Shown here one piece after another: positions 1 to 42,381 of a stretch of DNA of 42,381 bases (its first letter is position 1; each line of letters starts with the position of its first letter). The notes beneath the pieces are model-generated. The model was not told where the DNA came from. It was given only the letters and a program-made list of their open reading frames with translations, and searched no databases. The stretch spans positions 1 through 42,381 of IMG/VR virus record IMGVR_UViG_3300012917_000003; one strand, written 5' to 3'. A program made the position numbers and the translations under genes. This DNA is from a virus.

Positions 1-106
1 CTGAAAGAAATTTAGCGCGCCTTGGGTTCCGACTAAACATTAGTTAGCTCTCGTGTTAGCTTGGCTAAAGTTTAAATATTTTTAAGGATAAAAGTTTTAA
101 ACCTAA
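1..106. repeat. Direct terminal repeat, left copy
   Basis: These 106 bases are identical to the last 106 bases of the window. The simplest reading is assembly overlap of a circular or circularly permuted genome, giving a 42,275-bp unit. A true short terminal repeat is possible but less likely, because the repeat cuts through the stem of the RNA element at 14-119: the right-hand copy holds the left arm and loop but not the right arm. Confidence 0.95.
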
Positions 107-119
107 CTCAAGGCGCGCT
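14..119 (+). ncRNA. Structured RNA element with a three-way junction, upstream of the late genes
   Basis: The plus strand folds into a closing helix of 15 bp (14-28 with 105-119, one G-U pair). This encloses a 10-bp hairpin (40-49 with 58-68, one bulged base, two G-U pairs, loop 50-57) and a 7-bp helix (70-76 with 96-102). The three G-U pairs would be A-C mismatches on the minus strand, so the RNA is read as plus. No ORF lies inside. It sits 60 bases before the candidate small terminase gene. It may be a cis-regulatory leader of the late transcript or a separate small RNA. The shape and position recall the packaging RNA of phi29-like phages, which is also a roughly 120-nt three-way junction, but no sequence similarity is claimed. 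Confidence 0.7.
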
Positions 120-147
120 CCGCCTTATAGAGGAATTAGTTTTTAAT

Positions 148-166
148 CTTGCGCTGAAGGTGCAAG
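148..166 (+). promoter_or_regulatory. Hairpin before the first late gene
   Basis: CTTGCGC (148-154) pairs with GTGCAAG (160-166) around the loop TGAAG. The single G-U pair again favours the plus strand. It ends 12 bases before the ATG at 179, just upstream of the weak AGGA ribosome-binding site, so it could affect initiation there. Confidence 0.45.
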
Positions 167-178
167 TAGGATTCTTTT

Positions 179-640
179 ATGCCCATAAGACCATTTGACT
201 TAAAACAAAATATCCAAAATTCCGCCGCAGGCGCTGCATTCCCCCCTGAATCTAAACCTAAAGATAAGTCTAATTTAAATTTAAGTTTTTCCGGCGTAGC
301 CGGAATTCCTGATGAGCTTAATCAAATCTTAATTGATAAAGGCATAGCTCCTAAGTCAGTTAATTCATCAAATAAAGATGAAGTCCGTAATGTTTTTAAT
401 GCCGCGGGCGCTTCTATTGATGAAGTAGCGCGCCAAGTTTCAAATATTATGAGCTTTGGCGAAAGTGATTCAGGTCGTCTTAAAGCCGCTGAATTAACTT
501 TAAAAGTCCATGGAATACTTCAGGAGTTAGATGACAAACCAATTCCAGTTATTAATATAACAATTACAAATACGTTTAACCAAGAAGATAATTCAAAAAC
601 CCTTATAAACTTAATTCTTCCGACACCTTTAGTGACGTAA
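179..640 (+). CDS. Candidate terminase small subunit
   Basis: This 153-residue protein has a low-complexity, polar N-terminus (about residues 1-40) and a helical central segment around residues 75-115. The pattern there (SIDEVARQ followed by SGRLKAAELTLKVHG) resembles the small terminase and HTH-like proteins of phages, where a DxxRLKALELLGK motif is common. Its position at the start of the packaging block, 1.3 kb before the large terminase, fits a DNA-recognition role in packaging. The ATG follows a short AGGA site. No catalytic motif is seen. The alternative is an unrelated late hypothetical protein; the call rests on one motif and context. Confidence 0.5.
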   Translation: MPIRPFDLKQNIQNSAAGAAFPPESKPKDKSNLNLSFSGVAGIPDELNQILIDKGIAPKSVNSSNKDEVRNVFNAAGASIDEVARQVSNIMSFGESDSGRLKAAELTLKVHGILQELDDKPIPVINITITNTFNQEDNSKTLINLILPTPLVT

Positions 641-664
641 GTTTTAAACTTAGCTTTTAGTTTT

Positions 665-1315
665 ATGGTAGATGATAAAGAAAATAAAGAAAATAAAGAA
701 GATTTAAGTGATAAATTAAATAATAAAATTAATAAAGTTAAGTCTGACTTAAATTTTACTCCTGAAACTCTATCTCGATGGCAGCGCTTTGAGGGATATT
801 CTATAAACTTTTATCTTGATGGTGAAAGTTACGTTACAATAGGTATTGGTTGTGTAATACCAGACACTTTAGTCGCAGCACAGTTAAATTTGTTACGTAA
901 AATTAATAATACTGAAGCTGCAATTCATGAAAAGTTTGATGATTTTAATATTGTAAAAAAGGCTATTCCTAATAGAAGTTTAGTTTATTATGCTAAGTTA
1001 ACTAAACTTTACTTACCTAATTCTGATATAATTAAGTTATTTAGTTTTAGACTTGACTTTATGGTTGATTTCTTACGTCGTCAACTTCCTATATATGACT
1101 CTTTACCTGACGAAGTTAGGGAAGTTTTAAAAGATATGGCGTTTAATTTAGGGATTACTGGATTAATAATCAAGTTTCCTAAACTTATAAAGGCAATTGA
1201 AAAAAGAGATTTTAAAGCCGCGGCTTACGAGTGCTTTAGACTTAAAATACAGGAAGAACGAAACAACTGGGCCTTTGACACTTTATTTCATGCCCAAGAC
1301 ATAAATTTAACTTAA
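665..1315 (+). CDS. Phage lysozyme (GH24, T4-type muramidase), endolysin
   Basis: This 216-residue enzyme cleaves peptidoglycan between N-acetylmuramic acid and N-acetylglucosamine at the end of infection. Residues 1-30 are a charged Lys/Glu/Asn-rich extension. The catalytic region follows: E43 in RFEGY, D52 in YLDGE and T58 in VTIGIG. The spacing (9 and 6 residues) equals that of E11, D20 and T26 in T4 lysozyme. The C-terminal helical lobe (about 148-185, DMAFNLGITGL then FPKLIKAI) matches the family. There is no signal peptide, so release needs a holin; the two-helix protein at 1720 is a candidate. The ATG at 665 lacks a Shine-Dalgarno sequence and is preceded by a T-rich leader. Confidence 0.9.
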   Translation: MVDDKENKENKEDLSDKLNNKINKVKSDLNFTPETLSRWQRFEGYSINFYLDGESYVTIGIGCVIPDTLVAAQLNLLRKINNTEAAIHEKFDDFNIVKKAIPNRSLVYYAKLTKLYLPNSDIIKLFSFRLDFMVDFLRRQLPIYDSLPDEVREVLKDMAFNLGITGLIIKFPKLIKAIEKRDFKAAAYECFRLKIQEERNNWAFDTLFHAQDINLT

Positions 1316-1343
1316 ACACTTAAAGGGGATAACTAATTAACTA

Positions 1344-1682
1344 ATGACCATTAAACAAATTGCTCGTGTTTGTCATGAAGCTAATAAAGCATATTGTATA
1401 GAAGTAGGAGATTTAACACAAAAATCATGGGAAGAAGCTGAAGAATGGCAAAGAGAATCTGCTATTAAAGGTGTAGAATTTAAACTTGAAAATCCTGATT
1501 CATCCGAATCAGCACAACATGAAGCTTGGCTTAGAGACAAAATAAGTGATGGTTGGAAATATGGATTAATTAAAGATTCAGAAAAGAAAGAACATCCATG
1601 TATAGTTCCATATAGTGATTTACCAATAGAACAAAGACTTAAAGATCGTTTGTTTGTTACTATTGTAAATACTTTAAAATAA
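1344..1682 (+). CDS. RyR-domain protein
   Basis: This 112-residue protein is almost entirely one RyR domain, the fold named after a repeat in ryanodine receptors that is also found in bacterial and phage proteins. Diagnostic stretches are CHEANKAYC near the N-terminus, SWEEAEEWQRESAI, HEAWLRDKISDGWKYG and KKEHPCIVPYSDLP. No membrane segment or enzyme motif is present. Its function in phages is not established; it is often described as a possible ligand-binding module. It lies between lysozyme and the holin-like gene. An AAAGGGG sequence sits about 16 bases before the ATG, longer than usual spacing. Confidence 0.85.
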   Translation: MTIKQIARVCHEANKAYCIEVGDLTQKSWEEAEEWQRESAIKGVEFKLENPDSSESAQHEAWLRDKISDGWKYGLIKDSEKKEHPCIVPYSDLPIEQRLKDRLFVTIVNTLK

Positions 1683-1719
1683 AACTATTTTTAACTAAAA
1701 TTTCCGGGGGAAATTTAAT

Positions 1720-1935
1720 TTGCGAAGTTGGAAAACTGCATTGATTGGTATTTTAAGTGGTAGCGCTTACACGTTTATAAGCGCAATCTCAACTGGCGTG
1801 AAACCTAAGGACGCTATAATTAGTATTGGTTTAGCTTTACTAGGTTTAGTTGCTAAAGACTATGACAAAACAAATTCACCTACACCCGTAGAAACGCATA
1901 AGGCAGAACCAACTCAAAGTTCATTTAAGAATTAG
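1720..1935 (+). CDS. Small two-helix membrane protein, candidate holin
   Basis: This 71-residue protein starts at TTG, supported by a strong GGGGGA site 9 bases upstream. Two hydrophobic stretches (about residues 6-25 and 31-46) are separated by a short polar turn (TGVKPKD) and followed by a hydrophilic tail. Small size, two membrane spans, a charged tail and the lysozyme gene nearby fit a class II-like holin that would form the lethal inner-membrane lesion. Many phages also carry small membrane proteins with other roles, so the assignment is inferred from topology and context. Confidence 0.55.
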   Translation: MRSWKTALIGILSGSAYTFISAISTGVKPKDAIISIGLALLGLVAKDYDKTNSPTPVETHKAEPTQSSFKN

Positions 1936-1951
1936 TTTAAGTTTAGTTAAA

Positions 1952-3562
1952 ATGAATATAAATTTAGAGTTTCGAAATGTAGAACAACAGACTTTTTTCT
2001 ATTCTAAATTCCGCAATAATGAGTTTGACGGTGGATTTGCAAATGGAAAATCTCATGTTGGATGTATGCGGGCGTTTACACATCTTTGTACATTTAATTA
2101 CTATGCAGTTGCTATTGCACGCCAAGAGTATAAAACGCTCCGTCAAACTACAATGAAGACTTTTTTTAAAGTATGCCCTAATAGTTTAATTCAAAAACAT
2201 GATGAAAATGCTGGCTATACGGTATTAGTTAATAAAAGTTTTATTTATTGGATGCACCTTGATGCTTATGATGAACAAGATTTACGTGGTCTTGAGATTA
2301 ATTCAGTATTAATTGATCAAGCTGAAGAAATAATCGAACCAATATATAATATTTTAGATTCACGTATAGGGCGTTGGAATTTAGCTCAAGTTCCTATATG
2401 GTTACTTCGTAGTCAATTAACAGGTGAAGATTTTGAACTAAGTAACAAAATAGAACGGGATAATCCTAAAGAACTTGATAAATTTGTAACTAAAAACACG
2501 CTTTGGCCGCGCCACCCTAAGTGGCGGCACTTTTTAGTTCCGAATTTTATGGATATCCTATGTAATGTAGCTGATGATGAGGAATTTCATTGGACTTATC
2601 GTTTTTATAATGATGCTTCGTATGAAAAGAAGCCAGATCATTTTTATATTCATCGTGAGCTAGATCAGTCCTTAAATGATGAACGTACCTACCAACAAAT
2701 GCTTTTGCGTGATGAAGAATGGGTCAATAAATATGTAAAGGGTATAAGAGGAACTGGTGGCGCTTCAATTCATAAAATTAATGGACTAAGTATTATTGAC
2801 TCCAAAGATTATACACCTGAAGAATTTGAAACTTTTATTAAAACGCTCTTAACTAAAGCAGCTTTATATAGAATTCTAGATCATGGTGAGACAGGCGTGA
2901 CTTGTTGCTTATGGCTTGCTATCATGAATAACATGCACTTTTTTTATCGTGAATATTATGCCGAACGTAAACTTATATCTCAAAATCGTAAAGCTATTTA
3001 TGAACTTAGTATAGGCGAAGAGTATGTTGATGACATAGCCGATCCACAAATATTTAAAAAGACTCAACAAAGTATTTCTGGAACTAAAGCAGGGTTTTGG
3101 ACCGTGGCTATGGAATATAGCGATACAGAGGAGATTACAGATCAAGATTCTCCACCTATACATTGGACTGCGGGAGATAATAATGAATACGCCACACGAA
3201 ATAGGCTTAATGAATTATTATCTGTTAATCCAAAATACTTTCATCCAATTACTAAAGTTTCTCCAGCTCCTGGAATCTTCTTCGTGAAAAAATCCCCTTC
3301 TTTTTTACACGGCATTCAGGAAACTATACTTCAAATAAAGTCACAGCGTCGCTTACTTTTAGGCTCAGATAATGGTAAAAATCTCTATAGTGAGGAACGC
3401 GATCCTAAAATAATTGACCACGCCTACGATTGTGTACGCTACGCAGTCGCAATGCACAACTTAGGTAAATCAGAACCTAAAAAAGCTATCAAGAAAAATA
3501 CTTTCGCCTATTATAATGCTATGCTTAAACGTAGACCTAGATTTATGCCAGCTTCACACTAG
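1952..3562 (+). CDS. terL: Terminase large subunit (packaging ATPase and nuclease)
   Basis: This 536-residue motor protein pumps DNA into the prohead and cuts the concatemer. The ATPase domain has a Walker A-like GGFANGKS (residues 27-34) and a Walker B segment NSVLIDQAEE (about 118-126) with D122 and the catalytic glutamate. The C-terminal RNase H-like nuclease has acidic positions at LDHGET (about 310) and HAYDCVRYA (about 500). The length is normal for the family. It starts 16 bases after the holin-like gene without a clear Shine-Dalgarno sequence. A homing-type endonuclease gene separates it from the portal gene. Confidence 0.92.
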   Translation: MNINLEFRNVEQQTFFYSKFRNNEFDGGFANGKSHVGCMRAFTHLCTFNYYAVAIARQEYKTLRQTTMKTFFKVCPNSLIQKHDENAGYTVLVNKSFIYWMHLDAYDEQDLRGLEINSVLIDQAEEIIEPIYNILDSRIGRWNLAQVPIWLLRSQLTGEDFELSNKIERDNPKELDKFVTKNTLWPRHPKWRHFLVPNFMDILCNVADDEEFHWTYRFYNDASYEKKPDHFYIHRELDQSLNDERTYQQMLLRDEEWVNKYVKGIRGTGGASIHKINGLSIIDSKDYTPEEFETFIKTLLTKAALYRILDHGETGVTCCLWLAIMNNMHFFYREYYAERKLISQNRKAIYELSIGEEYVDDIADPQIFKKTQQSISGTKAGFWTVAMEYSDTEEITDQDSPPIHWTAGDNNEYATRNRLNELLSVNPKYFHPITKVSPAPGIFFVKKSPSFLHGIQETILQIKSQRRLLLGSDNGKNLYSEERDPKIIDHAYDCVRYAVAMHNLGKSEPKKAIKKNTFAYYNAMLKRRPRFMPASH

Positions 3563-3567
3563 AAATT

Positions 3568-4062
3568 ATGAAATTTATACCAGTTACAAATTCAACTAAA
3601 TTAGCTATAGTTGATGATGAAGACTATAAAAGAGTAAATAACTGGAACTGGTACATAACTAGTTATACTAAGGCTAATAAAGGTAGAATTGTGTCAGGCA
3701 TAAATGGTTTAATTATACCCTTAGCACAATTTGTTTTGGGTCGTCCCCCAGAAGGTAAAGATTTAATAGATCATATAGATCGTGATCCTTTTAATAATCA
3801 AAAATCAAACTTGCGATTTGCTACTAGATCACAAAATCAAGCAAATAGATTACATGTAACAGGTAATTCTGGTTACCGTGGAGTATGGTTTAGAAAAGAC
3901 TCAAATAATTGGCGTGCAAGTATATGTGTTAATGGTAAAACTCATGGTTTAGGTAGTTTTGCTAGTAGAGAGGAAGCTGCTGAAGCATATAATTTGGCTG
4001 CAATGAAGTATTTTGGTGAGTTTGCAATTTTGAATGAGATAGAGACTAAAAAAGATGCCTAG
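3568..4062 (+). CDS. HNH endonuclease with C-terminal AP2 domain (free-standing homing endonuclease)
   Basis: The 164-residue protein has an N-terminal NUMOD4/HNH-type region (VDDEDYKRVNNWNWY), an HNH core with DHIDRDPFNNQKSNLR (about 72-90), and a C-terminal AP2-like DNA-binding domain (GYRGVWFRKDSNNWRAS then AAEAYNLAAMKYFGEFA). Such genes are mobile and insert between essential genes. This one is wedged between terL and portal, 5 bases after the first and overlapping the second by 8. A paralog with the same architecture lies at 27949-28404 on the minus strand. No intron signature is seen around it. Confidence 0.9.
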   Translation: MKFIPVTNSTKLAIVDDEDYKRVNNWNWYITSYTKANKGRIVSGINGLIIPLAQFVLGRPPEGKDLIDHIDRDPFNNQKSNLRFATRSQNQANRLHVTGNSGYRGVWFRKDSNNWRASICVNGKTHGLGSFASREEAAEAYNLAAMKYFGEFAILNEIETKKDA

Positions 4063-5929
4063 ATCGGTCTGGCAACAAAAAATAGAAAAGGCTAACGACT
4101 ATTACAAGCAATGGGAAAGTCGCTATAAATGTAAGACTCTTGAAGAATATTATCAAGGCTTTCAGTGGAAATCACTTACTGAAAGCCCTTATATGAAACC
4201 TTATTCAGTAAATTTAATATTTGCTGAACTTAAGAAAAAGTTAGCGAACACACTATATCAGAACTTAAGTTATGAATTAACTCCGCGTCCTGGGCATTAC
4301 AGTTATAATCCTGAGTTAGCTATGAATAGCGCTGCACTAAAACAAGACTTTTTAAACGAGATAGTAAGCCGCGCTAATAAAGATCAAGGTTTTAATGAAC
4401 AAACTAAGCTAGTTGCAATGGATTCTTATTTTAGATTTGGCGTTATGGAAATAGGTTATGCCGCGGACTGGCGTAATCCAGCTAAAAAGCCTCCATTACT
4501 AAGTTCTCATGATGATATAGATAAAGATGATGAAAATGCTAAAGTCATTGAAGATGAGGAAGTACCTGAAAATGAACGTATTTACTTTAAACGAATTAAA
4601 GCTTCACGCTTTCGTGTAAGTGTTAGTGATGACGCTAGATTAGAGAATTGTTCTTGGTGTGGTTATTATCAATATATCTATAAACATGTTTTAACTAAGA
4701 CTAAGGGTTTAGATTTACCTAAAGACTTTGAATCATTAGGTGCAGACTATTCAAGTGAATATATATCTAAAAATACTGGTTCAAGTAGTGACGCAGGTAG
4801 TGATTCAAAAGATATGTTAGCTCAGTTTGCTGAGGGTAAAGTTTCTAAAGTTTGGAGAATTCATGACTGTGAAGCATCTAAGTTTAAACTAATTCTTGAA
4901 CCTAGTTTTGAAGAAATTTGGGAAGATGATTTCTACCATCTACCCTTTGCAACACATCGACATAACCTTAATTTCGATGGTTTCTACCCAATCCCACCGA
5001 TATGGCAATGGTTAAACCCACAAGATGAAATAAATCAAGCGCGCGAACAGATGCGAAATTATAGGCGGCGCTTTACACGTAAATACAAAACCTGGGGAGT
5101 TGAACAAGAAGAACTTGAAAAGTTTAAAAATGAAATAGATGGTGAAATCATCAAGCTTAAAAATCCTAACTCAATGCTTGAACCTATTGCTAATCCTGAA
5201 ATAGGTATATCTATATTAGATGCTTTAAATGCTGGACGCGATGATTTTAATATAGTTTCAGGCTCAAGTTCTGACTTAACTACCGCACAAGCGGATAGAA
5301 CTACAGCAACCCAATCTAAAATAACAGCTAATAAAGCCGCAGTTATAGAGTCGATTGAACAAATAGAATTTAGCCATTTTTATTGTAAAGTGGGGCGCTT
5401 GGTTTTGCTTGAAGCGCAACAAAAGTTTACAGGAGGAATTTGGGTTAAAAACTCTTCAGACTCTTCAATTAATGGCGAAGCTTTTCTAAGTCAAATAGAT
5501 CCTAATAAAATATTAACTGTAAAATACATAACCTCACAAGATTTAAGTGATGGCTTTGATGTAGATATTGAAATTACTTGCGTAAACGCTTCACCACAAC
5601 GAATGCAAGATGAACTAAATAAATTTATTTCTTTTCTTGGTATAGTAAATCAATTTCCACAGATAGCACTTTCACCAATACTTATACGTGAAGCGGCTTT
5701 TAGAACTGGTTACCGCAATGAAAAAGTTATAGCTGAAATGCAAAAAGCGGCATTACTAGCTATGATGGGTCAAGCCCAGGCTGCTGCGCAGCGACAGGGA
5801 CAAGATTTAGGTCAAATGTTAAATAGTGGTCAAGGTAATGGTAGCAACGCTACCAATATGACTCATAACGCTATTCCTGCGTCTACTGACGCAGTTAACT
5901 CACAACTTGAAGGTCAACTAAATCAATAA
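4055..5929 (+). CDS. Portal protein (head-tail connector)
   Basis: This 624-residue protein forms the dodecameric ring through which DNA enters and leaves the head. Size, position after terL and sequence character match podovirus portals: an N-terminal alpha/beta clip region, a PQDEINQAREQMRNYRRR helix (about 325-345), and a long helical C-terminus ending in a Gln/Gly/Asn-rich tail. Its start overlaps the upstream HNH gene by 8 bases, suggesting that the endonuclease was inserted just ahead of it and supplies part of its translation context. Confidence 0.88.
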   Translation: MPRSVWQQKIEKANDYYKQWESRYKCKTLEEYYQGFQWKSLTESPYMKPYSVNLIFAELKKKLANTLYQNLSYELTPRPGHYSYNPELAMNSAALKQDFLNEIVSRANKDQGFNEQTKLVAMDSYFRFGVMEIGYAADWRNPAKKPPLLSSHDDIDKDDENAKVIEDEEVPENERIYFKRIKASRFRVSVSDDARLENCSWCGYYQYIYKHVLTKTKGLDLPKDFESLGADYSSEYISKNTGSSSDAGSDSKDMLAQFAEGKVSKVWRIHDCEASKFKLILEPSFEEIWEDDFYHLPFATHRHNLNFDGFYPIPPIWQWLNPQDEINQAREQMRNYRRRFTRKYKTWGVEQEELEKFKNEIDGEIIKLKNPNSMLEPIANPEIGISILDALNAGRDDFNIVSGSSSDLTTAQADRTTATQSKITANKAAVIESIEQIEFSHFYCKVGRLVLLEAQQKFTGGIWVKNSSDSSINGEAFLSQIDPNKILTVKYITSQDLSDGFDVDIEITCVNASPQRMQDELNKFISFLGIVNQFPQIALSPILIREAAFRTGYRNEKVIAEMQKAALLAMMGQAQAAAQRQGQDLGQMLNSGQGNGSNATNMTHNAIPASTDAVNSQLEGQLNQ

Positions 5930-5933
5930 ATTT

Positions 5934-6143
5934 ATGCCTAAAGAATTGGAAAATAAATTTAAGAAACAATATGGTAAAGATAACCCAGTAGTTTTTAAAA
6001 TAATGAATAAGTTAGGCTTCATGAAAGGTCCCAATGAAACAGCTAAAGGTGAAGCCTTGGATAAAAGTAACGCGAAGCGGAGTAATCTAGACTCTAAATC
6101 TAAAGCTCATATGGTTAGCAAGTTTATACGTAAGGGGAATTAA
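5934..6143 (+). CDS. Small basic protein between portal and scaffold
   Basis: This 69-residue Lys-rich protein contains KKQYGKDNPVVFKIMNKLGFM and a polar C-terminus. Short proteins with a YG....IMNKxGxM pattern are often found directly after phage portal genes, but their role is not known to me. It sits 4 bases after portal and 1 base before the scaffold gene, whose AAGGGGA site lies in its last codons, so translation is probably coupled. Confidence 0.7.
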   Translation: MPKELENKFKKQYGKDNPVVFKIMNKLGFMKGPNETAKGEALDKSNAKRSNLDSKSKAHMVSKFIRKGN

Positions 6144-6144
6144 A

Positions 6145-7050
6145 ATGGCAGACGAAGTTAAAGTTGAAACTAAATCTGATGCTAAATCTGAAGTTAAGGA
6201 TTTAGCTAAAGACATAACCACTAAGTCTAATTTAGCTAATATTATTGAAAACGCTACAATTAAAGCTTCTAAGGAATCAGAACCCGAAACTAAAGAGCTA
6301 GAAATTAAGGAACCTGAAAAAGAATCTCCTGAAACTAAGGAACCAGATAAAGAAGAAAAACCTGAGGAACTCAGGGAAGACGAAGTAGTTTTTGCAAAGA
6401 ATCTTTATAAAGCTTTAAATAATTCTGATCCTAATGTTCAATTAAAAACTTTAAAACTTTTAGCTAATGCAGCTAATATGGATTTAAAGGAAATTGAAAC
6501 TAAAAAGGATATAAAAGAAGCTGAAAAAGATTTAGTTGCTTTACTTAAAGAAGGTTTAGGTGAATTTGATTTCTTAGCTGAAAAGTTAGGTCCAGTTCTT
6601 GAAAGAGCTTTAAAATCTTATGTAGCTAAAGAAACAGAGCCTATTAAACAAGCCCAGCAATTAATTAAAGATGAAAAGTTACGCGATGAAGTCTCTAGTG
6701 CCATAGATAAAGCGTTCGGTGAATATACTAATGCTACTGAAGTTAAAGATGAGGTTATTCAGCTTATGGATAACTTTAAACCTTCAGCTAAAATGGCGCA
6801 TAAAGATTACTTTAGATCATTAATTATTTTAGCTGCAAGTAATAAAGGTGTAACTCTAAAATTAGCTAATTCTCAAGTTAGCCAAGATAATAATGCAAAA
6901 ATAGACAAAAATAGACGTGACGCGGCCACACGGCTTGCGTCGGAACGTGTTAACGAAGTTAAGGATGTAACTCGTATAACGCAATTTAAAAACTTAAAGG
7001 AAGCCGTCTTAGATGCAGCGGAAAAGGCTTTGACTTTGTCAAAGAGTTAA
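6145..7050 (+). CDS. Scaffolding protein
   Basis: This 301-residue, very charged protein lies directly before the major capsid gene, the usual place of an internal scaffold. Residues 1-85 are a Glu/Lys/Pro-rich disordered stretch with repeated KEPE-like units. Residues about 85-215 are predicted helical (coiled-coil-like heptads around LLKEGLGEFDFLAEKLG), and the C-terminus is basic. No protease motif is seen. A good AAGGGGA site lies 8 bases before the ATG. The role is inferred from composition, helicity and position. Confidence 0.75.
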   Translation: MADEVKVETKSDAKSEVKDLAKDITTKSNLANIIENATIKASKESEPETKELEIKEPEKESPETKEPDKEEKPEELREDEVVFAKNLYKALNNSDPNVQLKTLKLLANAANMDLKEIETKKDIKEAEKDLVALLKEGLGEFDFLAEKLGPVLERALKSYVAKETEPIKQAQQLIKDEKLRDEVSSAIDKAFGEYTNATEVKDEVIQLMDNFKPSAKMAHKDYFRSLIILAASNKGVTLKLANSQVSQDNNAKIDKNRRDAATRLASERVNEVKDVTRITQFKNLKEAVLDAAEKALTLSKS

Positions 7051-7085
7051 GTACGGCTTTAAAAAGTTAATGGAGTTATAAAGTT

Positions 7086-8225
7086 ATGTCTACAATAACT
7101 TTTGGAAATACCTCAGCGCCTTCCAATATATCGGCATATATGGATAGCGTTTTTGGAATTTCAATTGCCAATTATCGTAAAGAACTTACAGATAATATTG
7201 GTGCTACAAATGCGTTTTTAGCTGAATTATTGCGTAGTGACTCTTATGAATCTGCCGATGGAGGCGCTTGGATTCAAGAGCCATTAATGTATGCGCTTGC
7301 ACCAAGTGATTCGTATGATGGATATGACGAATTAAGCACATTACCTACTGATGGAATTAGCGATGCTATTTATGAATGGCGTCAAACGGCTTCACCTATT
7401 GTTTATTCAATGCGGGAAGTGATTCTAAATCAACGTCGTATAGTTGATATAGTAGCTTCGCGTATTAAACAATCTGAACTTGGTATTCAAGAAGGTTTTG
7501 CTCAAGCTTTAATGTGGGGCGCTCAAAGTAATGGTGGCGCGAGTCTGGTGACTCCAAGAATAAGTTCAGTTAATAGTTCCAAGAATATTGAGCCCTTGAA
7601 TGAATTTATTCGATTTGATCCTACTTCAGCTACTAATCCCACAGTAGGAAGTATAGATCAAAGTTTAGCTGCTAATAATTGGTGGCGAAATCGAACCAAA
7701 ACTAGCGCCGCAGCTGATTATGTAACATATATTATGGAACTTGAAAATATGTATAATCAATGTGCGGCTGGCTCAGGTGGTCCGCCTAATTTGATTTTAA
7801 TGGATCAAGTTTCATATGAACTATTCATCATGGCGTTCTTCTTTAGGTATAGAATTATGCCTGGTGATGTTCCTACGAATTTTCCATTTGAAGCTAAGAA
7901 ATTTAAAAATGCAACAGTAGTTATGGATGATAAAGTTCCTGACGCTTATTCAGACTTAGCTCCAACTTCACAAAACGTTGGAGGTTTAAGTTCAGGATTA
8001 ACTTATGGAACTGCGTATTTCATAAATACAAAGTTCTTCAAGTTACGCTATCATCCTGATCGCGACTGGGAAATGTTAACTGACGAAAATGGGAAACGCT
8101 TCCAAAAGCCAATTAACGGCGATAGTCGCGTAGGACATATAGCTTGGATGGGGCAACTAACCTGCAACAACCGTAGAAAGCACGGATTATTGGCTAAAAT
8201 CGCACGTACGATGACAGCTAATTAA
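7086..8225 (+). CDS. Major capsid protein
   Basis: This 379-residue protein follows the scaffold gene and has a plausible size for an HK97-fold capsid subunit. Features include an N-terminal segment with LLRSDSYESADGG, a central part with many Asn/Gly/Ser turns, and a C-terminal strand region (HPDRDWEMLTDENGKR). A good GGAG site precedes the ATG. Codon usage here is less A/T-biased than in the early genes, as expected for a highly expressed protein. The call rests on gene order and size, since HK97 capsids share little sequence. Confidence 0.85.
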   Translation: MSTITFGNTSAPSNISAYMDSVFGISIANYRKELTDNIGATNAFLAELLRSDSYESADGGAWIQEPLMYALAPSDSYDGYDELSTLPTDGISDAIYEWRQTASPIVYSMREVILNQRRIVDIVASRIKQSELGIQEGFAQALMWGAQSNGGASLVTPRISSVNSSKNIEPLNEFIRFDPTSATNPTVGSIDQSLAANNWWRNRTKTSAAADYVTYIMELENMYNQCAAGSGGPPNLILMDQVSYELFIMAFFFRYRIMPGDVPTNFPFEAKKFKNATVVMDDKVPDAYSDLAPTSQNVGGLSSGLTYGTAYFINTKFFKLRYHPDRDWEMLTDENGKRFQKPINGDSRVGHIAWMGQLTCNNRRKHGLLAKIARTMTAN

Positions 8226-8247
8226 AAGTTAAGAAATAAACTAATTT

Positions 8248-8673
8248 ATGCCTGGAAAAGCACAGGAACGTAGACAAACTAATAATCATGGTTATATTAG
8301 AGTATGGAAGGGTTACTATAGCCATGCACGGGCTGATGTTCAAGGTTATGTCTGCGAACATATTTTAGTTGCTGAAAAAGCTTTAGGAAAATCTTTACCA
8401 CATGATGCTGAAGTTCATCACATAGATGAAAATAGAGCAAATAATTTAAACGTTAATTTAGTTATTTGTGAAAATCATGCCTATCATGGGCTTCTTCATC
8501 ATAGAATGCATATTTTATATGCAGGTGGTAATCCTAATCTGCATAAAATTTGTAGCTCTTGCAAAGAATTGAAATATCAATTTCAATTTGGAAATCGCTC
8601 ACGTAATCCTGATGGTTTACGCGAAGAGTGTAAAGATTGTGTTTCAATTGCAAATGCTAAACGAGTTAGATAA
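8248..8673 (+). CDS. HNH endonuclease with C-terminal zinc-ribbon
   Basis: The 141-residue protein has an HNH core at EVHHIDENRANN (H57, H58, N66) with a further histidine at H77 (VICENHAYH). A CSSC...CKDC pair (C102, C105, C128, C131) likely binds structural zinc. It differs from the two HNH-AP2 proteins at 3568 and 27949, lacking the AP2 domain. Its position between capsid and head-protein genes is typical of a free-standing homing endonuclease. No Shine-Dalgarno sequence precedes the ATG. Confidence 0.82.
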   Translation: MPGKAQERRQTNNHGYIRVWKGYYSHARADVQGYVCEHILVAEKALGKSLPHDAEVHHIDENRANNLNVNLVICENHAYHGLLHHRMHILYAGGNPNLHKICSSCKELKYQFQFGNRSRNPDGLREECKDCVSIANAKRVR

Positions 8674-8682
8674 GGAGTTAAG

Positions 8683-9219
8683 ATGGCTGGTATAAAAATG
8701 GTCGGAAACAAGAATGATGTCTTTCGTGTAGTTATTAAAAATAATGACACGCAAGTTATCTTCGCTAACGCTCCTGTAGTTCTTGATTTTAGTGGAACTT
8801 CCGAATTAGGTAAGATGGTTAAAACCACTAATTCATTAGCCGCAGCAGAGCAGGGAAATTTCTTTGGAATTAATATTTCAGGAAATTTAAATGTAGGTGC
8901 TGATGGCGAGGCACAAGTATTTGGCTACAATCCAAATGCGCGTGTAGTATTGACAACACGTAGTGCTACTAATGCTACATGGGCCAGTATTGCTGCTGGT
9001 GTAATAGGCGAGTATTTAACATTAGGAACTGGTACAGGTAGCGCCGCTGCCGTAGGTGATCAGGCATTAGTTCGCGTTGCAACTGCGGCTATGTCAGTAG
9101 TTCAATTTGCAAAGTTATGCGAAACATTCGCATCAACAGATACACAAGCTAGTTCATTAGGTCCACAAAGTGTTACGGTGTGGACTACGACTAGAAAGGT
9201 TTTCCTAGCCCGCATGTGA
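8683..9219 (+). CDS. Head protein, possibly decoration or cement protein
   Basis: This 178-residue protein has a strong AAGGAG site 5 bases before the ATG, one of the best in the genome, suggesting high expression. The sequence is beta-rich and Ala/Gly/Thr-rich with no enzyme motif. Its location just after the major capsid gene, interrupted only by an HNH gene, fits a decoration or capsid-stabilising protein. I do not recognise the family; the call is inferred from position and expression signal. It ends with the only late-region TGA stop that I noted. Confidence 0.5.
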   Translation: MAGIKMVGNKNDVFRVVIKNNDTQVIFANAPVVLDFSGTSELGKMVKTTNSLAAAEQGNFFGINISGNLNVGADGEAQVFGYNPNARVVLTTRSATNATWASIAAGVIGEYLTLGTGTGSAAAVGDQALVRVATAAMSVVQFAKLCETFASTDTQASSLGPQSVTVWTTTRKVFLARM

Positions 9220-9303
9220 ACCTCCTTTAAAGTGTCGTGTTTCATAGTTTCACATGTTTACAGGAAAAGGGGAGGTTTCATGGGGGATTCCTCCCCTCCT
9301 TTT
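9219..9303 (+). terminator. Terminator with a competing antiterminator stem
   Basis: GGGGAGG (9269-9275) pairs with CCTCCCC (9290-9296), followed by TCCTTTT. This resembles an intrinsic terminator between the head genes and the glycosyltransferase. An earlier AACCTCC (9219-9225) can instead pair with GGAGGTT (9271-9277), which would block the terminator stem. The two folds exclude each other, an attenuator-like layout. The U tract is short, so termination would be partial. Confidence 0.55.
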
Positions 9304-9309
9304 AAAATT

Positions 9310-10083
9310 ATGCTAATTACGACTTTAGTTAATACATTATCTACGGTTAATCCTTACATTTATTCAAATCATATTAGATTTTTTGTTAAATCTATTAAAG
9401 ATGATCCTACTTTGGAATTTGACTTTTTTACGCCTAATAGAATGTCTATAGATACAGCGCGTAACTCTGCGGGTAAATTAGCATTAGAGTACAATTCAGA
9501 TTACTTGTTATTTATAGATGACGATGTAATGATTCCTAATGATACTTTAAGTAAGTTAATTAAAGCTAATAAAGACGTTATTGCTGGTTTAGTTATTATT
9601 CGTGGTTATCCCTTTCATAATATGGCCTTTATCTTCGATGAAGTAAATGAAGGAGGGAATCGTAGTTTAATTAATTATAATAGTCTACCACTTAAAGAGT
9701 CTTGTAAAGATGGGCATCTAAATTTTGAAATTAAATGTAACTGGTGTAAACTTACGCCACTTCAAGAGTTAGTTAAAGTTGACGCAGTGGGCTTTAGTTG
9801 TTGTTTAATTAAAACTGAGTTACTTAAAGCTATGGAACCGCCTTGGTTTATAACTGGTATTAATCATACTGAAGATATTTATTTCTGTTTAAGCACTTTA
9901 AATTATGAACCTAAACCAGAAATATATATTCATACTGGTATTGAATGTGGGCATCTTTTAAATCCTGAACCAATTGAATGGCGCACACGGGCAAAAATGC
10001 AGGAATTTTATGCCGAAGTAGCTATAGAGCCATATAAACGCAACTTAACCCACATAGCTAAAAACTTAGCTAGATTAAGTTAA
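9310..10083 (+). CDS. GT-A glycosyltransferase
   Basis: I place the start at the ATG at 9310, not the upstream in-frame ATG at 9232, because the latter lies inside the terminator region. The 257-residue protein has LLFIDDDVMIPND (D70-D72), the metal-binding DxD-type motif of GT-A enzymes, preceded by SIDTARNSAG (about 47-55), a pattern seen in nucleotide-sugar transferases. It may glycosylate a virion protein or alter the host surface. It pairs with the methyltransferase gene 8 bases downstream, and both are unusual within a head-tail block. Acceptor and sugar cannot be told from sequence. Confidence 0.78.
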   Translation: MLITTLVNTLSTVNPYIYSNHIRFFVKSIKDDPTLEFDFFTPNRMSIDTARNSAGKLALEYNSDYLLFIDDDVMIPNDTLSKLIKANKDVIAGLVIIRGYPFHNMAFIFDEVNEGGNRSLINYNSLPLKESCKDGHLNFEIKCNWCKLTPLQELVKVDAVGFSCCLIKTELLKAMEPPWFITGINHTEDIYFCLSTLNYEPKPEIYIHTGIECGHLLNPEPIEWRTRAKMQEFYAEVAIEPYKRNLTHIAKNLARLS

Positions 10084-10091
10084 ACTAAATT

Positions 10092-10628
10092 ATGAAATTA
10101 AATCTAGGATGTGGGGAAAATTCTCTTGATGGTTTTATAAATATAGATACAATTAAAAATAAACTAGTTCAACCTGATGTAATTGCAGATATTAAATTAG
10201 AATTTTTACCTTTTGAAAGTTATGTATGTGAGGAAATTTGTGCCCTGCATATACTTGAGCATATTGAAAGAGACTACTGGCCGCGTATTTTTGCTGAATT
10301 TTATAGACTTTTGATTCCTACCGGCGTTTTAATTTTAGCGTACCCAGAGTTTGAAAGGTGCGCGCATAACTTTATAACTAATTATAAAGGGGCGCGTGAT
10401 TTCTGGCGAATGACATTATATGGTAGGCAAAGTTATTTAGGTGACTATCATATAGTCCCAATGCGAACTACTGAAGTAGTTAATTATCTAACTAGTTTTG
10501 GTTTTTATGATATAAAGTATGGTGAAGAAATTGATGAAGAATGGAGCACTTTTTTAACTTGTAAAAAAGGTAAAAAACCATTTACGCGTCCTGAATTATA
10601 TAGACAAGAGCTTTTTGGTTTAGCTTAA
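10092..10628 (+). CDS. SAM-dependent methyltransferase
   Basis: This 178-residue class I methyltransferase starts with the SAM-binding loop KLNLGCGENSLDGFINID (residues 2-19), followed by ALHILEHIER (about 52-61), which fits motif IV of small-molecule and sugar methyltransferases. The length suits a single catalytic domain. It sits directly after the glycosyltransferase, so both may act on the same glycan or polymer. The substrate is unknown. It is probably not a DNA methylase, since it lacks DPPY, NPPY or ENV-type motifs. Confidence 0.8.
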   Translation: MKLNLGCGENSLDGFINIDTIKNKLVQPDVIADIKLEFLPFESYVCEEICALHILEHIERDYWPRIFAEFYRLLIPTGVLILAYPEFERCAHNFITNYKGARDFWRMTLYGRQSYLGDYHIVPMRTTEVVNYLTSFGFYDIKYGEEIDEEWSTFLTCKKGKKPFTRPELYRQELFGLA

Positions 10629-10659
10629 ATTAAATTTAAAACTTTAAACTTTTTATTTT

Positions 10660-11331
10660 ATGTCAACCTTTGCTGAAATTAAAACTAATATTAAGGCTAA
10701 TTTAGGTGATTCTGACTTTTATCCTGATATTGATATAGATGATTCTGTTCAGGACGCCTATGATGAGATAGTTGCAATTAGTCAGTGCATAGTTAAGAAA
10801 GTTACTTTAGCTTTTATAAGTAATTTAAATTATTATAACTTTAGAGATTTAGCTAACTTTCCAGCTATTTATGTAGCCGATTTAATGACAGTTACAGCTA
10901 TATTTAGTAATCTAACTAATCAATGGCTCTTAGATGACAAAACTCTTAAAGATTTTGATTTAATTAGAAGTGATTGGGAAAATTGGCAGGGCGCGCCACT
11001 TTGGTGGGCACCAACTAATGACTATAGAAGATATGCAATAGCACCTAAATTGAATCCTATTACAAGTACTTTTGATCTTTATTACTTAGCTAAAGCACCA
11101 ATTGTAGTTAATGCGGAAGCGCCTTTAATTCCTAGTGATTTTCAAAATTTAATTGAATTATACTCGTGCGCTGACTTACTTGAATCAGCCGAAGAATTTG
11201 TTAAAGCTGGTAATTATTGGGCCGATTTTTGGGGAATTCGTAATGGTATACAAAATTATGACTCAGGTATCTTTGCATTAGCTTCACGAACTAAGAATAT
11301 AGCTAAATCTAATTTATTGATGATTGCCTAA
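10660..11331 (+). CDS. Head-tail adaptor-like protein
   Basis: This 223-residue protein begins with TFAEIKTNIKANLGD and a helical segment with DDSVQDAYDEIVA, followed by beta-rich sequence. Its N-terminus and position resemble gp4-like tail accessory or adaptor proteins that attach to the portal in short-tailed phages. A Trp-rich stretch (about 93-122) is notable. It is followed 25 bases later by a second adaptor-like gene. The assignment is inferred mainly from gene order. Confidence 0.6.
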   Translation: MSTFAEIKTNIKANLGDSDFYPDIDIDDSVQDAYDEIVAISQCIVKKVTLAFISNLNYYNFRDLANFPAIYVADLMTVTAIFSNLTNQWLLDDKTLKDFDLIRSDWENWQGAPLWWAPTNDYRRYAIAPKLNPITSTFDLYYLAKAPIVVNAEAPLIPSDFQNLIELYSCADLLESAEEFVKAGNYWADFWGIRNGIQNYDSGIFALASRTKNIAKSNLLMIA

Positions 11332-11356
11332 AATTATACAATTTACGGAGTAGATT

Positions 11357-12031
11357 TTGCCACCCATTTTCTCAACTACAACTATAGCTAGATTTGAAGC
11401 TGACGCTGAAGCTAACTTTAATTACGAAAGACCCTGTATTGTAGATAGAATTGGCTTAGCGCTTACAGCGGGCTTAGCTGAATATACGCTACCTAGTTAT
11501 GTTAATGATATTAGACGTATAACCATTTTAGGGCTTCCAGTGTATCCTTTGCCGCATAGAGAATTAAGATTTAGTTGTTTAAATAGCACTCAACAGGGCC
11601 GTCCATACTGGTATATCATCAATAATATAGGCCAAAATAAAATAAGATTCTTTCCAGTCCCTAATACTAATTTAGCTGATACAACAACACTTACAAGTTT
11701 ATGGGGTTCAGGAATAGTTAATAATTGTATAATTGAGTTCTATAGACAGCCTGATCAATCAACTAATATAATTCCAATCTTTATTAGACGTAGACTACTC
11801 AAGTGTTATATTAATAAAAGATGCTTTGAAGTTGACAAAAAAGGGAATAGCCTTAAAAACGTTAAATACTGGGCAGATAAGTATGATAATTTAAAATCTA
11901 TTTATAGTGATTTATTAGACGACTTGAATAATAAGCCACGTAAACTTATAGCTTCAAATACTTCAAATATGCATCCTGCATTAACTTCGCCAGTTTTACC
12001 ATATAGATATGGTATTAGTGTAGATGACTAA
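11357..12031 (+). CDS. Second connector or tail-adaptor-like protein
   Basis: This 224-residue protein starts at TTG with a good ACGGAG site 6 bases upstream. It contains AEYTLPSYVNDIRRITILG, a motif style common in phage head-tail connector and tail-tube-associated proteins, where a strand pair is followed by IRFFPVP. A basic helix (FIRRRLLKCYINKRC) and a C-terminal helical part follow. It probably extends the neck between the portal and the tail hub encoded next. No membrane or enzyme features are seen. Confidence 0.55.
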   Translation: MPPIFSTTTIARFEADAEANFNYERPCIVDRIGLALTAGLAEYTLPSYVNDIRRITILGLPVYPLPHRELRFSCLNSTQQGRPYWYIINNIGQNKIRFFPVPNTNLADTTTLTSLWGSGIVNNCIIEFYRQPDQSTNIIPIFIRRRLLKCYINKRCFEVDKKGNSLKNVKYWADKYDNLKSIYSDLLDDLNNKPRKLIASNTSNMHPALTSPVLPYRYGISVDD

Positions 12032-12033
12032 AG

Positions 12034-14739
12034 ATGCAACAATTAATTATAAATGACTGGTCTGCTGGCTGGATTCCTCAAGAAAGTCCAACTAATGGAC
12101 GTAAAAATGGCCTTCTTAAGATGGATTCACTTGAACTTGATATTAATGGGGAAGTTACTTTAACAGGAGGAAATAAAAATATATTTGATTATAATTATCC
12201 TGCTGATGCGCACACTTTGTATAGTAAGTTTATAGATGGTATTCAAAGACGCTATTTAGCTTTAACTAATGGCGCAGTTTATCGTGATATAAACTCTATT
12301 ATTTCAGCTGGCTCTTTAACGCGCGCTGCATTTGGCGCAGCTTATGGATTTATTTATATATTTTCAGGAAATAAACGACGCAAAGATGATGGTTCAATTA
12401 CTAGTGTAATTGGAATTACGGAATCTAACGCTCCGGTAATTGGCGCAGTAGTTAATACGGGTGTTACTCAAGTAGGTTTTGTATCTGGAGGAGCTGTTGC
12501 GGGTCCAGCGCGTTATGACGGTATAATACCTTGGTCGACATCAGGTATAGGAACTCTTGCTGAATTTACTATTTTATATGATGCTGCTGGTTATTATATA
12601 GCTATTGAACCTACCGTAGCAGGTATGAATTATGCTTTAGGAGATACTTTAACTTTCTTAGGTACGCAGTTAGGAGGTCTATCGCCAGCAAATGACTTAA
12701 TAGTTCAAGTTCTTAATGTCAATGGTAAACTAAATGGTACTTATGAATACGCTCAGCAATATGTTGTAAATCATGGTAATGGTTACGTAGCTAAGTCTAA
12801 ATTAAGTCCCCTTTCAGCAACTTTGAATGTAATTAATGGTTCAATTAAAGTTATAACAGATATAACTAATATCCCCTCTGGCGACAGCCAGAGTTGGGTT
12901 TATAGACGTGGAGGTAACTTAGAACAATTTTACAGGTGTAAACTATTAACTAATACTGGCGTAACTTTAACTTTTGTTGATAACGTAAGTGATGATGAAC
13001 TACTTCAGTTAAATATAACTTCAAATATCTTTCTTGAACCAACTAATGTTACTGGTATTCCTGATGATATTTTAGAAGTTGTTGGTCCTATTAATGGTCG
13101 AATGCTCTTATTTACAGCTTCGACTATTCATTTTAGTGAACCTAACAATCCTGACGCTTACGATACTAGATACTCAATAAACTTTGCTGGAAATCAATTT
13201 ACAGGAAGTGAACTATTTTTATGGTCTAAACAAGTTGGTGACCAAGTTATAATGATAGGGACTAATAAGTGTGTATACACTTTATCTGGAACTTTTATAG
13301 CTTTACCGGATGGTTTTTTAGATGTATATTTAAGACCTTTGAATACTAAGTATCCACCATTATCGAGGGACGCTGACATTTTTAATAATGCAGTTGTTTA
13401 TTGTTCAGATATTGGTTGGATAATTATGCACTTAGATGGTAATATTGAACCTTTATGTCCTCCAAATACAGATGTCTTATATCGAGGTCAAAGTATTTTA
13501 GATTATGGTGGTGTACCTATATACATTTATCCCGCAATTGACGCTGGAGGCGTCGAATTAAGATATTCCTGCGCTGTAGCGCGTAATAAGTTATGGTGTA
13601 AAGTTCCTGAAATTGTAGCTAATGACGTAAATATTCCATTTACTTATAGACTTGAAGTTTATGATTTTGTACGTAAATATTGGCGCGTAGTTAGGGATGC
13701 GCCTAAATTACTTTATGCACAAGAAGACGGCGCAGTCATGGGCTTTTTTAGTGACGTGCAAAGAAATATACGTGAAATAGATAACCAGTTTACCAAATTA
13801 AATTATAACGCTTCGTCTCAAAGTATTAGCCTTTTGACTCCTTTTTATGATCAAGGGTTTCCTTTTAATCGTAAAGAATCTTATACAAGTAAATTACGTA
13901 TTTATACAGGAGGAAGTGATTTAACGTATAAAATTTATATTAATAGTAATTTAAATGCTGCTATAGCGTTGGGAATCATAAATACAAGTTCTTTAGATGA
14001 TTTTAATAAAGATTTAAATGCTCTTGTTGGTATAGCTAAGAATTGGGCGCTCGAATTAACTGGTGCAGTTAATGATTTTAGGCTAGCTTCAATTGAAATA
14101 GACTATGAGCCTTATCCACCACAACAGACTTTCTATAATGGCTTAATTCCAAATCGTCAAGGGCGGTTTAACAAATCTAAGTTTCTAGTTTGGCCTATAG
14201 TTATAGATACATTAGGAACTAACGTTACTTTCACGCCTTATATAGATGGTATAGCTAAAACTTCACAAATTATAAATACTACTGGCAAAAAAACTAGTTT
14301 TTATTATGCTTTAGAGGATTTATCTGGCATAGATTTAACTTTTAAACTTTCAGGAAATTTATTTGAATTATGGGAAGTTGGGCCTCCTGAATTGGTTAAT
14401 ATTTTACCTATAGCTAAAAAATATGACCAACTTGGACCTGAAGAACTATTTAAATACGGCAAAGTTAAAAGTATATTTGTTCGTCTATTAGCGCTAGGAA
14501 CTAGCGTACCTTATACTTTATATTTCCAAGATGGTATTCAACAAACAGGTAACTTAAGCGTAACCCCTGATGTCGAAGACACTTACCAAATAGATATACC
14601 TAAAACACGAAGTGGCCAAGTAATTAGACTAACGTTAGGTCCAACAGACTTTATATTTTATAGGTATTATATTAGGCTTCAAGTGGCTATATCAGGTAAA
14701 GATACTGAAAATACTTACGTTGTGCTTCCAGCACAATAA
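12034..14739 (+). CDS. Large tail hub or nozzle-like protein
   Basis: This 901-residue beta-rich protein starts MQQLIINDWSAGWIPQESPTNG, typical of phage tail stabilisation or nozzle-type proteins in which an N-terminal NDWSGG segment precedes a beta-propeller-like region. Size and position after the adaptors match tail tubular protein B of podoviruses. A GNRA-loop hairpin (12876-12893, loop GACA) lies within the coding sequence. It starts 2 bases after the upstream stop, implying coupled translation. No receptor-binding or hydrolase motif is evident. Confidence 0.65.
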   Translation: MQQLIINDWSAGWIPQESPTNGRKNGLLKMDSLELDINGEVTLTGGNKNIFDYNYPADAHTLYSKFIDGIQRRYLALTNGAVYRDINSIISAGSLTRAAFGAAYGFIYIFSGNKRRKDDGSITSVIGITESNAPVIGAVVNTGVTQVGFVSGGAVAGPARYDGIIPWSTSGIGTLAEFTILYDAAGYYIAIEPTVAGMNYALGDTLTFLGTQLGGLSPANDLIVQVLNVNGKLNGTYEYAQQYVVNHGNGYVAKSKLSPLSATLNVINGSIKVITDITNIPSGDSQSWVYRRGGNLEQFYRCKLLTNTGVTLTFVDNVSDDELLQLNITSNIFLEPTNVTGIPDDILEVVGPINGRMLLFTASTIHFSEPNNPDAYDTRYSINFAGNQFTGSELFLWSKQVGDQVIMIGTNKCVYTLSGTFIALPDGFLDVYLRPLNTKYPPLSRDADIFNNAVVYCSDIGWIIMHLDGNIEPLCPPNTDVLYRGQSILDYGGVPIYIYPAIDAGGVELRYSCAVARNKLWCKVPEIVANDVNIPFTYRLEVYDFVRKYWRVVRDAPKLLYAQEDGAVMGFFSDVQRNIREIDNQFTKLNYNASSQSISLLTPFYDQGFPFNRKESYTSKLRIYTGGSDLTYKIYINSNLNAAIALGIINTSSLDDFNKDLNALVGIAKNWALELTGAVNDFRLASIEIDYEPYPPQQTFYNGLIPNRQGRFNKSKFLVWPIVIDTLGTNVTFTPYIDGIAKTSQIINTTGKKTSFYYALEDLSGIDLTFKLSGNLFELWEVGPPELVNILPIAKKYDQLGPEELFKYGKVKSIFVRLLALGTSVPYTLYFQDGIQQTGNLSVTPDVEDTYQIDIPKTRSGQVIRLTLGPTDFIFYRYYIRLQVAISGKDTENTYVVLPAQ

Positions 14740-14755
14740 ATTAAGGAAAATTTTT

Positions 14756-15835
14756 ATGTTAATTGCTAGATGTTGTGATTCATTTGATTGTTATACTGAT
14801 TTAACTCAGAATTATGATAGCGTAATTCAAGCAAATAGTATTTCAGCTATAACTATTTCAAATACTGCTACGCGAACTGGTTTGAATGGATTAAAAAGTG
14901 GTTCAGGTTCTTTTGCTACTTTTGGTGGACAATCTTATATTCAACAAGCTTTTAATAGTAATTTAGCTACTGTTATAATTGGTTTTGCAATTCAGCCTAA
15001 GACATGGGGAAGCGTTGACTCATCTGGATATACTTATCAGTTGTTAACTTTAGTTGATGGCGGTTTTGAACAATGTCATATTGGGATAACTAATGGTGGT
15101 CAAATATCTGCATGGCGCGGAACTACTTTATTAGGCATTTCAACGAATGCTTTAGCTCTTAATGTTTGGAGATACTTAGAAGTTAAAACAACTATACATA
15201 ATAGTACTGGAGCTATTGAAATTCGTGTTGATGGTGTAGTTTGGTTAACTTTAACGGGTTTAAACACGCGCGCTGGAACTAGTAATAATTATGCAACTAG
15301 TTTAGCGCTAGGAACATTTACATCCGTTATTGATGCAGCTAGGATTCCTTTAACTTGGTATATAGATGATTTGGTTACTTTAGATACTACAGGTTCTTAC
15401 AATAATACGTATATAGGTGATGTAGCTATTAAATGTAAGTTTCCAAATGCTAATGGTACAACGCAACAATGGACTCGAAATACAGGAGCTAATAATTACG
15501 CCGCAGTTAATGAAAATCCTCCTGATGGTGACACTACTTATGTAAGTGACGCAACGGTAGGAGAAATAGATCGTAACTTATATCCAGCAACAACTGGAAC
15601 TTTAGTTAAAGCTGTTATAGCTAGACCCTTTGCGCGTAAAGATGACGGAGTGGCGCGATCTATAAGAGCTGTAACTAAAAGTGGCGCAACTTTAGGAGAT
15701 AATGGCGCTGACTTTGCATTAAGTACGTCTTATGCTTATTATCATGGATTATTCGAAACAGACCCTAATACGAGCGCCGCTTGGCTTATTGCGGCGGTTA
15801 ATGCCGCTGAATTTGGAGTTAAAGTAACAGTATAA
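14756..15835 (+). CDS. Tail fibre or appendage protein with lectin-like fold
   Basis: I choose the ATG at 14756 because AAGGA lies 9 bases upstream and the upstream in-frame ATG at 14720 falls inside the previous gene. The 359-residue protein has a concanavalin-like pattern: GLNGLKSGSGSFATFGG near the start, then LNVWRYLEVKTTI, GAIEIRVDGVVW and WYIDDLVTLD. Such folds bind glycans, so it may contact the cell surface. A second beta domain (about 235-359) follows. Confidence 0.68.
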   Translation: MLIARCCDSFDCYTDLTQNYDSVIQANSISAITISNTATRTGLNGLKSGSGSFATFGGQSYIQQAFNSNLATVIIGFAIQPKTWGSVDSSGYTYQLLTLVDGGFEQCHIGITNGGQISAWRGTTLLGISTNALALNVWRYLEVKTTIHNSTGAIEIRVDGVVWLTLTGLNTRAGTSNNYATSLALGTFTSVIDAARIPLTWYIDDLVTLDTTGSYNNTYIGDVAIKCKFPNANGTTQQWTRNTGANNYAAVNENPPDGDTTYVSDATVGEIDRNLYPATTGTLVKAVIARPFARKDDGVARSIRAVTKSGATLGDNGADFALSTSYAYYHGLFETDPNTSAAWLIAAVNAAEFGVKVTV

Positions 15836-15849
15836 ATATATAAGTTTTT

Positions 15850-16686
15850 ATGTCTTCAACTTATTTTGGTTTATGTAATTCAGATGGAAGCTTAAGTATT
15901 ACACCTATTTCTGGAGGTCCAAGTAATACGCTTGCCTGGAACGTTGGCGCGGTCTATACATGTCCTGGGAGTGGTAATCAACAAATTACTGACATTGGCG
16001 TTTATGTAGCAAATACGGCAGGTGTTAGTGCGCGCTTAGCTATTTATACAACAGATTTAACTACCATTCTTGCTTATACAGCATTAAAAGATTGTAATCT
16101 TGGATCTAATGGTTGGCTAGTTTGGACTGCTGCTGAGTTAACATTAAATAATTTATTGGTTGGGGGTGTAAATTACTGCTTATGTGTTGCATACTCTGGT
16201 GCAACTTCTTTTTATACACCGATGTATCGGTTAATTTCCTCAAAATGTCAGTATAAGGGAGGTACAGATTATGTAACAGGTAATCCAGCGTTTCCTAGTC
16301 CTATTCCAACTGCGACTGGTGATTATGGCGCTGAAACAGCTATTAGAGTTGGTGTTATTGATGAAGTTATATTACCTACTATAAGATTAACACAAGAATC
16401 TATAGAAGTTCTTACTGGAATACCTAAGGCTAGATTAAGTCAAGAAAGTTTAGAAGTATTAACTGGCACGCCTTCAGCGCGTTTAAGTCAAGAATCTCTT
16501 GAAGTTTTAACTGGTAATCCTAGGGCTTTAGTAAGCCAAGTAGCTGTTGAAGTTTTAGTTAGTATTGTGCCTATAGTTACACAAATTCCTATTGAAGTTT
16601 TAGTTTCAAATACGCCTGATACTGATGATTCTGAAACTCTATACTTTAGACGTCATTTACAGGATGTACGGCGTAATCAAGAATAA
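15850..16686 (+). CDS. Tail appendage protein with C-terminal repeats
   Basis: This 278-residue protein has a beta-sandwich-like N-terminal domain (about 1-175) resembling carbohydrate-binding or fibre domains. A C-terminal tandem repeat follows, five units of about 16 residues with the pattern RLSQESLEVLTGxPxA (16384-16620). Repeats of the SQxxxEVL type appear in structural proteins of several phages. It is probably part of the adsorption apparatus. The repeats may vary in number between relatives. Confidence 0.6.
   Translation: MSSTYFGLCNSDGSLSITPISGGPSNTLAWNVGAVYTCPGSGNQQITDIGVYVANTAGVSARLAIYTTDLTTILAYTALKDCNLGSNGWLVWTAAELTLNNLLVGGVNYCLCVAYSGATSFYTPMYRLISSKCQYKGGTDYVTGNPAFPSPIPTATGDYGAETAIRVGVIDEVILPTIRLTQESIEVLTGIPKARLSQESLEVLTGTPSARLSQESLEVLTGNPRALVSQVAVEVLVSIVPIVTQIPIEVLVSNTPDTDDSETLYFRRHLQDVRRNQE
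16384..16620 (+). repeat. 48-bp tandem repeats within the appendage gene
   Basis: Units lie at 16384-16431, 16432-16479, 16480-16527, 16528-16575 and a partial fifth at 16576-16620. Units 1-3 are close to each other in protein sequence; units 4 and 5 diverge but keep the SQ/TQ, EVL and P positions. Confidence 0.75.
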
Positions 16687-16715
16687 AATAAGTTAATTTA
16701 AGTTAATTTAAGTTT

Positions 16716-17000
16716 ATGTCTAATTTAACTAAAACTCAACAAGATTCTTTAACTAGTGGTTTAACTAAAACTTTAGATTTTCATAAAAAACGTATAACTA
16801 ATGCATCTGCCGCCATTAATGATAATGATTACGTTATTAAGCGTCAGCTTAATGCTCTTGAAGTTATTACGGCAACGGAAACTGAGTTTGTAGCTTTAGC
16901 TCAATTAAATACATTATATATCTTTAATAATTTAGACACTAATTTAAAACATATAGCTCTTTATGATGGTATAGCTATTAACTTAATTTTTAATTTTTAA
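16716..17000 (+). CDS. Small fibre-like or fibre-assembly protein
   Basis: This 94-residue protein contains LDFHKKRITNASAAINDNDYVIKRQLN, a motif common in trimeric phage fibres and the short proteins beside them, in which the repeat passes from a coiled coil to a shaft. The gene sits between two fibre-related genes and the small gene at 17024. I infer a structural or assembly role. No Shine-Dalgarno sequence is visible. Confidence 0.5.
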   Translation: MSNLTKTQQDSLTSGLTKTLDFHKKRITNASAAINDNDYVIKRQLNALEVITATETEFVALAQLNTLYIFNNLDTNLKHIALYDGIAINLIFNF

Positions 17001-17023
17001 TCTTAATTTTTAGTTTTAAGTTT

Positions 17024-17206
17024 ATGCCTGATATTAATAATGCCTTAGCTACGCAGCATTACTTAAGTATAAACGACATAAATTTCTTTAAAAATAAAGT
17101 TAAGGAAATTAATGAGCGCATTCTGCGCATAATCGAAGAAAATAATTTACAGGGTAATTGGACGCTTTCTAATGACTATAGATGGCTAATTAAAACCGAA
17201 GAATAA
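17024..17206 (+). CDS. Small hypothetical late protein
   Basis: This 60-residue protein is predicted helical in the middle (FFKNKVKEINERILRIIEEN) and ends with WTLSNDYRWLIKTEE. No family is recognised. It lies in the appendage block. A hairpin with a TTC triloop (17116-17128) lies inside the coding sequence. Confidence 0.6.
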   Translation: MPDINNALATQHYLSINDINFFKNKVKEINERILRIIEENNLQGNWTLSNDYRWLIKTEE

Positions 17207-17218
17207 AAGGGGTAATTT

Positions 17219-17911
17219 ATGGCGTTCGTGCCAGCTTTAATTGCAGGTTTGGGTGGACTTGGCGGATTATTTGGTAATCGGAGTCAAACGCAGCGCACGA
17301 CTCAAAATACACAATTTAATAACCAGGGTAATCAACAAACAGGTTATGTGGGCGCTGCGTCTTCAAATCCCCTTTTAAATCCAGCGGCTCAAAGTTTATT
17401 GAATCCTATAGCTAATAATTATTTAAATTTAATAGGCCAAGATCAAGATTTAAGTGGTTACAAGGCAGGTGCTATAGGTGACATAAATCAAACCAGTAAT
17501 ATACATAAGCAGGCACTTGAAGCTAATTTAGCTCAAAGAGGTATAACTGGCCCTGCCGCTGCAAGCGCGCTTAATCAAAATGAAAATTCTAGGTTTAGTG
17601 ATATAACTAAATTAAATCAGCAGTTACCATTACTTCAATTGCAATTAATGCTTCAAAAACTTCAAGGTGCTGGTGGCTTTTTCAGTCAAATTCCAACAGG
17701 AACTTATAATGAGCAATATGGCTCAGGCTTTGGAAATACTCAAAACCAAGGCACACAAAATATGCAAGGAACTGGAACTCAACCAGGTAACCAATTAGGT
17801 GGTTTATTCGGTGGTTTAGGAACTACTTTAGCAGGTTTATATGGAATGGGTTCATTTGGAGGACCTGGTAATAATAATGGTCCTAATAGATTACCAACTC
17901 AAAGAATTTAA
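17219..17911 (+). CDS. Gly/Gln/Asn-rich internal virion (DNA ejection) candidate
   Basis: This 230-residue protein begins with a hydrophobic Gly-rich segment (ALIAGLGGLGGLFG) and ends with another Gly-rich, membrane-active-looking stretch (GGLFGGLGTTLAGLYGMG). Gln/Asn-rich linkers lie between them, plus a helical LAQRGITGPAAASALNQNE region. Small proteins of this style, encoded just before large internal proteins, serve as DNA-ejection proteins (gp7-like) in P22- and T7-type phages. An AAAAGGGG site precedes the ATG. Confidence 0.6.
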   Translation: MAFVPALIAGLGGLGGLFGNRSQTQRTTQNTQFNNQGNQQTGYVGAASSNPLLNPAAQSLLNPIANNYLNLIGQDQDLSGYKAGAIGDINQTSNIHKQALEANLAQRGITGPAAASALNQNENSRFSDITKLNQQLPLLQLQLMLQKLQGAGGFFSQIPTGTYNEQYGSGFGNTQNQGTQNMQGTGTQPGNQLGGLFGGLGTTLAGLYGMGSFGGPGNNNGPNRLPTQRI

Positions 17912-17925
17912 ATCTTAATTTTTTG

Positions 17926-17942
17926 CCCTAACGAAGTGAGGG
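17926..17942 (+). promoter_or_regulatory. GAA-triloop hairpin overlapping a ribosome-binding site
   Basis: CCCTAAC and GTGAGGG form a stem with one A-G mismatch around a GAA triloop. The right arm overlaps the GAGGGAAG ribosome-binding sequence of the gene at 17946, so the hairpin may limit its translation. Confidence 0.4.
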
Positions 17943-17945
17943 AAG

Positions 17946-19184
17946 ATGCCTTTTCAAAATGTTGGTAATGATATTATTGATGCGTTTTTAAAAGGTCGTC
18001 AATTAAAGCAACAATCAACTCAGCATGCTGCTGAATTACAATTTCAACGAGATCAATTACAGCAACAGCGTGAACTAGAAGAGGAAAAGTTAGCTCAAGA
18101 ACATGAATTACAAAGTAAACACTTTGAATTATTACAACATGCAAATGAACTAGCTCAGCTAGGTCAAAAGGCTGAATTAGCGCATAGATTTACGAAATTT
18201 GGTGAAGTTCCTCCTGATAGTAAGATTACGACTCCTGAATTTAGCGCGCCTCCAAGTGCAGGTGAATCTTTTACAGGTGCTAATGCTATTATACCTCAAA
18301 ACGCGCCTATTCCAAGAGATTTAAGTGGTATACCTCAAGGCTATGTAAATATTAGTCATCCTTTATTAGGTGAGAATGTTAGAGTTCCAACACATGAAAC
18401 TGATATTAATCAACAAGTAATTGATCAGGAAAAGTTAGCTCAAACAGGTCGAATTACTGAAGCATTAAAACAACGGGATGAAACTTTACGCCAAGTTGCT
18501 GTTAGGCAGGCTGAAGATAAAGCAGCTACAGATAAAATAAATGCCGAAATATCTTCGCGTGAGAAAATATCAGGTTTAGATATAGCTTCACGTGAAAAAA
18601 TAGCGGCTGAAAATAACGCCTCACGTGAACGTGCTGCCAGATTACGAGGCACTAATGATAAAAGTATTACATTAGCTAAACAAATATCTCAAAGCTTTGA
18701 TGTAAGTCCTATTAAGGCACGTCATGATGTAGTTAAAGAGGCTAGTGATTTTGCAACTAGTTTAGATGATAATTCTAAAAATCCAGGAGATGATTTAGCA
18801 CTTATAGACGCTTTTGCAAAGGTTATGAATCCAAACTCCATAATTCGTCAAAGTAATGCAGATTGGATTCAAAAGAATATATCTGATATTGCAGATCAAT
18901 TTAAGTTTTCAGTTAATAGAGTTTCAGGGGTAACTCAGTTTTTACCTACACAAGCGCGTCAAGATTTAAAGGCAACTATACTTGCAAGGGCTAAAGTGGT
19001 TGATGCAGGCTATGAGACAGCTAAACAGGAAACTAAAAAAAGAATAACTACAGTAGGCGCAAACCCTGAAGATTTCTTTTTAGAGGGTCAAAATACTAAT
19101 GGTCCTAAGTTAAATGAAATTAAAACATTTCCAAATGGTAAAAAAGGTAAATGGGATGGCACTGGTTGGGAATTAATTAATTAA
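17946..19184 (+). CDS. Internal virion protein, coiled coil
   Basis: This 412-residue protein has a long Gln/Glu-rich coiled coil (about 15-80), a Pro-rich linker, a second charged helical repeat region (about 155-235, with repeated SREKI units) and a globular C-terminus ending in NGKKGKWDGTGWELIN. Such proteins are packaged in the head and ejected with the DNA. A GAGGGAAG site precedes the ATG; an adjacent hairpin could mask it. Confidence 0.6.
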   Translation: MPFQNVGNDIIDAFLKGRQLKQQSTQHAAELQFQRDQLQQQRELEEEKLAQEHELQSKHFELLQHANELAQLGQKAELAHRFTKFGEVPPDSKITTPEFSAPPSAGESFTGANAIIPQNAPIPRDLSGIPQGYVNISHPLLGENVRVPTHETDINQQVIDQEKLAQTGRITEALKQRDETLRQVAVRQAEDKAATDKINAEISSREKISGLDIASREKIAAENNASRERAARLRGTNDKSITLAKQISQSFDVSPIKARHDVVKEASDFATSLDDNSKNPGDDLALIDAFAKVMNPNSIIRQSNADWIQKNISDIADQFKFSVNRVSGVTQFLPTQARQDLKATILARAKVVDAGYETAKQETKKRITTVGANPEDFFLEGQNTNGPKLNEIKTFPNGKKGKWDGTGWELIN

Positions 19185-19193
19185 CTTAATTTT

Positions 19194-21302
19194 ATGCCTC
19201 AACAAAAAACTTATCTAGATAATACAGGAGAACCTACTAAACAGTATCTTGATGAACAAGGTAATCCTATAATTAAATCTACGGGACAACGAGGCGCGCC
19301 ACCTCCCGGAGCCTTAAAAACTCCTCAAAGTAATAGTGGCCAAAGAGGAGCTGTTCCTCCCGGTGTAGATCCTCAAAATCAAGGTTCTGTACCTGCTATG
19401 CCACCATTTATTACTAAGGATGATTTATTACGTGTAGGCAAAAATATGGCTATTGGTGCAGTTGGAATGATGGGTGGTGAAGTAGCTGCGCCATTATTAG
19501 CGCCAGCATTAAGTAATTTACCATTTCTAGGTGGTTTAACCAGTGAAGCCTTAGCTGGACCATTAAGTTCAATAGGTATGGCAGGGACTCAAGCAGTATT
19601 AGAAGGTAACCCAGACCCTAATGAAATAGCAAAAAATGCATTTATAAATGAAACTTCAGGACGCGTCATGGAAGGCGCGTTTAAAATTCCAGGAGTAATT
19701 AAAAGACGTGCCCAAGAAATTGCTCAACCTGGTAGCTTAGTTGATAAGTATTTAAAACAACTGGGCGCTACATATTCAGAATATACTGGTTCAAGCGCTG
19801 TTAAGTTTATTGAAGATACTTTTGCGCCGCTAACTCAACGTAAAGCTTTTAAAGTTTCACAAAATTTAGCCAAACAAGCCATAGATCAAAGATTAAGTCA
19901 AATAGCTAATAATCCAGTTACTTTAGATGATTATAGATTTTTGGCTGCTAATGCTTCAACTAAAGAATCTGCTAATTATTATGCTAGTGCTGGAGCTTCT
20001 ACAGCTAAAGGCGAATTACTTAAAGGTATAGCTAAAACTAATTTAGATCCTATAATGGGAAGTGTAACTTCACCTATGTTGGGACCTAATGGTTTACCTA
20101 TTATAACTAACCAAGTTACTAAAACTATTGAAGGACCAATTAAATTAGATTCTGCTATTATAAACGCTAAAACCATTGTCGATGAAATTACACCTCATTC
20201 TACTAGGGATATATTAACACATATTATAATTGATTCTAAATACAATAAATTACAACAGACTGCGGCTAATATATTATTAAAATCTAATACACAAATTAAT
20301 GATAAAACAAACCAGCTTATTTCACACGATGCAGTTAGCTTTGAAAATGCCTGGGAATGGAAGAAAGACTTAGGTAATTATATTGCTGACGCATATGATT
20401 CTAATTTACCTAATATTGATAAAAAGAAATTAAATTTACTTCGTAGTTCCTTAAATAATGATATTACTAATGGAATTCCTAAATGGCAAAATAATAATAA
20501 AAATGCTTCAACTTTATGGACTGACTTAAATAAATTAGTAGCTGAGCGTGAAGACGCTTTTTTCCCTGAAGAAGGTCAACAATTAGGTAAAGTAGCCTTA
20601 CCTAGTAATAAAAATACAAGCGATGCGTGGCATAAAATTATAGATGATAATAATACACTAAGTAAAGTATTATTAAATCCTAAGATGCCTGAAGCTAGTG
20701 CCGCAGGAGTTCCGGTTCAAAATCCACGTAAAGAACTAGCTAGTTTTAAACTTGCTGATATATGGGATACTTCACGAACTTTAGACAAACAAGGGAACTC
20801 TACTTTTAATACTGCTAAATTCTTTGAAGCTTTTAATGACCCGACATTTATGCAAAGTGAAAGTAAAACTTTACCATCTTCACGAGATTTACTTTATTCT
20901 AAAGGTACTCAAGATGATGTTAGACGATTTGCAACGGCATTAGGTAAAATAGAACAAGCTGGTTTACCATCTAAATATTTTAATCTTAAAAATATGATGG
21001 GAGGAATAGCTTTAAGTGCTGGGTTAGGAACTTATATGCTAAGTGGAAGTGCACCTACTAGTGCGTTAATAGGTGGGGGAATTGTAGGAGTTAGTTTAGC
21101 TGGGCATCAATTAGCTAAGACTTTAATAAATAAGGAAAGTGCGCGAGTATTAGTTGCAATGTCTGAGGACGCACCACTAGGAATGCCAGAGCGCTTTGCG
21201 GCACGTATAATAGGGAATGTTTTGAAAGGCGAAATAGTTAATGTTATGTATGGTGATGGACATAATGAAAAAGTAACTTTAGGTGAAGGGAATAAAAAAT
21301 GA
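19194..21302 (+). CDS. Large internal virion protein, probable DNA-ejection protein
   Basis: This 702-residue protein has an N-terminal repeat (GQRGAPPPGALK and GQRGAVPPGVD), a hydrophobic Ala/Gly-rich segment (about 82-115), a long helical body, and a second hydrophobic stretch near 600-645 (GGIALSAGLGTYMLSG). Two membrane-prone regions in a long helical protein fit a DNA-ejection protein that crosses the host envelope. The stop overlaps the next gene as ATGA, giving coupled translation. Confidence 0.6.
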   Translation: MPQQKTYLDNTGEPTKQYLDEQGNPIIKSTGQRGAPPPGALKTPQSNSGQRGAVPPGVDPQNQGSVPAMPPFITKDDLLRVGKNMAIGAVGMMGGEVAAPLLAPALSNLPFLGGLTSEALAGPLSSIGMAGTQAVLEGNPDPNEIAKNAFINETSGRVMEGAFKIPGVIKRRAQEIAQPGSLVDKYLKQLGATYSEYTGSSAVKFIEDTFAPLTQRKAFKVSQNLAKQAIDQRLSQIANNPVTLDDYRFLAANASTKESANYYASAGASTAKGELLKGIAKTNLDPIMGSVTSPMLGPNGLPIITNQVTKTIEGPIKLDSAIINAKTIVDEITPHSTRDILTHIIIDSKYNKLQQTAANILLKSNTQINDKTNQLISHDAVSFENAWEWKKDLGNYIADAYDSNLPNIDKKKLNLLRSSLNNDITNGIPKWQNNNKNASTLWTDLNKLVAEREDAFFPEEGQQLGKVALPSNKNTSDAWHKIIDDNNTLSKVLLNPKMPEASAAGVPVQNPRKELASFKLADIWDTSRTLDKQGNSTFNTAKFFEAFNDPTFMQSESKTLPSSRDLLYSKGTQDDVRRFATALGKIEQAGLPSKYFNLKNMMGGIALSAGLGTYMLSGSAPTSALIGGGIVGVSLAGHQLAKTLINKESARVLVAMSEDAPLGMPERFAARIIGNVLKGEIVNVMYGDGHNEKVTLGEGNKK

Positions 21303-22456
21303 AAAACGCTTTAGCACCACAGCTTAATCAAGACTTTGTATTTAAGGCTACTGGAACTTCACCAATTATAGATATAAGAGGAAGAGGCTTAGGCTTTTTT
21401 AAAATTGCATATATTAATAACGGCGTGACTGCGCCGAGCGCTGGAACTATTGTTTTACAAAAATCATCTGATGGAGTTACTTGGTCTACAGGTATAACAG
21501 CAACATGTACTAGTGATGGCCAAAGTTTAATTACAGCTATAGATACTAGCTTTTTAAGATTAAATTTAAGTACTTATACACGTGCTAGTGATTCCAGTTT
21601 ACTTGTTAATATAGTAGGTTATATTACTGATCCAACTTTAGGATCTGGCGATATAGTAGGTCCTGCTATAGCTATAGACTCACATATAGCATTATTCGAT
21701 GGAACTTCGGGAAATTTATTAAAAGATGGTGGCGCGCTACCTGCGGTAGCTATTCCATTAACTTATTTAGATACAGATGGGACTTTAGCGGCTAACTCAG
21801 ATGTTAAGGTAGCTAGCGAAAAAGCTGTTAAAACTTATGTTGATGCCAATGCTGGAGGCGTCGTAACCGCACCAGCAGGAGAAATTTTATATGGAACTGG
21901 AACTGGAATTACGAGTAATCCAATTCTAAAGTTTAATACAACAGATGGTTTTTCAATTATAAATACACAAGGAGAAAATCAATTTGATTATGGTAGAGGT
22001 GGGACTGTAAACATAGTGTACCCGTTTGTAAATAATGGATATGCTTTTCGTATTCAAGCTAATTTACCAGCTATGTCAATGTTTGCTGGAACAGTAAAAG
22101 GGGCTTATTTTACAAATTCTGCAAGTTCAGGAACAGTAGGTAATTCTATTGTTTTAGATTTATTTCAAAATGTGGATATAATTAGTGGGGATGCTATTAT
22201 ATTAAATATACAAGAATCTAATGAAACTAGTTCACTAAATTCATATGGTATTAAAATTGGAGATGTTGCACACGGGACTACAGCTAATTATGCAATTAAA
22301 ACTGGCCTTGGTTTAGTTGAATTTGGAGACGTAGTTAAAGCCACAGGTTATAAATCTAGCGATGGCAGTTTAGGTACTACAGGTACTATAACTACAGCAT
22401 CTTTAATAGGTAAAACAGTGACTATAAAAAATGGTTTAATTACTAGTATAGCTTAA
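21299..22456 (+). CDS. Tail fibre or spike-like protein
   Basis: This 385-residue protein overlaps the previous gene by 4 bases (ATGA). It has a beta-rich N-terminal domain (about 1-110), a joint with LFDGTSGNLLKDGG, a short helical PLTYLDTDGTLAANSDVKVASEKAVKT motif typical of phage fibres before a shaft, and a C-terminal beta region with GYKSSDGS. It is probably a trimeric receptor-binding or appendage protein. No hydrolase motif is identified. Confidence 0.62.
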   Translation: MKNALAPQLNQDFVFKATGTSPIIDIRGRGLGFFKIAYINNGVTAPSAGTIVLQKSSDGVTWSTGITATCTSDGQSLITAIDTSFLRLNLSTYTRASDSSLLVNIVGYITDPTLGSGDIVGPAIAIDSHIALFDGTSGNLLKDGGALPAVAIPLTYLDTDGTLAANSDVKVASEKAVKTYVDANAGGVVTAPAGEILYGTGTGITSNPILKFNTTDGFSIINTQGENQFDYGRGGTVNIVYPFVNNGYAFRIQANLPAMSMFAGTVKGAYFTNSASSGTVGNSIVLDLFQNVDIISGDAIILNIQESNETSSLNSYGIKIGDVAHGTTANYAIKTGLGLVEFGDVVKATGYKSSDGSLGTTGTITTASLIGKTVTIKNGLITSIA

Positions 22457-22459
22457 GTT

Positions 22460-22588
22460 ATGGAAAAATATTTAAAGGAAATTATTGGAAATTTAATATT
22501 TCAAATAGCTAATTTACAATTTGTGAATGAACAATTAAAAGATGAAATAAAAAAGTTAAAAGAAGCATTAACAGAAATAAAAGGTTAA
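22460..22588 (+). CDS. Tiny coiled-coil protein, last late gene
   Basis: A 42-residue ORF starts 4 bases after the fibre gene and is too short for common gene-call cutoffs. It has a hydrophobic N-terminal half (IIGNLIFQIANLQF) then a charged heptad helix (NEQLKDEIKKLKEALTEIKG), suggesting a coiled-coil or membrane-associated helix. Its stop overlaps the 3' end of the convergent gene at 22585-22911 by 4 bases, so the two transcription arms meet here. Confidence 0.6.
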   Translation: MEKYLKEIIGNLIFQIANLQFVNEQLKDEIKKLKEALTEIKG

Positions 22589-22911
22589 TCTTTTATATTT
22601 TTAAAAATTTCATCTTGAAGCTCACGACCTAATTGATATTGGATATCTAAATTCTTTTTAAAATCTTTTCGTTTTTGATGTGACTTAAGACGTCCTTTAG
22701 CACACTTTATTTCTTTATAAAAAATTTTTGAGATCTCGCTACTAGGTTCTAATAAATTTAGCTCCTTTAAAGCTTTTAAATCTCGTCTAACCGTTCTAAT
22801 ACCAACTTTAAATTTTAAAGCTAAAGAATCTATATTTATATCTTTAGTTTTACTTATATACTCAATCATTGATAAAAGACGTTTAACAATTACATATCTA
22901 GAATGTTTCAT
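22585..22911 (-). CDS. Winged-helix DNA-binding protein (DeoR-like N-terminal HTH)
   Basis: This 108-residue protein has an HTH pattern in residues about 8-60: IEYISKTKDINIDSLALKFKVGIRTVRRDLKAL, close to the HTH of DeoR-type and HTH_11 regulators. The second half is basic (KGRLKSHQKRKDFKK) and may add DNA contacts. No ligand domain is present. It is the last gene of the early arm and could regulate the early-to-late switch, but this is inferred only from the fold and the lack of another regulator. Confidence 0.75.
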   Translation of the reverse strand: MKHSRYVIVKRLLSMIEYISKTKDINIDSLALKFKVGIRTVRRDLKALKELNLLEPSSEISKIFYKEIKCAKGRLKSHQKRKDFKKNLDIQYQLGRELQDEIFKNIKD

Positions 22912-22930
22912 TTAAGCTTTATCCTTTATT

Positions 22931-24211
22931 TTAAGCTTTAGTTTTGGGGTCTTTCATGAATATATCTTTAGCTATATCTGTTAATATGTAGCCTGGTTCA
23001 CTTCCATTTGAAATCATTTTAATTAAAGCTGCACCTTCAAGAGTTATAAGTAATTTATCTAAATCTTCACTTGATATTTCATTCCAATGTTTGAGTAAAA
23101 TTTCTCGCCTTTGAAGTGACTTAACCACTCCATTAGAACTTTGATAATAACTCCATAAAGTACTTAGAATTATAGCGCCCAGGTTTGCATGTGGGTTTTT
23201 ACCTGCGCCTAACATAAAACTAGTATAATTTTCTTTAAGGCTTAGAATTTCATCAATAGCTTTGTATATAATTGCTTCAGTGATTACCAGCGTATTTTGT
23301 GAAGCTGCAATCAACATTGCAAGTTTAGATATTAAGGTGTGTGCGCCTTCAACAAAGCCACTTTTATCTTTAACATGTTCATAACTTTTATATAACTTAA
23401 TATAAAAATCTTTCCATACTCTACGTGCATCAAGGGTTCGTATAAACTCACCTTTTAAGTTTTTAATTATATCTAACTGATCTATTAATATTTGTTTATG
23501 CGCGGCTGGCATTAATGAATTTGGATCGTCTAACGAATTAGGCGGTCTACGGCCGTCAGGTTTAATAAGACATGTCCTGCGAAGCAGGCCGCCATAATTT
23601 GCTTGTGTATTATACATATCCCTTAATAAAGTTTCATTAGAGCCTCCTAATAGGTTTATACATCTATTAGTTATTTTAGTTTTACCTTTACGTAAAATAT
23701 ATTCATATTCAGCCATAAAGGCGTAGCCTTCAGTCATCATTTTAACTAAGCTAGGGTCTTCGACGAAGGCTGCCGTTAATTCTAGTGCTATAACTATACA
23801 TGCGCCATCTTTAATTGGTATTCCGGTACGTTTATTACCTGCGTCAGCCGCTAATTCATCTGTAATGCCTTGCCACGAAGCGCGTCCCATGATTACTTTA
23901 GTATGTTGACAATCTTTTAATAATTCTGCCACGAGTTCGGGGGGTGCGTCTTTCCGGTATGCCGCAGAATCAGCTAAAAGTAATACATATAAATTTGGAT
24001 ATAATTTAGAAGTGCCCCAGTTTAAATAGCAATTAAATCTAAGTTGCGCTGCGACTGCGGCGTAGGCGGACCATTTCCAAAAGCTGGTGGGAGATTCAAA
24101 TTCTTTAGTTAGTTCACAGAAAGTTTTAATAAAATCAAATTTTTGATTTGAATTTAAACTTGAGTTTGTAGCTGAAGGCGCTGAATTAGGAGGCGGTGAA
24201 TTTGAAGACAT
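22931..24211 (-). CDS. DUF3987-like replication protein with degenerate P-loop
   Basis: This 426-residue protein resembles the DUF3987 group of phage and plasmid replication proteins. The N-terminus is Ser/Pro/Asn-rich. After FWKWSAYAAVAAQLRFN, the strand LYVLLLADSAAYRKDAP (residues 74-90) occupies the place of the P-loop, where relatives have a GPSG.RKS-like motif. A Walker B-like strand IVIALELTAAF (139-149) follows. The loss of the glycines suggests altered or lost ATP hydrolysis. A helicase or primase-associated role is inferred from the family and from its position next to the polymerase operon. Confidence 0.6.
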   Translation of the reverse strand: MSSNSPPPNSAPSATNSSLNSNQKFDFIKTFCELTKEFESPTSFWKWSAYAAVAAQLRFNCYLNWGTSKLYPNLYVLLLADSAAYRKDAPPELVAELLKDCQHTKVIMGRASWQGITDELAADAGNKRTGIPIKDGACIVIALELTAAFVEDPSLVKMMTEGYAFMAEYEYILRKGKTKITNRCINLLGGSNETLLRDMYNTQANYGGLLRRTCLIKPDGRRPPNSLDDPNSLMPAAHKQILIDQLDIIKNLKGEFIRTLDARRVWKDFYIKLYKSYEHVKDKSGFVEGAHTLISKLAMLIAASQNTLVITEAIIYKAIDEILSLKENYTSFMLGAGKNPHANLGAIILSTLWSYYQSSNGVVKSLQRREILLKHWNEISSEDLDKLLITLEGAALIKMISNGSEPGYILTDIAKDIFMKDPKTKA

Positions 24212-24282
24212 TTGAAAGTGTAAAGCTCCATAATTATAGCTAAAACTCCTTCTAGCTTAATTTTAAGTTTTAAATTAACTAT

Positions 24283-24480
24283 TTAAGCTTCGTCATATTT
24301 AATTAGCTTTTCAATTAATTTGGCTTTCTTAATATAAGTTTCTCCTAATTGTAAAATCATTTCAGGATAATAATCTAAATTATTTATACCTAGCTTAGAC
24401 TTTATTTCTAAATCACATTTAAGAATCTCTCTAATTATCTTATATCTAGCATTGTCTTGTTTAATGTCATCTTTATTCAT
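24283..24480 (-). CDS. Small helical protein coupled to the polymerase gene
   Basis: This 65-residue, charged, helical protein starts 4 bases inside the end of the polymerase gene (ATGA overlap), so its translation is coupled to it. No family is recognised. It may be a small accessory of replication, judged by position only. Confidence 0.6.
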   Translation of the reverse strand: MNKDDIKQDNARYKIIREILKCDLEIKSKLGINNLDYYPEMILQLGETYIKKAKLIEKLIKYDEA

Positions 24481-27062
24481 ATTTTAATCTCTTTTAGCAA
24501 TTCCCAATTGGTTGAACTAGCTGAAACTTCGGCAGGAATAACTAACTTAAAATTATGACTTAAACTGCAATTATTAAAGTCTATAGGACGTTCATAAATT
24601 CTTTTGCTAGTTTCAATATAGTTAATAACATGATCTTTATAAACTTCAGCTAAGAAGCTATCATGAGATTCATTTAAAAACTTAAATTTCTTCATATATA
24701 GTTCTTTTAAGCTTGAGGCGATTCTATGTAAACTAAACTTAGTTAAGTCACTAATTATTGCTTGCTGAATATAACATAAAGCTTCCTGATATAAATGATC
24801 GTCTAATTTATTAAAAAAATCGCGGCGGCGGCCATTAGGACAAACTAAGTATCTATTTTTACCAACAAATTCACGTATTTTATTATGAAAGTTAAATCTA
24901 ATTTTAGGATTTAAGGCATGAAATTCGTCCATTAACATTTGACAATACTTTAAGTCTGCATGAATATATTGACTTAATCTAAATGCGCGCATTCCATTAT
25001 GCCCTGCGTGTCTAATTCGTTTACCTAATTCATAGTATGGAACATTTAACTTAGGGACTACTGGCGTAGTCTTTTGAATAGTAGCTGGATCAATCTTTAA
25101 TATTTGGCCTATAGTTTTAGCATGAAGTGAAGGTTTTTGATCCATTAATGCTAATGCCTCGTAATCTTCAGCTAAAACAAACACTGCACGCGCTTCGGCT
25201 CCTTTACCATCTATTTCAATAAAAACGTAATCTTTATGGGGTACAAACATACTTCGTAGATCATGCGCTATTTCCTTTGATTCAAAGTCTTCAAAAATAT
25301 CTTCATCTATTTTAAAGCCATGTTTAGATATTGTTTGTAGACTTCTACCTAATCTACGAGTCCATTTATTATTACGTTGTTTATTTAAAACTATTTCATC
25401 TATAGTTTTTGAAAATGAACTTCTTCCTGTTTCCGTGCCTGCTAAGTTAGAACTTCCCCTAAAAGTTGAATCAGGATGTAAAGGTGTTTCAATATATTCT
25501 AAAACTTTGGCTAATTTACGACATAAAATTATACGATTTAAAATCTCAACACCCAAAGTTTTAGCTATATTATTTTCTGCGTGATTAATCAGTAAATCAT
25601 CTAAAACTTCTTTACCTGTATTATAATTAGTTTCACCTGTATCAAGCGTCTTTTTGCGAACTGGAAATTTTAGCGTTTCATAAATATAGCGTCCAACTTG
25701 AGGCGCGCTCCGTGGATTAAAGTCAGGTAAATTTACTAAGTTTCTTAATATAGCTAAGTTAGACTCATAAAAATTAGTATATTTATCCCATAACTTAGCT
25801 TTTTGGCCTTGGTCTATTAAGATTCCTGTTTCATCTATATTTTTATAAATTAAAATACTAGGGCTGACTTCATTATCATAAAGCTCTTTTAGATTATTTT
25901 CAATTAGTTCTTTGTCTTGCTTTTCACTTATTATATGTGCTGCTAAGCTATCTTTAGCACAATATAAATATAAACGATCCCGTGAGTGTAATTTAGGATT
26001 AAACTCTTTACCTTCATCTTTGTAATAGGCCATATCTGTATAGATTGAAGTGTAAAAATCTAAGCCTTTAGGTAATTCAGGATAAAGTAAAGCGCCCTTT
26101 AACATTGTATCACTTTTTACATTATTTACTTTAAATCCAAAACGCTCTAGAATTATCCAGTCATATTTTATATTTTGGTTATTCTTTTCTATATTAGAAT
26201 TAGCTAAGACTTTAGCCACTAAGCGCCATAATAAAACTAATTCATCTTTAGATATTGAACTATCCAATAAAGGAACTGTACAAGATTCGTAACCATCGAA
26301 ACAGAAACTTATACAAGTAAGTAAACCTCCATATGTTTCTATATCAAAAGTAACCCGTACCGGATTTTTACTTAATTGGCGGTTTAAAAAAGTTTCAAAT
26401 TCGCGCGCGGAGTGCGAGACCCAACATAAACCAGGTTCCTGAAATGGTTGGGTTGAAATAGCTAAATCTTTAATACGCTTAAAATCTAAACTCACATAGC
26501 TTCTTGCTGTGTAATCTACTTCAAGCATGAAAGGACTTAGCGTTGGGATAACTTTAATTTGTTTCGCTGTATCTTTAGATGCTTCTTGAAATTGATGTAG
26601 GCTAAAGTCAGGACGCAAAGGTAATACACTACCGCGATAACAGTAAATCCAATGACTTCGTCCACGCGGTTTGTGTAAATTTGATATATGCGGAAACACG
26701 GCACCAAGACTAACATCGTCAAGAGGAACCAAAATATTGGGATTAACATTTTTTATCTCCTGGAATAATATTTCTAAATACCTATTATAATCTACTTTAG
26801 CAATTGCTTCGCGAAGCTTTTTAGGATTATTTCCTGAATATTCAAGTTTTTCTTTTATAAATAGAGACCGGTAACAATTTTTAAGGTTTAATCTTAATGG
26901 GTATAGAAAATTATTTAACGTTATTTCATTGTAACCTGTAAGTGCAAAGCCACTTAATAAATCTGCTTTACCTGGAAACCCTCCTAAGAAAAATATATCA
27001 GCATTATTGTAACCGTGGGACGCGACGTGTAGTTTAGTTTCAGGGATTGTAATTACTTCCAT
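24477..27062 (-). CDS. Family A DNA polymerase with UDG-like N-terminal domain
   Basis: This 861-residue replicative polymerase has three parts. Residues 1-200 look like a uracil-DNA glycosylase-fold domain: FFLGGFPGKADLLSG, LVPLDDVSLGAV, KPRGRSHW and VIPTLSPFMLE. The 3'-5' exonuclease has FDIETYGG (D240, E242), the ExoII Asp D301 in KYDWI, and YCAKD (Y367 to D371). The polymerase domain has TETGRSSF (543-550), motif A FIEIDGKGAEAR (D618), an O-helix GKRIRHAGHNGMRAF (680-694), and motif C ESHDSF (H800, D801). The UDG part probably has no glycosylase activity, since typical catalytic motifs are not clear. It is the core enzyme of the early arm. Confidence 0.9.
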   Translation of the reverse strand: MEVITIPETKLHVASHGYNNADIFFLGGFPGKADLLSGFALTGYNEITLNNFLYPLRLNLKNCYRSLFIKEKLEYSGNNPKKLREAIAKVDYNRYLEILFQEIKNVNPNILVPLDDVSLGAVFPHISNLHKPRGRSHWIYCYRGSVLPLRPDFSLHQFQEASKDTAKQIKVIPTLSPFMLEVDYTARSYVSLDFKRIKDLAISTQPFQEPGLCWVSHSAREFETFLNRQLSKNPVRVTFDIETYGGLLTCISFCFDGYESCTVPLLDSSISKDELVLLWRLVAKVLANSNIEKNNQNIKYDWIILERFGFKVNNVKSDTMLKGALLYPELPKGLDFYTSIYTDMAYYKDEGKEFNPKLHSRDRLYLYCAKDSLAAHIISEKQDKELIENNLKELYDNEVSPSILIYKNIDETGILIDQGQKAKLWDKYTNFYESNLAILRNLVNLPDFNPRSAPQVGRYIYETLKFPVRKKTLDTGETNYNTGKEVLDDLLINHAENNIAKTLGVEILNRIILCRKLAKVLEYIETPLHPDSTFRGSSNLAGTETGRSSFSKTIDEIVLNKQRNNKWTRRLGRSLQTISKHGFKIDEDIFEDFESKEIAHDLRSMFVPHKDYVFIEIDGKGAEARAVFVLAEDYEALALMDQKPSLHAKTIGQILKIDPATIQKTTPVVPKLNVPYYELGKRIRHAGHNGMRAFRLSQYIHADLKYCQMLMDEFHALNPKIRFNFHNKIREFVGKNRYLVCPNGRRRDFFNKLDDHLYQEALCYIQQAIISDLTKFSLHRIASSLKELYMKKFKFLNESHDSFLAEVYKDHVINYIETSKRIYERPIDFNNCSLSHNFKLVIPAEVSASSTNWELLKEIKI

Positions 27063-27263
27063 CTATTTATTATTAAAATTAGATAATCCATATTCTTGTA
27101 ATTGAGTCTTTAAACTAGTTAGATATTCTATATTAAATATACATATATTTGTATCTTTAGATATATTATCTTTTATAAGTAATGGTACAACTATTGGTTT
27201 ACCTTCCATTAGTTGTATAATTTCTTTAGAAGTTAAGCTTAGTAAAATTAATGTTTTTTCCAT
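27063..27263 (-). CDS. Small hypothetical protein upstream of the polymerase
   Basis: This 66-residue protein, MEKTLILLSLTSKEIIQLMEG, is mixed alpha/beta without recognisable motifs. It abuts the polymerase gene with no gap and follows a tiny upstream gene whose TAG immediately precedes its ATG. The tight spacing supports a real operon gene. Confidence 0.6.
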   Translation of the reverse strand: MEKTLILLSLTSKEIIQLMEGKPIVVPLLIKDNISKDTNICIFNIEYLTSLKTQLQEYGLSNFNNK

Positions 27264-27398
27264 CTACTTTTTCTTTGTTTTAGCTAAAAATTTATCAATT
27301 ATTTCCCAATTGATTTCTAATTTTTTAGTAGATTCGCTAGCTATAAGTAAGACAAATTCAATTTCGCTGATTTCGTCTTCAGTTATTTCTATTTTCAT
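27264..27398 (-). CDS. Tiny acidic-to-basic helical protein
   Basis: A 44-residue ORF has an acidic N-terminus (EITEDEISEIEFV) and a basic C-terminus (DKFLAKTKKK). Its TAG stop is directly followed by the ATG of the next gene. It lies just after the hairpin at 27409-27427. It is below usual ORF length but fits the operon pattern. Confidence 0.55.
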   Translation of the reverse strand: MKIEITEDEISEIEFVLLIASESTKKLEINWEIIDKFLAKTKKK

Positions 27399-27408
27399 AG
27401 TTTTTGAA

Positions 27409-27427
27409 AGGGGGCTTTATGCCCCCT
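27409..27427 (-). terminator. GC-rich hairpin between the SSB-like gene and the small downstream genes
   Basis: AGGGGGC and GCCCCCT pair perfectly around a 5-base loop. On the minus strand it is followed only by TTTC, so it would be a weak or partial terminator, or an mRNA 3'-end stabiliser for the SSB-like gene that ends at 27439. Confidence 0.55.
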
Positions 27428-27438
27428 ATAATTTTATA

Positions 27439-27867
27439 TCAAAATGGTATCGAACCTACTGCGGCCCAATCTTCAATGTTATTGAAAATCTTCCCCGCGT
27501 TTTTGTCAGTTCCTAAGTTATGAATTACTTTACCCATAACTTTTTTACCTTTAATGTTTTCAAAGTTTAAATCAAACTCACTTCCTAGTTTAGCCAAATA
27601 ATCTGCTATGGTTACATTATTTAAAGCTGCAAATAATCTAATCATAAATGTTTGTCCAAATGGCTGTGAATTAAAGTAATGATCTATGTAATGGTAAGGG
27701 TCTTTAACTAGCGTATGACGAACTACGTAATTTACGCTATTTTTATCTTTGCTTTGCATTACGTTTACGTCTGTAAGCTCGAATTCATACCAACCAGGAG
27801 TTAATGGTTGATTTCGTTTTAATTCTGATTCGATTTGTTCTTTTGTAATGTGAATTTGAAGTGACAT
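27439..27867 (-). CDS. SSB-like single-stranded DNA-binding protein
   Basis: This 142-residue protein has a beta-rich region consistent with an OB fold, beginning GWYEFELTDVNVMQSKDKNSVNYV. The C-terminus ends WAAVGSIPF, close to the DIPF tail of bacterial SSB that binds partner proteins. It lies in the replication arm near the polymerase and the Sak4-like ATPase, a common phage recombination pair. It resembles the DUF669-type phage SSB group. The tail lacks the usual strong acidic run, so interactions may differ. Confidence 0.7.
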   Translation of the reverse strand: MSLQIHITKEQIESELKRNQPLTPGWYEFELTDVNVMQSKDKNSVNYVVRHTLVKDPYHYIDHYFNSQPFGQTFMIRLFAALNNVTIADYLAKLGSEFDLNFENIKGKKVMGKVIHNLGTDKNAGKIFNNIEDWAAVGSIPF

Positions 27868-27948
27868 TTTAGTTTAGCTCTTTTCTTTTTGTTTCTTTTG
27901 TTTGGTTTTGTTAGTTTAAAAGTTAATAGAGTTTTATTTTTTTTATTT

Positions 27949-28404
27949 CTATTTTTCCTCCATTTGGTTTATATTTGCAAACTCTCCAAAATAAATTAAG
28001 GCTGCCTGATTATACGCTAATGCTGCATCTTCTTTATTTTCAAATCGGCCTAAATGTTTTACCTTTCCAGCACAACATATTTGAGCCTTATACTTGCCAC
28101 GGTCATAATAGACCCCTTTATAACCAACTTTATTATTTTTAAATAATATTCTATTTGCTAGATTTTGGCTAGTACTAGCTTTACGTAAATTAGATTTTTG
28201 ATTATTGAGTTTATTTCTGTCTATATGATCTACACTAATTTTAGTATCTAATATAATGCTAGGCATAGAAGTATTTTCTTTATTTATAAGTCCATAAACA
28301 GATCCATTATTTAATAAGTACCATTTATACTTATTTAGATTATTAAAATCCTCATCATCTACAATAACTAAATTGGAAGAATTTATAAGTTCTATTGTTT
28401 TCAT
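27949..28404 (-). CDS. HNH-AP2 homing endonuclease, paralog of the protein at 3568
   Basis: This 151-residue protein has VDDEDFNNLNKYKWYLL, an HNH core VDHIDRNKLNNQKSNLRKAS, and an AP2 domain (GYKGVYYDRGKYKAQI then AALAYNQAALIYFGEFANI). It shares architecture and many motifs with the plus-strand protein at 3568-4062, suggesting duplication or independent arrival of related homing genes. It lies between SSB-like and small early genes and probably does not serve replication itself. Confidence 0.9.
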   Translation of the reverse strand: MKTIELINSSNLVIVDDEDFNNLNKYKWYLLNNGSVYGLINKENTSMPSIILDTKISVDHIDRNKLNNQKSNLRKASTSQNLANRILFKNNKVGYKGVYYDRGKYKAQICCAGKVKHLGRFENKEDAALAYNQAALIYFGEFANINQMEEK

Positions 28405-28414
28405 TGGTTTATTT

Positions 28415-28630
28415 TTAATCTAACTTGAAGAGGTCTTTAATTTCTGTGAATTTAGTTTCTGTTGTTTTTTGTTCAGTTTCTTTTAATTTCCAAAGTTCTT
28501 CTTTTATGCCTTCAAGTGAGCGTGCTTCAAGAATTTTAAAGCCACCATCTTTTAGAGCTTCAGTAATATACTTTTCAAATTCATAATCTGGAATTATATT
28601 AAATGAACTTAGAATTATTTGGTATTTCAA
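28415..28630 (-). CDS. Small hypothetical early protein
   Basis: This 71-residue protein starts MKYQIILSSFNIIPDYEFEKYI and ends in a Thr/Glu/Lys-rich helix. No family is recognised. It lies upstream of the HNH-AP2 gene and downstream of the tiny gene at 28633. Confidence 0.6.
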   Translation of the reverse strand: MKYQIILSSFNIIPDYEFEKYITEALKDGGFKILEARSLEGIKEELWKLKETEQKTTETKFTEIKDLFKLD

Positions 28631-28632
28631 GT

Positions 28633-28770
28633 TTAAACCTCTTCTATTTTTATAATTTTTAAGTTTCCATCAAGTAAATAATCATTTAAATATTCTTTTA
28701 TGGTTTCAACATCAAAGGGTTCGTTATCTTGACTAAAGTCTTCAAGTGTAATTTTAAATGTTTTTTGCAT
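28633..28770 (-). CDS. Tiny acidic early protein
   Basis: A 45-residue ORF, MQKTFKITLEDFSQDNEPF..., fills the gap between two called genes, 2 bases from the downstream one and 5 bases from the upstream one. The density of the operon and an open frame without internal stops support it. An AGGA sequence lies 8 bases before the ATG. Function is unknown. Confidence 0.58.
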   Translation of the reverse strand: MQKTFKITLEDFSQDNEPFDVETIKEYLNDYLLDGNLKIIKIEEV

Positions 28771-28775
28771 AATTT

Positions 28776-28958
28776 TTAATCCTTTTCTGTTTTAGAAACT
28801 TCATTAACTTCTATAGTTTTAACTATTCTTTTTAGTTTAAAGAAATCATTAGAATTTGCCATTAATTTATATCCGCATTCTGGGCAATAGTTAGGTAGCC
28901 TGTCTGCGACAGCCCAAATAAAAGAGCATTGTGGACAGTTATTTGAGAATATTTTCAT
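28776..28958 (-). CDS. Zinc-ribbon protein
   Basis: This 60-residue protein contains CPQC (after NN) and CPEC, separated by about 15 residues, a zinc-ribbon that probably binds one zinc ion. The rest is a charged tail. It could be a nucleic acid-binding accessory. It is one of several tiny Cys-pair proteins in this arm. Confidence 0.72.
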   Translation of the reverse strand: MKIFSNNCPQCSFIWAVADRLPNYCPECGYKLMANSNDFFKLKRIVKTIEVNEVSKTEKD

Positions 28959-28987
28959 AGTTTTAATTTAGTTTTAAATTTTAAGCT

Positions 28988-29821
28988 TTAAATGGCGAAG
29001 CCGCCGCCCCCTAAATTTTGGTTTTGTTGTGTTGGTGGTTTGAAAGTTTTGTTTTTAATTGAAGCTGTGAGTTCCTGAAAGAAGTTCCAAAAAGATTTTT
29101 GAGTTATGTTAAACTTACCTGGAGGAATTCCAAAGCTATTTTTAGCGATTTCAGTGTTAAATTCAACAAAATAATAGTCTTTATTATTTATGACTTCTTT
29201 GCTAAACTTGTAGGTGTCATTAAATATGGCTAAAATATTTTCAGCTAAGTTAGCCGTGCCTAAAGTAAGTTTTTCACCTATAATGACTTGTGGATCTGTA
29301 TCTTTAGAGCCTGGTAGTTTACCATATTTGTCTATTATGTGAGCGCTAACTGTAATATTGCAAGGTAATATACGTAAAAAGTCAAAGATTTTATGAGAAG
29401 CTTGGGATTCAAACTTGTAATCTCCTGGACCTGTCATAGCTAGATTACCTAGATTTAAATGTCCTATGCCTTTAGTTGCGTTTAAACTAGTTAAATTTAA
29501 AAGTCTAATTAGGGAAGTCGCTGAACCTAAATCTATAGACTTAAAACTTAAGCTTTTAGATTGTACCAGCATATAAAGTGTATTTAAGTGCTTTTCGACT
29601 TCAAGGTAACCCTTGAAAGGATCGAATTGAACTATATCTATATCTTTATCATCTAACCAGCCTTGGTTAACAGCGTTAATTAGACCATTGGCACGTATAT
29701 CAAAATCCAGTTCCTGAAGGGGTTTTGGCAGCGAAGCGGCCGCTATAGTCTTGCCACTACCTGAGCGTCCTATAAATAATGCAAAAAGTCTTGTTTCTTT
29801 TGAAATGTCGGTTAAGTTCAT
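28988..29821 (-). CDS. RecA/Sak4-like recombination ATPase
   Basis: The 277-residue protein has Walker A GRSGSGKT at residues 18-25, followed by ATPase-core strands (DIDIVQFDPF, SFKSIDLGSATSLIR, NITVSAHIID). The length and single-domain form fit the Sak4-like RecA-fold annealing or recombination proteins of phages, which often sit near an SSB and a polymerase. Both are present here. The C-terminus is Gln/Asn-rich and ends GGGGFAI. Strand exchange versus annealing cannot be told from sequence. Confidence 0.78.
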   Translation of the reverse strand: MNLTDISKETRLFALFIGRSGSGKTIAAASLPKPLQELDFDIRANGLINAVNQGWLDDKDIDIVQFDPFKGYLEVEKHLNTLYMLVQSKSLSFKSIDLGSATSLIRLLNLTSLNATKGIGHLNLGNLAMTGPGDYKFESQASHKIFDFLRILPCNITVSAHIIDKYGKLPGSKDTDPQVIIGEKLTLGTANLAENILAIFNDTYKFSKEVINNKDYYFVEFNTEIAKNSFGIPPGKFNITQKSFWNFFQELTASIKNKTFKPPTQQNQNLGGGGFAI

Positions 29822-30030
29822 AAATTTATTTTATTTAATTCCTTTTTATCTGTTAAGTCTTTGAAGCGCGCTCCCATAAATATAAGTTCAATAAGTTCAT
29901 GACATTTTGGACAACGTCCCATAACCATTGGGTCACCATCATAATCTACACCCATAATAAATTTGTGTATAACTTGTGGCCCGTATTTGATACAATTATC
30001 ACAGATTACTTCTATACCTGAAACTTTCAT
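29818..30030 (-). CDS. Zinc-ribbon protein coupled to the Sak4-like gene
   Basis: This 70-residue protein has CDNC (residues 10-13) and CPKC (about 39-42), a clear zinc-ribbon. Its 3' end overlaps the start of the Sak4-like gene by 4 bases, so the two are translationally coupled. It may help the recombination protein or bind DNA, but no direct evidence is seen. Confidence 0.72.
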   Translation of the reverse strand: MKVSGIEVICDNCIKYGPQVIHKFIMGVDYDGDPMVMGRCPKCHELIELIFMGARFKDLTDKKELNKINL

Positions 30031-30040
30031 AAATTTAAGT

Positions 30041-30430
30041 TTAATTTAAATTATCCAGTAAGATGGCTTTAATTTCTTCAGCTAATTCATTTTTAAACTC
30101 TTCTTTGTTTTCTTTCTTTAGTTCTTCTTTAGCTTGGTTTAAAATACTTAAATTTAAATCTCCTTCAACTAAAGTTCTAGCCCTTTTAAGTTCTTGGGCT
30201 TTAGGTGACTTTGTGCAATAGTTACATACAGGAATTTTATTCTTTAGTTGTGTTGAAGTTAAAATAAAAGTATTTTTACACTTATGGCATATAGCTTCTT
30301 TACCTATTAGAAATTCGCGTTTTTTGTAGTGCGTACACTTTGGATGTAAACACCTATAAATCTCTTTATTAGACTTTGAACGTTCATATTCATGCGTAAA
30401 GTGAATAAATTTTTCTAGCGTTTTCGACAT
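30041..30430 (-). CDS. Double zinc-finger protein
   Basis: The 129-residue protein has several Cys/His clusters (CLHPKC, CHKC, CNYC) in residues 28-72 and a charged helical C-terminus. At least two zinc sites are likely. It lies in the recombination gene group. Family unknown. Confidence 0.65.
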   Translation of the reverse strand: MSKTLEKFIHFTHEYERSKSNKEIYRCLHPKCTHYKKREFLIGKEAICHKCKNTFILTSTQLKNKIPVCNYCTKSPKAQELKRARTLVEGDLNLSILNQAKEELKKENKEEFKNELAEEIKAILLDNLN

Positions 30431-30444
30431 AACTTTTTAACTTT

Positions 30445-30609
30445 TTAAATTTTTAACTTAAAACCTGGACATTTTTCTTCCATTTTAATTTCTGGTGAGT
30501 CACAAGCGTCGCACTCTTTTTTAAAATTACTTAAGTGTAAAAAATAATAGTGTCCACAGTTAGCACAAATAGAATACTTAGTTAAGGATTTTAATTCTAA
30601 GTTATTCAA
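30445..30609 (-). CDS. Tiny zinc-ribbon protein with TTG start
   Basis: A 54-residue ORF starts at TTG 3 bases after the upstream stop; AAGGA lies 7 bases before it and within the upstream gene's last codons. It contains CANC (15-18) and CDAC (33-36), a zinc-ribbon. It is missed by ATG-only and length-limited gene calling but fits the operon exactly. Confidence 0.65.
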   Translation of the reverse strand: MNNLELKSLTKYSICANCGHYYFLHLSNFKKECDACDSPEIKMEEKCPGFKLKI

Positions 30610-30611
30610 AA

Positions 30612-30812
30612 CTATTCCTTACAGTCTGTGCAGCGAATAATTGGTAAACCTTCAATGTCTATAATATAAATTTCGCTTTTGTTAAAAAATCTTACAAGAC
30701 AACAACTACATTCAGTATATACATTAGGAATTATGATACTTGAATAAAATGCCATTCTCTTTTTATGTTTACATTTAGGCCAATTATATTTATCTTTTAC
30801 CATGGAGTCCAT
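30612..30812 (-). CDS. Small Cys-rich zinc-binding protein
   Basis: This 66-residue protein has CKHK, CSCC and CTDC near the C-terminus, so a zinc site is likely. It overlaps the end of the nuclease gene by 16 bases; an AGGTGA site just before the ATG supports this start. Function is unknown. Confidence 0.62.
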   Translation of the reverse strand: MDSMVKDKYNWPKCKHKKRMAFYSSIIIPNVYTECSCCLVRFFNKSEIYIIDIEGLPIIRCTDCKE

Positions 30813-31723
30813 TTTTCACCTTTTGTAAACTTAAATTCTTTAATTCTTTGTTTAATTTCAAAGTTAGGTTCTTCACATAAGTCTATAAAGCTACATGGAT
30901 TAGAATTAAAGGCTCCAGCACAAGCAGAGTCATTCCTAAGGTATAATATACTAGCTTCGCTAGTTTTATTATCCCCTATGACGTTTCTTACTTGGTAAAA
31001 AACTTGAATTAGCTTAATTCTCCATTCTTCAATTAAATTTTTATTGAAGTGAATTAAGTCACGTCTAAATAATTTATTAGCCTTAAGTAAATTATTTGTC
31101 TTATCTTCTTGCATTCCAAAATAGTTTATTATGCCATATTCATAACCCGTAACTAACGCGTAAGTCTTGAATTGCGGCGTATAATGATACAAACTTGAAT
31201 CACGAGATTGAGTTTTATGATCTACAAAGCATAATATATTATTTTGAAGCTTAGTAATTAAATCTATACGTCCTTCTAATATAAACTTAACTTTAGTGTC
31301 CTCATATAGTAAGTAACTAAAACCTACTTCAACGCCGCCAGCAAAGCTGGCGAAGTCGTCATTCAAATATTTTTGAACATAAAGTAAAAATCTTTGACAT
31401 ATAAAATCTTCTAATTCAAAGTTTATATCATTTGGAAAAAGCTTTAAAGTTTCCTTAGATTCTTTAAATAAATTTATGGCGTTTTGCGCTTGAGTTAGCT
31501 TGTTTTCATTAGGCGTAATTGCACATAAGCTATAATAAAATGCTAGTAAGCTATGAACTAAATGTCCTTTATCTGGGGCAGGTTTATGCTCCGTATTAAG
31601 GATTAAGTTTTGTTTATACTTATAATACCATTGTAAAGGGCAAGTCATAAATGCCTGTATTTGCGAGGCATCAAGAGTTAATATAAACTTAGAAACTTTT
31701 TTAGATTTAGCCTTAGTTAACAC
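30797..31723 (-). CDS. Cas4/RecB-like PD-(D/E)XK nuclease with probable Fe-S cluster
   Basis: This 308-residue nuclease has the order typical of PDDEXK_1 proteins: QIQAFMTCPLQWYY near the N-terminus (C28), GHLVHS (H57), EGRIDL (D154), VDHKT (D168, K170) and QFKTYAL (Q184, Y188). C28 with C268, C277 and C283 forms the Cys set of Cas4/AddB-type [4Fe-4S] nucleases. It probably processes DNA ends for recombination or replication. It is not a CRISPR component, since no cas genes or array are present. Confidence 0.8.
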   Translation of the reverse strand: MLTKAKSKKVSKFILTLDASQIQAFMTCPLQWYYKYKQNLILNTEHKPAPDKGHLVHSLLAFYYSLCAITPNENKLTQAQNAINLFKESKETLKLFPNDINFELEDFICQRFLLYVQKYLNDDFASFAGGVEVGFSYLLYEDTKVKFILEGRIDLITKLQNNILCFVDHKTQSRDSSLYHYTPQFKTYALVTGYEYGIINYFGMQEDKTNNLLKANKLFRRDLIHFNKNLIEEWRIKLIQVFYQVRNVIGDNKTSEASILYLRNDSACAGAFNSNPCSFIDLCEEPNFEIKQRIKEFKFTKGEKWTPW

Positions 31724-31728
31724 TTTAA

Positions 31729-32055
31729 TTAAAGTTTTTCCTCAATATACTTAGCTATTTCGTCAAATCTATAAGCGTTATCATTCATTTTTGCAAGCTC
31801 TACCATTGTAGGATCATCTAATTCAGCCCATTTTTCAATAATTTTTGGTGGTATTTTATTCTGACCTAAATAAGTCCAGTAGTCGTTATTGCTTAAGCTT
31901 CTAATTGCAGGTTCAATTATTTTGTCTTCAACTGCTAATTCACAAAGGACTCCTAGACAACAAAAGCCTTCTTTAATTTTAAGAAATGAACGGCCTTGTT
32001 TATATTTTCCAGATCTTAATGCTTCAATCCAGCGCGCTTTAATTTCTTTGTTCAT
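31729..32055 (-). CDS. Conserved phage protein with CCLGVLCELA motif
   Basis: This 108-residue protein begins MNKEIKARWIEALRSGKYKQGRSFL and has FCCLGVLCELA around residue 32, a motif that recurs in many small phage proteins of unknown function. The C-terminus is helical and acidic. The gene ends 6 bases before the nuclease gene starts. Confidence 0.72.
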   Translation of the reverse strand: MNKEIKARWIEALRSGKYKQGRSFLKIKEGFCCLGVLCELAVEDKIIEPAIRSLSNNDYWTYLGQNKIPPKIIEKWAELDDPTMVELAKMNDNAYRFDEIAKYIEEKL

Positions 32056-32066
32056 AATTTAAAAGC

Positions 32067-32387
32067 TTAACTTAAGGTTAACTGAGTTAGTTTTTTAAAG
32101 ATTTCGAGACTTTTGTTAAAAGCTAATTTGCGTTCATGAACTTGGTTTGTATTTAATGCGAGGCTCTTTAACTTATCAAAACGCGTTATTACTTTCATGT
32201 CTATTTCGTTAGTGTTACCTGTAAAGGTTTCAAGTATTAATTCTTCAATTAAATCATAGGCTATCCGCATATTCGTATTTGTTGGAAGACGCTTAAATAA
32301 ATCTATACGTAAACTTAAATTAACTTTTAGGAGTCCTAAGTCTTTAGCTTGATTTTTGATTTTATTTTTATCTTTTATATTTAACAT
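32067..32387 (-). CDS. Hypothetical helical early protein
   Basis: This 106-residue protein is largely helical and basic (MLNIKDKNKIKNQAKDLGLL). No motif or family is recognised. It sits in the middle of the early operon. Confidence 0.55.
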   Translation of the reverse strand: MLNIKDKNKIKNQAKDLGLLKVNLSLRIDLFKRLPTNTNMRIAYDLIEELILETFTGNTNEIDMKVITRFDKLKSLALNTNQVHERKLAFNKSLEIFKKLTQLTLS

Positions 32388-32400
32388 TCTATTTATTTAT

Positions 32401-32631
32401 TTATTGTGTACTTAAGTCAACTCGAACTGTAAGATTTTTGACTTTTAAATATATGATTGGTAATTGTACGCTTATGATTAATGCAATCGTACAATTACAT
32501 AATACGTTTGATTCAAGAGTTTTAAAGAAATGATCTCCTATAATTTGTCCAGAAGCAGGACAGTCTTTGTCAGAAATAAGTCCTTTTGTATCTAATTCTA
32601 AATTAGGTTTAATAGTTTTATCTATTTTCAT
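32401..32631 (-). CDS. Hypothetical early protein
   Basis: This 76-residue protein has a polar N-terminus and a hydrophobic segment (VLCNCTIALIISVQLPIIYL) that could be a membrane helix. No family is recognised. Position and orientation agree with the operon, but composition is less typical than its neighbours. Confidence 0.45.
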   Translation of the reverse strand: MKIDKTIKPNLELDTKGLISDKDCPASGQIIGDHFFKTLESNVLCNCTIALIISVQLPIIYLKVKNLTVRVDLSTQ

Positions 32632-32667
32632 TTTTTATCTTTAACTCTCTATGAATTTATTTTATTT

Positions 32668-32841
32668 TTAGTCTTCATCTTTTTTATATAATTCAGTAAA
32701 TTCTTTATGAAGTTGTTTAATTGTAAATCCTATTCTCCAACCTATAAAAATTAAAGTATCTTTTGATAATTTATCCTTATCTGTACTTTTTAACTCTTGT
32801 CTTACAACTTTAATAAATGCTTTATATGCTCTTTCATCCAT
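32668..32841 (-). CDS. Tiny hypothetical early protein
   Basis: A 57-residue ORF starts 4 bases after the VWA gene stop, with AGGA 7 bases before its ATG. The sequence MDERAYKAFIKVVRQELKS is helical and basic and ends in acidic residues. It is below common length limits but is well placed with a ribosome-binding site. Confidence 0.6.
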   Translation of the reverse strand: MDERAYKAFIKVVRQELKSTDKDKLSKDTLIFIGWRIGFTIKQLHKEFTELYKKDED

Positions 32842-32845
32842 AAAT

Positions 32846-33430
32846 TTATCCTGTAATGAATCCTTTAATCTTATTTTCTAATAGTAATTCAGCGTCTTGT
32901 TGAATTAGTTCAACATTTGTAAACTTGGCATTAGTAACTTGTGCAAGCATTTTAAGAAATTCTGGTATTGGCTGTGGGCCTATGTAGATTATGTTTATAA
33001 TTAAGCCTTTAGCTGAGTCTAAAGCCGTGGTTTGTGAGTCTGGCATTCCATCAGTTAATAAGATGATCTCTTTTATTCCTGCACTTTTTATGGTTTCAAA
33101 CGCGCATGCCATATTAGTTCTGCCATTAGGTTCACTTAACTTTCTAACTTTATATGTGTGGGTTGAAAACTCATAAATATTAGCGCCTTTAAAGTTAATT
33201 AAAACTTCATTAACTAAATCAACCGCCCGTTTCACGGGCGAATTTTTATCTTCACTTTCTATTTCGGCGGACATTGAACCTGAAACATCACATAAGAGAG
33301 TCGTATTTTTATACTTATTCATACGCTCTATTTTATCGTGAAGCGTATTTACTTTATCTAAGCTTTGATTGTTTAGTTTATCAAGTAAATCTTTAGACTT
33401 TTTAGTTAGGCTTTCATTTTCTTTGGACAT
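32846..33430 (-). CDS. VWA-domain protein with intact MIDAS motif
   Basis: This 194-residue protein is a near-minimal von Willebrand factor A domain preceded by a charged helix (residues 1-40). The metal-ion site is complete: D48, S50 and S52 in CDVSGSMS, T105 in GRTNM, and D127 in LLTDGMPD. VWA domains bind partners through Mg2+ and often work with AAA+ ATPases. No MoxR- or Ro-like partner is seen next to it. It has no signal or membrane segment, so it is probably cytoplasmic. A hairpin (33224-33240) with a TTC triloop (GAA on this strand) lies in the coding region. Confidence 0.85.
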   Translation of the reverse strand: MSKENESLTKKSKDLLDKLNNQSLDKVNTLHDKIERMNKYKNTTLLCDVSGSMSAEIESEDKNSPVKRAVDLVNEVLINFKGANIYEFSTHTYKVRKLSEPNGRTNMACAFETIKSAGIKEIILLTDGMPDSQTTALDSAKGLIINIIYIGPQPIPEFLKMLAQVTNAKFTNVELIQQDAELLLENKIKGFITG

Positions 33431-33458
33431 ATTTTTATTTTAATTTAGTTTACTTTTA

Positions 33459-33641
33459 TTATTCTATATCTATGTCAAACTTTAGTTCTTTATTTTTAAG
33501 TGCATAATTTAGCATAGCTAAAGCTTGTTCAAGTGTATAATCTTCAAATGGAAAGTTTATTAGTTCAATTCTTGCGGCTTTAGCATAATTGTTGTTTCTG
33601 TCTAACAATAAAAGGAATATCTTTTTATCTTTAAATGACAT
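33459..33641 (-). CDS. Small hypothetical early protein
   Basis: This 60-residue protein, MSFKDKKIFLLLLDRNNNYAK, is of mixed structure with an acidic C-terminus. No family is recognised. It lies 28 bases upstream of the VWA gene. Confidence 0.58.
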   Translation of the reverse strand: MSFKDKKIFLLLLDRNNNYAKAARIELINFPFEDYTLEQALAMLNYALKNKELKFDIDIE

Positions 33642-33652
33642 AACTTTTATAT

Positions 33653-33910
33653 TTAATCTTTAGCTACGTCATTAGGACAATAGTGTGGGCCATTAGTTCC
33701 ACAAAATTTACATTGTCTATGCCTATTGCGATTCCTCTCCCATTCACGAACTGCACCTGTTAATAATCCAAGAGTCGGTGCATCTCGATGATTTACATAT
33801 AAATCATAAAGTTCAGACACTTTAGTTAACTTAGGGTCCGTTGACATATTATGAATTAAATAGTCCAGGTCATTTTTAGATAAGTTAAAGTAATTCCCGT
33901 TTGACGACAT
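33653..33910 (-). CDS. Small protein with a C-terminal Cys/His zinc-finger-like motif
   Basis: This 85-residue protein is helical in its first part. Near its C-terminus it has CKFC, then H and C (GPHYCPND), spaced as a possible zinc-binding site. It may act as a nucleic acid-binding accessory. An AAAGGGG site precedes the ATG. Confidence 0.6.
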   Translation of the reverse strand: MSSNGNYFNLSKNDLDYLIHNMSTDPKLTKVSELYDLYVNHRDAPTLGLLTGAVREWERNRNRHRQCKFCGTNGPHYCPNDVAKD

Positions 33911-33933
33911 TTAAACCCCTTTTCTTTTGTGGA

Positions 33934-34131
33934 CTAGCTTGGCATTTCATCTTGCACTTTAATTAGCCACATAGCTAGAGTTTCAAGTTCATCTTTATTT
34001 AATACGAAACATAAACCTCCGGCTGGAGGTAAATTAAATAAAACTAACTTACGTTTACGTTCATAAGTGGCAAAAGTCCTGCCATTAATAAGTAAGCGTT
34101 CAATTAGAATTCCTGAGTCTATTTCGATCAT
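33934..34131 (-). CDS. Small hypothetical early protein
   Basis: This 65-residue protein starts MIEIDSGILIERLLINGRTFATYER and has a short PPAGG turn and an acidic helical end. Its start overlaps the end of the 34128 gene by 4 bases (ATGA), suggesting coupling. No family is recognised. Confidence 0.58.
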   Translation of the reverse strand: MIEIDSGILIERLLINGRTFATYERKRKLVLFNLPPAGGLCFVLNKDELETLAMWLIKVQDEMPS

Positions 34132-34316
34132 ATTGATATTATATCTCTTTTAGGACGTCCTTGGCATATTTTACGATCTTCATTACAACCAGCACAAGGA
34201 TCTTCGCCCTTATTAATAAGTAATATAATTAATTCACCATCTAAAGTACAAGTGCTAGGGATATAACCTTGAGTTACAGCCATTTCGTGGAATATTTTAG
34301 ACCTTTCATTTTTCAT
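34128..34316 (-). CDS. Small Cys-rich early protein
   Basis: This 62-residue protein has C19 and a CAGC...C cluster near the C-terminus, so a zinc or metal site is possible. It overlaps both neighbours by 4 bases (ATGA at each end), which ties it closely to the helicase gene. Function is unknown. Confidence 0.6.
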   Translation of the reverse strand: MKNERSKIFHEMAVTQGYIPSTCTLDGELIILLINKGEDPCAGCNEDRKICQGRPKRDIISI

Positions 34317-36037
34317 ATTTTATGGTTAACTATTGTGTTGCTAAACTCAAGTAAAGAGTCTATGTCGTTATTTAAATCAAATGAGGCTCCTATACCTGTT
34401 TCAGCTAAAATATTGCGCTTTTTGTTTACGAGTTCATGAAAAAATTCATCTATTGTGCCTTTAGCTATCATATATGTAATTATAACCGCCTGTTTTTGGC
34501 CATCTCGATGAAAGCGCCCCTCGAATTGTTCTTCATCCGCTGAGTTCCATTGACGTTCTAATACAAGCGCTTGGGCACAAGTTTGAAGATTTAATCCTAC
34601 GCCTCCGGCAAGTGAATTAATAACAAGTACTCTCGCGTTACCACGAGTAAATTCTCTAACTATGTCGGCTTTACGGTACATTGAATCTTCGCCACTAAGT
34701 TTGAGTGGATTTAAATTCTTAGCTTCAAGTACGTAATATAAAGTATCTCTTACGCTATGGTGTTGTATACCTATAGCTAAAGATTCATCAGAAGATTCAA
34801 GAAAATCTATGATCCACTCAAGTGCGGATTTACATTTAGCTTGACCAGTAATTGCGCGTAGCTTAGCTAACCATCCTAGAATTTCAGTTGAGTTTATACC
34901 ACTACGTGAATTCTTTTGGTCATCAAGATAATTCTTAAATAAATCTAAAGTTCTATTATATGAGTTACGAATATTTATGTCATCTATTTCGATTATCTGG
35001 TAGTCTCGCGTTAATGGAGGCAAGTTCTTTAATACTTCATGCCTTTCACGCCTAATTATCCATTGGGAAGTTAATTCTTTAAATGCTTCAGCCTTTAATG
35101 GATTAAGTCTTGTATAGATTCCTTTTTCATTAGGAACTAGCCACCTAAATTTAAATGCGCTTAAGTCGTAGAAATGAGAAGGTGCTAAGATGTTTAGAAT
35201 CGTAAAGTATTCACTTACTTTATTTTTAATTGGGGTTCCACTTAAAGCTATTTTATATTTGATATTAGCTAACTTTATTAGGTTAATTAGCCCCTTCGTC
35301 CGCTTGGCGGACGGATCTTTAAAGTTTTGAACTTCGTCAATGACTACAGTTTTTAAGTTTAAAGTTAAAAGTTTATCTTGTATATCCTGCTTACTTAGCA
35401 TATCCATACTTAAGACATAAACTTCGTAGCCAGGTATTAGGTGAAGACGTGAAGTTACAGGGATACATTTACCAAAATCTTTATTAACCCATTCACTAAA
35501 CTCATGTGCCCACTGAAATAAAGTAGTGCCTTTGACTATAATTAGCGCAGGTAAACTAATTATAGCGTTACGCTTTAGCGCTATTAATGCCTGAATAGTC
35601 TTACCTAGGCCCATTGCGTCAGCAATTAGACAATTAAGCTGAGTGCTTTCAGCGAATTTAATACCGTCTATTTGAAAGTCATAAGCTCTTTTTTTATTAT
35701 CTGTACCGTAGAAGCTTGATGGAATAAAAGGAGGTAAGTTTTTAATGTAAGTCTCATGTAATTCTGGAATTGAACCGCCTTCATAATCCCAAGCTTTAAT
35801 TTCATCTTCGTAATTAAGATTTAGAGCTTTTAAATTTAATTCTGATTCCTTAAGCTTAAATCCATTTCCGTTGCTTTCAGCAACGTCTTTAGTATTTGAA
35901 TCTTGAGTATTTATCTTTAGTTTTAGTTCACTATGTCCACATGTATATACGTATGTTATGAAGGACGCTCCCATTGAAAACTCAGCTTGAATTTTAGCTG
36001 TTTTATGGCATTTGGGACATTTTTGGGTTAATTTCAT
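34313..36037 (-). CDS. SNF2-family DNA helicase/translocase with N-terminal zinc-ribbon
   Basis: This 574-residue SF2 protein has a zinc-ribbon (CPKC at 8-11, C33 region) before the core. Motifs in order: MGLGKT (142-147), motif II DEVQ (234-237), LSGTP (265-269), and near the C-terminus GGVGLNLQ and QFEGRFHRDGQKQ. The ordering and sequences fit the SNF2/Rad54 group used by phages in replication restart or recombination. It acts on double-stranded DNA, often without strand separation. It overlaps the small upstream and downstream genes. Confidence 0.9.
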   Translation of the reverse strand: MKLTQKCPKCHKTAKIQAEFSMGASFITYVYTCGHSELKLKINTQDSNTKDVAESNGNGFKLKESELNLKALNLNYEDEIKAWDYEGGSIPELHETYIKNLPPFIPSSFYGTDNKKRAYDFQIDGIKFAESTQLNCLIADAMGLGKTIQALIALKRNAIISLPALIIVKGTTLFQWAHEFSEWVNKDFGKCIPVTSRLHLIPGYEVYVLSMDMLSKQDIQDKLLTLNLKTVVIDEVQNFKDPSAKRTKGLINLIKLANIKYKIALSGTPIKNKVSEYFTILNILAPSHFYDLSAFKFRWLVPNEKGIYTRLNPLKAEAFKELTSQWIIRRERHEVLKNLPPLTRDYQIIEIDDINIRNSYNRTLDLFKNYLDDQKNSRSGINSTEILGWLAKLRAITGQAKCKSALEWIIDFLESSDESLAIGIQHHSVRDTLYYVLEAKNLNPLKLSGEDSMYRKADIVREFTRGNARVLVINSLAGGVGLNLQTCAQALVLERQWNSADEEQFEGRFHRDGQKQAVIITYMIAKGTIDEFFHELVNKKRNILAETGIGASFDLNNDIDSLLEFSNTIVNHKI

Positions 36038-36198
36038 AAATCTTCAGTTTTAATAGCAAACTTTGGAGTATTACGTCTGTCTGTAGCAGCATGCCATTTA
36101 CCTTCTTCATCTAACCATAATACTTTACGTCCATATTTTATGGCTGCTTTACGAACAGATTCTTTATCTTTAGAACTCCTTGGAATTTTGGTTTTCAT
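36034..36198 (-). CDS. Tiny basic protein upstream of the helicase
   Basis: A 54-residue ORF, MKTKIPRSSKDKESVRKAAIK..., ends with TGA overlapping the helicase ATG. It is very Lys/Arg-rich and may bind nucleic acid. It is shorter than usual ORF limits. The ATGA overlap and its fit between neighbours support it. Confidence 0.62.
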   Translation of the reverse strand: MKTKIPRSSKDKESVRKAAIKYGRKVLWLDEEGKWHAATDRRNTPKFAIKTEDL

Positions 36199-36203
36199 AA
36201 TAT

Positions 36204-36953
36204 TTATATAAATAAAGTTAAATCTTTAGCTTCCCCTTGCATTCCCATAGATTTAACTGCGGATTCAGCGTCTTTTTGACTCAAACCTATTTTCATATTA
36301 CTTAGAACTATCTTTTCATACGGAGTTAAGTCTTTTAGACTTGGTTTAGGAACTTTTGACTTAGATTCTTTTATATTATTAGTTGAATTGGATTTAGACT
36401 TTTTTGAATCTTTCGAGTCGGACGTTGAATCTAATTTTTCTTTCGTGCGAAGTACGAGATCTTTTTTAGCTTTAACTTTAAGAACTTTTTCATTTAAGAA
36501 AGAGGCCCAGTTTTTAGCTAACGTTTCATAACTTCGCATGAAACTTAAACCTAAAGTCGCGAGCGCCTCTTGGTCTAGTATACTCCAATTAAAATTAGGA
36601 TCTTTATTTATGATAATGAAGGGTAAAGTTATGCCTTGAGTCTTAATTAAAGTTTCAAGCGAGTTTGGGCCTATACCTAAGATCCTAAAATGGTTAGATA
36701 ATTCTTTAAGCTCTTTTATCTTCTCAGTTTCATCTTTATATGTTTGATTTAATTCTTGAATTCGTGTTTCAAGATACTCGACTTGAAACTTAGTGTTACA
36801 TATATTTGAATCACAAACAATTCTTTCAGGTAATTCACATCTAGTTATATCTATGTCACAAGTACAACAAACATGCGAAGGATCTTTTTGCGCGAGGCAC
36901 GGCCGAGCGCATGGTTTAATTGTATTGACACAATATTCACATTTATGGATCAT
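36204..36953 (-). CDS. Cys-rich protein, first large early gene
   Basis: This 249-residue protein has ten cysteines in the first 52 residues (CEYC, CCTC and other pairs), suggesting two or more zinc sites, then a coiled-coil-like part (55-90), a middle region, a Lys/Ser-rich low-complexity stretch (175-205) and a C-terminal helix. It is the first sizeable gene of the early transcript, about 430 bases from the promoter, so it is expressed at once and may redirect the host. No family is recognised. Confidence 0.65.
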   Translation of the reverse strand: MIHKCEYCVNTIKPCARPCLAQKDPSHVCCTCDIDITRCELPERIVCDSNICNTKFQVEYLETRIQELNQTYKDETEKIKELKELSNHFRILGIGPNSLETLIKTQGITLPFIIINKDPNFNWSILDQEALATLGLSFMRSYETLAKNWASFLNEKVLKVKAKKDLVLRTKEKLDSTSDSKDSKKSKSNSTNNIKESKSKVPKPSLKDLTPYEKIVLSNMKIGLSQKDAESAVKSMGMQGEAKDLTLFI

Positions 36954-37033
36954 AATTTACATTCTTTATCCATAGTTTTAGCTATTTCAATATAAAAATT
37001 TGGCCCCTCAAGGCGCTTAACTCTTGATTCAAT
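36950..37033 (-). CDS. Possible 27-codon ORF coupled to the 36204 gene
   Basis: An open frame ends with TGA overlapping the next ATG (ATGA). It could start at ATT at 37033 with GGAAAG 6 bases upstream, giving a 27-residue peptide ending MDKECKL. ATT starts are rare, so this is low confidence, but the peptide composition and overlap look gene-like. A leader peptide for coupling is the likeliest role. Confidence 0.3.
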   Translation of the reverse strand: MESRVKRLEGPNFYIEIAKTMDKECKL

Positions 37034-37142
37034 TCTTAGCTTTCCAGTTTTTCAACTGATACGCTACATAGTCAATCAATTACTTAATTGCTATTGCTCT
37101 TTAAGAATTTAGGACCTAAAGTTTTTACAACGTGGTTCGTGG

Positions 37143-37177
37143 TTAAGAATCTTACGATTAGTTTTAATCATTCTTAA
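37143..37177 (-). promoter_or_regulatory. Hairpin in the early leader
   Basis: TTAAGAAT (37143-37150) pairs with ATTCTTAA (37170-37177), and GATTA (37156-37160) with TAATC (37165-37169), giving a 13-bp hairpin with a 5-base bulge. It lies about 190 bases before the 36953 start codon, inside the leader of the early transcript. Confidence 0.5.
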
Positions 37178-37225
37178 ACACTTTCCAAAAATTTTAAGCT
37201 TGTTAGCTATTTTAAACTTTGGCTT

Positions 37226-37270
37226 CTGATTACAAATAGTTAACATTAAATGTTAATTGTGTTTATCAGA
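37226..37270 (-). promoter_or_regulatory. Long hairpin in the early leader
   Basis: CTGAT (37227-37231) pairs with ATCAG (37265-37269), and TTAACATT with AATGTTAA at the tip, with an internal mismatch region. It lies between the promoter-proximal RNA hairpin and the previous hairpin and helps make the early leader highly structured. Confidence 0.45.
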
Positions 37271-37293
37271 ATCATTGTCTTCACGTTGTAATT

Positions 37294-37387
37294 ATGTTAC
37301 TTCTTGCTCTTTTGTGTGCGCTGGGGCGTGAGGCCGCGGCCTGAGATCCGTCGCCAGAGTACAAAAGAGGGTAAAGCGAAGCAACAT
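37294..37387 (-). ncRNA. 94-nt rod-like RNA at the 5' end of the early transcript
   Basis: On the minus strand ATGTTGCTTC pairs with GAAGTAACAT over 10 bp (one G-U, which would be A-C on the plus strand). After an internal loop, CTCTTTTGT pairs with ACAAAAGAG, then CTGG with CCAG, and AGGC with GCCT around CGCG. The first paired base, 37387, is exactly 7 bases after the -10 box, so transcription would begin with the hairpin. It may be a leader that protects the mRNA 5' end, or a separate small RNA such as a 6S-like decoy. No U tract follows, so a leader is more likely. Confidence 0.6.
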
Positions 37388-37393
37388 GCGGGC

Positions 37394-37422
37394 ATTAGAG
37401 CACTGTTTTGAGGGATTGTCAA
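37394..37422 (-). promoter_or_regulatory. Early promoter, sigma70-type
   Basis: On the minus strand the -35 box TTGACA (37422-37417) is followed by 17 bases and the -10 box TCTAAT (37399-37394), 11 of 12 matches to consensus. The predicted start at 37387 coincides with the first base of the RNA hairpin. This should drive the whole early arm. Confidence 0.85.
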
Positions 37423-37465
37423 GCTATTTGATAGCTAGATAACAAAGGACTTAGCTTAATTCTTA

Positions 37466-37527
37466 ACCCGAAGTGCCTGTGTATTGATTAGCGACCACCC
37501 GGTATGCGGGGAGCGAGCGCTTCGGGT
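37466..37527. repeat. Inverted repeat with an 8-bp stem in the control region
   Basis: ACCCGAAG (37466-37473) pairs with CTTCGGGT (37520-37527), with an inner CCCG/CGGG hairpin (37498-37510). The segment is more GC-rich than its surroundings. It may be an RNA structure or a protein-binding site; strand is unclear. Confidence 0.45.
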
Positions 37528-37573
37528 AAGACGCTGAGTCATCAAGTGTTAGTCCAATAGGGCATATAAATCT

Positions 37574-37760
37574 AAAGGACTTATGCGTTATTTAATTATG
37601 GATTTAAAGGACTTATGCATAGGGTGAATTACGGATTTAAAGGACTTAACTTTTTGTGCTTGACTTTGTCCACTATCTTGGAGTAGCGTCTGTCTACGAT
37701 GTTGCGATCCTTTAGAATTGGAATTGTGTGTTGCATAAGTCCTTTAGAATCGTAATTAAA
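37574..37760. repeat. Iteron-like repeats AAAGGACTTATGC, possible origin
   Basis: Copies of AAAGGACTTA occur at 37574-37583, 37606-37615 and 37639-37648 in direct orientation, with an inverted copy GCATAAGTCCTTT at 37733-37745 and a partial one near 37709. A further isolated copy is at 37444-37453. The longer 28-base form (37591-37618) is matched by the inverted copy at 37733-37760 with only a few differences. They sit beside an AT-only stretch and between divergent genes, a typical layout for a replication origin or a regulator-binding array. Confidence 0.6.
37660..37689 (+). promoter_or_regulatory. Possible plus-strand promoter in the repeat region
   Basis: TTGACT (37660-37665), 18 bases, then TAGCGT (37684-37689). 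The -10 box is weak. It could serve the gene at 38123 or a replication primer. Confidence 0.3.
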
Positions 37761-37780
37761 TGTGGTATAAGTGGTTTAGA

Positions 37781-37815
37781 TTTAGTATATAAAAAAAATA
37801 TATATTTTTAAATCA
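37781..37815. other. AT-rich tract beside the repeats, possible unwinding element
   Basis: The stretch from about 37781 is almost only A and T (including AAAAAAAATATATA). Next to the iteron-like repeats this fits a DNA-unwinding element of an origin. Inference from layout only. Confidence 0.4.
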
Positions 37816-37927
37816 ATAACTTAACCCTTACCCTCTTCAGATGCGCGCCCCCTAGCAATAAATAGACTTAGTTTGCGTCAAATATTTGAACGAGTTAGTA
37901 AGTCTTTTGTTTTAAAGATTTTAGGAT

Positions 37928-37986
37928 GGCAGGGAATTTTTACTTGCTACTAAAATGCCTCAAAAATGGGGGTCAGATTTTAGTAG
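37928..37986. promoter_or_regulatory. Two mutually exclusive hairpins upstream of the 38123 gene
   Basis: CTACTAAAAT (37947-37956) pairs perfectly with ATTTTAGTAG (37977-37986), 10 bp. An upstream GGCA...ATTTT segment (37928-37940) can instead pair with AAAAT...GCC (37952-37959). The two folds compete. They may act as a switch or simply as binding sites; a second small hairpin lies at 38043-38060. Confidence 0.35.
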
Positions 37987-38122
37987 TTTGTAATAATGCT
38001 AAAACGTTTGTTTTCAATGAATTTGTGGTGTTCCACTTGCCTATGCTAGAAAAATAGCATGTTTGAACTTTATTTGGCTAAATTAATAGTTAAATAAAGT
38101 AATTTAAATGAGTTAAAAAGTT

Positions 38123-38365
38123 ATGGGACGTAAAAAGTTTACAAATAGTTTAGCCGCTCGTCAAGCGGATATGCGTTTTAGATTAACTGGATCTTCAGTT
38201 GGAAAAAAACGCGCAAAAACTACTTGTCCAATTTGTTGGAAAGAACATTGGCGAAGTGTTCCGGATGAATGTTGGAAAGAGGGTTTACTTACAAAAAATG
38301 AATATTTAAGTTCAGAATTTGAAAAGTATATTTATGAAAACAAAAAAGGAAAAATCATAGGCTAA
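38123..38365 (+). CDS. Small basic Cys-containing protein in the control region
   Basis: This 80-residue basic protein has MGRKKFTNSLAARQADMRFRL at its start, then CPICWKEHWRSVPDEC, a possible zinc site of C35, C38, H42 and C50. It is the only plus-strand gene in the control hub between the early promoter and the terminator at 38442. Its basic N-terminus suggests DNA or RNA binding, perhaps at the adjacent repeats. No Shine-Dalgarno sequence precedes the ATG. Confidence 0.7.
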   Translation: MGRKKFTNSLAARQADMRFRLTGSSVGKKRAKTTCPICWKEHWRSVPDECWKEGLLTKNEYLSSEFEKYIYENKKGKIIG

Positions 38366-38441
38366 AGTTTAAATTAAAATTAATTAATTTAAACTTAACT
38401 AATTTGAATTTTCGAAAGTTGAGATGGGTGCCTACGGCTGG

Positions 38442-38506
38442 CGAAGTCAGAAACTAACTTTATAATCTTAATTATTTGGTTAATTTCTGACTTCGTTAGT
38501 TTTTTA
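38442..38506 (+). terminator. Intrinsic terminator between convergent genes
   Basis: CGAAGTCAGAAA (38442-38453) pairs with TTTCTGACTTCG (38484-38495), 12 bp, followed by TTAGTTTTTT. The T tract lies on the plus-strand side, so it terminates the 38123 gene, and it may block readthrough from the convergent gene at 38519 as well. Confidence 0.75.
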
Positions 38507-38518
38507 GCTAAACTAAGG

Positions 38519-38998
38519 TTATTCTTCCGTTGCGTTTGCTTTTGCTGATGCCGCTCGAATTGCGTTCATTATGAATGGAATATTTTTAACTTGTTCCAAG
38601 ATTGCACTGGTTTGTTTATTCCATTCTTCAGCTGAAGCTTTTCTTTTATCTGAAACGGTAATCATTGCGTCGAAGGGCGCGATTTCGCGGTAAGATTTAA
38701 TGTATTCCATTAAAACCGCGCGATTAATTCCGCCTGAAACGCCTGCACTCGCTTTTGCAGATTTTAAAGCTTCGTTCCTGATTAGGAAATTCGCTGCATC
38801 AACCCAACGGTTAATTTCATTTAATTTTGCCATTACTTTTTGAGGGTGTGCGTCACTTGTGAAAGTTTCGTACTCTACTGGAACTTCTTTTTGCTGAAGA
38901 ACTAGGTTTTCATCGAAAAACTCATAAGACTTTTTGATGCTAACTTTTTCTGTTTCGGTCTTAACTTCGGCTTCTTTTTCAGGCTGTTGTGTTGACAT
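38519..38998 (-). CDS. Hypothetical protein with its own promoter
   Basis: I place the start at the ATG at 38998, with AAGGGG 10 bases upstream. The in-frame ATG at 39031 would lie at the predicted transcription start and have no ribosome-binding site. The 159-residue protein (STQQPEKEAEVKTE...) has an acidic N-terminus, a middle helix around INRWVDAANFLIRNEAL, and an Ala-rich helical end. It has its own promoter and terminator-flanked unit, suggesting high or separately timed expression. Family unknown. Confidence 0.68.
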   Translation of the reverse strand: MSTQQPEKEAEVKTETEKVSIKKSYEFFDENLVLQQKEVPVEYETFTSDAHPQKVMAKLNEINRWVDAANFLIRNEALKSAKASAGVSGGINRAVLMEYIKSYREIAPFDAMITVSDKRKASAEEWNKQTSAILEQVKNIPFIMNAIRAASAKANATEE

Positions 38999-39038
38999 TT
39001 TACTTTTACCCCTTTTTGAATTTGAAATCATGAAAAAC

Positions 39039-39067
39039 AGCTTAGCCTAAATTTAAACTTTTGTCAA
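39039..39067 (-). promoter_or_regulatory. Promoter of the 38519 gene
   Basis: Minus-strand TTGACA (39067-39062), 17-base spacer, TAAGCT (39044-39039). The start would be near 39032, giving a leader of about 35 bases to the ATG at 38998. The same TTGACA and TAAGnT pair recurs at 40633. Confidence 0.75.
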
Positions 39068-39092
39068 GCTTAAAATTAAACTAGGCTTAAAA

Positions 39093-39122
39093 TTTAGCGC
39101 CCGGACTGTGAGGGACGCTAAA
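39093..39122 (-). terminator. Possible terminator after the small-gene unit
   Basis: TTTAGCG and CGCTAAA pair over 7 bp around a 16-base loop, followed on the minus strand by TTTT. It would end the transcript of the genes at 39521, 39346 and 39230 just before the promoter of the next unit. Confidence 0.5.
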
Positions 39123-39131
39123 CTTAAGAAC

Positions 39132-39230
39132 TTAAGCCAAGTAAATTCTTACAAATTGGTTGAACCAGCTTAAAAAGCTTAGTTTCTTAATGAATTTACC
39201 TGACTTTGGGTCGCGCGTTGAGTGTCGCAT
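39132..39230 (-). CDS. Tiny basic protein, third gene of the minus unit
   Basis: A 32-residue ORF, MRHSTRDPKSGKFIKKLS then FLSWFNQFVRIYLA, has an AAAAGGA site 10 bases upstream. The basic N-terminus and a short hydrophobic end resemble an amphipathic or membrane peptide. It is not a length-based call, but it follows the other two tiny ORFs in the same direction. Confidence 0.55.
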   Translation of the reverse strand: MRHSTRDPKSGKFIKKLSFLSWFNQFVRIYLA

Positions 39231-39250
39231 GGGGATTTTTCCTTTTAAAT

Positions 39251-39346
39251 TTAACTTAAAAACAAACTTAGTGCCGCAATCAAACCAACTAAAGCCATAA
39301 CTATCCCTAAAACAAATAAGACTAAAGTCTTAACTACTTCTGACAT
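39251..39346 (-). CDS. Tiny single-span membrane protein
   Basis: A 31-residue ORF, MSEVVKTLVLFVLGIVMALV then GLIAALSLFLS, is nearly all one hydrophobic helix. AAAGAGAG lies about 8 bases upstream. It could affect the host membrane (holin-like, inhibitor or exclusion peptide). It lies 16 bases after the 39363 gene and before the 39132 gene. Confidence 0.6.
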   Translation of the reverse strand: MSEVVKTLVLFVLGIVMALVGLIAALSLFLS

Positions 39347-39362
39347 TTATATTAACTCTCTT

Positions 39363-39521
39363 TTAATTTTCAAAAGTTTGGAACCAAAATCTAGGTAGCT
39401 GGAAACGAAAAGTTTCATGCATTTCTGCATAATATGCTAAATCCATAGCTTCGTATACTGCATACTCGTTATTTCTATCCAATGGTTCTACTACAGACAA
39501 TTCACGATTAAATTCAGCCAC
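39363..39521 (-). CDS. Small protein with GTG start, first gene of the minus unit
   Basis: A 52-residue ORF starts at GTG, with AAAGGAG 9 bases upstream, a strong site. The sequence MAEFNRELSVVEPLDRNNEY and the Tyr/Phe-rich end (YYAEMHETFRFQ, FWFQTF) show codon use like the other genes. It is the first gene after the tRNA-like element in the same direction, with only 34 bases between. Confidence 0.65.
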   Translation of the reverse strand: MAEFNRELSVVEPLDRNNEYAVYEAMDLAYYAEMHETFRFQLPRFWFQTFEN

Positions 39522-39555
39522 TTTAGTTTCTCCTTTAACTTACGCGAAGCGCAAA

Positions 39556-39618
39556 AGGCTAACCTAAGACTCGAACTTAGGATAAACTTGCTAGATTTAC
39601 ATAAACCATATTTAGCCT
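39556..39618 (-). tRNA. tRNA-like element lacking a D arm
   Basis: On the minus strand AGGCTAA (39618-39612) pairs with TTAGCCT (39562-39556), a perfect 7-bp acceptor stem. Directly inside is a T arm: CCTAAG and CTTAGG around TTCGAGT, the classic T-loop. The 30 nt between cannot hold both a D arm and an anticodon arm. One 17-nt arm fits (TAAAT, loop CTAGCAA, GTTTA, with a U33-like T), suggesting anticodon AGC, but this is weak. The 13-bp coaxial stack is one longer than the usual 12, as in selenocysteine tRNA. No CCA is encoded. It may be a decayed tRNA or a tRNA mimic. Confidence 0.5.
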
Positions 39619-39639
39619 ACTCAAAAAGAGTAAAAACTT

Positions 39640-40470
39640 CGCCCACTACGTTGTAGAAATAGATAATTAACTTAATTACTTTATTAACCGTAAACGATGT
39701 ATAAAGTAACTAAGTTAATTATCTAATCGTGAAACGTAGTGAACTTGGTAGGACCAGCATCATGATAGCGCCGTCAAGCGTCATCTTATATGCTGGCGAG
39801 TGCCGGGGCCTAGCGGGCTACTCTGCCGGCCGCTACCGATACCCAGTGTGGATACGTCGCTAGGTACTCCGTGATGCTTTGACGGGCATCGTGAGCGTGT
39901 TACGCGCTGATCTAGCAATGCGACCGGACACTAAGTCCGGACCCTACCTTCGACTCGCCGCTAACCTCACATCATACCAGCCTGCCGGAGTTCATACCAA
40001 GTGCCGGGTATCGGTCGGATTAATGCTACAGCGCGATAACTAACATCGGCTGATTATTGCTAGGCTTTCCCGTTGCCTATTAACTCGTTTTACCCGGCAC
40101 GTCTCGTACGCATTACTACGGTATCTAAATCACTGTTGCTATGTGAGGCGTGCTCGCCGTGGCTTCGATTATGAGTCTATACGGGTTTACGTCAAGACCC
40201 TGATCTAATCATGTTCCGCAGTTGATATAGCAGGTAGGTGGCCATTACCAGATTACTTTGTTATCTTATAGTTACATCTGCGTCATAATCATGACTCGTA
40301 AACTATCTTTACATAAGTCTGCATCTTGTTGATAGTTCGTGTCAACTATCCTTACAAACCATTATAGCTTGCGTAAAGTAATATGACATACTTTATATAG
40401 TATGTCATATTAATGACAATAGATCATACTATAATCTATTCTATGATCTATTCACCGGCGTTAGCCGGTG
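39640..40470 (+). ncRNA. Large structured non-coding RNA candidate (about 830 nt)
   Basis: This gene-free stretch is clearly richer in G+C than the genome and has no ORF. Helices include ACTTGGTA/TACCAAGT (39743-39750, 39995-40002), CCAGCAT/ATGCTGG (39754, 39790), a 10-bp helix (39835-39844 with 40006-40015), AGCGTG/CGCGCT, CCGGAC/GTCCGG (39924-39940), CAGC-CGAT/ATCG-GCTG (40029-40052), TAGGC/GCCTA (40061-40079), 40096-40108/40142-40154 (13 bp, four G-U), GGGTTT/AGACCC (40183-40200), GATAGTT/AACTATC (40331-40350), AATATGACATACT (13 bp, 40380-40411), 40418-40452 and CACCGGC/GCCGGTG (40453-40470). G-U pairs and a UACG tetraloop favour the plus strand. Size and phage context resemble GOLLD and ROOL RNAs, but the class is unassigned. 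Some helices compete; borders are approximate. Confidence 0.75.
39644..39741. repeat. Long imperfect inverted repeat at the left edge of the RNA
   Basis: AGATAATTAACTTAATTACT (39661-39680, plus TTAT) pairs with 39701-39724 over 24 bp with one A-C mismatch (39675 and 39710) around a 16-base loop. Outer arms CACTACGTT (39644-39652) and AACGTAGTG (39733-39741) extend it. The mismatch would be a G-U pair on the minus strand, which points opposite to most of the RNA, so it may be a separate DNA-level or minus-strand signal. Confidence 0.6.
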
Positions 40471-40632
40471 GGTTCCCCCAAATCAAGCCGGGTTTAGATA
40501 GAGATTTCAAACCTAAAAAGCAAGTATAAATATTAAATACTTTATATAAATAAATCTAAATTCAACTTAGCATTTTTATTACCAACTTCAAAAATTCACT
40601 TAAGCCTCTTAAAATCATTAACTTAAAAACGC
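40471..40632. other. AT-rich gap between the RNA and the late promoter
   Basis: This stretch is A/T-rich, with no ORF and no strong hairpin. A minus-strand TATACT near 40513-40518 has no good -35 box. I see nothing else in it. Confidence 0.4.
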
Positions 40633-40662
40633 TTGACACCGCTTCGCGCTTTATGTTAAGGT
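40633..40662 (+). promoter_or_regulatory. Late promoter candidate
   Basis: TTGACA (40633-40638), 18-base spacer, TAAGGT (40657-40662). The -35 box is perfect and the -10 box weak, as in the promoter at 39067. All genes from 40766 across the circle to 22588 are on the plus strand with no closer strong promoter, so this could start the late arm. The transcript would begin near a GCC/GGC hairpin and a 4-codon ATG leader at about 40729. Confidence 0.6.
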
Positions 40663-40765
40663 TAAGCCAACTCAACGCGCGGCCCGGCTAAAAAATTAAA
40701 AAGCTAAAATTTTAAGGACTAAAATTTTATGAAACCTAACTAAAAACCAGGTTAAATATAAAAAC

Positions 40766-41143
40766 GTGTCTAAAAATCCTTCCGTTTTACTTGAATGGCT
40801 TTTTGAGACTTTAGACAAGAGAATTGGTCCACCTTACCATATAAAAATAACGGAGTTGTTTTTAGTAGTTCCATGGGCTGAAGAGTCCGAACTAGATTAT
40901 GAATTAGGAACTTCGTGGAAACTAAGTAAAAATAAAGACTATGTAAACCAAGGCAATAATTTAAGTAAAGAATACCCTCACTTATCCCACCTTCTAAATA
41001 CCTCAAATAAAGTAGTTACCCTTAAAACTTTCTTCATAAACTCACCTAATTTAAAGTTTCCTTTAATTCTTTGGCATAAAAAGTTCCCTTACCCTAAGAT
41101 AAATAAAGTTAAACCAAATAATAGTTTAAACTTAATTATATGA
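40766..41143 (+). CDS. Hypothetical first late protein
   Basis: This 125-residue protein starts at GTG without a clear Shine-Dalgarno sequence. It has an acidic N-terminal helix (VLLEWLFETLDKRIG) and a Pro/Lys/Asn-rich C-terminus. It overlaps the next gene by 4 bases (ATGA). No family is recognised. Confidence 0.6.
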   Translation: MSKNPSVLLEWLFETLDKRIGPPYHIKITELFLVVPWAEESELDYELGTSWKLSKNKDYVNQGNNLSKEYPHLSHLLNTSNKVVTLKTFFINSPNLKFPLILWHKKFPYPKINKVKPNNSLNLII

Positions 41144-41352
41144 CAAACAAAGCCATCAATTACATTCACAGAAAACTAGAGAAAATTGCTAGTGAAGTAG
41201 ATTCTCTGCTTATGATGATTAATGAGATTGAGCAAAAGGGGGATGAAGCATTTACTCCAGCCGAAAGACAACTTTCTGTCCGGCTGGATCGTAGACCTTA
41301 CTTTATTATGATTATTTCATTACTTTTAGCTTTAACTTTGGATTTAAACTAA
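41140..41352 (+). CDS. Small tail-anchored membrane protein
   Basis: This 70-residue protein is helical and acidic at the N-terminus (NYIHRKLEKIASEVDSLLMM) and ends in a hydrophobic segment (FIMIISLLLALTLDLN), suggesting a C-terminal membrane anchor. It may belong to lysis or virion assembly. Its ATGA overlap with the upstream gene gives coupled translation. Confidence 0.6.
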   Translation: MTNKAINYIHRKLEKIASEVDSLLMMINEIEQKGDEAFTPAERQLSVRLDRRPYFIMIISLLLALTLDLN

Positions 41353-41407
41353 ACGCATGACGCGGTAAAGTGAATTACGGCGTATAAAATCTAACGTTAT
41401 AATTGTA

Positions 41408-41422
41408 GCCCGCGAAGCGGGC
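41408..41422. repeat. GAA-triloop hairpin
   Basis: GCCCGC and GCGGGC pair perfectly around GAA, containing the GCGAAGC core known to form an unusually stable single-stranded DNA hairpin. It lies between the 41140 and 41494 genes. Confidence 0.7.
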
Positions 41423-41476
41423 GCTGAATTTGATTTACACTTACGTGAATACTTAATTTAATTTTAATTTAATTTT

Positions 41477-41495
41477 AAATTTGCGGAGCAAATTT
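41477..41495 (+). promoter_or_regulatory. Hairpin overlapping a TTG start codon
   Basis: AAATTTGC and GCAAATTT form 8 bp around GGA. The right arm ends in the TTG start codon of the next gene at 41494, so folding could hide the start. The loop sequence GGA fits the GNA triloop pattern. Confidence 0.55.
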
Positions 41496-41874
41496 GGACC
41501 CTGCCTTTCAAACAATTTTAGTTGCTATTTTAGGTGGTTTAACTTTATGGTTCATAAAGCAATTTTTACAAAGTTACTTTTCATCGCGCATAGATATGAC
41601 GCTAGGGGACTTAAAAGAATTTAAACTAAATTTCGAAAAGCATTTAATTGAATGTGATAAAATTCCAAAAGGTGAAATAATCCAGCGTCTTGAGGAAATA
41701 AATCGGCGCTTAAATGAATCTCTAATTTCTTTAAAGGAAGATTTAAAGGAACTTAAAATAGACTTAAAATCTGAAGTAGGGTTTCAGCGCACGCGTTATC
41801 ACGAATTAAATAATAATCTGACTAAAATAACAATGCTATTAAATCAAGTGACTTCGCGTAAAGCAGAGAGTTAA
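41494..41874 (+). CDS. Inner-membrane protein with coiled coil, possible spanin-like or holin
   Basis: This 126-residue protein starts at TTG at the edge of a hairpin. A single N-terminal membrane helix (TILVAILGGLTLWFIKQFL, about residues 7-25) is followed by a long charged coiled coil (about 35-115). This topology fits an inner-membrane spanin or a similar lysis protein. No matching outer-membrane lipoprotein was found, so the role is tentative. Confidence 0.55.
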   Translation: MDPAFQTILVAILGGLTLWFIKQFLQSYFSSRIDMTLGDLKEFKLNFEKHLIECDKIPKGEIIQRLEEINRRLNESLISLKEDLKELKIDLKSEVGFQRTRYHELNNNLTKITMLLNQVTSRKAES

Positions 41875-41899
41875 ACTAAATTAAAATTTTAATTAAGGT

Positions 41900-41995
41900 G
41901 CGCGGAGCGCGTTAAGATTCTACAATTCAAAGATTCTTTAATTTACTTTTAATTAAGGCGCCGCCGAAGGCGGCATTGAGTTTACTTCGTAAACT
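41900..41995. repeat. Cluster of three mini-hairpins
   Basis: GCGC-GGA-GCGC (41900-41910), GCCGCC-GAA-GGCGGC (41960-41974) and AGTTTAC-TTC-GTAAACT (41979-41995) lie in one intergenic gap. Their loops are GGA, GAA and TTC (GAA on the other strand). Confidence 0.65.
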
Positions 41996-42021
41996 TAAGT
42001 TAAGTTTCTTTAACTAAATTT

Positions 42022-42189
42022 ATGAATCTAAATAAAAATAAAGATGAAGATCTTGAAGTTGAAGTTGAGTTAGAAGATGAAGAAACTAAAGCTAACAAAA
42101 GGCTCGAAGATTCGCCATTAAACAAGTTTAAAGATTTAAATAAGAATAATAATCATAGTGACAATAAGGAAACTAAAAAGCTTAGTTGA
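42022..42189 (+). CDS. Small acidic/polar protein before the circle junction
   Basis: A 55-residue ORF, MNLNKNKDEDLEVEVELEDE then ETKANKRLEDS..., is rich in Asp, Glu, Asn and Lys and probably disordered. It ends at TGA and is the last gene before the junction and the three-way RNA element. No ribosome-binding site is clear. Its codon use is like the late genes. Confidence 0.55.
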   Translation: MNLNKNKDEDLEVEVELEDEETKANKRLEDSPLNKFKDLNKNNNHSDNKETKKLS

Positions 42190-42275
42190 ATTAGTTAAGC
42201 TAAACTTAACTTTAATTAAACTTAAATTAACCCTTAAAGTTATAAACTTGTTAAATAAAAATTAAACTTAAATTT

Positions 42276-42381
42276 CTGAAAGAAATTTAGCGCGCCTTGG
42301 GTTCCGACTAAACATTAGTTAGCTCTCGTGTTAGCTTGGCTAAAGTTTAAATATTTTTAAGGATAAAAGTTTTAAACCTAA
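42276..42381. repeat. Direct terminal repeat, right copy
   Basis: These 106 bases are the same as positions 1-106. Removing one copy gives the 42,275-bp circular unit. Confidence 0.95.

Follow-up and report, generated by a model that had tools for sequence, protein, structure and literature searches.

The gene-free stretch and its setting

The window analysed here, which is the whole 42,381-nt stretch of DNA, is a complete phage genome with 106 bases identical at both termini (a 106-bp terminal repeat). It encodes terminase, portal, major head protein, DNA polymerase, helicase, primase, exonuclease and annealing protein, with structural genes read from the plus strand and those for replication from the minus strand. 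The region 39640-40480 sits where the minus block and the plus genes of the right end diverge. The original prediction had described about 830 nt without a gene here, and we agree: the largest ORF in 39640-40470 is 54 aa and we find no plausible gene. The raised G+C content that it also described holds for the middle, at 0.44-0.60 in segments spanning 39700-40300 versus 0.333 genome-wide, but not for the outer parts (39640-39740 and 40300-40470). What we propose as the core of an RNA (39745-40378, minus strand) is gene-free, GC-rich and purine-rich, with A>T and G>C on the minus strand.

The first gene to follow on that strand is a 52-aa ORF (39363-39521), which begins with GTG and has AAGGAG ahead of it. 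Past this ORF is a minus-strand hairpin, TTTAGCG...CGCTAAA (39093-39122), in a stretch with a folding z of -5.2; it may be a terminator of the leftward transcript, although the terminator scan did not call it. A conserved protein of 150-170 aa without a Pfam match is encoded both in the window (38519-39031; this copy also lacks a PHROGs match) and in the relative L007 described below (7588-8040), and both genes have a TTGACA-17-TAAGCT promoter-like box ahead of them on their strand. At 37567-37784 we noticed TAAAGGACTTA repeats in a long inverted layout (53-nt arms, 81% complementary), with three direct copies 32-33 nt apart; the array resembles iterons or operators, and is possibly an origin. 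The genome's second large gene-free region, 36957-38122, contains a long imperfect GC-rich hairpin on the plus strand (37290-37395, z about -2).

Folding of the whole region 39640-40470 is far below shuffles (z -7.3 for the plus strand, -11.2 for the minus strand), but this strong value comes mainly from the flanking hairpins at 39644-39741, 40379-40412 and 40418-40452; for the GC-rich core by itself, z is -2.3 (minus) and -1.5 (plus). The strongest element of the region, absent from the original prediction, is the hairpin at 39644-39741; it has 48-nt arms closed by CACTACGTT/AACGTAGTG, and their pairing is better on the minus strand than on the plus strand. The right-end hairpins that had been predicted are there: a near-perfect palindrome, TGACATACT/AGTATGTCA (40379-40412, minus strand; 17-nt arms, 94%), and an AT-rich hairpin (40418-40452, minus strand; 16-nt arms, 88% complementary), adjoined by a third, CACCGGC-TAAC-GCCGGTG (40453-40470, minus strand), near the proposed 5' end. 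The predicted 10-bp helix (39835-39844 with 40006-40015) is also present, but it is overlapped by a rival perfect 10-bp helix (40001-40010 with 40091-40100), and only one of the two can form because both use bases 40006-40010. Such a pair had been thought unlikely by chance; with two seen against 0.15 expected, and 1 of 60 shuffles equal, the excess is modest. The 13-pair helix with four G-U pairs (40096-40108 with 40142-40154) can be drawn as described, on the plus strand only, but it is at chance level (0.60 expected; 45% of shuffles). An "ornate" fold of the core is not shown, the core folding only modestly better than shuffled sequence and a joint fold-and-align with the relative (below) not rising above shuffles.

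Ordered signals shared with a distant relative

Among the scanned IMG/VR sequences and 84,980 species genomes, the only other carrier of the unit is L007, the IMG/VR contig IMGVR_UViG_3300046812_000114 (the same contig as L019, L020, L023, L055 and L083). The helicases of the window and L007 are 61% identical, a 170-aa gene that is the next conserved one on the 3' side of the RNA is 50% identical, and a 249-aa gene is 33% identical. L007, whose genome is likewise AT-rich, has a gene-free, equally GC-rich stretch upstream of the conserved genes, in the same orientation as in the window and purine-rich (A>T, G>C) in the direction that matches the window core. No close homologs were found beyond these two, and BLAST of the region and its neighbouring proteins against named phages gave no close phage. 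Two further candidates were inspected, L008, which has GGGGGAATCCCACC but no comparable unit, and L009, which has none, and an 896-nt gap in G002 was judged by eye to be a gene missed by the ORF picker.

The order on the minus strand is the same in both genomes: TGCTTTTTAGGTTTGAAAT, GGGGGAAC, AAGGTAGG, GTAACACGC, CCTACCAA, terminal helix, tRNA-like element, all running in one orientation. The 5' element is a 19-mer, TGCTTTTTAGGTTTGAAAT (40504-40522, minus strand), identical in L007 at 6096-6114, present in one copy per genome and the sole noncoding identity of at least 14 nt at a syntenic position. Exactly 43 nt after it (start to start) in both genomes comes GGGGGAAC (40472-40479, minus strand in the window). 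Further along the minus strand are AAGGTAGG (39943-39950; L007 6683-6690) and the hairpin region of GTAACACGC (39895-39903; L007 6728-6736), spaced 47 and 45 nt apart in the two genomes, and then CCTACCAA (39745-39752; L007 6945-6952). The GGTAGG of AAGGTAGG is complementary to CCTACC at 39747-39752, and a comparable pair arose in 11 of 300 shuffles; a possible long-range GGUAGG/CCUACC helix joining the two shared 8-mers is thus suggestive only. We recorded 43 matches to the core of the 19-mer and 16 to the CCTACCAA pattern; the others among these were mostly inside long open frames, and none came with the remaining signals. We found no convincing -10/-35 promoter ahead of the 19-mer in both genomes. 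We also weighed whether the 19-mer might be a Bacteroidota-type promoter box (TAnnTTTG), but dropped the idea since the genes carry Shine-Dalgarno sites and TTGACA-type boxes. The RNA-like stretch of L007 also holds three TGACA-N5-TGTCA dyads (6356-6489), two of them 22 bp apart, which are either repeated RNA hairpins or operators.

At the 3' end, the closing helix of the terminal hairpin has an L007 counterpart, CATAACGCT/AGCGTTAT, at the same offset, and between the two genomes three of its eight pairs are changed on both sides (double compensatory changes). A comparable helix at the terminal offset appeared by chance in 46 of 5000 shuffles for L007 and in 103 of 5000 for the window. Beyond it lies the tRNA-like element that had been predicted nearby, which we place on the minus strand at 39556-39619 (L007 7031-7097): an acceptor helix, AGGCTAA/TTAGCCT, with a T-arm whose 7-nt loop is TTCGAGT, and no anticodon arm. 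An unbiased search for acceptor-like helices stacked on a T-arm, run over the whole of each genome, gave two matches per genome, one of which falls at the syntenic place beside the RNA stretch, and the shuffles had mostly none. The window and L007 each contain a single copy of the motif TAGCAAG.TT..CC with TTC after it, and the other relatives that were examined lack it.

The element resembles a tRNA, or a T-arm/acceptor minihelix, in its acceptor-like helix on a T-arm and in the 7-nt loop starting with TTC; it differs from a tRNA in having no anticodon arm and no CCA, and ARAGORN calls no tRNA there, a canonical cloverleaf with anticodon arm being absent. The L007 acceptor is longer and offset, its partner sitting across a shared GAGTA from the window's position, and the L007 T-loop is less canonical. 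Because this partner lies beyond the GAGTA, the two folds are not strictly superposable, and because it is not strictly the same segment in both genomes, we use the label "tRNA-like" and nothing more. Elsewhere in L007, ahead of the helicase operon, there are two copies (8826-8880 and 8998-9063; 76% alike over 37 nt) of a further tRNA-like unit, built as ACCTTATTA, a T-arm with TCGAA, and TAATAAGGT.

Between its conserved ends the body is barely alike in the two genomes: local alignment scores 599, versus 475 for the reverse complement, and 100 mononucleotide shuffles reached at most 502. A home-made, uncalibrated joint fold-and-align of these two sequences, the only ones compared, gave 16613 for the whole RNA, versus a dinucleotide-shuffle mean of 15638 (sd 1046), and for the 3' domain 53 of 100 shuffles were as good; a common fold of the middle, tested in this way between the two loci, was not shown.

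Known RNA families and competing explanations

The original prediction had proposed a member or relative of the GOLLD and ROOL group, or a new class. Membership in GOLLD or ROOL is not supported. Rfam 15 found no family in the window or L007 at gathering score or at E<=5 with lax filters, including OLE and the group I/II introns; sub-threshold matches were chance microRNA-type hairpins and short small-RNA matches far below cut-off. Searched directly, the GOLLD model (RF02032, cut-off 150 bits) gave only 4.8 bits (E 2.1), elsewhere, and the ROOL model (RF03087, cut-off 99.1 bits) gave no match. As a positive control, for ROOL only, the ROOL of L. salivarius pMP118, with its location taken from PMC5643018, was recovered at 130.4 bits in the same Rfam search. 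GOLLD itself is about 800 nt, occurs in phages and prophages, often near tRNAs, and has a conserved 3' part and a less conserved 5' part (PMC12286853). A diverged GOLLD or ROOL missed by the Rfam models would fit the length, phage location, tRNA-like neighbour and conserved 3'/variable 5' pattern described for GOLLD in that study, but the lack of even a permissive match in either homolog, where a true ROOL is easily found, makes this extremely doubtful.

The control also informs how folding scores should be read. The true ROOL gives a z of only -1.3 overall and about -0.5 in 160-nt windows, so a weak z is not evidence against a giant RNA, and we rejected a low z-score as an argument against structure; equally, a strong z that arises from side hairpins does not argue for one. 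In the control, A exceeds T and G exceeds C along the RNA strand, and it folds better in sense than in antisense, whereas neither the window core nor the L007 core clearly does. A second, divergent ROOL for calibrating the joint fold-and-align was sought and not found. The control ROOL in L. salivarius (L094 1514-1786) adjoins a same-strand helix-turn-helix regulator gene, as does the L007 RNA.

Instead of a free-standing RNA, the stretch could be the 5' leader of the leftward operon, long and structured and acting in attenuation, antitermination or translation control; the tRNA-like element, which closely precedes a Shine-Dalgarno site and a small ORF, would then regulate that mRNA. Both genomes do have a Shine-Dalgarno site and a small same-strand ORF within about 40 nt of the tRNA-like element, and the L007 RNA comes after an HTH gene of the same direction. 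Against this, the small ORFs downstream show no evident relationship, the conserved 170-aa gene lies further on, a leader of some 840 nt would be very long, and the GC enrichment is far upstream of the ORF; we regard a leader as unlikely, while taking it seriously. The divergence of the minus and plus gene blocks at this position invites another explanation, a DNA control region needing no functional RNA, either a set of operators for an early/late switch or an origin of replication, with the palindromes and the 19-mer as putative protein-binding sites. The palindromes are near-perfect, L007 has its three dyads and an adjacent HTH protein, and a 19-mer kept letter for letter resembles a DNA site. 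Such a region leaves unexplained the GC-rich, purine-biased cores, the compensatory changes in the terminal helix and the tRNA-like element, and we hold it to be rather improbable, though it and the operon leader are the two chief rivals of a free-standing RNA.

The near-unrecognisable core, with structural similarity not above shuffles, would also be expected of an unconstrained, fast-changing intergenic stretch that has a few conserved borders and no function of its own. Neutral drift should however have led to an AT-rich composition, and both cores are GC-rich with a purine bias in the same direction, so this explanation seems very improbable.

A proposed leftward phage RNA and its likeness to known RNAs

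We conclude that the stretch is probably a long noncoding RNA gene on the minus strand, because a distant relative keeps its start, its end and its tRNA-like tail in the same place. The evidence covers two phages, in which a gene-free, GC- and purine-rich stretch with ordered and oriented conserved ends occupies the same locus. Position, orientation and ends are conserved without coding potential, as would be expected of a structured long noncoding RNA of the general kind. The candidate is real and conserved, and outside known families. Of the structured long RNA originally predicted, a long noncoding RNA is the part best supported, now on the minus strand and resting on the comparison with the relative.

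Transcription would run leftward from around 40520 to around 39640, about 0.84-0.88 kb, and the RNA would come first in the transcription unit of the replication side. The conserved 19-mer and GGGGGAAC would mark its 5' end, and its more conserved 3' part would end in CCTACCAA, the terminal hairpin and the tRNA-like T-arm/acceptor element. The RNA is presumably made during infection, and the tRNA-like element and terminal hairpin may set or protect its 3' end, most likely through cleavage by RNase P or RNase Z, with which the host processes its tRNAs. Once released it might act as a structured RNA, serving as a scaffold or forming an assembly broadly as GOLLD and ROOL do. That the candidate is transcribed, processed at the tRNA-like element, folded and used as a scaffold is what we infer from its sequence. 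Taken as a whole, the explanation we lean towards, with slightly better than even confidence, is a long noncoding phage RNA that is transcribed leftward and has conserved ends, a tRNA-like 3' boundary and a structured-RNA role. A more tentative proposal, which we think possible and somewhat doubtful, is that it represents a giant phage RNA class that is new and has no relation to GOLLD or ROOL, in which a built-in tRNA-like element sets the 3' end of an RNA with a variable 5' and a conserved 3' part.

Phages often carry abundant RNAs of about 0.5-0.9 kb that have no known job, and two classes of such phage RNAs build RNA-only cages. If our reading is true, another candidate, unrelated to those two classes and ending in a tRNA-like element, would help to show which of several features (phage location, tRNA neighbourhood, variable 5' part) go with function, and through it one could study how RNAs of this sort are freed from the transcript.

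Unclassified phage RNAs have precedents in the ICP1 transcript of about 800 nt (PMC7567579) and the phage K lncRNAs (PMC9241854). By description these are similar gene-free phage intervals without a known family; they were seen by RNA-seq, whereas our candidate is predicted from sequence alone. Like GOLLD, the candidate is phage-borne and of similar size (about 840 nt), but it matches no covariance model and its neighbour is an ARAGORN-negative tRNA-like element instead of a tRNA. It is longer than ROOL (about 840 nt versus 543-574) and has no match to the ROOL model, but shares with ROOL the character of a large phage-associated RNA, with GC above that of an AT-rich genome, an excess of A and G, and a weak folding z.
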